Source of the DNA: an uncultured Aquimarina sp.
GTDB taxonomy: Bacteria > Bacteroidota > Bacteroidia > Flavobacteriales > Flavobacteriaceae
Assembly: GCA_938011245.1 (NCBI GenBank)
Contig: CALLUJ010000109.1
Coordinates: forward strand, 1-63,264
DNA: 63,264 nt
Reading direction: 5' to 3'
Each line of letters starts with the position of its first letter. Positions within the stretch are counted from its first letter, which is position 1. Shown here piece by piece: positions 1-63,264 of the stretch. The notes under the pieces are model-generated. The model worked only from the letters and a program-made list of their open reading frames with translations. It searched no databases and was not told the DNA's origin. The translations under genes were made by a program, and so were the position numbers.

Positions 1-170
1 AAAACGAAAATTCATGCTGAAACTCACTTATTCTTTGTAATTTCATAAATAACGTAAATGTAAAACCCCGTTTTTAGCTCTCAATAGCTGTTTTCGGGGT
101 TTTTATTTACTTTAAACTACGACAAATTCTTCGTATTTACAAGGGATTACGCATTTTCTGAATACGCCTT
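1..170 (-). mobile_element. 5' end of an IS element (same family as 30905-32007); body probably extends left of the window
   Basis: Reverse complement is near-identical to 30905-31075, including terminal AGGCGTATTCAGAAAATGCGTA and an internal GGGGTTTT hairpin. Confidence 0.6.
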
Positions 171-227
171 AGTAATATGCTCTTTCAGAAAGCCTTATCT
201 ATAAATTGAGTAGAAATTTAAAATATG

Positions 228-496
228 CTTATCCTTAAGCACACCTAAAGTTCATTCCATCGATGATTGACCCCAGCAATGATGAGCCTTTCCATGGTTT
301 GATTACCAAAATAACTTCTATTAAACTTATAGCAGAATTCGTCAAGGTAGTTTTGAAGAAAAAAATCATTATCAATTCTATGATGCACATCTAACAATAG
401 TCTTTTAGCATTGCTTATTGCTGTATGAACCCATGGTAATATCACATTGACATTTTTCTTATCTACTTTTTGCGCTTTATTATTGATTTTTGAATC
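228..496 (-). pseudogene. IS1595-type transposase C-terminal remnant
   Basis: Translation (KINNKAQKVDKKNVNVILPWVHTAISNAKRLLLDVHHRIDND...NHRWNEL) and DNA, including terminal CTTATCCTTAAGCACACCTA, match the copy at 42259-43253. Confidence 0.8.
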
Positions 497-1091
497 CTCT
501 ATTACCTTGAATTTTAATTTTATCAAAAATATCAATAGAATAGGTAGCTTTATACTCTTTATCATGACTATGTTCGTGAATTATATTTCTAAAAAAATCA
601 AGTTTACTTTCTGTATTATTTGATAATTCATGAGCTTGTTGTTCAATATATTTTTTTTCAAAAGTTATTTTATTATCATTATTGTCAGAAAATATTAAAT
701 CATTAAATATGTTTTTTTCTAAATATGCTTTATAGTCAAGACTCTTTGATTCATATACTAGATTATCAAAAATATCAACAGAATAGGTAGCCTTGTATTC
801 ATTGTCATATCGATATTCATGAATTATATTCTTAAAAAAATTAAGTTTACTTTCTAAGTTATTTAATATTTCACCTGTTTTTAGCTCAATATATTTTTTT
901 TCAAAAGTTATTTCATTACCATTACTATCAGAAAATATTAAATCATCGAATATACTTTTCTTTAAATAAGCTTTATAATTAAGATTTTGTGATTCATGTA
1001 TAAGATCATTAGATGTATCAAATTGGATATTCTGAGAAAAGTTTTTGTTACTTATAAGAAAAGTAATTAAAACTATAAGATATATTTTCAT
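480..1091 (-). CDS. Secreted tandem-repeat protein, C-terminus probably truncated by IS remnant
   Basis: Signal peptide MKIYLIVLITFLISNKNFSQ; two about 81-aa repeats (243-bp DNA period). Confidence 0.6.
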   Translation of the reverse strand: MKIYLIVLITFLISNKNFSQNIQFDTSNDLIHESQNLNYKAYLKKSIFDDLIFSDSNGNEITFEKKYIELKTGEILNNLESKLNFFKNIIHEYRYDNEYKATYSVDIFDNLVYESKSLDYKAYLEKNIFNDLIFSDNNDNKITFEKKYIEQQAHELSNNTESKLDFFRNIIHEHSHDKEYKATYSIDIFDKIKIQGNRGFKNQ

Positions 1092-1563
1092 AGTAATTAA
1101 TTTTAGGTCATAAAGTCAATTATGATGCCAATTTGTTTAATTAACTACTTTTATACGTAAGTTTTTTATTTTAAATACGAATATCTAATCTCAAAATAAA
1201 AATAGTAAATCTTCTCAAAAAATTATTATTTTGGGTAAGGTATTTTTTAATCTCGACTAACGTCAAATTTAGTTATTGATAATCAGTTAATTATATTTTT
1301 CCCTTTTTCAGTCTTTTTTCCTCCGTTAGCTCGATGAATTAATCAGATTCTGATGTGGGGAATGTATGGTAACGATTAATGTAAACGTCTGTGCGTGTAG
1401 AAAGTCAGTGACTTTCGGAAGAATACAAGGCGTTACACTTTTTAGTGTTTTAAATTTAGAGTTAAAATAATAAAATTTGTGACGCCGACTTCATAAATAC
1501 ACAACCAACTTTGGGTTTAGTACTAAAAAGCATTGCGATTACATCTTGTTACCATTAGTATTT

Positions 1564-1974
1564 TTAATACAACTTATCAGAATTTATAACTATTAATTCA
1601 ATAAACTCAGTAAAATTATTTGCTATAATATCAGTTTCTCCATCAAATTCATTTCGAAATCCAGCTCCAATATGAATTTTATCATCCTTTTTAGAAATTC
1701 CAATCCAAGGAGCATTAAGCACGTAGTCTGAAAATCTTATATATTCATCATTGTAATCTAGAAATTCAGAGATAATTCTTTCACTATCCCATATGCGTTG
1801 TCTTTCAAAGCTACAGTCCTCAGCATATCCATTAATAAATGAATAAAATTTTAAAAAGTCCTCTGGTAATTTATAACCTAATGCTTTTTCTAAGTCTTCT
1901 AGTTGGTCGTTAGTACAGCCTTTGTTTAAAGTTATATTAAGTTTTTTTACCTGATTGATTAATTCGGAATTCAT
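1564..1974 (-). CDS. SMI1/KNR4 (SUKH) family protein
   Basis: LEDLEKALGYKLPEDFLKFYSFINGY...WIGISKKDDKIHIG is typical of SUKH/SMI1. Confidence 0.8.
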   Translation of the reverse strand: MNSELINQVKKLNITLNKGCTNDQLEDLEKALGYKLPEDFLKFYSFINGYAEDCSFERQRIWDSERIISEFLDYNDEYIRFSDYVLNAPWIGISKKDDKIHIGAGFRNEFDGETDIIANNFTEFIELIVINSDKLY

Positions 1975-2189
1975 ATTGTCAATTCTATTTTTTCTAATTT
2001 AGAATTCTCTATTTTATTTATCTGCGATTTGATTATTTTAGGATTAAACTTATAATCAATATTTAAGTATTCAATCAAATCCACTTTAGACTCAAAATTC
2101 AATGATGACATATAATCATCAAACTCAATTTGAATTTCTTTCCAGTCAGAATAAGTTTTTTTACTTAAAATGACTTTTGAATTTCTCAA
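1971..2189 (-). CDS. Small hypothetical protein overlapping the SUKH gene by 4 bp
   Basis: 72-aa ORF, coupled to the next gene. Confidence 0.5.
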   Translation of the reverse strand: MRNSKVILSKKTYSDWKEIQIEFDDYMSSLNFESKVDLIEYLNIDYKFNPKIIKSQINKIENSKLEKIELTI

Positions 2190-2429
2190 GAAAATTAAAG
2201 TATATATCTTTAGTTAATCTAAATACATTACAACGTTTAAACTATAATTAGTACGGAGATAAATAAGCGATTAGTTTCCGAATAAGCACTTAGCCAAAAC
2301 TTTTTATTTTGTTTTATTTTTTTATATTAAAGCCAAATCAAAAAGATTTTGCGGACTTAGTTAAAAGCTTTAAACTTTGGGTTAAGCACCAAAACCCGTA
2401 TTAATTATAGCCATTGTTGGCAATAGTGT

Positions 2430-3179
2430 TTATTCAGTTTCCATTTGATTTAATGAAGTAAAAAAGTACATTAAAAATCTGTCTAAATATTTTCTAATTG
2501 AAAGAATATGGTTAATAGTCAGCATAATTTCATTATCTTCATTAATTAGTGGTGATTTAATAATTGCCATTCCCTTTCTTTCATTTACTGTTTCATTTTC
2601 ATATGACTCTAATCTAGCATAATCCCTATCGGTTATTTTACCAGAAGAGTGCACTATAGCGTGTCTGATAATTCTAAGTTCATAGTAGCGAATAAAGGTT
2701 TCTCGATATTCCATTTCAAATCCATTAGGTTCTTTAAGGTTTAAGCCATCTTCATCAGTTAAATACTTTAGTAGACTATCATTTCTCCAACTACTATTAA
2801 CTTTTTTTTCAATTTCAGATTCTGACAATTCAGATTGTTCAGATTTAAGTAATATTTCGTAAAGGTCTTCTAGAATTCCATCTACTAATGAAACTGAAGT
2901 AATAATATAGTTCTCCAACACTTTTTTTAGAACATCATTTTTATATGCTTTAACTAATTTTTCGTTAGAATAAGTGACTTCTATTTCGTGGTCTAACCTT
3001 AATGTAGGCGGAATATTTTGTGTTGTACTAAGATGAGTAGAATCGGTTTTATTTTCATATCTATTTGCCGAAACGTCACAAGCATTTATTAAAAGTGCAT
3101 ATTCACTATAATTACCTACTATTTTGGCTATTCCAATTCCTATATGTTCGATTGCTTTTTCTTTTGTTATTTCTTTCAT
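2430..3179 (-). CDS. HEPN-like protein (RX4H motif)
   Basis: Alpha-helical 249-aa ORF with RIIRHAIVHSSGKI. Confidence 0.55.
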   Translation of the reverse strand: MKEITKEKAIEHIGIGIAKIVGNYSEYALLINACDVSANRYENKTDSTHLSTTQNIPPTLRLDHEIEVTYSNEKLVKAYKNDVLKKVLENYIITSVSLVDGILEDLYEILLKSEQSELSESEIEKKVNSSWRNDSLLKYLTDEDGLNLKEPNGFEMEYRETFIRYYELRIIRHAIVHSSGKITDRDYARLESYENETVNERKGMAIIKSPLINEDNEIMLTINHILSIRKYLDRFLMYFFTSLNQMETE

Positions 3180-3191
3180 AATTTATTAAAA

Positions 3192-3300
3192 TGTTGGAGA
3201 AAGGGAGGATTCGAACCTCCCTCGTATTTTGTCTTGAATCAAGTTACCTGTATAAATATGCTTCTATGCCTTATAGTCAGAAGTGGGACCTGCCCTTCCT
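3192..3300 (-). tRNA. tRNA-like sequence or tRNA 3'-half remnant (T-arm plus acceptor)
   Basis: Minus strand GGGAGGTTCGAATCCTCCCTTTCTCC forms a T-arm and acceptor 3' strand; possible 5' strand GGAGGAA at about 3300; no convincing D/anticodon arms. Confidence 0.35.
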
Positions 3301-3659
3301 CCACGAATACGACTCCTAATGCTATACTTTTAATAAAATTCATAATTTTTACTCTTTTCAGAACTTTGCTTACTTTTTCTATCTTTTTCATAATCATTGT
3401 TTTTATAGGTGTTATCAATTTTTTTGGATTTAAAGACAGCCCAACTCTGACTAAGAGCATAGTAAAGTCAATTGACTTAGTAACTTTGAGAATCAAGATT
3501 TTTATCTCTGACGAGATTATTTTCAATGAACTTTTTACATTATTGCCAACAAGTGATTAATTAGTAATATAAAGCGCTGCAAAAGCCATATTAATCTTTT
3601 CTTGAAACATCTATAGAAACAAGTTAGACTAGGATTCGAAGAAAAAAACAGTAAGATTT

Positions 3660-4583
3660 CTAGCCTTGCATATCCATATTTTTAAGTTCATTAAGTTGCT
3701 TTTGTTCAAATTTACTTTGAGCATACTTATAACCAAGTTCCCACCATTCAGTCATTAATTTTTTATTAAAGACTAATGAATTTTCAGTTAATTCAGAAGG
3801 AGTATAATACAAATTTAAGCAAGCGCCGTTAGCCTTTGCAGCCAGTTTCCCAGAGGTTACATTATGTTGTTCAACTTGATCTAATAAATAACTAAAAAGG
3901 TTGACCATTAGAGAAAAAGGATTTTTTCCTAATACTTTATTATAATCTAAATTTTCGGACTCAAGTATAATGGCATCTACTTCGGTAGCACCTCGTTTTA
4001 TAGCTTCTCTAATAGGGACCAAGGCACCAAAACCACCATCGGCATATTCAAAACCATCCTTTTTTGCAATACTCATAAAAGGAATATAATTACAGGATAT
4101 CCAAATCCAATCACAAAAATCTTCATAATTAAAGTCTTTTATAGATTTGTATTCGGTACTACTTTTGGATAAGTTAGATACGGTAACAACGACATCTTTA
4201 GTATGTTCTCTAGCATATAAAAACTCTTCTTTAGTAAAGTTTTTTCGAATACTTCGTTTTAAATTTTTGCTCTCTCCAAAAGTACGTTTGCGTTTTATAA
4301 ATTGTAAAATAATGTTAAAATAATTTATGCCTACATACTCTCTATCTCCTTTACATTTAATTACAAAAGGGTTAAGACTAAAAATTGTACGCTGATTTAC
4401 ATTTGTATAAATTTCTTTAACTTTATCAATCTTTCCAATAGAGAGATGAGGAATTAAAAGACTCCCAGTAGAAGTGCCTACAAAAATATCGTATTTTCTG
4501 CCCTGTTCACGCATTAGATATTCGGCAACACCACCAGCATAAGCTCCTTTACTACCACCACCAGAAATTACTAAAGCCCTCAT
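3660..4583 (-). CDS. Patatin-like phospholipase
   Basis: GGGSKGAYAGG and GTSTGS nucleophile motif, DGG motif. Confidence 0.9.
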   Translation of the reverse strand: MRALVISGGGSKGAYAGGVAEYLMREQGRKYDIFVGTSTGSLLIPHLSIGKIDKVKEIYTNVNQRTIFSLNPFVIKCKGDREYVGINYFNIILQFIKRKRTFGESKNLKRSIRKNFTKEEFLYAREHTKDVVVTVSNLSKSSTEYKSIKDFNYEDFCDWIWISCNYIPFMSIAKKDGFEYADGGFGALVPIREAIKRGATEVDAIILESENLDYNKVLGKNPFSLMVNLFSYLLDQVEQHNVTSGKLAAKANGACLNLYYTPSELTENSLVFNKKLMTEWWELGYKYAQSKFEQKQLNELKNMDMQG

Positions 4584-4640
4584 TTAATTATAGTTTTATG
4601 AATAAATATAGGATTATTTTTAAAAAGAAGAATACTCTAC

Positions 4641-6740
4641 TTATCTGGTCAAAATCATTTTTTGAACCTTAGTAGGGAGTTCGTCTCTTAATCGAACAAA
4701 TTTATTTTGAAACTTAGGAATTGGTAATAAACGTTTTATAGTTTGAGTACAAAATTTATTAAACTGCCAATTAGGATGTACGGCACCTTTAGAAAGATTG
4801 ATAATACTTTGATCGTCAAAACTTTTTAATATTTCTAAATACTTAAAAGCATTAATACGTGTACCAATACTGTGGTTAATTGCAGTGTAACGATGTAACT
4901 CTTTGTAAAAAGAAGCACGCTCATTAACAGAAAAGCCTTTAGTATTTAGAGCTAATAATAACCACAACGTACGAATGTTTTTGTTGTTTAAACCTATCTT
5001 ATCTTTTGTGATGTTTAAGTATCTAAATTTTTCAGCATCAAAATTGTTCCATAAATTATATAAAGCAGCCTCTACAGTAGCAGACGATGTAGATTTTAGC
5101 AGTTTTTCCATAGAAATTTTTAATTCTTTAGGAATTGAAGTTAAGCTACTAGCCAAGGCAAATTGCACTTTAGGATGGTTGGTTTTAAAGGCACGAAGTA
5201 ATAACTTTTTAGCATTTTCAGAAGAATCATCATGTAGTTGAGAGACTACTTCTTGTACCAAATAAGGATTAACGGGAAATAGTAATGCTTCGCTTAAATA
5301 TTGATGTTTACCAGCTAAAGGTTGTGTGCGTTCTCCTGCTAGACGCAAGTATTTTTTTATAAAATCTGAAGCTGTTAATAAAGAGAGTGCTTTTTTGGTT
5401 GGAAAATTCGAGTTGTATAACCAATTTTTAGAAAAAGTAGAAAGATCTTTTTTAGAAACAAAAGCTACAATAGTCAAAAAGTTATCGGTAGTTACATTCT
5501 TATAAGCATATTGATTTAAAAATAATCGAACGGCTTTTTTAAAGTTTGTTGCCCCAATATAATTTTCTAAAGCGAATAAAGCCCATGCACCACGTTGATA
5601 GTAATTTAAAGAAGACCCTTTTTTGGTAATTAAAGGGGTGCTTTTTTCTTTTTCACTTACAGCATTTAGTTGCTCTGCACTTTCGTAGAGTTTATAATAA
5701 AAATAATCTTCTCCAAAAATTTCTCTTTCAGCTTTTAAAGCAAAATAAGTAGCAAAACCTTCATGGAGCCAATGATGATTACTATTTGTTTCGGTAATTA
5801 AATTTCCAAACCATTGATGAGCTAATTCATGCGCACTAATGCTAACAAAATTTTGGTCGTCAAACATAGATTCAGAAATAACAAAATCATCGTCAAATAA
5901 TGTACAACTTGTATTTTCCATACCAGCATACAAAAAATCTTTAACAGGAACTTGACGGTAAACCTTCCAAGGATAAGGAACACCAATTTCTAATTCTAAA
6001 AACTCAAAAATCTGTTTATGGTGTTTATATGTTGCTTCAATGTCTTGAATTCTATTGGGGTAAATAAAATTTTCTAAAGAAACTCCTGTAGAACTTATGG
6101 AGGTTTGTTTTTGATACTTTCCAATAGCAAGAGCCACTAAGTAGGAGCTCATAGGCTTATCCATTTGATAATGCCATTGTTTTAATGTAGGAGTATTTGA
6201 TAAGGTGTCAATAAGTTGTCCATTGGCAATTACTTCATAAGTAGGATCAAAACTAATTTTTAGGTCAAAAATTATCTTGTCATTCATATTATCAATACTT
6301 GGTAGCCAAAAACTAGTATATTTACCTTGCCCTTGTGTCCAAATCTGTTTCCTATTAGGGAAATTAGAATCGGTATGTTTTGTATTCCAACCCCAAAAAT
6401 AAAGCGCTTTTTTGGGACACACAGAATAGTTAAAACGATAGGTATAGTGTTTTCCTTTTTCAAAATTACCTTTAAGTACTATTTTGTTATTTTTATAAGT
6501 AACAACTAAAGAGTCTATAGAGGTAACTTTATTAAAATGCTGAGCATCTAAATAAGCATTATTACTATTTTCTTTAGCAATAAAGGTAGCTTTTACAGTT
6601 CCTTTTACTGTTTCAGAATTAACATTAAATTCTAATGCGGCAGTAATATGTGTAAAATCTATAGGTTGAGTATCACTTGGAGCTTGTGCAAAAACAAGGA
6701 TACTATTTATAAAAAAAAATAAGAATTGGATTGGTTTCAT
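4641..6740 (-). CDS. M1 family metallopeptidase (aminopeptidase N-like), secreted
   Basis: GMENTS, HELAHQWFGN...E zinc motif, signal peptide. Confidence 0.92.
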   Translation of the reverse strand: MKPIQFLFFFINSILVFAQAPSDTQPIDFTHITAALEFNVNSETVKGTVKATFIAKENSNNAYLDAQHFNKVTSIDSLVVTYKNNKIVLKGNFEKGKHYTYRFNYSVCPKKALYFWGWNTKHTDSNFPNRKQIWTQGQGKYTSFWLPSIDNMNDKIIFDLKISFDPTYEVIANGQLIDTLSNTPTLKQWHYQMDKPMSSYLVALAIGKYQKQTSISSTGVSLENFIYPNRIQDIEATYKHHKQIFEFLELEIGVPYPWKVYRQVPVKDFLYAGMENTSCTLFDDDFVISESMFDDQNFVSISAHELAHQWFGNLITETNSNHHWLHEGFATYFALKAEREIFGEDYFYYKLYESAEQLNAVSEKEKSTPLITKKGSSLNYYQRGAWALFALENYIGATNFKKAVRLFLNQYAYKNVTTDNFLTIVAFVSKKDLSTFSKNWLYNSNFPTKKALSLLTASDFIKKYLRLAGERTQPLAGKHQYLSEALLFPVNPYLVQEVVSQLHDDSSENAKKLLLRAFKTNHPKVQFALASSLTSIPKELKISMEKLLKSTSSATVEAALYNLWNNFDAEKFRYLNITKDKIGLNNKNIRTLWLLLALNTKGFSVNERASFYKELHRYTAINHSIGTRINAFKYLEILKSFDDQSIINLSKGAVHPNWQFNKFCTQTIKRLLPIPKFQNKFVRLRDELPTKVQKMILTR

Positions 6741-6847
6741 TTCAAAATATAGTTCGACAAATAATAGGTTTCATAAAAACCGTAAAATAGAAACCAAATT
6801 ACAAAAAGCATTCCACTAAAAATGTAGAAAAATGTATCTTAGCTTTA

Positions 6848-8950
6848 ATGAGTATGGATATTTTACAATCCCCGGTTGCCTATGTAAAAGGAATAGGCCC
6901 TGCACGAGCAAAATTGCTAGAGCAAGAGTTAGGAATTTCTAAATGTCAAGATTTAATACATTTTTTTCCTAGTAGATATATTGACCGTACACGTTATTTT
7001 AAAATAAACCAATTACAAGCAAACGATTCCGAAGTGCAAATTATTGGCGTGGTTACTCATTTACGAAGCGTAAAGCAAAAAAGAGGAAGTCGTTTGGTAG
7101 CTACATTTAAAGATGATACAGGGCAAATGGAGCTAGTTTGGTTCCAAGGTGCTAAATGGATACAAGAAAACATAAAGTTAAACATACCCTATGTTATTTT
7201 TGGAAAAACTAAATACTATAATGGATTTTCAATGCCACATCCCGAAATGGAGTTGTTGGACGCACACAAATCTAGCCTAAGTACGGTAATGCAACCGGTA
7301 TATCCATCTACCGAAAAATTACAAAACAAAAACATATCGCATAAAACCATTTCTAAAATGGTTCAGAATTTAATGTTAACTTCAGGTGTTTCCTTTGCAG
7401 AAACCCTTTCCAATGAGATTAAAGATCAATTACGATTTATAGATAAAGCAGAAGCGATATTAAATATTCATTTTCCTAAAAGTCAAGATTTATTAACGAA
7501 ATCCAGATACCGATTAAAATTTGAAGAATTGTTTTTTATTCAATTACAATTAATTCGAAAAAATATTATTAATAAACAAAAAATAAAAGGGTATCCATTT
7601 GAAAAAGTAGGAGACTTATTTACTACTTTTTATAAAAACTATTTACCATTTGAACTTACAAACGCTCAAAAAAGAGTACTTAAAGAAGTAAGGAAAGATT
7701 TAGGGAGCCATGCTCAAATGAATCGTTTATTGCAGGGAGACGTAGGTTCGGGAAAAACCATAGTAGCACTTATGGCAATGCTTTTAGCTATAGATAATGG
7801 TTTTCAGGCAACATTAATGGCACCAACAGCTATTTTGGCAAAACAGCATTATGATGGAATTTCAGAATTAGTACAAGATTTACCAATACGAGTAAGTTTA
7901 CTTATGGGGAGTACTAAAGCTAAAGCTCGTAGAGAAATACATGAAGCTTTAGAAAATGGGCAAATTCATATTATAATAGGAACACATGCACTTTTAGAGG
8001 ATAAGGTGAAGTTTCAGAATCTAGGATTAGCTATTATAGATGAACAACATCGATTTGGAGTGGCACAACGCGCTAAATTGTGGAAAAAGAATACGCTTCC
8101 TCCACATATTTTGGTTATGACAGCTACTCCAATACCTAGAACCTTGGCTATGAGTTTATATGGAGATTTAGATGTTTCTGTTATTGATGAATTACCTCCA
8201 GGTAGAAAGCCAGTAACTACATTACATCGTTTTGAAGGACAACGGTTAAAAGTATTCTATTTTATAAAAGAAGAAATAGCCAAAGGAAGGCAAGTATATG
8301 TTGTTTACCCATTAATAAAGGAATCCGAAGCAATGGACTATAAAGATTTAATGGATGGTTATGAAAGTATAGCTAGAGACTTTCCAAGTCCGCAATATCA
8401 GATTTCTATAGTACATGGGCAGATGAAACCAGCGGATAAGGATTATGAAATGGAACGTTTTGTGAAAGGAGAAACCCAAATTATGGTTGCCACAACAGTT
8501 ATTGAGGTTGGTGTAAATGTTCCTAATGCTAGTTTAATGATTATTGAAAGTGCCGAGCGTTTTGGTTTATCACAATTACATCAATTACGAGGAAGAGTAG
8601 GACGAGGGGCAGAACAGAGCTATTGTGTTTTAATGTCTGGCTATAAACTTTCTTCAGATTCTAAAACGAGACTAGAAACCATGACTAGTACTAACGACGG
8701 TTTTGAAATAGCAGAAGTAGACTTAAAGTTAAGAGGCCCAGGGGATATTATGGGAACACAACAAAGTGGGGTACTTAATTTACGGATTGCCGATATTGTA
8801 AAAGATAATCAGTTATTAAAAGTAGCAAGAGATTGGGCTAAAAAAATACTTGAAGAAGATCCTAATTTAGAATTACTAAAGAATGCTCCAATTAATTTAG
8901 CCTATAGGCAGTTAATACAGCACAAAAATATTTGGAACTATATTAGTTAA
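6848..8950 (+). CDS. recG: ATP-dependent DNA helicase RecG
   Basis: GDVGSGKT, DEQHRFGV, TATPIPRTLA, QLRGRVGRG motifs and OB wedge domain. Confidence 0.97.
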   Translation: MSMDILQSPVAYVKGIGPARAKLLEQELGISKCQDLIHFFPSRYIDRTRYFKINQLQANDSEVQIIGVVTHLRSVKQKRGSRLVATFKDDTGQMELVWFQGAKWIQENIKLNIPYVIFGKTKYYNGFSMPHPEMELLDAHKSSLSTVMQPVYPSTEKLQNKNISHKTISKMVQNLMLTSGVSFAETLSNEIKDQLRFIDKAEAILNIHFPKSQDLLTKSRYRLKFEELFFIQLQLIRKNIINKQKIKGYPFEKVGDLFTTFYKNYLPFELTNAQKRVLKEVRKDLGSHAQMNRLLQGDVGSGKTIVALMAMLLAIDNGFQATLMAPTAILAKQHYDGISELVQDLPIRVSLLMGSTKAKARREIHEALENGQIHIIIGTHALLEDKVKFQNLGLAIIDEQHRFGVAQRAKLWKKNTLPPHILVMTATPIPRTLAMSLYGDLDVSVIDELPPGRKPVTTLHRFEGQRLKVFYFIKEEIAKGRQVYVVYPLIKESEAMDYKDLMDGYESIARDFPSPQYQISIVHGQMKPADKDYEMERFVKGETQIMVATTVIEVGVNVPNASLMIIESAERFGLSQLHQLRGRVGRGAEQSYCVLMSGYKLSSDSKTRLETMTSTNDGFEIAEVDLKLRGPGDIMGTQQSGVLNLRIADIVKDNQLLKVARDWAKKILEEDPNLELLKNAPINLAYRQLIQHKNIWNYIS

Positions 8951-9319
8951 GCATTTTAAATTTGTTGAAATTTTGGTATTAAAGAGAATTCTTTTTTAAT
9001 AGAAAAACACTGTTGTACTTTAGAGATATCAAAATAGTCGTTAATTAATTTTTTTTAACATAAGTTTAACATTATAAATGAATTAAAAAATAGTTATGTA
9101 ATTCCTACTTATAAAAAAAAGAATACTTATATATATTTTTGATTGTCACATACCAACAGTTTTTTAATACATTAATTATAGGCATTACCGGTTGTCTTAT
9201 AAAAGTGATATTACATCGGGACACTAATTCTAAAGAAAATTCATATTTAAATTATTGATTATTCATTTGTTAAAAAATAATTAGATTACCAATAATAACA
9301 ATTCAATTAATCAAAAAAC

Positions 9320-11521
9320 ATGAATTTAAAATTAACCACTATTGCAATGCTCTTACTTGCAATTTCATTTCCTAGAATTGGAAATTCTCAAATTTTTTCA
9401 TCAACAAATAATACTAGCAAAGAAAATGCAAGTAGTGTTGGAAGTCCAAATGTACCCGAAGGCCAAGTACAAGTAAAAGATGCTCCGTTAATTGCAGGAA
9501 ACAAAAGTGAAGTAATTAATAACTTAAGAAAGGCAGGGATTAAAAATGAAATTATTTTTAATGATCGTATTATGGGTAATGGTGTTTTTTCAGAAGCGAT
9601 GTCTAGTCTGGCAGCAGTAAAAAATACAGCATTAGAATTAAGTAAACGACTGGAAACAGCACCAACAAATGGTGCAATTGTGATAAGTAATAGCACTCAG
9701 TTGTCAAATAATCGAAATATCCTTAAAGATAACAGTACTCGAACATTTGTTTTTAGAGAAACCATTTTGGTTGATTTTCCAATACTTGTAGGAAGTAACA
9801 AGACTATTTGGATTGATGGAACTTTGGATTACAATGGAGTAGATGTAGTTCCAGAAGGAGGAGCTGCTTTTACACCTAGACCATTAAAGAATGATGGTGT
9901 TTTTAGTATTAGACATGAAGGGACTTTTAGAAGAACTTATAAACCAGTTAGCCAAGAAAATATTGATTTTAATAGAAATTTGAGAAATAACGTTATTAAA
10001 AAAAATAGAAAAGCTAATACAACTATAAGAGGTACTAAAAGAGGTAAAATTATAGTTAGACTAAGTAATGTTAACGATGGAAAACAAAGAATACCAAAAG
10101 CTAATGGAATTGTAGTCCTGTCCTCAAATAACGTTACTATAGATGGTGTTTCTATAGAAGGTGCATTAAATGCTATTTATATTTCGGGATCATTTAATGT
10201 TAATGTTCAGAATTGTTTTACAGATAATTCGATTTATAGAGGATTACATTTACACGGCACACAAAGTAATAGAACTAATTCTAGCTTTGGAATAATAAAA
10301 AATAATTTTTTTACCTTTTCTAAGGTAGATGGAATAGATATAGATTCTTTTTCTGCTGGATTTTTGATTCAAGAAAACTGGATTGTTGGTGCTAGAGATC
10401 GTTTATTAGTTTGGACGGAAATAGACGCTAACAATAATACAATTGATAATAATGTAGGTGTAATTTTGGGTGATACAGATGGAGAAAGACAATTTCAATC
10501 CGGTGCTTACCAAGAAAACGGAACAGAATCTCAGCGTAGAGGTACTAATGGGTTTAATGGTACAAGAGAAAATAAATGGATTAATAACCATTCTTTTTAT
10601 GCAGAAAAAAAGTATGATGGTTTTGAAATGAGAGCAAATCGTTTTGTAGAATTTAACACAATAACGTTTACAAACAATTATGTTTGGACCACAGATAAAA
10701 ATTTATATAAACATAACCCTAAGGCTAATACTTTAAATGATATTTACTATTTAAATGCAGTAGAAAAACCACAGAATAATTTAGCACAAAATATCCCTTT
10801 TGGACAAATAATAGCTATTAGAAAATTTTCTGGAGATAAGCAGTTTTTAAAATCAAACCCTAATAATTTAGGAGTTATAGCTTCGGATGGAGGAAATACC
10901 CCACCATTACAAAATTGGCAAACATGGGAGCGTTTTATAGTTGAAGAGCATCCAGAAGGAGGAAACAATGTAGTTTTGAGAGCCTTATCAAACAATAGAT
11001 TCTTACAGGTAATAAATGTTAAAAGAGACGTTCCAATGCGTGCATATGGTGTTAGGAAAAGACGTTGGGAACGCTTTGAATGGAGAAAATCTAATTTTGG
11101 AGGAGCTAATAGTTTTGGACTTAGATCGGTACATGTAAACACAAATGCTTGGATGCAGTGTAGACCAGAGACAGGCTCGCAATTATTTCCAGTAGGAAGA
11201 CAGTTAAGGAAATGGGAAACATTTACCTATGAGATAATTTCTAGTTCTAAAGAATTAGGAAATAAATCATTAAATGTAGAAGTATATCCTAATCCTATAA
11301 AATCTGGAAATAATATAAACATACATACTCAATTACCTAAAGAAGGCAAAGTTAATGTTACTATTTATAGTATTGATGGTAATGTAGTTTTTAAGAAGTC
11401 GGATGTTATTAATTCAGGAGCAACATTAAGTATAAATTCTAGCAACCTTAGTGCAGGAGTATATCTTATAAAAATAGCCTCTGATGATACTTCTAAAACC
11501 GAAAAAATTATTATAAAATAA
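9320..11521 (+). CDS. Secreted right-handed beta-helix (pectate-lyase-like) protein with T9SS type A sorting domain
   Basis: Signal peptide; NVTIDGVSIEGALNAIYISGSFNVNVQNCFT...; C-terminal VYPNPIKSGNN...LSAGVYLIKI. Confidence 0.85.
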   Translation: MNLKLTTIAMLLLAISFPRIGNSQIFSSTNNTSKENASSVGSPNVPEGQVQVKDAPLIAGNKSEVINNLRKAGIKNEIIFNDRIMGNGVFSEAMSSLAAVKNTALELSKRLETAPTNGAIVISNSTQLSNNRNILKDNSTRTFVFRETILVDFPILVGSNKTIWIDGTLDYNGVDVVPEGGAAFTPRPLKNDGVFSIRHEGTFRRTYKPVSQENIDFNRNLRNNVIKKNRKANTTIRGTKRGKIIVRLSNVNDGKQRIPKANGIVVLSSNNVTIDGVSIEGALNAIYISGSFNVNVQNCFTDNSIYRGLHLHGTQSNRTNSSFGIIKNNFFTFSKVDGIDIDSFSAGFLIQENWIVGARDRLLVWTEIDANNNTIDNNVGVILGDTDGERQFQSGAYQENGTESQRRGTNGFNGTRENKWINNHSFYAEKKYDGFEMRANRFVEFNTITFTNNYVWTTDKNLYKHNPKANTLNDIYYLNAVEKPQNNLAQNIPFGQIIAIRKFSGDKQFLKSNPNNLGVIASDGGNTPPLQNWQTWERFIVEEHPEGGNNVVLRALSNNRFLQVINVKRDVPMRAYGVRKRRWERFEWRKSNFGGANSFGLRSVHVNTNAWMQCRPETGSQLFPVGRQLRKWETFTYEIISSSKELGNKSLNVEVYPNPIKSGNNINIHTQLPKEGKVNVTIYSIDGNVVFKKSDVINSGATLSINSSNLSAGVYLIKIASDDTSKTEKIIIK

Positions 11522-11550
11522 GTAGTTCAATTAAATCTTGCTAGAGATTC

Positions 11551-11583
11551 AAAACGCAGGCTTCTAGAAGCTTGCGTGTTTGA
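11551..11583 (+). terminator. Intrinsic terminator hairpin
   Basis: aaaacgcaggcttctagaagcttgcgtgttt. Confidence 0.6.
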
Positions 11584-11720
11584 TTGTCACATCCATAAAA
11601 TGGCTAAAGCCTTGTAAATGTTAATGTAATCATTACTTTTTTAATGCTTTTATACGGAATGCTTAAGTTAAAATTTTATAAATTATTGTTGATTCGAAAT
11701 TGTCCTATTCTTTAATCGTA

Positions 11721-11755
11721 AAAAGGGTTCAGTATTTAAATACTGAACCCTTTAA
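11721..11755. terminator. Bidirectional terminator hairpin between convergent genes
   Basis: aaagggttcagtatttaaatactgaacccttt, near-perfect palindrome. Confidence 0.75.
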
Positions 11756-11799
11756 TTAAAAAATCACTAACTAACTAACTAATATTTTTTTATTTTAAC

Positions 11800-12687
11800 T
11801 TATTCAATTACGAATTCTTGAGTTATTCTTGCTCCTACAGGGCAAGAAGGAGAGTTAACAACAACGGCGGTTAGTGTATAAGATCCAGGCTCTAAATTAA
11901 CTAACTCTAATACATTTCTATTAGGTAAGCTAGATAATCTAGGGTCTCCAAATTCAATCTGCTTATTGTTTAAAAACCACGTAAAAACAGATGATCTAGC
12001 TCTACCATTAGTAAAATCGACAAGACCAATTAAAATTTTTCCATTAGGAAGGATAAAGAAACCATCATCACTAACACCAATACTATCACATGTAGTAGTG
12101 CTACTTCCAATTTGGCCACCTGTAGCAGTACTATTCCCTCCGTTAGAGTTGTTTGGGTCTGTTTCTTCATTAACAATATCATCACCTTCGTCGTCGTTGA
12201 AATTATCATTTCCATTCTCATCATCTAGGATATCATTGTTACTTTCATCTGCAATTTCATCATTAGGATTTTGATTTTCATTATCTACTTCATTTTCATC
12301 CTCTTCTTCATTCTCATCAGTTAAAACATCTTCGTCCAGATTATCAACTTTAATAGTAGTACATTTTTGTACATCCTCGCATTGCTCATTGTTTGAAGAT
12401 ACAGTTACGCAAACTTCATACGTATCATTCTTAGGAAACTCAAAAGAAAGTGAATTTCCTGTACTTTCTGTTTCTTCTCCGTTTATAGACCAAACATAAC
12501 TTACATCTAAATCTGTGCTTACACTAAATTGATAAGCGGCATCTTCAATATTGTTAGGTGTTGTGTCTAAACTAGTAATTTCTAGTTCTTGTAGTTCAGT
12601 ACAATTTGTTGTTTCATCTTCTTCACAAGAGGTAAATAAAATAGCGACTATTACGGCTAATTTTACTAATAAAAAATGTTTTTTCAT
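11800..12687 (-). CDS. Lipoprotein with PKD-like domains and an Asp/Glu/Asn-rich linker
   Basis: MKKHFLLVKLAVIVAILFTSCEED lipobox; PKD-like YQFSVSTDLDVSYVWSINGEE; long DEN-rich tract. Confidence 0.75.
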   Translation of the reverse strand: MKKHFLLVKLAVIVAILFTSCEEDETTNCTELQELEITSLDTTPNNIEDAAYQFSVSTDLDVSYVWSINGEETESTGNSLSFEFPKNDTYEVCVTVSSNNEQCEDVQKCTTIKVDNLDEDVLTDENEEEDENEVDNENQNPNDEIADESNNDILDDENGNDNFNDDEGDDIVNEETDPNNSNGGNSTATGGQIGSSTTTCDSIGVSDDGFFILPNGKILIGLVDFTNGRARSSVFTWFLNNKQIEFGDPRLSSLPNRNVLELVNLEPGSYTLTAVVVNSPSCPVGARITQEFVIE

Positions 12688-12852
12688 AACTTTAAAATAA
12701 ATTAGAATTGTTACATACTATACGCTTAAGAAGAAAATATCCCTACCCCTAATTGTTAATTTTAAAAAAAAAGAAAAAAACACTTTAAATCACAATTTTA
12801 GAGTTTAAAAATTAATTTAAGTCGTTTTCTACAATAGGTTATATTTGCTTGT

Positions 12853-15789
12853 ATGCAGCATATTACTTCATACCCTTGGGAAGAATTAACCTCTCAACTT
12901 TCAGGAAATTTACAACTGGATAATTTAACAAAGCTTATTTATGCTACAGACGCTTCTGTATATAGAAAAATCCCTTTTGGAGCAGTATTCCCTAAAAACA
13001 CACTAGATATTCAACAAATTGTTCGGTTTGCAGCAAAATATAAATTGAATTTAATTCCAAGAACAGCAGGGACTTCATTAGCAGGCCAATGCGTTGGAGA
13101 AGGTTTAATAGTAGATATTTCTAAATATTTAAATAAAATTATATCGGTAGATATTAAAAATAAAACAGCTACTCTCCAGCCAGGGGTTATTCGAGACGAT
13201 TTAAATAGATATTTAGAACCCTATAAATTATTTTTTGGACCCAATACGTCAACTTCAAATCGTTGTATGCTTGGTGGTATGGTAGGGAATAATAGTAGTG
13301 GAACAACCAGTATTCAATACGGGGTAACGAGGGATAAAATAGTTGCTTTAAAAACGATTCTTTCAGATGGGAATGAAGTTGAGTTTAAAGCAAAAACGGA
13401 GAATGAAGTAAAAAAACTAATTAAAGAGAACTCTCTTGAGGGAGAGATTTATTGTAAAATAAATGCTATTTTATCTAACGAAACCAATCAAAAAAAAATT
13501 CGTCAAAATTATCCCAAAGCTTCCATACATAGGAGAAATACAGGATATGCTTTAGATGTATTATTAAACACCTCTTTTTACGCTACTAATATAGAAGAAC
13601 TTAACTTATGTAATCTTTTATCAGGGAGCGAAGGTACCTTAGCTTTTACTACAGAGATTACGGTACAATTAGACGAATTAGCACCTGCAAATAACGCAAT
13701 GATTTGTGCGCACTTTAATACTATCGAAAATTGTATGAAAGCAGTGGTGCCTGTAATGAAACATAAATTGTACACTTGCGAAATGATGGATAAAACCATA
13801 CTAGATTGTACAAAGAATAATATAGAACAAACAAAAAATAGGTTTTTTGTAGTGGAAGATCCAAAAGCTATTTTAATGTTAGAAGTACGTTCTAAAACAA
13901 CAGAAGACTTAGCATTACAGGTTAAACAATTAATAGAAACTTTAGATGCTTCTGGATTAAGTTATGCACATCCCGTTTTATATCAAAAAGAAACGCAAAA
14001 GGCATTAGAACTCCGAAAAGCAGGTTTAGGGCTTTTAGGTAATATAGTTGGCGATAAAAAAGCAGTTGCTTGTATAGAAGATACCGCAGTAGCTTTAGAA
14101 GATTTAGCGCAATATATTGAAGAATTTACAGCATTAATGAAGAAATATAAACAAGATGCTGTGTACTATGCACATGCTGGGGCAGGAGAAATTCATTTAC
14201 GTCCTATTTTAAACCTAAAAAAAACGGAAGATATTCTATTATTTAAAAAAATTACCGATGCAGTTGCTAAGCTAGTAAAGAAATATAAAGGATCTATGAG
14301 TGGAGAACATGGAGATGGTATTGTTCGTTCTAGCTACATTCCAAAGATGATTGGAGAACATAATTATAATTTACTTAAGGAAATAAAAAACGTATTCGAC
14401 CCAAAAGAAATTTTTAATAAAGGAAAAATTATTGAACCATTATCTATGGTAGAAAACCTAAGGTATAAAGTAGAAGTAAGTACTCCTAAAATAGAAACTC
14501 AGTTAGATTTTTCGGATTCGGAAGGAATTATAAGAGTTGCAGAAAAGTGTAATGGAAGTGGAGACTGTAGAAAATCAGTTGCTGCAGGGGGAGGCATGTG
14601 TCCTAGTTACAGAGTAACAAAAGATGAAAAAGATACAACTAGAGCAAGAGCTAATACGCTTAGAGAGGTTTTAACAAATTCAACAAATGCTAATAAATTT
14701 AATAGTAAACTATTAAAGGAAGTGTTTGATTTATGTGTAAGTTGTAAGGCCTGCAATAATGAATGCCCTTCGAGTGTAGACATTGCTTCGGTAAAAGCAG
14801 AATTTTTATACCAATACAATAAATCTAATAGAGTTTCTTTAAGAGATAAACTGTTTGCTTTTAACGACACTACTAACCGTTTAACATCTAAATTATCAGG
14901 AGTTTCCAATAGTATTTTTTCAAATAAAATTACCTCTTCAATAATTAAAAGAGGATTAGGAATTGCCATAGAAAGATCATTACCTAAAATAGCAAAACAA
15001 TCTTTAGAAAATTGGTTAGTTTCATTTTTAAAAAATAACAAAGTAGTTAATCCAATAAAGGAAGTGTATTTGTTTGTAGATGAGTTTACAAACTTTTTGG
15101 AAGTATCCCTTGGAAAAGATACAGTAGTATTATTAACCAAATTGAATTACAAAATTAATTTTGTGGCGCATAAACAAAGTGGTAGGTCCTTTATATCCAA
15201 AGGCTTTTTAAAAGAAGCCAAAGAAGTTTGTAATAAAAACATAGCTATTTTTAAAGACTTAATAACAATTAATACCCCTTTAATAGGCATAGAACCTTCG
15301 TCTATTTTAACATTTAGGGATGAGTATTTAAGATTAGCAAACGATAAAACGAAAGCTAAAAAACTAGCAAATAATGTATTTACTATAGATGAATTTTTAG
15401 CTAAAGAAGTTGACCAAAAAAAAATATTAAGTTCCCAGTTTTCTACAAAAAAAAAGGAGATAAAACTACACGTACATTGTCACCAAAAAGCACTTTCTTC
15501 AACAGCACATACATTTAAAATTTTAAATTTACCCAAAAACTATCAAGTACATTTAATAGCTTCAGGTTGTTGTGGTATGGCGGGATCTTTTGGGTACGAA
15601 AAAGAACACTATAAGACCAGTATGCAAATGGCAGAATTATCGTTACTGCCCAAAATAAAAACTACGTCATTAGAAACTACCATTGTAGCAACAGGAACAA
15701 GTTGTAGACATCAAATAAAAGATGCTACATCGAGAATCGCACTTCATCCCGTTACGGTTCTTTTAAATGCTTTACAATGTAAAAATTAA
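12853..15789 (+). CDS. FAD-binding and (Fe-S)-binding oxidoreductase (D-2-hydroxyacid dehydrogenase-like fusion)
   Basis: PRTAGTSLAGQ, GEHGDGIVR, Fe-S CVSCKACNNECP, CCG GCCGMAGSFGYE. Confidence 0.92.
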   Translation: MQHITSYPWEELTSQLSGNLQLDNLTKLIYATDASVYRKIPFGAVFPKNTLDIQQIVRFAAKYKLNLIPRTAGTSLAGQCVGEGLIVDISKYLNKIISVDIKNKTATLQPGVIRDDLNRYLEPYKLFFGPNTSTSNRCMLGGMVGNNSSGTTSIQYGVTRDKIVALKTILSDGNEVEFKAKTENEVKKLIKENSLEGEIYCKINAILSNETNQKKIRQNYPKASIHRRNTGYALDVLLNTSFYATNIEELNLCNLLSGSEGTLAFTTEITVQLDELAPANNAMICAHFNTIENCMKAVVPVMKHKLYTCEMMDKTILDCTKNNIEQTKNRFFVVEDPKAILMLEVRSKTTEDLALQVKQLIETLDASGLSYAHPVLYQKETQKALELRKAGLGLLGNIVGDKKAVACIEDTAVALEDLAQYIEEFTALMKKYKQDAVYYAHAGAGEIHLRPILNLKKTEDILLFKKITDAVAKLVKKYKGSMSGEHGDGIVRSSYIPKMIGEHNYNLLKEIKNVFDPKEIFNKGKIIEPLSMVENLRYKVEVSTPKIETQLDFSDSEGIIRVAEKCNGSGDCRKSVAAGGGMCPSYRVTKDEKDTTRARANTLREVLTNSTNANKFNSKLLKEVFDLCVSCKACNNECPSSVDIASVKAEFLYQYNKSNRVSLRDKLFAFNDTTNRLTSKLSGVSNSIFSNKITSSIIKRGLGIAIERSLPKIAKQSLENWLVSFLKNNKVVNPIKEVYLFVDEFTNFLEVSLGKDTVVLLTKLNYKINFVAHKQSGRSFISKGFLKEAKEVCNKNIAIFKDLITINTPLIGIEPSSILTFRDEYLRLANDKTKAKKLANNVFTIDEFLAKEVDQKKILSSQFSTKKKEIKLHVHCHQKALSSTAHTFKILNLPKNYQVHLIASGCCGMAGSFGYEKEHYKTSMQMAELSLLPKIKTTSLETTIVATGTSCRHQIKDATSRIALHPVTVLLNALQCKN

Positions 15790-15912
15790 CATTAAGTAAC
15801 AGATTGTTATGTGTTTGATTTGTTCTGAGACATACTATGTTTTAAACTATTTAAAAATATTATTTTTACAAAATAACTGTTTTATATTTATAATTTGTAG
15901 TAAATTAATCCT

Positions 15913-16554
15913 ATGAATTTAGATTTAACACATTACAGAAAATCATATGCAATAAACAGTCTCAAAGAAGAAGAAGTTCCTAATAATCCATTAGAATTAT
16001 TTGAACAATGGTTTAAAGAAGTAGAGAAGAGCGATGGAGTAGAAGAACCTAATGCTATGTCTTTAAATACGGTAGGATTAGATGGTTTTCCTAAAACAAG
16101 AATTGTATTATTAAAAAAATATAATGAATCCGGTTTCGTGTTTTATACGAATTACAATTCAGAGAAAGGGAAATCTATTTCGAATAACCCTAAAGTCTGT
16201 TTGTCTTTTTTTTGGCCTAATTTAGAAAGACAAGTTATTATAAAAGGAAAAGCAATTAAGGAAAATGAAACATTAAATACTCAGTATTTTCAATCTCGTC
16301 CAAGAGGAAGTCAAATAGGAGCCTGGACTTCACCACAAAGTAATGTTATAGAATCTAGAGAATTTTTAATTCAAAAAGAAAAAGAATTAACCCATATGTA
16401 TGAAGGAAAAACAATTCCTAAACCACCACATTGGGGCGGTTTTATTGTAGTACCTCAAAGTATTGAATTTTGGCAAGGAAGACCCAATAGATTACATGAT
16501 AGGATTATTTACGAAAACCCTAAAAATTGGACTAAAAAAAGACTAGCACCATAA
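15913..16554 (+). CDS. pdxH: Pyridoxamine 5'-phosphate oxidase
   Basis: FFWPNLERQVIIKG, SRPRGSQIGAW, FWQGRPNRLHDR. Confidence 0.95.
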   Translation: MNLDLTHYRKSYAINSLKEEEVPNNPLELFEQWFKEVEKSDGVEEPNAMSLNTVGLDGFPKTRIVLLKKYNESGFVFYTNYNSEKGKSISNNPKVCLSFFWPNLERQVIIKGKAIKENETLNTQYFQSRPRGSQIGAWTSPQSNVIESREFLIQKEKELTHMYEGKTIPKPPHWGGFIVVPQSIEFWQGRPNRLHDRIIYENPKNWTKKRLAP

Positions 16555-16567
16555 TTACAATTTAGCT

Positions 16568-17056
16568 ATGAAAACTATTTATTTTATTCGACATGCTAAA
16601 TCCTCTTGGGATGCCCCCATTTCTGATATTGATAGACCTCTAAATAAAAGAGGTTATAATGATGCACACCACATAGGAGAAGAATTAAAAGCTAAAAAAA
16701 TAAACCTTGATGCCATATATAGTAGCATAGCTAATAGAGCAAGAATTACAGCGGGTATAATTTCCTTTAAATTAGGATTTAAAGAACAAGACATTATGGA
16801 TTCAGAAGATTTATATGACTTTGAAGGAAAAAAAGTTATTAATTTTATAAAACAACTACCCAATGAACAAAAAAATGTTCTTATTTTCGGGCATAATCCA
16901 GCATTTACAAATATCGTAAATACTTTTGGTAGTATAACCTTTGATAATTTACCTACATGTAGCCTTGTTGCTATACAATTTAGAATTGAAAGATGGGGAG
17001 AATTATCATCAGGGGAAACAAGTTTCTATATACTACCAAGATTACTTGGGTACTAA
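16568..17056 (+). CDS. SixA-type histidine phosphatase
   Basis: YFIRHAKSSWD (RHG/RHA motif) and FGHNPAF. Confidence 0.9.
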   Translation: MKTIYFIRHAKSSWDAPISDIDRPLNKRGYNDAHHIGEELKAKKINLDAIYSSIANRARITAGIISFKLGFKEQDIMDSEDLYDFEGKKVINFIKQLPNEQKNVLIFGHNPAFTNIVNTFGSITFDNLPTCSLVAIQFRIERWGELSSGETSFYILPRLLGY

Positions 17057-17100
17057 ATAAGCGCCTTGCTTGGATATATAAATTTTAGTGAAAAACCCAA

Positions 17101-19185
17101 ATGTCAAAAAAAAAGTTTGAATACCTAAATAGAGAGATTAGTTGGCTTCAATTTAATGCTCGAGTGTTACAAGAAGCCAAAGACGAAAATGTTCCCCTTT
17201 TAGAAAGATTACGATTTATAGGTATTTTTTCTAATAATTTAGATGAGTTTTTTAGAGTACGTTATGCTACTGTTCAACGAATCGTATTTGCAGGAAAATC
17301 AGGCAAAAAAGAACTTTACGGGATGGAAGCTAGAATGCTGTTAGAGCAAATTACTAATATTGTAATAGATCAGCAAACACAAAGCTTAGAGATTATTAGA
17401 GAAATACAATTACGTCTAGAAGATCATGGCATTTTTGTTATAAAAGAACACCAAGTAACCGAAAGCCAAGGCGAGTTTATTAAAAATTATTTTACAGAAG
17501 TTGTTAGTCCTGCTTTAATGACGTTTATGTTGGACGATTTAGAGCGTTTTCCACATCTTAAAGATAAAGCAGCTTACTTAGCGGTAAAATTAATTTTAGA
17601 TAAGGAACATAACGATTACAATAAGGACGAAGACAAAGAAAATTTATTTGCTTTAATAGAAATTCCCGATTCTATAGATCGATTTGTAATATTGCCAAAA
17701 GATGAAAAGGGGAGAGAGTATATTATTGTTTTAGATGATTTAATTAGATATTGTATAGATCAAATATTTAGTATTTTTAACTATAAAAACATCTCGGCAC
17801 ATATGATTAAAATTACCCGAGATGCAGCATTGGATATAGACAACGATTTTAAGAAAAGCTTTATAGAAAAAATATCTAAAAGCGTACATCTAAGGCGAGA
17901 AGGAGACCCTGTACGTTTTGTGTACGATAAAAAAATAGATGCCGATACGTTAGTATTCTTAATGGAAAAAATGCAAATAGATGATACAGATAGTATTATT
18001 CCAGGTGGACGTTATCATAACCGTAGGGATTACATGAAGTTTCCAACACTGGGGCATAAAGAATTAATTTATGAACCTATAAAACCATTAGCCGTAAAAG
18101 GTTTAGATATTAATGGTAGTATTTTTAAAAACATTGCAATAAAGGACTATTTGTTATATGCTCCTTATCAAAGTTTCTCTTATGTTATAAAATTTTTAAG
18201 AGAAGCCGCATTAGATCCAAAAGTTACTTTAATAAAAATTACAATTTACAGATTGTCCGAAGTTTCACATATTGCAAGTGCTTTAATTAATGCAGCAAAA
18301 AATGGAAAAGAAGTAACAGTACAAATAGAATTACAAGCACGCTTTGATGAAGCAAATAATATAGAATATGCAGAAGCAATGCAGGAAGAAGGAGTAAAAT
18401 TAATATTTGGAGTACCAGGATTAAAAGTACATTGTAAAACCTGTTTAATAGAACGGCTAGAAGCAGGAAAGAAAGTAAGATATGGCTTTATAAGTACAGG
18501 TAATTTTAATGAGTCTACTGCTAAAGTCTATACAGATTATACTTTGTTTACAAGCAATGTTGCAATTTTAAAAGATTTAAATAAAGTGTTTGACTTTTTT
18601 GAAATTAATTATAAAGTTACTAGATACAGACACTTAATAGTATCTCCACATTATTCAAGAAAAAAATTCTCTAAACTTGTAGATCGAGAAATTGAGAATA
18701 AAAAAAGAGGAAAAGAAGCATATATTCGCCTAAAAGTTAATAGTCTTACCGATTATGGTATGATTGATAAATTATATGAAGCCAGTAATGCAGGGGTAAA
18801 AATAGACCTTATTGTTAGAGGGATGTGTTGTTTAATTCCAGGTAAAAAAGGAATGAGCGAAAATATTAAGGCTATTAGCATTGTAGATAAATTTTTAGAA
18901 CACCCAAGAGTTTATATTTTTGGGAATGGAAGCGAAGCAAATGTTTATATATCTTCTTCCGATTGGATGAGAAGAAATTTAGACCGAAGAGTAGAAGTGA
19001 CCTGTCCTATTTTTGAAGAAGAAATTAAGCAACAGATTATAGATGCATTTAATATATGTTGGACGGATAACGTAAAAGCACGTATCTTAAATACAAAACA
19101 AGACAATACTTATGTAAAGAATGATCTTCCTGAAAATAGATCACAATTGAATTTATATGAGTATTTTAAAAATAGATTGAATTAA
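17101..19185 (+). CDS. ppk1: Polyphosphate kinase 1
   Basis: NREISWLQFNARVLQEA, HCKTCLIER, STGNFNESTAKVYTDYTLFT. Confidence 0.97.
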   Translation: MSKKKFEYLNREISWLQFNARVLQEAKDENVPLLERLRFIGIFSNNLDEFFRVRYATVQRIVFAGKSGKKELYGMEARMLLEQITNIVIDQQTQSLEIIREIQLRLEDHGIFVIKEHQVTESQGEFIKNYFTEVVSPALMTFMLDDLERFPHLKDKAAYLAVKLILDKEHNDYNKDEDKENLFALIEIPDSIDRFVILPKDEKGREYIIVLDDLIRYCIDQIFSIFNYKNISAHMIKITRDAALDIDNDFKKSFIEKISKSVHLRREGDPVRFVYDKKIDADTLVFLMEKMQIDDTDSIIPGGRYHNRRDYMKFPTLGHKELIYEPIKPLAVKGLDINGSIFKNIAIKDYLLYAPYQSFSYVIKFLREAALDPKVTLIKITIYRLSEVSHIASALINAAKNGKEVTVQIELQARFDEANNIEYAEAMQEEGVKLIFGVPGLKVHCKTCLIERLEAGKKVRYGFISTGNFNESTAKVYTDYTLFTSNVAILKDLNKVFDFFEINYKVTRYRHLIVSPHYSRKKFSKLVDREIENKKRGKEAYIRLKVNSLTDYGMIDKLYEASNAGVKIDLIVRGMCCLIPGKKGMSENIKAISIVDKFLEHPRVYIFGNGSEANVYISSSDWMRRNLDRRVEVTCPIFEEEIKQQIIDAFNICWTDNVKARILNTKQDNTYVKNDLPENRSQLNLYEYFKNRLN

Positions 19186-19189
19186 TATT

Positions 19190-20086
19190 TTGATTACAAT
19201 AGATAAATTTGGAGCTATAGACATTGGCTCAAATGCAGTACGACTATTAATAGGTTCGGTAACCTCTTTAGATGGGGAAAACCCCCGTTTTAAAAAAACA
19301 AGTTTAGTTAGAGTTCCTATACGTTTGGGAACAGATGTTTTTTTGAAAAATAAAGTTTCCGAAGAAAATATAAAACGATTAGTAGATACAATGAAATCGT
19401 ATAAGCTTCTTATGGAAACCCACAAGGTACATAGTTATAAAGCTTGTGCTACTTCTGCTATGCGAGGAGCCGAAAATGGTAAGGAATTAGTAAAGTTAAT
19501 AAATAAAGAAGCCGATATAAAAATTGATATTATAGATGGTAAAGATGAAGCTTCTATAATAGCAATGACAGATTTAACAGAACTTACAAGTAGAGATGAA
19601 TCATATTTATATGTTGATGTTGGAGGAGGGAGTACAGAATTTACAATATACAATAACGGAGAAAAAATTGCCTCTAAATCATTTAATTTAGGAACAGTAC
19701 GTTTACTTAACCATTTAATTACTGACGAAAAATGGAAAGAAGTAGAATTGTGGATAAAAAAGAATACAGCAAATTTTGAAAAAATTTCCTTAATAGGATC
19801 AGGAGGGAATATTAATAACATATTTAAAAACAGTGGTAAAGATAAAGGAACCCCTCTTACATATATGTATTTATCTTCATATTATCAACTATTACAATCA
19901 CTTACGTATGAAGAACGTATTTGGGAACTAAATATGAATTACGACCGTGCAGATGTAGTAGTACCGGCAACTAAAATTTTCTTATCTGCTATGAAATGGA
20001 GTAATGCTCAAAATATTTATGTTCCTAAAATTGGTTTGGCAGACGGAATAATCAAGTATTTATATAACGAAAAAGTAAAAAAATAG
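19190..20086 (+). CDS. Ppx/GppA-type exopolyphosphatase
   Basis: AIDIGSNAVRLLI, VDVGGGSTEF, GSGGNINN. Confidence 0.93.
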   Translation: MITIDKFGAIDIGSNAVRLLIGSVTSLDGENPRFKKTSLVRVPIRLGTDVFLKNKVSEENIKRLVDTMKSYKLLMETHKVHSYKACATSAMRGAENGKELVKLINKEADIKIDIIDGKDEASIIAMTDLTELTSRDESYLYVDVGGGSTEFTIYNNGEKIASKSFNLGTVRLLNHLITDEKWKEVELWIKKNTANFEKISLIGSGGNINNIFKNSGKDKGTPLTYMYLSSYYQLLQSLTYEERIWELNMNYDRADVVVPATKIFLSAMKWSNAQNIYVPKIGLADGIIKYLYNEKVKK

Positions 20087-20210
20087 GTTATTAATCTGAT
20101 TTTACGTTAATTATATCTATTTTAGAGGTGTTAAATTACCAATTCAATATTAATTTTTTGATTCGTCATTAGATTGTAGTAAAATTGTATAACTTATAAT
20201 ATAAATAGCA

Positions 20211-20807
20211 ATGAATAAAAAATTACTTTTAGGATTAATAACAGCTTTTGTTTTTGGATTTTCAGTCCACGCACAAGATGCTAGGTACGGATTTCGTTTA
20301 GGACTAAATTATAGTGATATTGATTTTGAAGATGGTTCGTCGGGAATTACAACAAGAGACTCTGAAGGAAGAATTGGCTTTGTAGCAGGTTTTTTTGCCC
20401 AATACTATTTTTCAGACAAATTTAGTATTCAACCAGAGCTTCAATATTCTGCTCAAGGAGAACGATCTAGAGTAATAGATATTGAAAATTCATCAGAAGC
20501 AAGAGATCGCTTAAAAGTAAATGTATTACAACTTCCAATATTACTTAATTTTCATTACAGAAAAATAACATTATCTGCAGGACCTCAAGTAGGACTTCGT
20601 ATTTGGGAATTTGAACGCACAGAGGATTATGAAACATTCCAATTCTCAGCATTGGGAGGTGTAGGATATGATATTACAGATAACTTTCAGCTAAATTTAA
20701 GAGCAAGTTTGGGATTGTCCGATGCAATTGATACAAACGATAATAGTAGTTTTAATGCCTCTGGGGTTAATCATTATGTACAATTAACACTTGCTTATAG
20801 GTTGTAA
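20211..20807 (+). CDS. Outer-membrane beta-barrel (porin family) protein
   Basis: Signal peptide; AGFFAQYYFSDKFSIQPELQYSAQG pattern. Confidence 0.85.
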   Translation: MNKKLLLGLITAFVFGFSVHAQDARYGFRLGLNYSDIDFEDGSSGITTRDSEGRIGFVAGFFAQYYFSDKFSIQPELQYSAQGERSRVIDIENSSEARDRLKVNVLQLPILLNFHYRKITLSAGPQVGLRIWEFERTEDYETFQFSALGGVGYDITDNFQLNLRASLGLSDAIDTNDNSSFNASGVNHYVQLTLAYRL

Positions 20808-20845
20808 TTTTTAGTATTCTTAATTTATGTTATTAAAAGAATAAT

Positions 20846-20875
20846 AAAACGCATTTCTTATAGAAATGCGTTTTT
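20846..20875 (+). terminator. Intrinsic terminator
   Basis: aaaacgcatttcttatagaaatgcgttttt. Confidence 0.8.
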
Positions 20876-21324
20876 GTTTTACCCCCCCTCCTTATAAAAC
20901 AAAATTAATTTTTTAAATTTTGAATATTAATTAGGCGATTAATTCTTTCTCTTCTTTACCAAAGTTTTGATATTCTAATCTAGTAAAGATTTGTTTTTTT
21001 AATATCCTAAGATAAGTGGAATGTTTAATTTAGTTGATAGGATTTTCTAAGACACAATATTTATCTTAAAAACCATGTCCTTAATTAAGAATATAGAGTA
21101 CTTAAATAAATTGTATTTGTTTTTCTTTAATGTTTATAATAATAATTTTGAAAAAAAATATTATGAATCAACAAGAATGATTATTCAAGCTATAAGTAAT
21201 ATTGTTGGAATGATGAGGTTTAAAATGTGTTTACCTAGCCTTAGTTTTGGTATTGAATAAAAGTTTTTAATATTCATAAAGGTTCTTTGTAGAGTTTTAC
21301 TGTTCGTAGAAAATAATTTTCTAT

Positions 21325-21332
21325 TATCTTTG
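21325..21332 (+). promoter_or_regulatory. Putative Bacteroidota -7 element (TATCTTTG) about 210 nt upstream of the cold-shock gene
   Basis: Matches TAnnTTTG. Confidence 0.45.
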
Positions 21333-21545
21333 TAGTGAAGATGTTTTAGTTCTAAATAAAGTTGTTTTTTCTAAAATTTTTGGAGGTCAATTTATACCAG
21401 CTTTCATTGCTTCACATAATAAATTGCTAATTAATAACCTTTTAGGTTTATTAATTTTTTAACTGAATCATTTTAAAAAGGTATATTTTGGAATGTTTTA
21501 AGGTTTTTTTATAAAATATCTTAAAAATTAATTTAAAAATAATAG

Positions 21546-22004
21546 ATGGCTAAATCGCAACAGACATTTAACAAAATTGAAAAAGAGAAAAAACGTTTAA
21601 AAAAACGTGAAGACAAGAGAAAGAAGATGGAAGCTCGTAAAGCAGAAGCTAAGCTTAGTGATAAAAAAGGAATAGAATTTGCTTATGTAGATTTTAATGG
21701 TAATCTTACCAGTACTCCGCCAGATCCTAGTCTTAAAGTTCAAGTCGATGCAGAAAGTATTCAAATAAGCGTACCTAAAACTTTAGAAAGTGATAAAGTG
21801 GAAATAGATCCTATTAGAAAAGGAACCGTTTCTTTCTTTGATACCTCTAAAGGTTTTGGGTTTATTGTTGATTCAGAGGATCAACAAAAGTATTTTACCC
21901 ATGTTAGTGGTTTAATTGATGAAATTGCAGAAAATGATAAAGTTTCTTTTGAACTTGAAAAAGGTATGAAAGGAATGAATGCTGTTCGTGTTAAAAAGGC
22001 ATAA
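21546..22004 (+). CDS. Cold-shock domain protein with Lys/Arg-rich N-terminal extension
   Basis: KGTVSFFDTSKGFGFIVDSEDQQKYFTHVSGL. Confidence 0.9.
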   Translation: MAKSQQTFNKIEKEKKRLKKREDKRKKMEARKAEAKLSDKKGIEFAYVDFNGNLTSTPPDPSLKVQVDAESIQISVPKTLESDKVEIDPIRKGTVSFFDTSKGFGFIVDSEDQQKYFTHVSGLIDEIAENDKVSFELEKGMKGMNAVRVKKA

Positions 22005-22171
22005 AGTATAGTTAACTCTCCATAAATAATTTTTTAGATAATATAAAACTATCGTTTCAGATGAAGGTAATGTTTTAAAGAATTAGTTGTTTTTAGCTTA
22101 TTTTATCTAAGACTTCTTTTAAAAGACGGGTTAGAAAGTTAATGTGATATTTTTATAGGCTAATAAGAAAG

Positions 22172-22204
22172 TAAAAGCCTCTGTTTTAACAGAGGCTTTT
22201 ACTT
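22172..22204 (+). terminator. Intrinsic terminator
   Basis: aaaagcctctgttttaacagaggctttta. Confidence 0.75.
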
Positions 22205-22245
22205 GTTTTAAATTAAATATTTGTTTTATGACTATCCGTAATTAG

Positions 22246-23265
22246 GGATCAATCCGAAAACTTGTGGGATGGCAATTTGTAGGCTTATATATTTGATAGT
22301 CTAAACAAGAAAAAAGGAATAAATTTTACACCTCTAAATAAACTTCTAAAAGCTTTTATTTTTGCGTTAAAATATTAAGCTGAAGCATTGTACTTTTATT
22401 ATCAAAAAAGTTTAAGATGTTACGGTAATGGTTTTGTATTGATTTAATTACAGTACCAAAATTTTTAGAGAACTTAGAATTATCAATTTTATTATACCAT
22501 TGTGCTAGTTTTGTGTAGGCTACGGATTTATCTTTAGTTTGTTGATAAATTCGCCCAACTCTTTAGTTAATGTATAGGCTTCTTCTAAATTAGGATAATA
22601 CTTGAATAATATTTCAGCCCTAATAGATTGTTTTACCTTCCATTTGTTTTTAGGTTTAAATAGTAAGTACCTACTTCTGGCTAATAGCTGTTTAAAAGTA
22701 TTTTCTGTTCTCAAAAATATAAGCCTTATATTTTTGATTAGTTTGCTTAGTCAATTCTATTTCATTTTTTTCTTGTTCTATAGCTTCCCATCTATACTCA
22801 ACTCTAATTTGTTGCAAAGCATCGAAAACTAATCTTTGTACATGAAAACAAATAACTACCCTTGTAGCTTTAGGAAAGCTTCTTTAAAAAAAGAACGAAC
22901 TCTGAAGTCATCCCAGTTCCCTTAGCTATTCTCGAATAAAGCTCTTGAGGATCTATATTAATCCATCTTCTACGTTTCACTTCTAAATAACATACTTTTC
23001 TACGAATAGGAAAATCTTGAATTTGAGTTATAAGGTAGAAACCTTTAGAATATAACCGCTTTTGAGATTGTTCGGTCATTGTCAATGGTGTTTCTTCTAA
23101 AACAAGAATTAATCTATTGTTAGATTCTTTGACTGCTGTAATCTCAAAATATTCTAAAATCCCGTCGGGTAAGAAGTAAGCAAGGAGTTCTTTGGTGTCC
23201 AATCTATTTTTTTAGGAAAACTCCGAAATTTATGTTCTCTCCACAAGTTTTCAGATTAATCCGCC
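22246..23265 (-). mobile_element. Degenerate ISAon1-type insertion sequence (transposase in pieces)
   Basis: Inverted ends GGATCAATCCGAAAACTTGTGGG and GGATTAATCTGAAAACTTGTGGA; N-terminal piece 22870-23202 and C-terminal piece 22380-22714. Confidence 0.7.
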
Positions 23266-23490
23266 CGAAACCTTCCTAAAACAAGAGGACTTACTATAAA
23301 GAACCAATGAATTAATAGAGAGCTAGGAGTAATCGGCGAAGAAATTAACAGATTACTGATGTACTTAATCTTTACCAGTAGAAAACGAGAAAAATCTTTG
23401 CATATAGTCAGTTTATGAAGTAGTGTAACAGGAAAAACCCATTTACAAAAGGCAATAGATGGGTTAATCCCCAAACAATAACGCATAAGT
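23266..23490 (+). pseudogene. Relic of a P-loop primase/ATPase-like mobile-element gene
   Basis: Plus frame NLPKTRGLTIKNQ*INRELGVIGEEINRLLMYLIFTSRKREKSLHIVSL*SSVTGKTHLQKAIDGLIPKQ*, with Walker-A-like SSVTGKTHL and in-frame stops. Confidence 0.4.
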
Positions 23491-23604
23491 ATTATATTAC
23501 GGCGCTATCAGAAAAAATCTTTTATTACTTCGGCAAACAAGAGTTAGTATGGAATGTCTAATTTAGTTGGTAGTCTAGTTTAGAAAACACCAATTCCCAA
23601 AAAA

Positions 23605-23904
23605 TTAAAAACTACGCTTTATAGGACCAGTAATATCGTCAATATCACTTTTAATATCTTCTATACTTTTTTTAATATCTTTAGATTGGATATGTTTTGA
23701 AGGATTTAAATCGTTACTGCTTTCTGTAATTTCTCTTTTGATATCGTTTGTAGCATCTTTAATTTGACGCATTCCCTTACCTAGACCGCGCGCAATTTCA
23801 GGGATTTTATCAGCTCCAAAAATCATTACTAAAATAAATCCAATAAAGGCAATTTCTGCGCCACTTATAAACAAAGGTAATATCATAATACAAAGATACA
23901 TCAA
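23605..23904 (-). CDS. Sec-independent protein translocase TatA/TatB family
   Basis: AEIAFIGFILVMIFGADKIPEIARGLGKGMRQIKDA. Confidence 0.9.
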   Translation of the reverse strand: MMYLCIMILPLFISGAEIAFIGFILVMIFGADKIPEIARGLGKGMRQIKDATNDIKREITESSNDLNPSKHIQSKDIKKSIEDIKSDIDDITGPIKRSF

Positions 23905-24343
23905 ATAGCCATAAAAGTAAATAGCTCTATTTTTAAAAAAATGAAGAATTATTTTTAAGAGGATGATACACTAGCATCCTAAAGTCTAAATTAGAAAAAG
24001 CCTAAGAATCCCGTATTTTAGTTTTGCGAACAAAAAATACAGTTAATGGGACTCTTCAAGCGAACTAAAAATACGAACAAACCACTAATCCGATGTAATT
24101 CGTTCAATGAAGGAGTCAAAACAATTAGAGCAAAACCACAAACCATAATAAACTTCTAACAGGACTTATTTTCCATAAAAAACTAAAGAAAACACCTGTC
24201 TTATAGTAGTTAACAGCTTAATTTATATCAATCGTGAAAACTTTCGGACGGCAGTCAAGATGATATATTATAAAGTTTTCAAAAAAGAATATAATCTTAC
24301 ACTATCTTTATTAGATTTGATATTTATAAGTAAAAAATGAATC

Positions 24344-25171
24344 ATGAAAAAAATTATAACTTTTGGGTTATTTGTACTATTAACAAGTTGTAAAGAAACA
24401 TCGAATAAAGAAAAACCACTAATAAACGAAGAAGTAGCCCCTGTAGTTAATACTAAAGGAGTGGATAGTAAAGTAAATGCATTTACTAGTCTTATTGAGA
24501 GTGCACATTATAAAACTGATTTTTTAAAAGAAGAAGTTGTAAGCTGCGATTTGGAGATTTCATTTGGAGGTAACATCATCTTAGATGGGACGTTAACACA
24601 ATTAACTAATGGAACTAAAATTAGAATTGATAATAAATTAGATAGTTCCAAAATAATATTTAATAATAAAGAAGCTTTTATTTCTCCTTCCGAAGTAGAA
24701 GACCCTAGAGCACGCTTTCACATTTTTACGTGGTCTTATTTTTTTAGTTTGCCATTTAAATTGAATGATCCAGGAACGAAAAGGAGTAATTCATTAAAGA
24801 AAAAATGGGGAAACTCGATGTTAGATACCCAGAGATTAACTTTTGAAGAGGGAATAGGGGATGCACCAAAAGATTGGTACATATTATATAAAAACAGTAG
24901 TAACTTATTAGATGGAGCTGCTTATATTGTAAGTTACGGAAAAGATATTAGAGAGGCAGAAAAAGAACCACATGCTATTAAATATAATAATTTTAAAAAG
25001 ATTAAAGGAATTCCAATAGCAACAAATTGGACTTTTCATATGTGGAATGATACTATAGGATATGGTAAACAAATAGGAGAAGTGAAATTAAAGAATATTA
25101 AATTTTTAAAAAACACTTCTGAATTATTTAAAAAATCTGAAAATTCAAGAACTTTAAATGCTGTTAATTAA
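24344..25171 (+). CDS. Lipoprotein, DUF6503-like
   Basis: LLTSCKE lipobox; SNLLDGAAYIVSYGKDIREAEKEPHAIKYNNFKKI. Confidence 0.6.
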   Translation: MKKIITFGLFVLLTSCKETSNKEKPLINEEVAPVVNTKGVDSKVNAFTSLIESAHYKTDFLKEEVVSCDLEISFGGNIILDGTLTQLTNGTKIRIDNKLDSSKIIFNNKEAFISPSEVEDPRARFHIFTWSYFFSLPFKLNDPGTKRSNSLKKKWGNSMLDTQRLTFEEGIGDAPKDWYILYKNSSNLLDGAAYIVSYGKDIREAEKEPHAIKYNNFKKIKGIPIATNWTFHMWNDTIGYGKQIGEVKLKNIKFLKNTSELFKKSENSRTLNAVN

Positions 25172-25200
25172 ATTAATATTAAGAAGTTGTAGTTGTGAAT

Positions 25201-25241
25201 AAAAAAAGGCAGATTTTTCAATTAAAATCTACCTTTTTTTA
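25201..25241. terminator. Terminator between convergent genes
   Basis: aaaaaaaggcagattttt-caatt-aaaatctacctttttt. Confidence 0.7.
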
Positions 25242-25257
25242 TATACTATTTTGTGTA

Positions 25258-28110
25258 TTATTTGCTTAAATACATTTTTCTTCTAGAATATAATTCATAA
25301 AAAGCATCGTCTTTTAAACTATCTATAAATAAAATGCTTTCTCCAGTACTCTTCATTTCAGGGCCTAATTTTTTATTTACATTAGGAAATTTATTAAAAG
25401 AAAATACAGGTTGTTTAATTGCGTAACCTTCTAATTTAGGGTTAAAAGTAAAATCGGTTACCTTCTTATCGCCAAGCATTACTTTTGTAGCATAGTTTAC
25501 ATAAGGTTCTCCATATGCTTTTGCAATAAAAGGCACTGTACGAGAAGCACGTGGGTTGGCTTCAATAATAAATACCTTATCATCTTTAATAGCAAATTGA
25601 ATATTAATTAATCCAACCGTTTTTAAGGCTAAAGCAATGGTTTTAGTGTAATCTTTAATTTGTTGCATTACAAATTCTCCTAAGTTAAAAGGAGGAAGAG
25701 TAGCATTAGAATCACCAGAGTGTACACCACAAGGCTCAATATGTTCCATAATACCTATTATGTACACGTTTTCCCCATCACAAATAGCGTCGGCTTCAGC
25801 TTCTATAGCACCATCTAAATAGTGGTCTAAAAGTAATTTATTATTAGGTATTTTTTGCAATAAATCTACAACGTGAGCTTCTAGTTCTTGCTTGTTAATT
25901 ACAATTTTCATTCCTTGTCCTCCTAATACATAAGAAGGTCTTACTAGTATAGGAAAGTCTAATTCATCTGCTAAAGCTAAAGCTTCGTCTGCATTTTGAG
26001 CAACTCCAAATTCTGGGTAAGGAATGTTGTTATCTTTTAATAAAGTAGAAAAACTACCTCGATCCTCAGCTAAGTCTAAAGCATCAAAACTAGTACCAAG
26101 AACCTTAATTCCGTATCGTTCTAATTTTTCGGCTAATTTAAGAGCTGTTTGGCCTCCTAATTGAACAATAACACCTTCTGGTTTTTCATGACGAATAATA
26201 TCGTAGATATGTTCCCAAAATACAGGTTCGAAATATAATTTATCTGCCGTATCGAAATCGGTAGAAACGGTTTCAGGATTACAGTTAATCATAATAGTTT
26301 CGTAACCACATTCTGCGGCAGCTAAAACCCCATGTACACAACAATAATCAAATTCGATACCTTGTCCAATTCGATTAGGACCAGAGCCTAATACAATTAC
26401 TTTTTTCTTATCGCTAACGGTACTTTCATTTTGGACATAAGTAGTTCCATTGGCAAGTTCAATATCACTTTCAAAAGTAGAGTAGTAGTAAGGGGTTTGT
26501 GCTTTAAATTCGGCAGCGCAAGTATCTACTAATTTGTAAACTCTATTAATTTTAAATTCGTCTCTTTTGTTATACACGTCGCTTTCTAAACAACCAAGCA
26601 TATGTGCAATTTGTCTATCGGCAAATCCTTTTTGTTTAGCTTCAAGTAATAGTTCTTTGTTTAGGGAATCTATTTTGAAGGTGGAAATTTCTTTTTCTAA
26701 AGTGTATAGTTCCTCGTACTGTTTTAGGAACCACATGTCTATTTTAGTAATTTCGTGAATTCTGCTTAAAGGAATACCAGCTTGTATAGCATCGTAAATT
26801 ACAAATACTCTGTCCCAACTAGCATGAGTAAGTTTGTCAATAATAGTGTCGTAATCTTTATACCCTTTTCCGTCTGCACCTAAACCGTTACGTTTAATTT
26901 CTAAAGATTGTGTAGCTTTATGTAAAGCCTCTTGGAAGGATCTACCAATACCCATAACTTCACCTACGGCTTTCATTTGTAAACCTAATGTGCGGTCGGC
27001 TCCTTCAAATTTATCAAAATTCCAACGTGGTATTTTTACAATAACGTAGTCTAATGTAGGTTCAAATAAGGCAGAGGTATTTCCTGTAATTTGGTTGTCT
27101 AATTCGTCTAAAGTATATCCCATGGCCAATTTTGTGGCTACTTTAGCAATAGGGTACCCTGTTGCTTTACTAGCTAAAGCAGAAGAACGGGATACACGAG
27201 GGTTAATTTCAATAGCGATAATTTCTTCGGCTTCGTCTGGACTTACAGCAAATTGTACATTACAACCACCTTCAAAATCGCCAATACTACGCATCATATG
27301 TATAGCCATATCTCTCATGCGTTGGTAAGTTTTATCGGAAAGAGTCATTGCAGGAGCTACTGTAATAGAATCCCCCGTATGGATACCCATAGGGTCCATG
27401 TTTTCTATAGCACAAATAATTACTACATTATCATTTTTATCTCGTAATAACTCTAGTTCATATTCCTTCCAACCTAATAAAGCTTTGTCAAGCATTACTT
27501 CGTGTATTGGAGAAGCTTCTAAACCACGAGTAAGTAATTCATCAAAATCTTTTTCTTCATGTACAATTGCAGCACCAGCTCCTCCCAATGTAAAGGAAGA
27601 TCTAATACATAATGGGAATCCAAACTCTTGAGCAATTTCTTTTCCTTTAAGGAATGAGTTTGCAGTAGCTTGCGGAGCCATACCTACTCCTATTTTCCCC
27701 ATTAGTTCTCTAAACTTCTCTCGGTCTTCGGTAATATTAATAGCGTCAATATCAACACCAATTAATTCCACATTAAAATCTTCCCAAATCCCTTTTTCTT
27801 GAGCTTCGATACAAAGATTTAATGCTGTTTGTCCTCCCATTGTAGGTAAAACGGCATCAATATTAGGATGTGTTTTAAGAATCTCGATAATAGACTTAGT
27901 GTTCAATGGTTTTAGATAAACATGATCTGCCATTGAAGGATCTGTCATTATAGTAGCAGGATTGGAATTGATTAATACAGTTTCTATTCCATCTTCTCTT
28001 AACGATCGTAAAGATTGTGAACCTGAATAATCGAATTCACAAGCTTGACCAATTACAATAGGTCCTGAGCCTATTAATAAAACACATTTAAGATTACTAT
28101 TTTTTGGCAT
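25258..28110 (-). CDS. carB: Carbamoyl-phosphate synthase large subunit
   Basis: GSGPIVIGQACEFDYSG, duplicated ATP-grasp halves. Confidence 0.97.
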   Translation of the reverse strand: MPKNSNLKCVLLIGSGPIVIGQACEFDYSGSQSLRSLREDGIETVLINSNPATIMTDPSMADHVYLKPLNTKSIIEILKTHPNIDAVLPTMGGQTALNLCIEAQEKGIWEDFNVELIGVDIDAINITEDREKFRELMGKIGVGMAPQATANSFLKGKEIAQEFGFPLCIRSSFTLGGAGAAIVHEEKDFDELLTRGLEASPIHEVMLDKALLGWKEYELELLRDKNDNVVIICAIENMDPMGIHTGDSITVAPAMTLSDKTYQRMRDMAIHMMRSIGDFEGGCNVQFAVSPDEAEEIIAIEINPRVSRSSALASKATGYPIAKVATKLAMGYTLDELDNQITGNTSALFEPTLDYVIVKIPRWNFDKFEGADRTLGLQMKAVGEVMGIGRSFQEALHKATQSLEIKRNGLGADGKGYKDYDTIIDKLTHASWDRVFVIYDAIQAGIPLSRIHEITKIDMWFLKQYEELYTLEKEISTFKIDSLNKELLLEAKQKGFADRQIAHMLGCLESDVYNKRDEFKINRVYKLVDTCAAEFKAQTPYYYSTFESDIELANGTTYVQNESTVSDKKKVIVLGSGPNRIGQGIEFDYCCVHGVLAAAECGYETIMINCNPETVSTDFDTADKLYFEPVFWEHIYDIIRHEKPEGVIVQLGGQTALKLAEKLERYGIKVLGTSFDALDLAEDRGSFSTLLKDNNIPYPEFGVAQNADEALALADELDFPILVRPSYVLGGQGMKIVINKQELEAHVVDLLQKIPNNKLLLDHYLDGAIEAEADAICDGENVYIIGIMEHIEPCGVHSGDSNATLPPFNLGEFVMQQIKDYTKTIALALKTVGLINIQFAIKDDKVFIIEANPRASRTVPFIAKAYGEPYVNYATKVMLGDKKVTDFTFNPKLEGYAIKQPVFSFNKFPNVNKKLGPEMKSTGESILFIDSLKDDAFYELYSRRKMYLSK

Positions 28111-28146
28111 TTGGTAGGTGTTACAACTTATTTATGAAAAGGTATA

Positions 28147-28182
28147 AAAAAAGGCGTTACTTCTAAAAAAAGTAACACCTAT
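28147..28182 (-). terminator. Intrinsic terminator
   Basis: ggcgttacttctaaaaaaagtaacacc hairpin. Confidence 0.55.
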
Positions 28183-28202
28183 ATTATTTTTGAATACACA
28201 TA

Positions 28203-28364
28203 TTAGTGTTTATGTCTAATTTCCGATGAAACAGATAATTTTTTTCTGCCCTTTGCTCTTCTACGGGCAAGGACTTTTCTTCCGTTTGCAGAGGCCATAC
28301 GCTCTCTGAATCCGTGTTTGTTCTTTCTTTTTCTTTTAGACGGTTGAAATGTTCTCTTGCTCAT
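28203..28364 (-). CDS. rpmH: 50S ribosomal protein bL34
   Basis: [53 protein letters not shown]; absent from the supplied ORF track. Confidence 0.97.
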
Positions 28365-28533
28365 TATAAAATATCGTTAATAAAATATTTAGCTATGTTT
28401 TAGAGTTTTTAAGCGATTTTATTCGATTTAAAACTGCGTGCAAATATACGAAGACTTTTTAGTTTAACAAGGTTTGGAGTAAAAAAAAACGAATTCTTTT
28501 TAATACCTTTGTGGCGTTAAAAATATCAATTAT

Positions 28534-29049
28534 ATGTTCAATAAAAACATTAAACTAATATTAGCGATATTAGTATTTGCATTAGCTGTTTTTCAATTTT
28601 TCGATAATTATATAGGTAATGGTATATTGTTGTTACTATTAGTGGGTATTTTTGTGTTCTTGTATTTTAAAAATGAAGTAATTTTATGGGCCTTTTTAAA
28701 ACTTAGAAAACAAGATTTTGAAGGGACATCGAAAATACTAGATAAAATTAAGAATCCAGAAACAGCATTGGTTACTAAACAGCAAGGTTATTATAATTAT
28801 TTGAGGGGTATTATTTTGTCTCAAACAAATATGACTAAAGCTGAAAAATACTTAAGAAAAGCTATTAAATTAGGTTTGTCTATGGATCAGGATTTAGCTG
28901 TAGCTAAACTTAATTTAGCAGGAATTGCAATGACTAAACGAAGAAAAAGAGAGGCTCAAGCGTTAATTGCTGAAGCTAAAAAATTAGATAAACAAGGTAT
29001 GTTAAAGGAACAAATAACAATGATGAAAAATCAAATGAAACGTATGTGA
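28534..29049 (+). CDS. Membrane-anchored TPR-like protein
   Basis: Two N-terminal TM segments followed by TPR-like helices. Confidence 0.6.
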   Translation: MFNKNIKLILAILVFALAVFQFFDNYIGNGILLLLLVGIFVFLYFKNEVILWAFLKLRKQDFEGTSKILDKIKNPETALVTKQQGYYNYLRGIILSQTNMTKAEKYLRKAIKLGLSMDQDLAVAKLNLAGIAMTKRRKREAQALIAEAKKLDKQGMLKEQITMMKNQMKRM

Positions 29050-29096
29050 GTTGTTAATTTTTTTTGCAATACTGTTTAAAAAAATAGAGGTAAAGC

Positions 29097-29126
29097 TTTG
29101 TTACTAGATAAAAGAATGTATATTTG
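29097..29126 (+). promoter_or_regulatory. Bacteroidota promoter (TTTG-N18-TATATTTG)
   Basis: TTTG at 29097-29100, TATATTTG at 29119-29126. Confidence 0.7.
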
Positions 29127-29172
29127 CAGCCTATTAAAAGAGCCGTTGTTTGGTTCAATTAAAATCTAAAAG

Positions 29173-29180
29173 AAAGGAGG
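29173..29180 (+). promoter_or_regulatory. Strong Shine-Dalgarno of rpsU
   Basis: AAAGGAGG 8 nt upstream of the ATG at 29189. Confidence 0.85.
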
Positions 29181-29188
29181 TCATATCT

Positions 29189-29383
29189 ATGTTAATTATA
29201 CCTATTAAAGACGGAGAAAATATCGATAGAGCGCTGAAGCGTTTTAAGAGAAAATTTGATAAAACTGGAACTATGCGTCAACTTAGAGGGCGCAAGCAAT
29301 TTAACAAGCCATCGGTAGTTAGAAGAGCTCAAATTCAGAAAGCGCAATATATTCAGGGACTTAGAGACCAAGAAAATATTTAA
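29189..29383 (+). CDS. rpsU: 30S ribosomal protein bS21
   Basis: MLIIPIKDGENIDRALKRFKRKFDKTG; start corrected from 29150. Confidence 0.95.
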   Translation: MLIIPIKDGENIDRALKRFKRKFDKTGTMRQLRGRKQFNKPSVVRRAQIQKAQYIQGLRDQENI

Positions 29384-29421
29384 ATTAGTCTTTAAGTCGT
29401 TGTACGTCTTGGAGTTATAAT

Positions 29422-29456
29422 AAAAAGCCTGTAGATAATAGTTTACAGGCTTTTTT
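29422..29456 (+). terminator. Intrinsic terminator of rpsU
   Basis: aaaaagcctgtagataatagtttacaggcttttttg. Confidence 0.85.
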
Positions 29457-29637
29457 GCAATAATAAAAAGGACTTTTATATATAATGTTTTACGTTAATA
29501 TAAAGAAAGTCTATTTTTTAAATTTATTGTAATGAAATGTACTAGAACTATTTTCTGCTAAGTAAAAACTTTGTTCGTATGTATTTTACAGAGAACAAGG
29601 TTTAAATTTTAAGTAGTATTTTTAATTAAAAATAAGT

Positions 29638-30846
29638 ATGAAAAGGAAATCAATAAAATTTAAAAACTCAAAAGGAATTGAGTTGTCTGGTAAAATAGAA
29701 CTTCCAGTAGATAGGCATCCTCGAGCTTATGCATTATTTGCTCACTGTTTTACTTGTAATAAAAATTTGACTGCAATTAAGAACATTTCTAGAGCTTTAA
29801 CTCAAAATGGTTTTGGGTTAGTACGTTTTGATTTTACGGGTTTAGGGCAAAGTAAAGGAGACTTTTCAGAAACTAACTTTTCTTCTAATATTCAAGATTT
29901 AGAAGATGTAGCGAATTATATGTCTCAAGAATTGGAAGCTCCTAGATTGTTAATAGGGCATTCTTTAGGAGGTGCAGCCGCTATTTTTGCGAGTAAAAAT
30001 ATTAATTCTATAGAAGCTGTAGCGACTATAGGAGCACCAGCATCTCCCGAACATGTAACTCATCTTTTTAAAAGTGGAATAGAAGAAATTGAAGCTACAG
30101 GAAAAGCTATAGTAGAAATTGGAGGAAGATCATTTCCTATAGCAAAACAGTTTTTAGATGATATTTCTATGGTTAGTATGGAAGAGGTTGTAAAAACACT
30201 TAGAAAACCTGTTTTAATATTGCATTCTCCGCAAGATACTACGGTAGAAATTAATAATGCAGCAGAAATTTATGCAGCAGCTAAACATCCTAAAAGTTTT
30301 GTGTCTTTAGATGGAGCAGATCATCTATTGTCTAATAAAGAAGATTCTGTATATGCAGGAAGTATAATTGTGCAGTGGGCAAGTAGATACATAAAAACTT
30401 TAGAGGATAAAAAATTAACAACAACAAATCAAGTAGTTGTTAAAATAGAGAAAGAAGATTTAACAACTCATATTCTTGCTGCTGGACACTCTATAATAGC
30501 AGACGAACCAGAATCTGTAGGAGGTAATAATTTTGGACCTTCTCCTTACGATTTATTATTATCGGCACTTGGTAGTTGTACGGCAATGACTTTACGATTA
30601 TACGCAGATCGTAAAAATTGGAATTTAGATGAAGTAGTAGTGCATTTATCGCATGGTAAAGATTACCCTGTAGATTGTAAAGAATGCAATCAACCTAAAT
30701 CAAAAATAGACCATATTGAAAAGAATATTCAATTAATTGGAGCTTTGGATGAAGCACAAAAACAGCGATTGTTAGCTATTGCAGATAAATGCCCAGTGCA
30801 TAAAACATTACATCAAAATGTTGTAGTAATTTCGAAATTAGTATAA
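29638..30846 (+). CDS. Bifunctional alpha/beta hydrolase / OsmC family protein
   Basis: GHSLGGAA nucleophile elbow N-terminal; [20 protein letters not shown] and DKCPVHKTL OsmC C-terminal. Confidence 0.92.
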
Positions 30847-30904
30847 AGGATTATTAAATTTGGATTAGGGGTAAAAAATCTATTATGCCAGAATCTACTT
30901 TAAT

Positions 30905-32007
30905 TAGGCGTATTCAGAAAATGCGTAATCCCTTTTATAAGAGGTTTTTATCTTAAATTAATGTAAATAAAACCCTCGAAAACAGCTATTGATAGCTAAA
31001 AACGGGGTTTTTCTTTTACATTATTTATGAAATTACAAAGAATAAGTGAGTTCCATCACGAATTTTCGTTTTATCAACTCAAGAAAATTTAGATTCCTTT
31101 TATACTCGTTTTTTTTACAGAGTGATTTGGGTAAAATCTATTTATCTATTCCTTGAGATTCTCTAGTCGAAAGATTGAATATTAAAGAAAAACAACCGGA
31201 TTCTAAAATGATTTTTAGCCCTAAAGATGGTAGTATAGATTTAATGTTTTTAAAGCATTATAGTTGTTGTTCAGACAAAAAATATATAGAGCAACTTAAT
31301 GATACTATAGATTACCAATTCTTCTGTGATATCCATTTAAGTTTTACTTGTCTTACCAACTTTAAAATAGTAAGTCAAATACGTTGCGAACTAATAGCTA
31401 ATCTAAATATTAATATATTAGAAAAAGATTTATTTGCTCATAGGAAACTTTATATCGATAGTAAAAATCAAATTACAGTAGATGTCATTTGTTATGAAAG
31501 AGAGTTGCATTATCCTATCCCTCAAAAATTACTATAGGAAGCTGTAGGTTGGTTTTACAGTAGGTTATTATTGTAGAGTAGTCACTATAAAAACAGTATT
31601 AGAACAACAACAATTGTATTTTGCAACAGAAGTATCACCCAAAAATTACAAAGAAGAAAAGAAGTTAAAAGCTATTATAACCAAAGAAAGAGCAACTCGT
31701 TTAGAGGGTAGTTTTGGTAAATAAAAAGAATATTACCACCTCAAAAAAAACAAAACTACCGAAATACTTTGGATATTTTTTGGTATTCATACAGCCAATG
31801 CTCTAGGAATAAGCAGAAGGATACAACATAGCCAAGCACAAATAATAGTTTGAATTTTAAGAAACACCAAAAAAACAAGGGATTACTATGTATTGTTAGT
31901 TCAAAAAATGAGCACTTTAGGAAAGTAGTGACTAAAAAAGTGAAAATCCAAGATCTGAATCTATCAAATCTTAGATTTTCTATAAGCATTTTTATGAAAT
32001 AGCCTTA
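30905..32007 (+). mobile_element. Degenerate insertion sequence (IS1182/IS5-like, DUF772-type transposase)
   Basis: FSPKDGSIDLMFLKHYSCCSDKKYIEQLNDTIDYQFFCDIHL, later pieces KNYKEEKKLKAIITKERATRLEGSFG and EILWIFFGIHTANALGISRRIQHSQAQI; ends AGGCGTATTCAGAAAATGCGTA / AGGCTATTTCATAAAAATGCTTA. Confidence 0.65.
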
Positions 32008-32022
32008 TTTCCTAAATGCTAT

Positions 32023-32053
32023 AAGAAAAGCCTGTAATTTACAGGCTTTTCTT
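32023..32053 (-). terminator. Intrinsic terminator (transketolase operon)
   Basis: aagaaaagcctgtaatttacaggcttttctt. Confidence 0.8.
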
Positions 32054-32074
32054 TATTTAAATGAAAAAATAAAT

Positions 32075-33028
32075 TTATTTTCTTTTAAGTACTTTTTCTG
32101 CAGCTTTTTCAATAGCAGGAGCATCAAGCTCGTATTTAGCCATTAATTCGTCGGCAGTACCACTTTCTCCAAAAGTATCTTTAGTAGCTATATATTCTTG
32201 TGGAGTAGGGTTATTTAAAGATAGCACTCTAGCTACACTTTCGCCTAGCCCCCCTAAATAATTGTGTTCTTCACAAGTAACAATACAACCAGTTTTGGCT
32301 ACCGATTTTAAAATAGCTTCCTCGTCTAATGGTTTTATAGTGTGTATATTAATTACTTCAGCGCTAATTCCTTTGGCTTCTAGTTTTTCGGCAGCTAGCA
32401 AAGCTTCCCATACACAGTGACCTGTAGCAACAATAGTTACGTCGGTACCTTCGTTTAATAATACGGCTTTACCAATTTTGAATTCGCCGTTTTCTGGCGT
32501 AAAATTAGCTACTTTTGGACGACCAAAACGCAAATACACAGGTCCTTCGTAATCTGCAATTGCTAAAGTAGCAGCTTTAGTTTGGTTAAAATCGCAAGTA
32601 TTAATTACAACCATTCCAGGTAGCATTTTCATTAAGCCAATATCCTCTAATATTTGATGTGTTGCACCATCTTCTCCAAGTGTTAAACCAGCATGAGAAG
32701 CACAAATTTTCACATTTTTTTCAGAATAAGCTACCGATTGACGAATTTGGTCATAAACACGACCTGTCGCAAAATTAGCAAAAGTACCAGCAAAAGGAAT
32801 TTTTCCTCCAATGGTTAAACCTGCAGCCATACCAATCATATTGGCTTCGGCAATTCCTGTTTGGAAAAAACGCTCAGGGGAATGTTCTATAAATCCTTCC
32901 ATTTTTAACGACCCAATAAGATCGGCACAAAGAGCAACAACATTTTCGTTCGTTTTTGCTAGCTCAGTTAATCCAGCTCCAAAACCAGAACGAGTATCTT
33001 TTTTTCCTGAATCTATATATTTTTTCAT
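32075..33028 (-). CDS. Transketolase C-terminal subunit
   Basis: GAGLTELAKTNENVVALCADL...HTIKPLDEEAI. Confidence 0.92.
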   Translation of the reverse strand: MKKYIDSGKKDTRSGFGAGLTELAKTNENVVALCADLIGSLKMEGFIEHSPERFFQTGIAEANMIGMAAGLTIGGKIPFAGTFANFATGRVYDQIRQSVAYSEKNVKICASHAGLTLGEDGATHQILEDIGLMKMLPGMVVINTCDFNQTKAATLAIADYEGPVYLRFGRPKVANFTPENGEFKIGKAVLLNEGTDVTIVATGHCVWEALLAAEKLEAKGISAEVINIHTIKPLDEEAILKSVAKTGCIVTCEEHNYLGGLGESVARVLSLNNPTPQEYIATKDTFGESGTADELMAKYELDAPAIEKAAEKVLKRK

Positions 33029-33058
33029 AATTTCTTTCTTAGTGTACGAATAACAAGA

Positions 33059-33904
33059 TTAATAATCACCTAAAGTTTCTGGGTTTTGAGATAAAGCATT
33101 CTCTAATTGCTCGTCACTAGGTGCTTTACCATGCCATGCATGTGTATGCATCATAAAGTCTACACCATTACCCATTATAGTATGTAATAAGATACAAACA
33201 GGTTTTCCTTTTCCAGAAATAGCTTTGGCTTGGTTAAGACCAGCAATAATAGCTTCTAGGTTATTACCTTCTTTAACTTCAAGAACATCCCATCCAAAAG
33301 CTTCCCATTTGGCTTTTAAATCTCCTAAGGAACATACTTGTTCGGTAGATCCATCTATTTGTTGTCCATTAAAATCTACGGTAGCAATTAGGTTATCTAC
33401 TTTATTAGCTGCAGCATACATTGCAGCTTCCCATATTTGTCCTTCTTGTAACTCTCCATCTCCGTGAAGTGTGAAAACTAAATTAGTATCGCTATTTAGT
33501 TTTTTTGCTTGTGCAGTACCAATAGCAACAGATAATCCTTGACCTAAAGATCCAGAAGCCACACGTACACCAGGTAAACCATCGTGAGTCGAAGGGTGTC
33601 CTTGTAAACGTGTACCTAATTTACGAAAAGTACTTAGCTCTTCAATAGGAAAGTAACCACTACGTGCTAAGACGCTATAAATTACTGGAGAAATGTGTCC
33701 GTTTGACAAAAAGAATACATCTTCACCAATTCCATCCATACTAAACCCTTCTTTGCGGTTCATGATTTCTTGATAAAGGGCTACTAAAAACTCGGTACAA
33801 CCTAAAGACCCTCCCGGGTGACCTGAATTTACAGCGTGTACTTGACGAAGAATATCACGACGTACTTGCGTAGCAAAATCTTCTAACTGACTGATATTTG
33901 ACAT
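33059..33904 (-). CDS. Transketolase N-terminal subunit
   Basis: VNSGHPGGSLGCTEFLVALY, HGDGELQEGQIWEAA. Confidence 0.93.
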   Translation of the reverse strand: MSNISQLEDFATQVRRDILRQVHAVNSGHPGGSLGCTEFLVALYQEIMNRKEGFSMDGIGEDVFFLSNGHISPVIYSVLARSGYFPIEELSTFRKLGTRLQGHPSTHDGLPGVRVASGSLGQGLSVAIGTAQAKKLNSDTNLVFTLHGDGELQEGQIWEAAMYAAANKVDNLIATVDFNGQQIDGSTEQVCSLGDLKAKWEAFGWDVLEVKEGNNLEAIIAGLNQAKAISGKGKPVCILLHTIMGNGVDFMMHTHAWHGKAPSDEQLENALSQNPETLGDY

Positions 33905-34109
33905 TTCTTTTTATTTCGTTTAAATAATCTACCAAAAATACGGGTTTTGACTACTATGGCAAAATACTTAGATGTTTTAATTATGTTTTTCCTAAAACTT
34001 ATTAATTACTTAAGTATTTTTTTTGATGAAAATTAGAAAAACTCTATTCAATAGAGATTATTACTTTGTTTTGTGATAAAAACTATCTTTGTGTTTCGAA
34101 AAAGTATAT

Positions 34110-35240
34110 ATGAAATTTGATTTATTAGCACAAGATTCTAATTCTAAAGCACGAGCAGGAAGTATAACTACAGATCATGGTGTAATTGAAACACCTATTT
34201 TTATGCCTGTTGGGACAGTTGGGACTGTTAAAGGGGTGCATCAACGCGAATTAAAAGAAGAGATTAATCCTGATATTATTTTAGGAAACACTTATCATTT
34301 ATACCTACGTCCTCAAACTCCTATTTTAGAAAAAGCGGGAGGACTTCATAAATTTATGAATTGGAATAGAAATATACTTACCGATAGTGGAGGGTATCAA
34401 GTGTACTCTCTCTCTGGGCGAAGAAAAATAAAAGAAGAAGGCGTAAAATTTAAATCGCATATAGATGGTTCTACGCATCTTTTTACCCCAGAAAACGTAA
34501 TGGAAATTCAACGTACTATTGGAGCCGATATTATTATGGCTTTTGATGAGTGTACACCATATCCTTGTGATTATAATTATGCAAAACGTAGTATGCATAT
34601 GACACATCGTTGGCTAAAGCGATGCATGGCACATTTAGAAAAAGTACCTTTTAAATACGATTACTCTCAAGCTTTTTTTCCTATAGTACAAGGAAGTACT
34701 TATAAAGACTTACGTAGGCAGTCTGCCGAAACTATAGCAAATGCTAATGCACCAGGAAATGCTATAGGAGGACTCTCTGTTGGTGAACCAGCAGAAGAAT
34801 TATATGCGATGACCGAAGTGGTTACCGAAATTTTACCAGTTGAAAAACCAAGATATCTAATGGGAGTAGGGACACCTATTAATATATTGGAAAATATAGC
34901 TCTTGGAGTAGATATGTTTGACTGTGTAATGCCTACTCGTAATGCACGAAATGGAATGTTATTTACAGCTCATGGATCAATTAATATAAAAAACAGAAAA
35001 TGGGTCGATGATTTTTCTGCGATAGATGATATGGGGATTACTTGGGTAGATACTGAATATTCTAAAGCTTATTTAAAACATTTGTTCTCTGTAAACGAAA
35101 TGTTAGGAAAACAAATAGCAACAATTCATAACTTAGGTTTTTATTTGTGGTTAACTAGAGAAGCTAGAAAACATATTTTAGCAGGTGATTTTGCAAATTG
35201 GAAAAATAAGATGGTAAAACAAATGGATAAACGTTTGTAA
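34110..35240 (+). CDS. tgt: tRNA-guanine transglycosylase (queuine tRNA-ribosyltransferase)
   Basis: LGNTYHLYLRPQ, TDSGGYQVYSL, GGLSVGEP; TATCTTTG promoter element at 34084-34091 supports the downstream ATG. Confidence 0.96.
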   Translation: MKFDLLAQDSNSKARAGSITTDHGVIETPIFMPVGTVGTVKGVHQRELKEEINPDIILGNTYHLYLRPQTPILEKAGGLHKFMNWNRNILTDSGGYQVYSLSGRRKIKEEGVKFKSHIDGSTHLFTPENVMEIQRTIGADIIMAFDECTPYPCDYNYAKRSMHMTHRWLKRCMAHLEKVPFKYDYSQAFFPIVQGSTYKDLRRQSAETIANANAPGNAIGGLSVGEPAEELYAMTEVVTEILPVEKPRYLMGVGTPINILENIALGVDMFDCVMPTRNARNGMLFTAHGSINIKNRKWVDDFSAIDDMGITWVDTEYSKAYLKHLFSVNEMLGKQIATIHNLGFYLWLTREARKHILAGDFANWKNKMVKQMDKRL

Positions 35241-35254
35241 TAAGGTTTTAATTT

Positions 35255-36340
35255 ATGTTAAAGATTTTAGATTGGTATATTTTAAAAAGGTACATAGGAA
35301 CGTTTTTTTCGTTATTTCTAATTTTTATACCTATTGCCATATTGGCAAATTTAGCGGAGAAGATTGATAATATTTTTGAAAAAAAATTGCCTTTTTTAGA
35401 TGTACTTCAGTATTATGGAAATTTTTCGGTACACTTTGCATACCTTTTGTTTCCTTTTTTATTATTTCTTTCGGTAATTTGGTTTACATCCAAACTAGCA
35501 AATACTACCGAAATTATAGCTTTTTTGAGTTCGGGAGCTTCTTATACACGTTTTTTAAGGCCTTATTTAATAGGAGCAAGTTTTATTACCTTGTTAACTT
35601 TAGTAGGAGGTATGTTTTTTGTTCCTAAGGCTAGTGAGGCTTACAACAATTTTAATTACACTTATTTAAAATCTAGAAGAAAACAAGATAATTCTAAAAA
35701 TTTATATAGACAAGTAGAAGATAATAATTACATATATGCTTACGAATTTTCACCAAGTAAAGGAGAGGCAAAGAGATTTACATTGGAACATATAGAGGAC
35801 TTTAAATTGAAGTATAAAATTTCGGCAACAAAGCTAGAATATAAGCCAGAGGATAGTATCTTTAAATTATACAATTATGTAAAAAGGACAGTAACAGAGA
35901 ATGGCGATATTATAGAAAAAAAGACTAATTTAGATACAATATTAAATTTTAACTTAGATCGCTTAACCCCAGTTAAATATGTAGCAGAGTCGTTAGATTA
36001 TTTTGCGCTTAAGAAATTTATGGAAGAAGAAGAACGTAGAGGATCTCCCGCAATGAATAGATATAAATTTGTAGCGTATAAACGAGTTAGTTTACCTGTA
36101 GCAGCTTATATATTAACAATAATAGGAGTAGCTGTATCATCCATGAAACGAAGAGGAGGAATGGGAGTGAACCTAATTTTTGGATTTGTAATAGCTTTTA
36201 GTTTTGTGTTTTTCGATAAAGTTTTTGGAACTATAGCAATGCAACCAAACAGTTCGCTTTCACCACTTTTTGCAGTATGGTTTCCTAACGTAATTTTTGC
36301 TTTTTTAGCTGTTTATTTACTAATTAAGACAAAACGATAA
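35255..36340 (+). CDS. LptF/LptG family permease
   Basis: ILDWYILKRYIGTFFSLFLIFIPIAI; C-terminal TM bundle SMKRRGGMGVNLIFGF. Confidence 0.88.
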   Translation: MLKILDWYILKRYIGTFFSLFLIFIPIAILANLAEKIDNIFEKKLPFLDVLQYYGNFSVHFAYLLFPFLLFLSVIWFTSKLANTTEIIAFLSSGASYTRFLRPYLIGASFITLLTLVGGMFFVPKASEAYNNFNYTYLKSRRKQDNSKNLYRQVEDNNYIYAYEFSPSKGEAKRFTLEHIEDFKLKYKISATKLEYKPEDSIFKLYNYVKRTVTENGDIIEKKTNLDTILNFNLDRLTPVKYVAESLDYFALKKFMEEEERRGSPAMNRYKFVAYKRVSLPVAAYILTIIGVAVSSMKRRGGMGVNLIFGFVIAFSFVFFDKVFGTIAMQPNSSLSPLFAVWFPNVIFAFLAVYLLIKTKR

Positions 36341-36423
36341 CAAAATAATAGCCTAAGAAGCTTTTGTTTTTAAGGTAAATTGAATCATATATTTGTTAAA
36401 TTTGATTATAGAAAAATAATATT

Positions 36424-37374
36424 TTGAAGATAACTAGAGAAATAAAAACGGCATTACTAGCCATATCGGCAATTGTTTTGCTAATTTTTGGATATAACTT
36501 TTTAAAAGGGAAAAACTTATTAAGTAATGACAAGGTTTTTTATGCGATATACAATAATATAGAAGGCTTAGATGTATCTTCTAAAGTAACCATAAATGGA
36601 TATGTAGTAGGTAAAGTTTCTAATATAGATTTTATAGGAACTAGTGGAAAATTAAAGGTTACTTTTGTTATTGAGAAAGATTTTGAGTTTGGAAAAAAAA
36701 GTGTGGCTAAGATATATAGTGCAGGTTTTATAGGAGGTAAAAATTTAGGAATTATACCAGAAGCGAATCCAACCCAAATGGCAAAAAGTGGAGACGAAAT
36801 TTCATCGGAAATTGAACCAGACCTTGTAGGAGAAGTCGTTGGTAAGTTAGATCCTATTCAAGATAAGCTAAAGGTGGTTTTAGACGAAACTTCAATATCT
36901 TTAAGTAGAATTAATAAATTATTGAATGAAGAAAATACAGCTAATATATCTAAGGCACTTAAAAGTTTAACAAATACATTAAATACTTTAGAATATACCT
37001 CTAAAAATGTAGATGCTTTATTGGCAGGCAATAGAGATAATTTAGAAGCTACCTTAATCAATTTTAAAAATTCTTCGGATAACATTAATAAATTTTCTAG
37101 TGAAGTTTCAAAAGTTGATGTGCGTAAAATGATGATTAATTTAGATGAAACCATTAATAAATTTTCATTAATTGCTTCAAAAGTAAATTCTAATACAGGA
37201 AGTGTAGGGAAATTAGTTAACGACCCAGCTATTTATGATAATTTAGATAGAGCCACACGCCAGTTAGATTTGCTATTACAAGATATGAAATTGAATCCTA
37301 AACGTTATGTTCACTTTTCTGTGTTTGGAAAAAAAGAAAAAGGGTATAAGAAACCAAAAGATTCATTAAAATAG
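36424..37374 (+). CDS. MlaD/MCE family protein
   Basis: YNNIEGLDVSSKVTINGYVVGKVSNI, single N-terminal TM. Confidence 0.92.
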   Translation: MKITREIKTALLAISAIVLLIFGYNFLKGKNLLSNDKVFYAIYNNIEGLDVSSKVTINGYVVGKVSNIDFIGTSGKLKVTFVIEKDFEFGKKSVAKIYSAGFIGGKNLGIIPEANPTQMAKSGDEISSEIEPDLVGEVVGKLDPIQDKLKVVLDETSISLSRINKLLNEENTANISKALKSLTNTLNTLEYTSKNVDALLAGNRDNLEATLINFKNSSDNINKFSSEVSKVDVRKMMINLDETINKFSLIASKVNSNTGSVGKLVNDPAIYDNLDRATRQLDLLLQDMKLNPKRYVHFSVFGKKEKGYKKPKDSLK

Positions 37375-37381
37375 ATAAACA

Positions 37382-38716
37382 ATGCAGTATATTCTCAATG
37401 TAATTTTTGCGATTCTATTATTAGTAGGAATAGGGTATTTTGCTAGTAATGTTCGTAAACTTATTAGAAATATTAAGTTAGGTATTAATGTAGATAGATC
37501 GGACAATAAGTCTTTACGATTTAAACACATGGCTAAAATAGCTTTAGGCCAAACTAAAATGGTACGCAGACCTATAGCAGGTTTTCTTCATATTATTGTA
37601 TATATAGGATTTATTATTATAAACATAGAAGTCTTAGAAATTATTATCGATGGTCTTTTTGGGACACATCGTATTTTTGCCCCATTAGGATCTATATATA
37701 ATTATTTAATAGGTTCTTTTGAAATTTTAGCATTTTTAGTAATAATAGCTATTGTTGCTTTTTGGTTAAGAAGAAACGCTATAAAGATAAAACGTTTTTT
37801 AAGTGCCGAAATGAAAGGTTGGCCTAAGTCCGACGGAAATATAATTTTGTATTTCGAAATCGTGCTAATGTTTTTATTTTTAACTATGAATGCAGCGGAC
37901 TATCAATTACAATTGTTAGGAGCAAATCATTATGTAAAAGCAGGAGCCTTTCCTATTAGTAGTTGGTTAATATTACCTTTTATAGATAATTTATCAGAAA
38001 CAACTTTAATAATTATTGAAAGAGGAGCTTGGTGGCTACATATTATAGGTATTTTAATATTTTTAAATTACTTATATTTTTCTAAACACTTGCATATATT
38101 ATTGGCCTTTCCAAACACCTATTTTGCCAATTTAAAACCAACAGGAGCATTAAACAATTTGGAAGCAGTAACCAAAGAAGTTAAATTAATGATGGATCCG
38201 GAAGCAGATCCGTTTGCAACTCCTGTAGATGATGCCGAGAGTAATGAAACTCCTGTTAAATTTGGTGCTAGCGATGTGCAGGATCTTAATTGGGTACAAT
38301 TATTAAATGCCTATACCTGCACAGAATGTGGACGTTGTACTTCCGCTTGTCCAGCAAATTTAACAGGTAAAAAACTGTCTCCTAGAAAAATAATGATGGA
38401 TACTAGAGATCGTTTGGAAGAAGTAGGAAAAAATATAGATGCTAATAAAGGAGAGTTTAAAGAAGATGGAAAACAGTTACTAGGGGACTATATTACACCA
38501 GAAGAATTATGGGCTTGTACTACATGTAATGCTTGTGTAGAAGAATGCCCCGTAAGTATTAGCCCACTATCTATAATTATAGATATGCGTAGGTATTTAG
38601 TAATGGAACAAAGTGCAGCTCCTACAGAACTAAATAATATGATGTCTAATATAGAGAATAATGGAGCTCCATGGCCATATAATCAAATGGACCGTTTAAA
38701 CTGGAAAGACGAATAG
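37382..38716 (+). CDS. Membrane (Fe-S)-binding oxidoreductase subunit
   Basis: CTECGRCTSACPANLTGKKLSPR and CTTCNACVEECPVSI, several TM helices. Confidence 0.92.
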   Translation: MQYILNVIFAILLLVGIGYFASNVRKLIRNIKLGINVDRSDNKSLRFKHMAKIALGQTKMVRRPIAGFLHIIVYIGFIIINIEVLEIIIDGLFGTHRIFAPLGSIYNYLIGSFEILAFLVIIAIVAFWLRRNAIKIKRFLSAEMKGWPKSDGNIILYFEIVLMFLFLTMNAADYQLQLLGANHYVKAGAFPISSWLILPFIDNLSETTLIIIERGAWWLHIIGILIFLNYLYFSKHLHILLAFPNTYFANLKPTGALNNLEAVTKEVKLMMDPEADPFATPVDDAESNETPVKFGASDVQDLNWVQLLNAYTCTECGRCTSACPANLTGKKLSPRKIMMDTRDRLEEVGKNIDANKGEFKEDGKQLLGDYITPEELWACTTCNACVEECPVSISPLSIIIDMRRYLVMEQSAAPTELNNMMSNIENNGAPWPYNQMDRLNWKDE

Positions 38717-38740
38717 TTTTTTAATAAAAATACTACAACG

Positions 38741-39532
38741 ATGAGTGAAGAACTAAAAGTACCAACAATGGCAGACTGTATGGCAGCAGGAAAACAACCA
38801 GAGGTGTTGTTTTGGGTCGGTTCTGCAGGTAGTTATGACGATCGAGCTAAAAAAATTACTAAAGCTTTTGTTAAGATTCTTAATAAAGCGAATGTGGATT
38901 TTGCAGTTTTAGGAACAGAAGAGAGTAGTACAGGAGATATTGCCAAGCGGGCGGGGAACGAATTTTTGTTCCAAATGCAAGCAGTAATGAATATTGAAAT
39001 ATTAAATGCTTACGAAGTTAAAAAAATAGTTACTTGTGATCCACATTCATTTAATTGTTTAAAAAATGAATACCCTAGCTTAGGGGGTGAATACGAAGTA
39101 GTACATCATACTCAATTTATTGAAAATTTAATTCAATTAGGACGATTAAACTTTGAAGGAGAAACTTTGAAGGATAAACGCATTACATTTCACGATCCAT
39201 GCTATTTAGGAAGATCAAATAATGAATATAGCGCACCAAGAAACGTACTTGGAGCAACTAAGGCCAATATTGTAGAAATGAAGCGTCACAAGCAAACAGC
39301 TTTATGTTGTGGTGCTGGTGGAGCTCAAATGTTTAAAGAACCAGAGAAAGGGAATGTGGATATTAACATTCTACGAACAGAAGACGCTTTAGAAACCAAG
39401 CCAAATATTATAGCTACAGGCTGTCCTTATTGTAATACAATGATTACCGATGGTGTAAAATTTAAAGAAAAGGAAGCGGAAGTAAGTGTTTTGGATATAG
39501 CAGAAATTATAGTAAAATCTATGAATTTGTGA
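38741..39532 (+). CDS. (Fe-S)-binding CCG-domain protein
   Basis: HDPCYLGRSNNEY, CCGAGGAQMFKE, ATGCPYCNTM. Confidence 0.9.
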   Translation: MSEELKVPTMADCMAAGKQPEVLFWVGSAGSYDDRAKKITKAFVKILNKANVDFAVLGTEESSTGDIAKRAGNEFLFQMQAVMNIEILNAYEVKKIVTCDPHSFNCLKNEYPSLGGEYEVVHHTQFIENLIQLGRLNFEGETLKDKRITFHDPCYLGRSNNEYSAPRNVLGATKANIVEMKRHKQTALCCGAGGAQMFKEPEKGNVDINILRTEDALETKPNIIATGCPYCNTMITDGVKFKEKEAEVSVLDIAEIIVKSMNL

Positions 39533-39599
39533 TAGTGTAAAGTTTTTTATAAGAAGTAGAAGCGTTCTATATGTGGTTATGCAAATAATAAATGTGTTA

Positions 39600-39870
39600 A
39601 ACTTTTGTTCATTCTATTTATTAAAAAATTTATGCCAACAGCAAAAAATAAGTTACTGTATGTTGTGTTTTACTATTTATACTTTCAGTGCTTTGAAATT
39701 AGCTGAAAATAATATCAAGTACAATATAAAATAAGCAAAAGAAAATAAAGATTAACTATGTTTTGTTGAATCAAAAAACGAACACTTTAAGAAATTAACA
39801 ATTAAAAAAATGAAAACCCAAAATTTAAATTTAACAAATCGTGGGTTTTTTATATCTAGCCTATTCTTAA
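39600..39870 (+). mobile_element. 3'-terminal relic of the same IS family as 30905-32007
   Basis: TTGAATCAAAAAACGAACACTTTAAGAAATTAACAATTAAAAAAATGAAAACCCAAAATTTAAATTTAACAAATC parallels 31895-31970. Confidence 0.5.
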
Positions 39871-40483
39871 AGATTCTTCAATACTAGTGTTTACAGGTAT
39901 TTTTAGTTCAAAAAATTACAAGGCAATTTCATTTAAGGCCTAAGACTTTTTCTCGGTATTTTCTATCAATTATTGTTTTGAGTCTTTTTTTGAATGTTTG
40001 TTTATGATTAATAGGAGCTAGGACAATTTTCATGATAACAGTTATGTTTTTAGGGATATTTTTGGTTCTTTTTCAAGAATGGTCTTTTCCAAAGATTGCA
40101 TCTAAGGATCAGTGTAATTTATTTTCTATACTCTAAAGACTTCTAACTATATGATTTGTCTACTCTGCATTGGGTCTCTTCCTATTCATCATGTTTACAA
40201 AGAGTAGAAATAAATACAAGTAAAAGTATATCCGTAAATTGGTGTTTCAAATTACCTTTATTAGTTCGAATGGAATCTTTAAGTATTGAAAAATTAGTTA
40301 TAAGAAAATACGTGTTAAATGTTGAATCAACTGTGCTTTACATTTTTTATATCTCCAATGCCACTTGAAGAATACAGAATGTAAGTATCTATAAAAAAGT
40401 AATTTAAAAATAATTAAATCACTTTTTTATGAAATTGCCCTAGAGTACTAATGGATATGCTTTAGTATGTGAAATTATAGTTG

Positions 40484-40491
40484 TAAATTTG
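40484..40491 (+). promoter_or_regulatory. Putative -7 element of lysA (TAAATTTG)
   Basis: Matches TAnnTTTG. Confidence 0.4.
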
Positions 40492-40544
40492 TAAAATTTT
40501 TTGAGTGAGAGGCTCTTGAAAAAAGAATAATTAAGCCATAAACC

Positions 40545-41774
40545 ATGGAAAACAAGGATTTATTAACGATTGTCGAGCAGTACGGAAGTCCCGTATATGT
40601 ATATGACTCGACCAAAATTGTATCGCAGTATCAACGCTTAACCAACGCTTTTAGCGGAGTCAAGAAGCTTAAGTTGAACTACGCAGTAAAGGCACTTTCC
40701 AATCTTTCAATTTTGAAGTTAATGAAATCCTTAGGAGCAGGTTTAGATACCGTTTCCATACAAGAAGTGCGTATGGGATTACAGGTAGGTTTAGATCCAA
40801 AAAATATTATTTTTACTCCTAATGGGGTTTCTTTAGAAGAAATAGAAGAGGTTTCTGCTCTTGGTGTTCAAATTAATATAGACAACCTTTCTATTTTAGA
40901 ACAATTTGGAACTAGACACCCCAATGTACCTGTTTGTGTGCGTATTAATCCACACATTATGGCAGGGGGGAACAGTAAAATTTCGGTAGGGCATATAGAT
41001 TCTAAATTTGGTATATCAGTACATCAAACACCTCATATTTTGCGTATTGTAGAAAATACGGGTATGAAAATTAATGGAGTGCATATGCATACAGGTAGTG
41101 ATATTTTAGATATTGATGTGTTTATACAAGCAAGCGATATTCTTTTTGATGTAGCTAAACAGTTTAAAAACTTAGAATTTATAGATTTTGGTAGTGGGTT
41201 TAAAGTCCCTTATAAAGAAGGAGACATCGAAACGAATATTGAAGAACTTGGAGAAAAATTAGCTGTGAGATTTAATGCTTTTTGTAAGAGCTATGGAAAA
41301 AATCTTGAATTAGGATTTGAACCTGGTAAGTTTTTAGTAAGTGAATCGGGATACTTTTTGGCTAAGGTTAATGTTGTTAAACAAACCACTTCTACTGTTT
41401 TTGCAGGTGTAGATTCTGGATTTAATCATCTAATTCGTCCTATGTTTTATGAATCTTATCATCGCATTGAAAATATATCGAAGCCAGACGGTCGTAAGCG
41501 TTTTTACTCGGTAGTAGGATATATTTGTGAAACTGATACATTTGGAACTAATAGACAAATTGCTGAAATTACAGAAGGAGATGTTTTAGCTTTTAAAAAT
41601 GCAGGAGCTTATTGTTTTTCTATGGCGAGCAATTATAATTCTCGTTTTAGACCAGCAGAAGTACTATGGCATAATGATGAAGCTAAACTAATTAGAAAAA
41701 GAGAAACCTTTGATGATTTATTAGCAAATCAGATTGAAGTAGATATTGCCATTGAAGAATCTATTGTAGAATAA
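40545..41774 (+). CDS. lysA: Diaminopimelate decarboxylase
   Basis: YAVKALSNLSILK (PLP Lys), GFEPGKFLV, GAYCFSMASNYNSRFRPAEVL. Confidence 0.95.
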   Translation: MENKDLLTIVEQYGSPVYVYDSTKIVSQYQRLTNAFSGVKKLKLNYAVKALSNLSILKLMKSLGAGLDTVSIQEVRMGLQVGLDPKNIIFTPNGVSLEEIEEVSALGVQINIDNLSILEQFGTRHPNVPVCVRINPHIMAGGNSKISVGHIDSKFGISVHQTPHILRIVENTGMKINGVHMHTGSDILDIDVFIQASDILFDVAKQFKNLEFIDFGSGFKVPYKEGDIETNIEELGEKLAVRFNAFCKSYGKNLELGFEPGKFLVSESGYFLAKVNVVKQTTSTVFAGVDSGFNHLIRPMFYESYHRIENISKPDGRKRFYSVVGYICETDTFGTNRQIAEITEGDVLAFKNAGAYCFSMASNYNSRFRPAEVLWHNDEAKLIRKRETFDDLLANQIEVDIAIEESIVE

Positions 41775-41953
41775 GATAATCTTTTGAAAACAAAAAAAGG
41801 TCATTTTTTAAAGGCTTTGTCATTATTTAGTTTCTTTTTCCAAATCTAAAGTATTGAAACTTATATAATGCTTTATAAAATTTTATGAATACCTAGAGGT
41901 AATAGTTTGATAATCTTTGGTATTATTGCCCCTATGGGGCTAACTTGAAAATC

Positions 41954-41985
41954 AAAGCTTCCGTTTCTAACGGAGGCTTTTTACT
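41954..41985 (+). terminator. Intrinsic terminator
   Basis: aaagcttccgtttctaacggaggcttttt. Confidence 0.75.
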
Positions 41986-42258
41986 TTATGATAAAATTTT
42001 AAAAATCATCTATAACACATTGAAATGTATGTGGTTTTGTTTTGGATAAAGGAATGTTTTGTAATGATTCTTCTAAAAAATTACAGCTTTCCATACTTGT
42101 AGTTTTGTTAAAACAATAGGGTCATAAAAATTGTAAATTAAGGTATGCTTGGGAATAAGTAACTAAATTATCAATTAAGATGGTATTTTTAAATTCGGGA
42201 GTGTTTTTTAAACTGGAGTGACTACTTTTGTTGGTACAATTAATTTAAGTCTATATAC

Positions 42259-43253
42259 TTATCCTTAAGCACACCTAAAGTTCATTCCATCGATGATTGA
42301 CTCCAGCAATGATGAGCCTTTCCATGGTTTGATTACCAAAATATCTTCTATTAAACTTATAACAGAACTCGTTAAGGTAGTTTTGAAGAAAATCATTATC
42401 CATTCTATGATGCACATCTAACAATAGTCTTTTTGCATTGCTTATTGCTATATGAACCCATGGTAATGTCACTTTGACATTTTTCTTATCTACTTTTTGT
42501 GCTTTATTGTTGATTTTTGAAGTAATCTTTTTATAGCTTGAATAATCATCTGACACAGAATTTGTTCCTTCTTCTACACTTTTCTCTATTTCTTGATTTA
42601 GTGTTTCTGCAGCTAGGTTTTCAATTACTTTCATTTTTAGATAGCCTACTTTCTATTAGGTTTATTCGGGTTAGTATTTTTATCGTTAGGTTCAGATTCG
42701 ACCATTACCAATACGTTTGTTTACTTTTGACTTCCTCTCCCACGTTTAGCAGGTACTTGTTTATCTCTGTTAATATCAACCGTTTCAAAAAAACCTTCAT
42801 CAAGTTCAATCCATTTTGACAATTGGTAGTCTGCATCTCGTAATCCCACCACTGATTTTATTTTATGCATCATCGCCCAGATAGGCTCATATCGTTTATG
42901 TCCTAATTGTCTTTGTATTTCTTTGGCTGAAAAACTCTTCTTTGTAGAGGTTATTAAATGCATCGCTATGAACCAATATTGAAAACTCAATTTACTTGAT
43001 TGCATTACTGTTCCTGAACGAAGGGAAGTCCTAAATTTACACTTCTTACATTCGTAACTCCATTTGTCCTTCTTCCAATAATGAGCTAAGCCGCCACATT
43101 TTTTACAGGTAATACCTTCTTGATCTCGAATTTCTTTAAATTTAAGTTTACAACTTAACTCATCTGGATATTCTTTATAAAAATCTAATATGCGCATTTT
43201 TATCGCTCTTAACTTAGGTCTAAATTACAAAATTAGGTGCTAATACGGATAAG
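42259..43253 (-). mobile_element. IS1595-family insertion sequence (about 995 bp) with inactivated transposase
   Basis: IRs CTTATCCTTAAGCACACCTA / CTTATCCGTATTAGCACCTA; transposase split into 42721-43197 and 42275-42634; zinc ribbon CKKCGG...CKKCKF. Confidence 0.88.
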
Positions 43254-43254
43254 C

Positions 43255-44046
43255 CTATAACTTTTTTGCTTTTTCCCAATAACTATTCATTTCATCTAAA
43301 GACATTTCGGTTAATGGCTTGTTATTTTTTTTAGACTCTTCTTCTAAATATTGAAACCGCTTAATAAATTTTTTATTGGTTCGCTCTAAGGCATCTTCGG
43401 GGTTAACCTTTAAAAAACGGGCATAATTTATTATTGAAAATAATACATCTCCAAATTCGGCTTCTAATTTATCTTGGTCTTCTGCAATTACCTCTTCTTG
43501 AAGTTCTGCTAATTCTTCTTGTACTTTTTCAAATACCTGCTGTGGTTCTTCCCAATCAAAACCTACTCCTGCAACTTTATCCTGTATTCTACTTGCCTTA
43601 ACCATTGCTGGCAAACTTTTAGGCACTCCTTCTAGCACACTCTTTTTACCTTCTTTTAGTTTTAGTTGTTCCCAGTTTCGCTTTACCTCTTCCTCATCGG
43701 TAACTTTTACATCTCCATAAATATGGGGGTGACGATGAATTAACTTTTCACAAATTCCATTAATAATAGAGAGTATATCAAAATCTTTTGTCTCACTCCC
43801 TATTTTTGCATAAAAAACAATGTGGAGTAATAAATCTCCTAATTCCTTTCCTATTTCGGGTAAATTACTATCCAAAATAGCATCTCCTAATTCATACGTT
43901 TCCTCAATAGTTAAATGACGTAAACTCTCAAAAGTTTGTTTCTTATCCCAAGGGCATTGCTCTCGTAATTCGTCCATAATAATTAATAAACGTTCAAAAG
44001 CTTTTAATGATTCTGGTTTTGAGGTTTTAATAGTCGTTATTTTCAT
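43255..44046 (-). CDS. mazG: Nucleoside triphosphate pyrophosphohydrolase MazG
   Basis: LREQCPWDKKQTFESLRHLTIEETYEL. Confidence 0.96.
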   Translation of the reverse strand: MKITTIKTSKPESLKAFERLLIIMDELREQCPWDKKQTFESLRHLTIEETYELGDAILDSNLPEIGKELGDLLLHIVFYAKIGSETKDFDILSIINGICEKLIHRHPHIYGDVKVTDEEEVKRNWEQLKLKEGKKSVLEGVPKSLPAMVKASRIQDKVAGVGFDWEEPQQVFEKVQEELAELQEEVIAEDQDKLEAEFGDVLFSIINYARFLKVNPEDALERTNKKFIKRFQYLEEESKKNNKPLTEMSLDEMNSYWEKAKKL

Positions 44047-44239
44047 TTCAAAAAGTAAAATTTTTATCTGTTCTAAAACTAAACATTTTATTTTATAAAC
44101 TTAGCCGCAAAAGGGTTTTGTACTTCTGCTATAGAAGACGTTTCCTATTCTTAATGTTTAAATACCAGTAAACGCATTAAGTACTTCTCCTATTTTCCGA
44201 AAGAGACCTTAAAGTTGCAACTAATTTTAATCTAACGAA

Positions 44240-45253
44240 CTAAAAAATATTTACTTCCGTTTCCAACACAATTCCATATCTCTTTTTAATTTCAGAAATA
44301 ATTATTTGAGAGAGAGCTATTATTTCTTTTCCTGTACAATTTCCTGTTTTATTCACTAAAACTAAGGCTTGTTTAGTATGAACACCTGCATTCCCATAAG
44401 TAATTCCTTTAAAATTAGCTTGATCTATAAGCCAACCTGCAGGCACTTTTACCTTGGTTTCAGTTACTGGATAATGTGGCATTAAAGGATATTTTTCAAC
44501 TAATTTTTGATATGCAAAAATCGAAATAATTGGATTCTTAAAAAAGCTTCCACTATTTCCTATAATTTTAGGGTTTGGTAATTTAGTGCGTCTTATTTCT
44601 ATTACTGCATTTGCTACATCTTTAATAGTAGGTACTTTAACATTCATGACATCTAATTGCCCTTTAATGGCCCCATAGTCTGTTTTTAAAACATGATTTT
44701 GTATTGTTAATTTAAAGGTAACCTCTGTAATAATGTATTTCCCTTTGACTTCATTTTTAAATATAGAGTCTCGATATCCAAATTTACATTCTTCATTAGT
44801 AAACTCTTTAAATGTTAAGCTTTCTATATCTAAAGCTTTACATTTTACAAATGTATCTTTTATTTCTACTCCATAGGCTCCAATATTCTGTATAGGAGAA
44901 CTGCCTACGCAACCAGGTATTAAAGAAAGATTTTCAATTCCTCCTAAATTATTAGTAATACAGTATTGAACAAAATTGTGCCAATTTTCTCCTGCTTGAG
45001 CGGTTACCAGAGCTGTCGTCTCTTTTTTTTGTACCTGAATTCCCTTTGAATTTATATGAACTACTAAAGCATCTATATCTTTAGTTAGCAACATATTACT
45101 ACCACCACTTAAAACAAAAAGTGGAGCTTTATTTATTTTTAATAAAGCTACAAGCTCTTGTGTATTTGAAATACTAGCAAATTGACGTGCATTTACATCT
45201 ATACCAAAAGTATTATATTGCTTTAGTGATGTATTTTCTTTAATTGAAACCAT
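44240..45253 (-). CDS. murB: UDP-N-acetylmuramate dehydrogenase
   Basis: LSGGSNMLLT, IPGCVGSSPIQNIGAYGVEI, GNSGSFFKNP. Confidence 0.96.
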   Translation of the reverse strand: MVSIKENTSLKQYNTFGIDVNARQFASISNTQELVALLKINKAPLFVLSGGSNMLLTKDIDALVVHINSKGIQVQKKETTALVTAQAGENWHNFVQYCITNNLGGIENLSLIPGCVGSSPIQNIGAYGVEIKDTFVKCKALDIESLTFKEFTNEECKFGYRDSIFKNEVKGKYIITEVTFKLTIQNHVLKTDYGAIKGQLDVMNVKVPTIKDVANAVIEIRRTKLPNPKIIGNSGSFFKNPIISIFAYQKLVEKYPLMPHYPVTETKVKVPAGWLIDQANFKGITYGNAGVHTKQALVLVNKTGNCTGKEIIALSQIIISEIKKRYGIVLETEVNIF

Positions 45254-46446
45254 TATCTACTAAGATACGCTTCTAGTCCTAATTTCAAAATTTTGGTAGC
45301 ACGTTTCAAATCTGTTTTATTTAAAACAAACGCAATACGAATTTGATTTATTCCTGCATAGCTAGAGTAAAAACCTTCTGCAGGTGCCACCATAACAGTT
45401 TCTCCTTTATCATCAAAATCTTCTAACATCCACTGTGCAAAATGTTCTGCATTTTCAATAGGAAGTTCTACAATACAATAAAAAGCACCACGTGGGATTG
45501 AGAATTTAATATTTGGAATATTTTTAAGTCCACTTATTAAAATATCTCTTCTACTCTTATATTCTAAAATTACTTCTGTATAATACGAATCTTCTACATC
45601 TAAAGCTGCTTCGGCTGCTATTTGCGCAAATGTTGGAGGGCTTAAACGTGCTTGTGCAAACTTCATAGCTGTTTGCATTACTTTCTTGTTCTTACTAACA
45701 ACACAACCTATACGAGCACCACACATACTATATCGTTTTGATACAGAATCTACTACAATAGCATGCTCCTCTAATCCTTTTTCTTGTAGTATTGAATAGT
45801 GCTGTACATTATCATCATAAACAAACTCTCTATATACTTCGTCCGAAATTAAAAAGAAATCATACTTCTTAGCTAAGTCTGCTAATTGTTTAATTTCTTC
45901 TTTACTGTACACATATCCAGTTGGATTTCCTGGATTACATACCAAAATTGCTTTCGTTTTTTTAGTAATATGTTTTTCAAATTCTGAAATAGGAGGCAAC
46001 GAAAAATCGTCTTCTATTTTAGATATAACAGGTACTACCGTAACTGTAGATTGGGTTGAAAAACTATAATAATTCGCATAAAAAGGCTCTGGAACAATAA
46101 TTTCGTCTCCAGGATCTGTTATACTTCCCATCGTAAAAATTAAGGCTTCACTTCCTCCTGTTGTTACTAATATATCTTTTTTCGAAACTTGTATATCGTG
46201 TTTTCTGTAATATTCGGAAAGTTTAATACGTAAACTTTCATTTCCTGCCGAATGACTGTAGGCTACTGTAGATAAATTATGATTTTTAACCGCATCTAAG
46301 GCCACTTTTGGTGTTTTTATATCTGGCTGACCAATGTTAAGATGGAATATTCTTTTTCCTGCCTCTACAGCTTCTTCCGCAAAAGGGACCAATTTTCTAA
46401 TTGGCGAAAGAGGCATATCTGTTCCTTTAGTTGATATTTTTGGCAT
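45253..46446 (-). CDS. PLP-dependent class I/II aminotransferase
   Basis: NPGNPTGYVYS, DSVSKRYSMCGARIGC. Confidence 0.93.
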   Translation of the reverse strand: MPKISTKGTDMPLSPIRKLVPFAEEAVEAGKRIFHLNIGQPDIKTPKVALDAVKNHNLSTVAYSHSAGNESLRIKLSEYYRKHDIQVSKKDILVTTGGSEALIFTMGSITDPGDEIIVPEPFYANYYSFSTQSTVTVVPVISKIEDDFSLPPISEFEKHITKKTKAILVCNPGNPTGYVYSKEEIKQLADLAKKYDFFLISDEVYREFVYDDNVQHYSILQEKGLEEHAIVVDSVSKRYSMCGARIGCVVSKNKKVMQTAMKFAQARLSPPTFAQIAAEAALDVEDSYYTEVILEYKSRRDILISGLKNIPNIKFSIPRGAFYCIVELPIENAEHFAQWMLEDFDDKGETVMVAPAEGFYSSYAGINQIRIAFVLNKTDLKRATKILKLGLEAYLSR

Positions 46447-46636
46447 TATAAATTTGGTTTAAAAATCTTGCAAATTTGCAAAAAATAAAGTTAATGGTAT
46501 AATTTTTTATAATAGCATTAGAAACAGGCCACAAGCATAATAGTTTTTTTGAGTATCTAATTTAGGTTTCTATTAAACTCGCTAGTAAAACCCAAGTAGA
46601 TTGATTACTTTGCGTTTACATATATTTTGTGAAATT

Positions 46637-48241
46637 ATGAAGTATTTAATATCCCTTATAATATTAGGTAATTTTATTTTTGGCTACGCTCAAAAACCTG
46701 TAGTAACTAAGGACTTTAATTTATCTGTTGGGCCTAAACATAAAAGAATAAGAGCTCTTAACAAATACCATTTTGCATTTGGGTCACAAATCCTTTCCTT
46801 AAAAAAAATAAAAAACTCCTTTATCTTCTATAGATCTTCTCTACGAGATTTAACTAAAAGTGCTAAATCCTATAAACTTCTGGACAGTGGCGATTTTGTA
46901 GGAACACTACAATTAAAAGATACCGTACTGCTTTATTTTAGACAAAAAAACAAACTAATTTCTAAAAAAATACGCATTTCTGCACAACAACCTGTAGATA
47001 CCCAAACCGTAATAAACTCAACTATCGATATTGCTAAAGATTTTGGTTTTTCAAGCAGATTTGGGTATGATGCCGGAAATAGAATTAATGCTTTTGCCAT
47101 TAAAAAATCTGTAGACGAGTCTAAATATGTAATTGTATATGCCCATAAAAAAAAGACTACAATAGAAGACAAAAACACTAAAAGAATAATCAATATAAAA
47201 GTTTACAATCAAGACCAATCACTTGATTGGGAGAAAAGCTTACCACTACCCTATTACTATAAAAAAATGAATGCTGACGATTTTGCTGTAGATTCAAAAG
47301 GCAATTTCTACGTTTTAGCATCTGTTTTTACAAAAGATCGTGTTCGTTTAGGTAAACGAAATAAAGAAGATACTAATTTTACGCTTCAGTTATTTAAAAC
47401 AAATAAAGAAAATGATGCTTGGGACATTAAATCTATAGAAACTTCAAAATCTATTGAAGATGCTGTTATTTATTCAAATGCTGTTAAAGAACCTATTATT
47501 GTAGGTTTTTATGCCGACAAAGAAGTTAAAGGAATCGTAACAGGTGCTTTTACTGCTCCTATTAATCAAGAAAAAATAATAACTCCTATATTACATCCTA
47601 TACCTACAGATACCATTAAAGCTTATAAAGAGCGTAAGGAAACTCAAATAAAAGAAAAGCTACGTTCCAAAAGAGATAAAGAAGACTTAGAAGATTTACA
47701 TATTAATCAAGTTATTACTAACTCCGATGGTAGTTTTAATTTATTTGCAGAGCAACGCTATACTTTACGAAATTCTTATTACGTAAATGGAGTTACTACT
47801 GTAAATTACGAATACTATTACAAAAACGCTTATGCGACTAAAATAGATGGAAAAGGAAATTTACAATGGTTTAACCAGCTTCCTAAAAATCAATTTGGAA
47901 AAATAGGCAAGCAAGCCATGTCTTATAAAACCATGCAATTTGGAAATTATAGTTATGTATTAGTATGGGATAAGTATAGCAACCTGTATAAATCTATTGG
48001 AGATGCTACAGAATTCGTGGATTATAGTCGTAATGAATATTACTTTATGGCCACCTATAAAATAAATAATTTAAATGGAGAAGTTAAAAAGTTACCCGTT
48101 TTGAATTCGTTAGAAGTGGATAAGTACCGACTACGTAGTTTTGATATGGAAAAATCCATGCTAATTAATCCTTCTAACATAATTTTTGAAGGGTACGATG
48201 GACGAGGAAAAAATTACTTTTTTCAACTAAATCTTCAGTAA
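46637..48241 (+). CDS. Secreted hypothetical protein
   Basis: Signal peptide MKYLISLIILGNFIFGYAQ at internal ATG 46637. Confidence 0.65.
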   Translation: MKYLISLIILGNFIFGYAQKPVVTKDFNLSVGPKHKRIRALNKYHFAFGSQILSLKKIKNSFIFYRSSLRDLTKSAKSYKLLDSGDFVGTLQLKDTVLLYFRQKNKLISKKIRISAQQPVDTQTVINSTIDIAKDFGFSSRFGYDAGNRINAFAIKKSVDESKYVIVYAHKKKTTIEDKNTKRIINIKVYNQDQSLDWEKSLPLPYYYKKMNADDFAVDSKGNFYVLASVFTKDRVRLGKRNKEDTNFTLQLFKTNKENDAWDIKSIETSKSIEDAVIYSNAVKEPIIVGFYADKEVKGIVTGAFTAPINQEKIITPILHPIPTDTIKAYKERKETQIKEKLRSKRDKEDLEDLHINQVITNSDGSFNLFAEQRYTLRNSYYVNGVTTVNYEYYYKNAYATKIDGKGNLQWFNQLPKNQFGKIGKQAMSYKTMQFGNYSYVLVWDKYSNLYKSIGDATEFVDYSRNEYYFMATYKINNLNGEVKKLPVLNSLEVDKYRLRSFDMEKSMLINPSNIIFEGYDGRGKNYFFQLNLQ

Positions 48242-48468
48242 ATTCAAATTCAAAAAGTATAAATATATAGCTATACACCACGCCCCCTCTAGTTAATATT
48301 AAAAGGTGTGAAATAAATTTTATGCTAAACAAGTTTCTTCAAAAATATCATTTTTTATAATTTAATAATTAATCACATTAATTATTATCAAAAAATCAAT
48401 AAATTAAGCCACATAATATGAAAATTTACTATATTTAAGATACTAAGTAATTTTAGAATATTATATAC

Positions 48469-50253
48469 ATGACAAACGTTACTCGACTTTTTGATTTTCC
48501 ATATTACCAATTAAATAATGGCAATTTACCCAATGCTTTAGTTACCAAAAAAGAAGGTGTTTGGATAGAGACTTCTACCCAAGAATATATAGATAAAGCT
48601 AATCAAATAAGCAGAGGATTACTTAGATTAGGAATACAACCTAATGATAAAATAGCTATTATATCCACTAATAATCGCACCGAATGGAATATTACCGATA
48701 TTGGGATATTACAAATTGGTGCACAAGATGTACCTATATACCCCACTATTTCTCAAGAAGATTACGAATATGTATTAAATCATTCCGAATCTAAATATGT
48801 ATTTGTATCCGACAAAGAGGTTTATCAAAAGGTAATGAACATCAAAAACAATGTGCCTAGTTTAATTGAAGTTTACTCGTACGATAATATTTCTGGATGT
48901 AAAAGTTGGACAGAAATACTTGATTTAGGCAAAAACAATGATAACCAAAATCAAGTAGAATTATTAAAAGATAGCATTAAAGAAGATGATTTAGCCACAC
49001 TAATATACACTTCGGGGACAACAGGAAGACCTAAGGGGGTAATGTTAAGTCACAGGAATATAGTTCGTAATGCTATTAACAGCTCTACACGTGTACCTTT
49101 AGAATATGGAAATGCCAAAGCTTTGAGTTTTTTACCAATATGCCATATATACGAACGTATGCTACTATATCTATATCAATATTGTAGTATTGGCATTTAT
49201 TTTGCTGAGTCTATAGAGACCATAAGTGATAACTTAAAAGAAGTTAAACCTGATGTTATGTCTGCGGTACCACGTCTTTTAGAAAAAGTATATGATAAAA
49301 TTTATGCGAAAGGTGCCGATTTAACAGGAATAAAAAAGAAATTGTTCTTTTGGGCTATTGATCTTGGTTTAAAATATGAACCTTATGAAAAAAACGGTGC
49401 TTGGTACGAGTTTCAATTAAATATTGCTAGAAAGTTAATTTTTAGTAAATGGCAAGAAGGACTAGGAGGCAACTTAAAAATTATTGCTTCGGGTAGTGCC
49501 GCTTTACAACCTCGCTTAGCACGTGTATTTAATGCTGCTGGAATTGCTGTAATGGAAGGCTATGGGCTTACCGAAACTTCTCCTGTGATTTCTGTAAACG
49601 ATATAAGGGATAATGGTTTTAAAATTGGAACTGTAGGAAAGCTATTACCAGAAACTAAAGTAACTATTGCCGAAGATGGAGAAATTCTAGTAGAAGGAGC
49701 TAGTGTAATGATGGGATATTTTAAAAATGAAGAAAAAACTGCGGAAGCGCTTCAAAATGGAAAATTTCATACTGGAGACATTGGAGAAATTGATAGCGAC
49801 GGATTCTTAAAAATTACCGATCGTAAAAAAGAAATGTTTAAGACCTCTGGAGGAAAATATATAGCTCCGCAATTGGTTGAAAACGCTATGAAACAATCTC
49901 GTTTTATAGAACAAATAATGGTTATTGGCGAAGGCGAAAAAATGCCTGGAGCATTTATACAACCTAATTTTGAGTTTATAAAAGAATGGGCAAAAATTAA
50001 AGGGGTTTCTATTGGTACTACTTACGAAGATATTGCTGCTAACGAACAAGTAATTAAGCGTATTAAAGAAGATGTTGATTTACATAACAGCAAGTTTGGA
50101 AAATGGGAACAAGTAAAACGCTTTGAACTTACCTCTTGTGAATGGACTATAGAAGGTGGCCAACTTACTCCTACTATGAAGTTAAAACGAAAAGTTATTA
50201 AAGGTATTTTTAAAGACTTATATGCCAATATATATGGACATTTCCCTAGCTAA
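48469..50253 (+). CDS. Long-chain acyl-CoA synthetase (AMP-dependent)
   Basis: LIYTSGTTGRPKGVMLSH, GYGLTETSPV, TGDIGEIDSDGFLKITDRKKE. Confidence 0.95.
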   Translation: MTNVTRLFDFPYYQLNNGNLPNALVTKKEGVWIETSTQEYIDKANQISRGLLRLGIQPNDKIAIISTNNRTEWNITDIGILQIGAQDVPIYPTISQEDYEYVLNHSESKYVFVSDKEVYQKVMNIKNNVPSLIEVYSYDNISGCKSWTEILDLGKNNDNQNQVELLKDSIKEDDLATLIYTSGTTGRPKGVMLSHRNIVRNAINSSTRVPLEYGNAKALSFLPICHIYERMLLYLYQYCSIGIYFAESIETISDNLKEVKPDVMSAVPRLLEKVYDKIYAKGADLTGIKKKLFFWAIDLGLKYEPYEKNGAWYEFQLNIARKLIFSKWQEGLGGNLKIIASGSAALQPRLARVFNAAGIAVMEGYGLTETSPVISVNDIRDNGFKIGTVGKLLPETKVTIAEDGEILVEGASVMMGYFKNEEKTAEALQNGKFHTGDIGEIDSDGFLKITDRKKEMFKTSGGKYIAPQLVENAMKQSRFIEQIMVIGEGEKMPGAFIQPNFEFIKEWAKIKGVSIGTTYEDIAANEQVIKRIKEDVDLHNSKFGKWEQVKRFELTSCEWTIEGGQLTPTMKLKRKVIKGIFKDLYANIYGHFPS

Positions 50254-50266
50254 AAAACACATTAAT

Positions 50267-50303
50267 AACGCTTATTAATTTTACAATATTAGTGAGCGTT
50301 TTT
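50267..50303. terminator. Terminator between convergent genes
   Basis: aacgcttattaat...attagtgagcgttttt. Confidence 0.6.
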
Positions 50304-50332
50304 ATCTTATATCTTAGTTTGAAGTTCTCGCT

Positions 50333-51088
50333 TTAACGGTTCAAAAATTTCTTTTTTAGGAATTTTTTTCTAAGCTTTTTTCTCTTAAAATCTTTCGAAA
50401 AATTAAGAAGCAATGTGTGCAGTTTATCAAAAGGCTCATTCGATAACATTGAGTAATGTTTTGCTACTTCTTTAATCATTCTTTTAGACATCCACATTCT
50501 ACGAAGATTAAACATCCTGTCTTCAATAGACATTTCTTCAAATTTCATTCGGTTAAGATCTATCAAATAGAATTCGTATTGTTTAGAGTTTACCTCTTTA
50601 ACAAGTGTATTACCTGGTGAATGATCCAAAAAATTAATTCCTAAATTATGGAGTTTGAAAGAAAATTCGGTAAATTGTTTAATAATTTCTTCTCTATTTT
50701 TATATATGGGAGTATCCACTACTTCTCTGTATTCAAAATCAAAATTGAGGTGTTCACACACATAAAAACTCTTTTGTAAGCCCAATATGTTTTTTTGCTC
50801 CATATAAGCAATAGGATGAGGTGTTTTTATTCCTAATTGAATAAGTTTACTTGCATAATTAAAAGAACGTTCTGCTTTCGATTTTCTAAAATACGCATAA
50901 GCAATAGCATTAAACCATTTAGGGATTTTATACGATTTAATGTTAAGTTCTAATGCTTTTGTTTCTATTTTTTTAATAGTGTTTCTACCGCCTTGCACTA
51001 CTTCCGTATAAGAATCAAAATAAGTTATAACATTATTTAAATCTTCCCTTAAAGAAGTATATTTAGTATGTACGTATAGTTTCTGCAT
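50333..51088 (-). CDS. Lipopolysaccharide kinase (Kdo kinase/InaA family)-like protein
   Basis: INFLDHSPGNTLV...YEFYLIDLNRMKF kinase-like motifs. Confidence 0.75.
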   Translation of the reverse strand: MQKLYVHTKYTSLREDLNNVITYFDSYTEVVQGGRNTIKKIETKALELNIKSYKIPKWFNAIAYAYFRKSKAERSFNYASKLIQLGIKTPHPIAYMEQKNILGLQKSFYVCEHLNFDFEYREVVDTPIYKNREEIIKQFTEFSFKLHNLGINFLDHSPGNTLVKEVNSKQYEFYLIDLNRMKFEEMSIEDRMFNLRRMWMSKRMIKEVAKHYSMLSNEPFDKLHTLLLNFSKDFKRKKLRKKFLKKKFLNR

Positions 51089-51170
51089 ACGAAAATTTAT
51101 CAAAGATATGCGAAATTGTATTTTATTCTGTTGCAAAAACAATAAATTAGCTTAGTTAAGTATATTATTT

Positions 51171-52247
51171 ATGAAAAAAATTTTAGTCATCCAAAATAAA
51201 CGTATTGGGGATGTTCTTGTAGCTAGTGTTATTGCTCAAAATATCAAAAAAGTATATCCTAATTGTTCTATTGACTTTTTTGTGTATAATTTTACTACTG
51301 GAGTTATCGAAAATAATCCTTACATAAATAATATAATTGCAGTTAACGAAAAAGAACTCAAAAAGTTATACAAACTTATTTCTTGGATAACAAAAATAAG
51401 AGCTCAAAAATACGATGCTATTTTTGATCCTTATGCTAAAACTCAAAGTAAACTTATTTCTTTATTTTCTGGAGTACCCGTAAGAGTGGGGTTAGTAAAG
51501 GCTAATAAGAAACTACCTCTTAAATTTTACACAAACGTAATACGGTTGGTTAATAAGAAATCTCATATTTGTGGTAGAGCTATTGAAAACAGAATTAAGA
51601 TGGTAACCTCTGTATTAGGCTTACCTAAAGAGGATGTAGATTATATTCCTAAAATTTTTCTTACCGAAAAAGAACTCAATTATTCTAAACTAAACAAACA
51701 AACCAAACCCTGTATAATAATTGGTGTATTAGGAAGCACTCCTATTAAATCTATGCCTAAAGAATATGTAATTACAATAGTTAATTTTTTAACTTCTAAC
51801 TACAATGTTAATCTTCTTTTTAACTATGCGCCACATCAAAAAGAAGAAGCCTTAGAAATTTATAATGCCTGTAAGCATAAGGAACAAATTTTAATAGATA
51901 TCTACGAAAATTCTATTAGAGGTTTTATTACGCTAATGGGAAAATGTAAATTATTAATTTCTAACGAAGGTGGAAGTGTGCACATTGCTAAAGCTTTACA
52001 CAAACCAACCTTTACTATATTTTCTCCTTATATATTAAAAGAACACTGGGCTAGTTTTGAGGACGGGTATCAACATACCTCTGTACATTTATATGAAGAA
52101 AAGCCTAATTTATATAAAGATTTATCTTCGGTATATCTTAAACAAATAGAAGCAAATCCTGCTGAAATGTATTCAAAATTAACTCCAGAATTAATTATCC
52201 CTAAATTGCAAAATTTTTTAGCAAACCATTTAACAAACGTAAGTTAA
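51171..52247 (+). CDS. Glycosyltransferase family 9 (heptosyltransferase-like)
   Basis: KKILVIQNKRIGDVLVASVIAQNIKKVYP, SNEGGSVHIAKALHKPTFTIFSP. Confidence 0.88.
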   Translation: MKKILVIQNKRIGDVLVASVIAQNIKKVYPNCSIDFFVYNFTTGVIENNPYINNIIAVNEKELKKLYKLISWITKIRAQKYDAIFDPYAKTQSKLISLFSGVPVRVGLVKANKKLPLKFYTNVIRLVNKKSHICGRAIENRIKMVTSVLGLPKEDVDYIPKIFLTEKELNYSKLNKQTKPCIIIGVLGSTPIKSMPKEYVITIVNFLTSNYNVNLLFNYAPHQKEEALEIYNACKHKEQILIDIYENSIRGFITLMGKCKLLISNEGGSVHIAKALHKPTFTIFSPYILKEHWASFEDGYQHTSVHLYEEKPNLYKDLSSVYLKQIEANPAEMYSKLTPELIIPKLQNFLANHLTNVS

Positions 52248-53353
52248 TTTCCTCCAAGCTCTTTCTTTGCTTTTTCTAGTGCCGAAGCTATTATTTGGTG
52301 CATATCGTAATACTTATATTCTGCTAATCTACCTCCAAAAATTATATTCGTTTCTAACTCACTACACTTTTTATATTGAATGTATTTTTCTTGATTTTCT
52401 TTGTTATTAATAGGATAATAAGCTTCTTTATCTGAGGTCCACTCTTCTGGATACTCTTTAGTTATTACCGTATGTTTTTGACTTCCAAATTCAAAATGCT
52501 TATGTTCTATTATTCTGGTATATGGTACCTCAGCATCATTATAATTTACAACTGCATTTCCTTGAAAATTATCCTCTTCTAACCTTTCATTTTCGAATCG
52601 TAACGAACGGTATTCTAGCTTGCCAAATTGATAATCGTAAAATTCGTCTATTTTACCTGTGAACACCAATTTATTTGCTTTATTCATTAAAAAGTCTTTA
52701 TTCTCAAAGAAATCTATTTCAGTAATTACTTTTATACCTTTTAAAAGTCCTTCAATAATTTTATTATATCCACCTACAGGTATTCCTTGATATTTATCAT
52801 TAAAATAGTTGTTATTAAACGTATATCGTACAGGTAGTCGTTTTATAATAAAAGAAGGAAGTTCCTTTGCTTTTTTACCCCATTGCTTTTCGGTATATTC
52901 TTTAATTAATGTTTCATAAACATCCTTTCCTACTAAAGATAAAGCCTGTTCTTCTAAATTTTTAGGAGACTTACTACCAAAGGTATTTATTTGTTCTTCA
53001 ATAATTGCTTTGGCTTCTTTTGGGGTTTTAACTCCCCATAGTTGATGAAAAGTATTCATGTTAAAAGGCAAATTATACATTTTACCTTTAGATATTGAAA
53101 TTGGGGAATTTATATAATTATTAAACTCGGTAAATTGGTTTACATAATCCCAAATCTTTTTATTATTAGTATGAAAAATATGAGCTCCGTATTTATGAAT
53201 ATTAATTCCATCTACATCCTCGCAAAATACATTTCCGCCTTTATGGGCTCTTTTGTCTATAACTAAACAGGTTTTGCCTTTTTTAGTCATCTCGTGTGCA
53301 AAAACACTACCAAATAAACCTGCTCCTACTATTAAATAGTCGTATTTTTTCAT
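52244..53353 (-). CDS. glf: UDP-galactopyranose mutase
   Basis: YDYLIVGAGLFGSVFAHEM, GAHIFHTNNKKIWDYVNQF, EYKYYDMHQ. Confidence 0.96.
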   Translation of the reverse strand: MKKYDYLIVGAGLFGSVFAHEMTKKGKTCLVIDKRAHKGGNVFCEDVDGINIHKYGAHIFHTNNKKIWDYVNQFTEFNNYINSPISISKGKMYNLPFNMNTFHQLWGVKTPKEAKAIIEEQINTFGSKSPKNLEEQALSLVGKDVYETLIKEYTEKQWGKKAKELPSFIIKRLPVRYTFNNNYFNDKYQGIPVGGYNKIIEGLLKGIKVITEIDFFENKDFLMNKANKLVFTGKIDEFYDYQFGKLEYRSLRFENERLEEDNFQGNAVVNYNDAEVPYTRIIEHKHFEFGSQKHTVITKEYPEEWTSDKEAYYPINNKENQEKYIQYKKCSELETNIIFGGRLAEYKYYDMHQIIASALEKAKKELGGN

Positions 53354-53407
53354 ACTTTTATTTTCCACTAAATTAGAATTAATTTCGCTTAACTCCATCT
53401 CATTTTT

Positions 53408-54454
53408 ATGTATTATATTTCTAGAAACTACAAGTCTATTTTTGACGCTGCTGGTAAAGCAAAAATAGATTGCGAGTTTGCGTTAAAAAATTTAGGATTT
53501 AAGAATTTAGGATTTACACAATCTTCTATTCCAAACTCTACAATAGGAACCATAAAAAACTTTTTTGGTATTTCTTATGCCTTATTAAGGCTTCCTTTTA
53601 AATCTACTATTTGCACACAATATCCTAACAACAAGTTTAGAAAGCTAATTTTAACGGTTGCCAGGCTAAAAAAATGTAAAATTATTACCATAGTACATGA
53701 TGTTAAGAGTTTAAAGGGTAGAGCTGAACATATTGAAAAAGAATTGGCTCAAATTATTTTATCTGATGTGATTATTGTACATAACAATTCTATGAAACAA
53801 TGGTTTTTAGAAAACAATACTCCAATTCCAATTATAGTACTTGGCGTATTTGATTATGTTTCCAAACATAAACCCAATCAAAATTTAAGCAACATTATTG
53901 GTAAACAATACAATATTGCTTATGCTGGTGGATTTTCCAAAGGGAAAAATTCTTATATCTACGATTTTGATATTTTAGAAAATCATAATTACTGTCTTAA
54001 ATTATATGGCGTTGGTTTTAACTCTAATAACAGAAAGATAGCTGAAGAAAAATCTGTTATTGAATATTTAGGTTCTTTTCCTTCCGATCAAATAGCCTAT
54101 TCCATTAAAGCCGATTTTGGTTTAATTTGGGATGGCGTTTCTACTACATCTTGCAGTGGACAATATGGTGCTTATTTAAAATATAATAATCCGCACAAAA
54201 CCTCTTTATATATTTTATGTGGTATTCCTATTATTGTATGGAGGTCTGCCGCAATAGCTACTTTTGTAGAAGAACATAAAATAGGTATTTGTGTAGATAA
54301 TTTAAAAAATCTAAATTCTATATTAGGCAACTTATCTTTGAAAGAATATAACGTTATGAAAGCAAATGTTTATCAATTACAAGACAAAGTTAGTAGAGGT
54401 GGATTTGTAAACGATGCCGTTACAAAATCGTTACTGCTACTAAAAAACAATTAA
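53408..54454 (+). CDS. Glycosyltransferase, galactofuranosyltransferase-like
   Basis: KIITIVHDVKSLKG, FGLIWDGVSTTSCSGQYGAYLKYNNPHKTSLYILCGIPIIVW. Confidence 0.78.
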   Translation: MYYISRNYKSIFDAAGKAKIDCEFALKNLGFKNLGFTQSSIPNSTIGTIKNFFGISYALLRLPFKSTICTQYPNNKFRKLILTVARLKKCKIITIVHDVKSLKGRAEHIEKELAQIILSDVIIVHNNSMKQWFLENNTPIPIIVLGVFDYVSKHKPNQNLSNIIGKQYNIAYAGGFSKGKNSYIYDFDILENHNYCLKLYGVGFNSNNRKIAEEKSVIEYLGSFPSDQIAYSIKADFGLIWDGVSTTSCSGQYGAYLKYNNPHKTSLYILCGIPIIVWRSAAIATFVEEHKIGICVDNLKNLNSILGNLSLKEYNVMKANVYQLQDKVSRGGFVNDAVTKSLLLLKNN

Positions 54455-54463
54455 TTTTCTGTT

Positions 54464-55972
54464 TTATAATATATAGTCTTGCTTAAGTTTAACTGTAAAT
54501 ATACTTCCTTTTCCTAATTCCGATTCTATAGAAATTTCACCTTCGTGCATACGTACAATTTTCTCGCAATGTGTAAGTCCTACACCATCTCCTTTTTGAA
54601 GAGGGTTTTGATTTACACGACTAAATATTTTAAATATTTCGTTTTGGTCTAATTTTGAAATCCCTATACCATTATCTTTTATTGAAAAGTAAGTGTACAA
54701 ACCGTCCGATGTAGAGGTTACTTCTACACAAGGAGTTATTCCTTCCTTGCTATATTTAATAGCGTTAGAAATTAAATTTTGAAATAATAACCGCAATTCA
54801 ACTTCATAAGCTTTTATTGTTGGTAATGGGTTTTTAATTTCAACTTTAGCATTTGATTTTACAATGCTTTTTCCCAAGTCTTGTAATACCGTTTTAACAA
54901 GTTTATGGGTGTCTACTTTATTTCTTTTTGCGTTTTGACCTATTTGTATATGAGATAATAAAGAACGTATTTGCGACGATAATCTATCTACCGCTTCATC
55001 TATATAATTAATATAACTTTTAGCTTTATCGTCTAATTTTTCACTATACAATTTATCTAATAAATCATTCGCAAATTTAATAGTTCCTAAAGGCTCTTGT
55101 AAATCGTGAGAGCAAGTAGACACAAATTGCTCTAATTCTAAATTTAAATTTTCTAGTCGTTTTCGTTGTTGCTTTAGTCTTTTTTGAGTGTTTTTTAATT
55201 CCGAAATATCTACTAATGTAGAACGACTTAGTAATATTTTACCATTTTCGTCTCGTTGTGCAGAAGTATGCAAAATTACAGGTACTTCTTTTCCTGTGCT
55301 AGTTTGCAACTCCATTTCTTCACTATCCAAATATCCTTCCTTTTTAAATTTTTCAACTAATGCTAAACACCTTGGTTTTTTCTTTTTTGAAAAGATCGCA
55401 TAAATTGGCTTTCCTATTATCTCGCTTTTACTACTATATTCTAATTTCTTAATAACAAACATGTTACAATCTGCTATAAAACCTGTTATTGGATTTACAC
55501 TTAAATGCATTACAGGATCGTTTTCAAAATAAGAATTATAACGACTTTCACTAAATTCTAATTTTCTACGAGCTTCTTCAAAAGACTCATATCCATTATT
55601 AATTTTATGCGTTTCTTTGCATAATATAGATTGTGACACAAAAGAAACAAAAAAGTAAATTTCATCAATATCATCAATTAAATTAGAAGTGATTTTTACT
55701 TTTTTTTGAACGTTATTAATATCGGCATAAACCACTTCTACCGTTTCGGTATCATTAGTTCTTAAATTCTTCTGTAATACTTCTAATAAACTTTCACTAA
55801 CAGGCTTTGGTAACGATTTAAAAATATTAGAATTTTTACAAAAATTTTGAAATCCTAAATTTTCTATTTCTCCTATTATTTCTGTTATAGAATACGATAA
55901 GTTTAACCTAACACAAAAAGCATTAATTTGTGATAGTAATATTTCATTAAATAAGTTTTCTTTAATTTCCAT
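54464..55972 (-). CDS. PAS-domain sensor histidine kinase
   Basis: CSHDLQEPLGTIKFANDLL, NLISNAIKYS, GDGVGLTHCEKIV. Confidence 0.93.
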   Translation of the reverse strand: MEIKENLFNEILLSQINAFCVRLNLSYSITEIIGEIENLGFQNFCKNSNIFKSLPKPVSESLLEVLQKNLRTNDTETVEVVYADINNVQKKVKITSNLIDDIDEIYFFVSFVSQSILCKETHKINNGYESFEEARRKLEFSESRYNSYFENDPVMHLSVNPITGFIADCNMFVIKKLEYSSKSEIIGKPIYAIFSKKKKPRCLALVEKFKKEGYLDSEEMELQTSTGKEVPVILHTSAQRDENGKILLSRSTLVDISELKNTQKRLKQQRKRLENLNLELEQFVSTCSHDLQEPLGTIKFANDLLDKLYSEKLDDKAKSYINYIDEAVDRLSSQIRSLLSHIQIGQNAKRNKVDTHKLVKTVLQDLGKSIVKSNAKVEIKNPLPTIKAYEVELRLLFQNLISNAIKYSKEGITPCVEVTSTSDGLYTYFSIKDNGIGISKLDQNEIFKIFSRVNQNPLQKGDGVGLTHCEKIVRMHEGEISIESELGKGSIFTVKLKQDYIL

Positions 55973-56066
55973 ACCTCAAATAACGCTAAACAAGGTACAA
56001 CTTTTTGCAATTATCTTAATGCTTTTAACATAAAATACTGTTAATTACAAAACACTACCTATCTCA

Positions 56067-58694
56067 TTAAAATAGAGCGGTTTGCCCTTCATCTTCTTCA
56101 TTTATGGGACCATTCTTGCTTACCTTAATCTCCAAATTTTGATCTTCTTGCTCTAGCACTTCTTCCTTAGATATCGTTTCTTCATAAACTAAGGGTTCTA
56201 AAATATTAATTTGTTTAACTTTTTCTGAAGTTAATTGATTACCTATAGCTTTGATTCCTTTAACATTTATAAATTCTGATATGTTAATTACTTGATTGGG
56301 TTTGGGATCTTTTCCTCTTTGCTTTTTAAATAGTATTTCTATTTGTGGTAAATAATCTGTAGAAATTAATTCCAAAAAAGAGTCTTTATAATCTGTAATA
56401 ATAGTCTCTTCTTTATTTTCATTTTCTATAAGAAATCTTTTTACATAATATCGTTCTTTTTCTCCGTCATAATGTATTGCGGTAATTGGCTTTTGAGGAA
56501 TCCACTTTTCTAAGACAATCATATCTGAATCAAAATGAAGTGTTACTTCTGGGGTAATTGTTTTTACTAATCCTTTTTGATTAATAATCAATAATTTATC
56601 ATTCCCTTCAAACTCACCAATAAGTTCTCCTCTCCCATCTACATTAATCCGTCTTACCGTATCATCAAACCAAATTTTACGAGCTTGTAAAGTAGAAACT
56701 CCCGCTTGTTTTAATTCTATTTTTTTTATGGGATGTTTACTTGCTATATTTCCTTTAACTCCTCTTCCTTTAATTAATAAATCTGAAAAGTCTAAATCGA
56801 AACTCAATTTTTTAGCCCTTCCCATTTGTCGTAAATAAATCGATACTATCTCCGCTTCTCCATTTGGATTCGCTGTAAAGTAGAGAATCTCTGAATTTGG
56901 TTTTCCTTGCGTTAAATCATATTCTTTATCTCTTGTTATAGAAGTTACAGAAAAGCGTTTTACAAAGGCTCCTCCTCCTCTACCATCTTTATAAATTACG
57001 TTATAAATAGTACGCTTATCTTTTTTCTTAAATACCGCTACGTGAATAATATTTTTACCAATAAACGTTTTTGTTCCTACCTTGGTTACCATCATTTTAC
57101 CTTGTTTGGTAAAACAAATAACATCATCAATATCTGCACAGTCAGCAACGTACTCATCTTTTCTTAACGAAGTCCCTACGAAGCCTTCGTCCCTATTAAC
57201 ATATAATTTAGTATTACGCATTACTACTTTAGTTGCTTCAATATCTTCGAATAAACGCAACTCTGTTTTTCGCTCTTTTCCTTTTCCGTAAGTAGTTTTA
57301 AGTCTATTAAAATAACCAATTGCGTATTCAACTAAATTAGCTAAATGATGTTCCTTTTCGGCAATATCAGCTTCTAAAGCTTCTATTTTCTGTTGCGCTT
57401 TATCAATATCAAACTTGGAAATACGTTTAATTCGTATTTCGGTTAAACGGGTAATATCTTCTTCGGTAATCGCTCGTTTTAAATGTGTTATATGTGGTTG
57501 TAGTCCTTTATCTATAGCTTCAATAACCCCAGGCCAAGTTTCTACTTCTTCAATATCTCTATAAATTCTATTTTCAATAAAAATACGTTCTAAAGAAGCA
57601 AAATGCCATTGTTCTTGAAGTTCTCTTAATTGTATTTGTAACTCTAATTTTAAAAGTTCTAGAGTATTATCTGTACTACGGCGTAGCATTTCTGACACCC
57701 CTATAAAGTGCGGTGTATTCTCTTCAATAACACAACCTAATGGCGAAATTGAAACTTCACAATTCGTAAAGGCATATAATGCATCAATGGTTTTATCTAG
57801 AGATACATTACTAGGTAAATGAATAAGAATCTCAACCTTAGCGGCGGTGTTATCTTCTATTTTTCTAATTTTAATTTTACCTTTATCGTTCGCTTTTAAT
57901 ATAGAGTCTATAAGCGAAGTTGTGGTTGTTGAAAAAGGAATTTCAGTAATTACCAAATAGTTTTTCTCTCGTTGTTCTATTTTAGCTCTTACACGTACTT
58001 TTCCTCCTCGCAATCCATCATTATAATTAGAGATATCTGCAATCCCTGATGTTGGGAAATCTGGATAAAGAGTAAATCGTTTCCCTTTTAAATGTTTTAT
58101 AGAAGCTTCTATAAGTTCTAAGAAATTATGTGGTAATACTTTTGTGCTTAAACCTACAGCAATTCCTTCTGCTCCTTGTGCCAATAACAATGGGAACATT
58201 ATAGGTAAATTAATGGGCTCTTTTTTACGACCATCATACGAAAGTTGCCAATCGGTTATTTTAGGGTTAAATACTACATCTAAAGCAAATTTAGACAAGC
58301 GAGCTTCAATATATCTTGCTGCTGCTGCACGGTCTCCTGTAAGAATATTCCCCCAGTTTCCCTGCATATCAATAAGCAGGTCTTTTTGGCCTACTTGTAC
58401 CATGGCATCCGAGATGCTGGCATCTCCATGTGGATGGTACTGCATGGTATGCCCAACAATATTAGCCACTTTATTGTAACGTCCATCGTCTAGTTCTTTC
58501 ATAGAATGTAAAATTCTACGTTGTACAGGTTTTAAACCGTCTTCTATGGCTGGAACTGCTCTTTCTAAAATTACATACGAAGCATAATCTAAAAACCAAT
58601 CTTGATACATACCCGTAACTTTTTTAGTTACTTCGCCTTGAATTTGCTCTGTATTTTCTGAATTCAATTCTTCTTGGTTGTAATTTTCTTCCAT
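56067..58694 (-). CDS. parC: DNA topoisomerase IV subunit A
   Basis: SYVILERAVPAIEDGLKPVQRRILHSM, AAAARYIEARLS. Confidence 0.93.
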   Translation of the reverse strand: MEENYNQEELNSENTEQIQGEVTKKVTGMYQDWFLDYASYVILERAVPAIEDGLKPVQRRILHSMKELDDGRYNKVANIVGHTMQYHPHGDASISDAMVQVGQKDLLIDMQGNWGNILTGDRAAAARYIEARLSKFALDVVFNPKITDWQLSYDGRKKEPINLPIMFPLLLAQGAEGIAVGLSTKVLPHNFLELIEASIKHLKGKRFTLYPDFPTSGIADISNYNDGLRGGKVRVRAKIEQREKNYLVITEIPFSTTTTSLIDSILKANDKGKIKIRKIEDNTAAKVEILIHLPSNVSLDKTIDALYAFTNCEVSISPLGCVIEENTPHFIGVSEMLRRSTDNTLELLKLELQIQLRELQEQWHFASLERIFIENRIYRDIEEVETWPGVIEAIDKGLQPHITHLKRAITEEDITRLTEIRIKRISKFDIDKAQQKIEALEADIAEKEHHLANLVEYAIGYFNRLKTTYGKGKERKTELRLFEDIEATKVVMRNTKLYVNRDEGFVGTSLRKDEYVADCADIDDVICFTKQGKMMVTKVGTKTFIGKNIIHVAVFKKKDKRTIYNVIYKDGRGGGAFVKRFSVTSITRDKEYDLTQGKPNSEILYFTANPNGEAEIVSIYLRQMGRAKKLSFDLDFSDLLIKGRGVKGNIASKHPIKKIELKQAGVSTLQARKIWFDDTVRRINVDGRGELIGEFEGNDKLLIINQKGLVKTITPEVTLHFDSDMIVLEKWIPQKPITAIHYDGEKERYYVKRFLIENENKEETIITDYKDSFLELISTDYLPQIEILFKKQRGKDPKPNQVINISEFINVKGIKAIGNQLTSEKVKQINILEPLVYEETISKEEVLEQEDQNLEIKVSKNGPINEEDEGQTALF

Positions 58695-58698
58695 ACGA

Positions 58699-60558
58699 TT
58701 ATACCTGTTCTTCTACTTTGTCTAATTCTACCTTAAGATTATTAATAATAAACTTTTGGCGGTCTGGTGTGTTTTTACCCATATAAAACTCTAATAGTTC
58801 TTCAATGGATTTGTCTTTATCTAACATTATAGGATCTAAACGAATATCTTCTCCTATAAAGTGCACAAACTCGTCTGGAGAAATTTCTCCTAATCCTTTA
58901 AATCGAGTAATTTCTGGTCTAACACCTAATTTATTAATAGCATTTATACGTTCTTGTTCTGAGTAACAATAAATGGTTTCTTTTTTATTTCTTACACGAA
59001 ACAAAGGAGTTTGTAAAATATATAAATGTCCTTCTTTTATTAATTCTGGAAAAAACTGCAAAAAAAATGTAATTAACAATAATCTAATATGCATTCCATC
59101 TACATCGGCATCGGTTGCTATTACAATATTATTATATCGAAGATCTTCCATAGATTCTTCTATATTTAATGCTGCTTGTAAAAGGTTGAATTCTTCATTT
59201 TCGTAGACAATCTTTTTAGTCATATTATAACAGTTTAAAGGTTTACCACGTAAACTAAATACTGCTTGTGTGTTTACATCTCTAGATTTTGTAATGGATC
59301 CACTTGCCGAATCTCCTTCGGTTATAAATAATGTGCTTTCTAAATTTCTAGGGTTTTTAGCATCTCCTAAATGTACTCTACAATCCCTTAACTTTTTATT
59401 ATGGAGACTCGCCTTTTTAGCTCGGTCTTTAGCTAACTTACGGATTCCCGATAATTCTTTACGCTCGCGTTCTGCTTGTAATATTTTACGCTGTAAAGCT
59501 TCGGCTGTGTCTGCGTTTTTATGAAGAAAATTATCTAACTGTGTTTTTACAAAATCGTTAATATAAGTACGTACTGTAGGTAAATCTCCTCCCATATCGG
59601 TAGAACCTAATTTAGTTTTTGTTTGGCTTTCAAAAACAGGTTCCATTACTTTAATACTAATAGCTGCTACTATAGATTTTCTTATATCACTTGCTTCATA
59701 ATTTTTATTATAATACTCTCTAATGGTTTTTACTATAGCTTCTCTAAATGCTGCTAAATGTGTTCCCCCTTGGGTGGTATTTTGTCCGTTTACAAACGAG
59801 TGGTATTCTTCCGAATATTGTGTACGACTATGGGTTATTGCTACTTCTATATCATTGCCTCTAAGATGAATAATCGGATACAATCTATCGGTATCTAAAA
59901 TGCTGTCCGACAATAAATCTTTTAATCCATTTTCTGAATAAAATTTCTCTCCATTAAATACAATGGTTAATCCTGGGTTTAAATACACATAGTTCTTGAG
60001 CATTTTTGCCACATACTCCATACGGTATTTATAATTTTTAAAAATAGTTTCATCGGCAACAAAGGATACTTTAGTTCCCTTCCTACGAGAAGTTTCTTCT
60101 AAAAACTCTTGATTTGTTAATTCTCCTTTAGAAAATTCTGCAGAAGCCGATTTTCCATCTCGGTTAGACTCTACTCTAAAATAAGTTGAAAGCGCATTTA
60201 CGGCCTTAGTACCTACTCCATTTAATCCTACCGATTTTTTAAAGGCTCGAGAGTCGTACTTTCCTCCCGTATTCATTTTTGAAACTACATCTACTACTTT
60301 TCCTAATGGGATTCCTCTACCGTAATCTCTAACCGTAACTTTCTCTCCTTGAATACTAATTTCAATAGTTTTTCCTGTTCCCATTACAAATTCGTCAATA
60401 GAATTATCTAGGACTTCTTTTATTAAAATGTATATACCATCGTCTGCAGAAGAGCCGTCTCCTAATTTACCAATATACATTCCTGGTCGCATACGAATAT
60501 GCTCTTTCCAATCGAGTGAACGTATATTATCTTCGGTATACAAGGCTTCATTACTCAT
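58699..60558 (-). CDS. parE: DNA topoisomerase IV subunit B
   Basis: [38 protein letters not shown]. Confidence 0.93.
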
Positions 60559-60794
60559 AAAAAAAGTTTTGGGTCTCTGCTAATATAAACGCTTACGTCG
60601 AATTTTAAAAGCTCTTTAGCCGAAAGTTGTTAAGAGGTTTTGTATTATTACGAATTTAAAAATATCGTGCTCTTTATTTTTTTATTATCAATTACAAAAT
60701 TATATCTATTATCATAATTAATAAACATCACAAAAAAACACAGACTTTTTGATTAAACAATAAACCGCCCTATTTGCTATATATAGTGTTGTGG

Positions 60795-61328
60795 TTAGTT
60801 TTTCTTTTCAAATTTTATATTATCAATCATATCGAAATTTGAAGTCAGAATAATAATCCAGGCAGCATTTTTAAATCCACGTGTTATAATTAAATCACCA
60901 TCTTTATTATTGCCTAAAATCGTTTTTCTCTCAGAATGTAAATATAATGCTGGAATAGGAGTTAAAAACAACTTTTTATTTATCGAAAAATATTTACCGG
61001 TTATTTTACCTTTAAATAATAGACTCTCTATTATAGAATCGTTTTCCATTAAACTCGCTTTCAATTTTCTTTTATTAATGACCTCAAGTTTTACAAGAGA
61101 ATTATCCAACGTATATCTATCATCTCCTTTTAATCTGTAATTATCTGCTAAAATGTTCCACAATTCATTTTTCTCAAGAACGTTAATTTTATTTTTATAA
61201 AGTCCATTTAATTTATCAATTGAAAATTTGACTGCTTGGTTTTTACTCTCTTTTACAAGACTTTTTGTTGAATAACAGCTAGTCAAAATAATCGATAAAA
61301 TGATAAAAGTATATTTAGAAATTCTCAT
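60795..61328 (-). CDS. Hypothetical lipoprotein
   Basis: MRISKYTFIILSIILTSCYS lipobox. Confidence 0.65.
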   Translation of the reverse strand: MRISKYTFIILSIILTSCYSTKSLVKESKNQAVKFSIDKLNGLYKNKINVLEKNELWNILADNYRLKGDDRYTLDNSLVKLEVINKRKLKASLMENDSIIESLLFKGKITGKYFSINKKLFLTPIPALYLHSERKTILGNNKDGDLIITRGFKNAAWIIILTSNFDMIDNIKFEKKN

Positions 61329-61474
61329 TTTTTTAATTAACCACAACGTTAAGTATATGGTTTTGTAACTATCCCGTAGGGCGGTTATAAACTATATACC
61401 TTGTTACAAAACGTTCTATTAAGGATAACAGAAAGTCGTAGTAGTTTTTTTATATTAAAGTTCATAAAATCTAT

Positions 61475-62128
61475 CTACAATTCCTTTAAGGCAAATCCTC
61501 TGGTAGTTATTTTATAGGTTTCTTTTGTATTTTTTAAAATAGGCCTTTTTCTCTCTCCTATTATATCTCCTGTGCTATTCATTAGTAGCCAATCTTCTTC
61601 TATTTGATTAATTGTTATTTCTGAAATATCATTATTAAATTGATAATCATACTTAAAGACCAACTCATAACTAAATCGATTGTAAATAATTAGATAATCA
61701 ATTTGTTTTCCTTCTTTATCAAACATGTTTAATTGAAAGAAAACCCCAGGAATATCGTTTTCTCCGTAAAATTGTACAAGATTTCCTATTATAATGCTAT
61801 TATCTTTCAGTATTTTAAACTTTGGATAAAATTCTTTTTTTGAGATTTTGTAAAAAAAATTATCAGTATTATGTCTTTTTTTAATATTGTTAAAATAGCT
61901 TATAGAACAATTATATTTATTTTCAATACTATCTTTTATTACAAAAAATCCAGTTTCATTTTCTTTTATTAACATTTCAAAATTCAATGCTTTATAGGGA
62001 TCTATCCGTTTAATACAGCTTTCAAAAGCAGTTATTTGATTTTGAGAAATATTGTTGATATTTTCTTTCTTTGTTTCTCTACAACTTAAAAAAAATATCA
62101 TTAGAATTATAAATACAATGTTTTTCAT
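61475..62128 (-). CDS. Hypothetical lipoprotein (candidate immunity protein)
   Basis: MKNIVFIILMIFFLSCRE lipobox; start overlaps upstream stop by ATGA. Confidence 0.65.
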   Translation of the reverse strand: MKNIVFIILMIFFLSCRETKKENINNISQNQITAFESCIKRIDPYKALNFEMLIKENETGFFVIKDSIENKYNCSISYFNNIKKRHNTDNFFYKISKKEFYPKFKILKDNSIIIGNLVQFYGENDIPGVFFQLNMFDKEGKQIDYLIIYNRFSYELVFKYDYQFNNDISEITINQIEEDWLLMNSTGDIIGERKRPILKNTKETYKITTRGFALKEL

Positions 62129-63264
62129 ATTTTTTTAATTTTATTGAAATCAAAACCAGTTAAATGTAGATGGTGATGATGTCTATATTTTACACCTCCA
62201 GTTGTTTTTTTCATATGTTTCGTATGTGGTAAGAGCGTGTTCGTTTTTACTTTTTGAATAATTTTATTTTTTGTTTTTTATCTAAAACCTCTTTTTCTAT
62301 TTCCCTTTCAAAATTTTCCGAATACATCTTTGAAGTTACGCCCCAACCAAATTTGAAAAGAGCATTATTAAATTTGACTTGTCTTTCATAATCAAAATGA
62401 TTATCCTGCAGAACTGTTTTTTGACCATTTTTATTAATACTCAAATATCTTAAATCTCCTTTTTCGCCATTAATGTGAGATGAACTGCCTCCTGCTGTAT
62501 TACCATTCTTTATACTAAAACCATTAAACCCTAAATCTTCTATACTTTCTTCAATCATTGCGCCTAGCAATCCAGCAAAACAATCGGGATTAATATACCA
62601 TCTTTGAGAATCGCTATTCCAAGTTGAAAATTTGAATTTTATATTTTTCGAACTATACGATTTTATATCCTTTGAATAAGCTAACAAAACAAAACTTTCA
62701 GAACTAGAAACTATATCTTTTTTAATATGTTTTTTAGTCCTTTCTATTTTTGCTTCACCTAAGAAATGTTTATTATTATTAGAATCAAAATAATAGTACA
62801 AAACCTTTTTAGGCTCTTTTTCTTTAGTTTTTTCAATTCTTCCATCATGGTATATATTATATTCCAAAGTTGAATTACTTTTCAATTCAAACCAATTTCC
62901 ATCACTATCTAGCCATAGATTTTTGATTGCTTCGCCACGTATTTCGCCACCTTCGCTATCACCATGGTAGTTGATGTTTATTTCTTCTTGCCCAGGAACG
63001 GTATGTCCTTCCACAAGCAGATATAAAGGTGTTTTTTTGTCTTTCCCTTCTAAGGCTTTTTGCCAAGCTTCTTTTTTGGTCTTGTCGTTATGGTCTATTT
63101 GGAGTTTATAGATCGCTGTTTCGGCATAGTCATCTACATTTATATAATGCTTTTCGCACAGCGCACCTACTTTTACTTCGCCTTTGGTTTTATAATTACC
63201 ATCTTCATCTTTAAAGGTAATTAGCCCGTCTTTTTCTTCAATACCTTTTTCTTTGCCTTGTTTT
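62126..63264 (-). CDS. C-terminal part of a large polymorphic-effector-like protein (5' end off-window; apparent frameshift near 62255-62290)
   Basis: Frame is open from the window edge (KQGKEKGIEEKDGLITFKDEDG...WQKALEGKDKKTPLYLLVEGHTVPGQEEINI) to the stop at 62247; another frame continues KIIQKVKTNTLLPHTKHMKKTTGGVKYRHHHHLHLTGFDFNKIKKI*. Confidence 0.6.

Follow-up and report, generated by a model that had tools for sequence, protein, structure and literature searches.

A lipoprotein gene in a contig from an uncultured Aquimarina sp. raises the question of what the repeats at its two ends are, and whether they mark it as a mobile unit. The original prediction had described two inverted copies of one repeat facing the gene from either side, and had suggested single-gene modules delimited by structured repeats. 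We analyzed the whole contig (C109; 63,264 nucleotides, hereafter the window) together with related genomes and plasmids, and conclude that the locus is very probably a gene cassette belonging to a capture system of Bacteroidota that resembles integrons. The integron-like function of this system is one that we infer from its sequences. The features of the window are the following.

60788..61347, minus strand: probable gene cassette of 560 nt, not counting a decayed site; starts at its GTT (61347) and stops where its R'' box ends (60788); ends exactly complementary over 10 nt
60795..61328, minus strand: lipoprotein gene, the cargo of this cassette, 177 aa
61338..61412, minus strand: attC-like site upstream of the gene, short at 75 nt; seen in the sequence and by covariance model R1 (40.4 bits, E=4e-7)
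61412-61403, minus strand: R'' of the upstream site, GTTTTGTAAC, followed by spacer AAG
61399-61394, minus strand: L'' of the upstream site, GTATAT
61358-61353, minus strand: L' of the upstream site, ATATAC, followed by spacer TTAAC
61347-61338, minus strand: R' of the upstream site, GTTGTGGTTA
60758..60797, minus strand: downstream attC-like site, left half; R'' TAACCACAAC (60797-60788, including stop codon TAA), then ACTATATATAGCAAATAGGGCGGTTTA
61353..61412, no strand assigned: extra palindrome GTTTTGTAAC...GTTACAAAAC, made of the upstream-site R'' and a complementary copy within the loop
2416..3550, minus strand: probable second cassette, left edge of the window; opens with GTTGGCAATA (3550-3541), R'' TATTGCCAAC (2425-2416); exact 10-nt pair
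2430-3179, minus strand: cargo ORF of the left-edge cassette, 249 aa
2225..2425, minus strand: candidate attC-like site belonging to the left-edge cassette; 201 nt, of the long type; matched weakly by the covariance model (17 bits, E=0.18)

The lipoprotein locus and the ends of the contig

The repeat sequences that had been quoted exist, at most 2 nt from where they had been placed: AACCGCCCTA at 60763-60772 (plus strand) and 61386-61377 (minus strand), GTTGTGGTTA at 60788-60797 (plus) and 61347-61338 (minus), and the palindrome arms TTTTGTAAC/GTTACAAAA between 61362 and 61411. They are not two inverted copies of one repeat; each belongs as a half-site to one of two palindromic sites that follow one another and are read in one direction. 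The gene does have repeats at both ends, as described, but these belong to two consecutive attC-like sites, and since every such site is an inverted repeat in its own right, the 36-nt repeats look inverted.

Read on the minus strand, the locus runs GTTTTGTAAC-AAG-GTATAT-...AACCGCCCTA...-ATATAC-TTAAC-GTTGTGGTTAATT-(A)n-ATG...gene...AAAAACTAACCACAAC-ACTATATATAGCAAATAGGGCGGTTTA. The cassette opens with GTTGTGGTTA and closes with the exact 10-nt complement TAACCACAAC, inside which lies the stop codon, and its boundaries are identical in homologous cassettes of other genera. The score of the upstream site comes from a covariance model that was built without that site. Within the loop of this site, GTTACAAAAC is a perfect complement of the site's own R'' GTTTTGTAAC, and is perhaps the trace of an earlier cassette start or of a rearranged site. 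The downstream site lacks its right half, and the array ends here. The same left half is also present in the contig C51 array of this genome (L038), and its GCAAATAGGGCGG arm recurs in genome G287.

Complementary GTT.../...AAC pairs of at least 9 nt are common at arbitrary places, the window having 52 on each strand. Among the 43 window CDS tested, the lipoprotein gene alone has an exact 10-nt pair set close against its two ends. Unlike the bare occurrence of such a pair, the position and structure of the repeats at the lipoprotein gene are not due to chance.

The left edge of the window had been suspected of holding another module, and a second exact 10-nt pair does enclose an ORF there. The segment at 2225..2425 is probably the attC-like site of this cassette, since it stands where the R'' box predicts. 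Contig C109 thus has array material at both ends; its breaks were probably caused by the array repeats, and draft genomes tend to break at cassette arrays. The lipoprotein cassette closes an array that reads leftwards, toward a gyrB/parE-type gene, and it is probably sedentary now because of this terminal position and the decay of its truncated terminal site. A plasmid blastn search with the locus gave only AT-rich, chance-like matches.

The cassette rule and the attC-like site

Homologs of the lipoprotein, for which no Pfam family was found, occur in 13 of 400 Flavobacteriaceae genomes (this one counted), scattered over 11 of 237 genera. The four nearest (G185, G287, G415 and G143), all from other genera, have the identical cassette layout with co-varying ends: GTTGTGGTTAATT or GTTGTGCTTAATT precedes the gene, TAACCACAAC or TAAGCACAAC lies across the stop, and where one end has changed, the other carries the compensating change. 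On their 3' side stands a palindromic site and then, where the contig remains, an unrelated gene; on contig C9 of G287 the lipoprotein gene is number five in a run of seven consecutive cassettes. The distant homologs (L012-L020) showed no sites. The strict pattern AACCGCCCTA...GTTGTGGTTA was tried as a marker of the system and dropped, having matched only this locus among 94 relatives; since each cassette has an R box of its own, the pattern is too narrow.

A cassette usually consists of one ORF and one palindromic site, and cassettes follow each other head to tail in one direction. Each begins with GTT and seven cassette-specific nucleotides, and the reverse complement of these 10 nt lies just after or across the stop codon. 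This pairing of a cassette's own ends is nearly always exactly 10 nt long in the arrays of this genome (contig C51) and four others. For 40 further cassettes, mostly from named genomes, own ends matched at 6.25 of 7 variable positions versus 2.8 of 7 across the site junction, and 21 of these matches were perfect, versus an average of 0.68 after shuffling. Such own-end pairing is what integration of a circle at GTT would leave. Among 64 cassettes, the longest ORF runs in the array direction in 56, the median leader is 26 nt and the median distance from the stop to the R'' end is 15 nt. One array of G143 contains two near-identical 235-nt cassettes with no ORF of 50 aa (L034, minus-strand coordinates 706-940 and 3145-3379), with a near-identical copy on contig C7; these are duplicated gene-less cassettes.

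Perfect 10-bp inverted ends on each unit are also what one would expect of small non-autonomous transposons, with 10-bp terminal inverted repeats, a transposase acting in trans and palindromes as passive spacers. Some homologous units keep their ends and differ in the site body that follows, which fits such transposons; homologous cassettes at 76-89% identity often have different site bodies, so genes are not always moved along with their sites. However, the units all point the same way, head to tail, and are separated by folding sites of fixed geometry, no target duplications were seen, and there is no single transposase site because the end repeats differ from unit to unit. The transposon account is largely contradicted by a cassette common to two genera (G400 and G207), in which 98% identity over 972 nt extends from GTT to the next GTT and spans gene and site, the similarity being random outside the block: here the site has traveled with its gene. 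We give transposons little probability and continue with cassettes of a capture system.

The sites are mostly 137-141 or 200-206 nt long. In 17 aligned sites the stem has 6+4+4 bp parted by A×C oppositions and covaries strongly (39 double-changed cells versus 11.5 after shuffling), the AAC...GTT core is invariant, and the left and right spacers measure 3 and 6 nt. On the bottom strand the A×C mismatches of the top strand become G·T wobbles, and an almost unbroken hairpin of 16 bp forms from the core stem; predicted folding makes the bottom strand the more stable one in 19 of 20 core stems, by a mean of 2.3 kcal/mol. Strand choice at attC depends on extrahelical bases, the central spacer and terminal structure (PMC8946536). 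The geometry and strand asymmetry of attC are similar to those of the attC-like site, but the source of the asymmetry differs, A×C/G·T oppositions here and extrahelical bases in attC.

The repeats were modeled and genomes scanned for them, as had been proposed, with R1 as the site model. With it, 32 sites come out in this genome, and four others have 41-83 each. In the large surveys, where R1 was scored on few candidates per genome, 327 of 400 Flavobacteriaceae genomes had sites, and these flanked unrelated, non-homologous genes; across the phylum, 55 of 198 genomes had them. The repeats are neither unique to this locus nor tied to the lipoprotein gene; their recurrence around dozens of unrelated ORFs bears out the idea of single-gene modules delimited by structured repeats.

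Palindromic, intergenic sites with near-identical bodies after unrelated genes could suggest REP/BIME-like or other intergenic repeats, such as terminators or RNA elements, which spread by themselves and do not mobilize genes. Such repeats would leave unexplained the start/end pairing of each gene unit, the cassette-long homology blocks between genera, the uniform orientation and the recombinase at the head of the arrays. Nor do Rfam families match: none was found in the window, and a scan of five array loci returned only a tRNA and Flavo-1, both away from the cassette sites. We consider self-spreading repeats extremely improbable, and gene capture the better account of the arrays.

Cargo of the cassettes includes defence-type genes (L038 1064-2512, L039 13254-15331 and L035 10610-12034), with an AbiJ-NTD3/caspase protein and a convergent type II restriction-modification pair within one cassette. 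A PD-(D/E)xK nuclease is cargo directly adjoining the recombinase.

The recombinase and its relation to IntI and Xer

A candidate recombinase had been sought from the outset, and a tyrosine recombinase, mostly of 345-410 aa and sometimes longer, heads the arrays. The arrays lie downstream of its gene and on its strand, with one divergent exception, G185. In this genome the recombinase is on contig C51, ~49 nt before the first cassette, and so on another contig than the window. In 80 loci retrieved on the basis of the recombinase only, the 58 sites were without exception on the recombinase strand, nearly all of them downstream; Xer and IntI loci from other phyla gave no sites. The N-terminal domain of the recombinase was found in 196 of 400 family genomes versus sites in 327 of 400, and the many arrays without a detected recombinase may reflect contig breaks, arrays that have none or a divergent enzyme. 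Between the recombinase stop and the first cassette, several genomes have a recurrent sequence of the type GGATATA...TATATCCAATT, then GTT, which we regard as attI-like; some of these regions include a promoter-like TATATTTG element. In G185 (L035 12162-13019) a 285-aa recombinase without the N-terminal domain stands divergent at the array head, in the classical integron orientation. In Algibacter onchidii a Flavo-1 RNA (RF01705; L123 9841-9919) lies just 5' of the recombinase gene.

Shared with integrons (IntI/attI/attC), especially large sedentary chromosomal ones such as that of Vibrio cholerae, are head-to-tail one-ORF cassettes with short leaders, GTT boundaries, an R''-L''-loop-L'-R' folding site per cassette, a predicted asymmetry in favor of the bottom strand, array heads with a tyrosine recombinase and a putative attI-like site, and cargo of defence and unknown genes. 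Could these simply be ordinary integrons, plain new members of the known family whose true IntI was missed by IntegronFinder? The anatomy is the same, down to folding sites with AAC...GTT boxes, and the catalytic R, K, H, R, H and Y are present in an alignment with IntI1 and three other IntI. Four array-head recombinases match the IntI profile TIGR02249 over the whole protein at 182-210 bits, and in a tree the Bacteroidota recombinases branch nearer IntI than XerC/D. These scores, however, are below the 265-bit cut-off, and true IntI score 417-507. The same alignment finds the IntI-specific additional domain between the conserved boxes absent from the recombinases, which have instead their own N-terminal domain of ~100 aa, and IntI forms one clade (support 100/100) that excludes them. 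Five array-bearing genomes gave no IntI match over the cut-off at E<=1e-5, and 191 family genomes gave none at E<=1e-90, a strict limit at which the control was equally silent. The R boxes are 10-nt and cassette-specific (GTTGTGG, GTTGCCA, GTTACCC), whereas integrons have the consensus GTTRRRY/RYYYAAC, and the recombinase gene usually points into the array, on the same strand, whereas that of integrons points away. We hold it to be very improbable that these are ordinary integrons. Because the features that define IntI were looked for and not found, we do not file the system as an integron, although it appears to work like one.

The catalytic part has its best sequence and structure matches among XerA-type and Xer-like proteins (NF040815, PDB 5hxy and 4a8e), and four recombinases score 227, 222, 211 and 203 bits against NF040815, the curated cut-off of which is 220. 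XerA resolves chromosomes as a solitary enzyme and has no cassettes; the Bacteroidota enzyme, alike in its catalytic part, adds an N-terminal domain and a cassette array. The N-terminal ~80 aa, the distinctive part of the enzyme, are confidently predicted to form a small alpha/beta domain (pLDDT 86), which has no sequence match in the PDB. Its fold weakly resembles XPB (E=0.04) and the HARP domain of SMARCAL1 (E=0.26), and the XPB and SMARCAL1 HARP domains bind distorted DNA. Naming it a HARP domain was considered and set aside, there being no sequence support and weak support from the fold. Given what the XPB and HARP domains bind, it is an attractive thought that the N-terminal domain may help to recognize folded sites.

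Integrons have been called very rare in Bacteroidetes, with one complete case named, Salinibacter ruber (PMC9024848), and elsewhere they are given as "detected" in Bacteroidota (PMC8618304). In the open-access PMC literature that was searched, we found no description matching the cassette system. A gene-capture system widespread in Flavobacteria and their relatives is apparently undescribed, its novelty being provisional.

A model of cassette movement and the tet(X) genes

In our model, the recombinase would act on the bottom strand in its folded form, cutting it at the GTT, and the cassette would be excised as a circle in which R'' is again paired with its own R'. This circle would then insert at attI or between cassettes. 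The asymmetry of the stem, A×C on top and G·T on the bottom, would select the strand and hence the orientation of the gene, and the extra N-terminal domain perhaps also contributes to strand selection. If this is true, most Flavobacteriaceae carry tens of cassettes, which are expected to escape surveys based on IntI or classical attC. The system would also offer a natural comparison for how a recombinase uses folded single-stranded DNA without the IntI domain. In a broader context, it is tempting to speculate that the Bacteroidota harbor a second, pervasive, non-IntI integron-like lineage, in which an XPB/HARP-like N-terminal domain, and not the IntI additional domain, recognizes folded single-stranded sites, and to which tet(X) is native. 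We regard the chances of this wider proposal as evenly balanced.

The neighbor of tet(X3) has been named xerD, and movement has been credited to ISCR2 (PMC8635130). By protein search, a 5'-truncated recombinase of the cassette-system family, annotated "xerD" or tnpF, precedes tet(X3)/tet(X5) by ~190 bp on Acinetobacter plasmids (L179 6001-8070 on pHH1107, L178 and L186). The "xerD" beside tet(X3) is 50% identical to the array recombinase family over residues 144-375. The ISCR2-xerD-tet(X3)-res segment of these plasmids (PMC8635130) is like the Bacteroidota system in having a recombinase of the family, an attI-like palindrome between the truncated recombinase and tet(X), and a tet(X3) that starts with GTTATGTGCC. 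It is unlike intact arrays in that the recombinase is truncated and the end boxes of tet(X3) are imperfect, the 3' box matching the 5' box at only 7 of 10 positions. If our reading of the system is true, this "xerD" may be a remnant of the capturing recombinase.

In Myroides odoratimimus p63039 (NZ_CP013691.1, L185 3001-4337), tet(X2) begins with GTTATGTGCC and ends with GGCACATAAC. It is followed by a 139-nt site for which predicted folding gives -34.3 kcal/mol on the bottom strand versus -27.1 on the top. R1 does not detect this site, which was recognized by its paired boxes and hairpin; judged by these, the Myroides tet(X2) is a cassette of the Bacteroidota integron-like system, and it looks intact. 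An intact tet(X2) cassette would imply that last-resort tigecycline-resistance genes may have left the Bacteroidota as cassettes. When 301 Flavobacteriaceae genomes were searched for tet(X), a single distant homolog turned up, 38% identical. A tet(X3)-like gene of Empedobacter brevis has the identical GTTATGTGCC start and a 3' box of its own that matches at 7 of 10 positions, and another paired cassette comes after it. On Flavobacteriia plasmids (L180, L185 and L189), a different tyrosine recombinase and an IS91-family transposase form a two-gene element.
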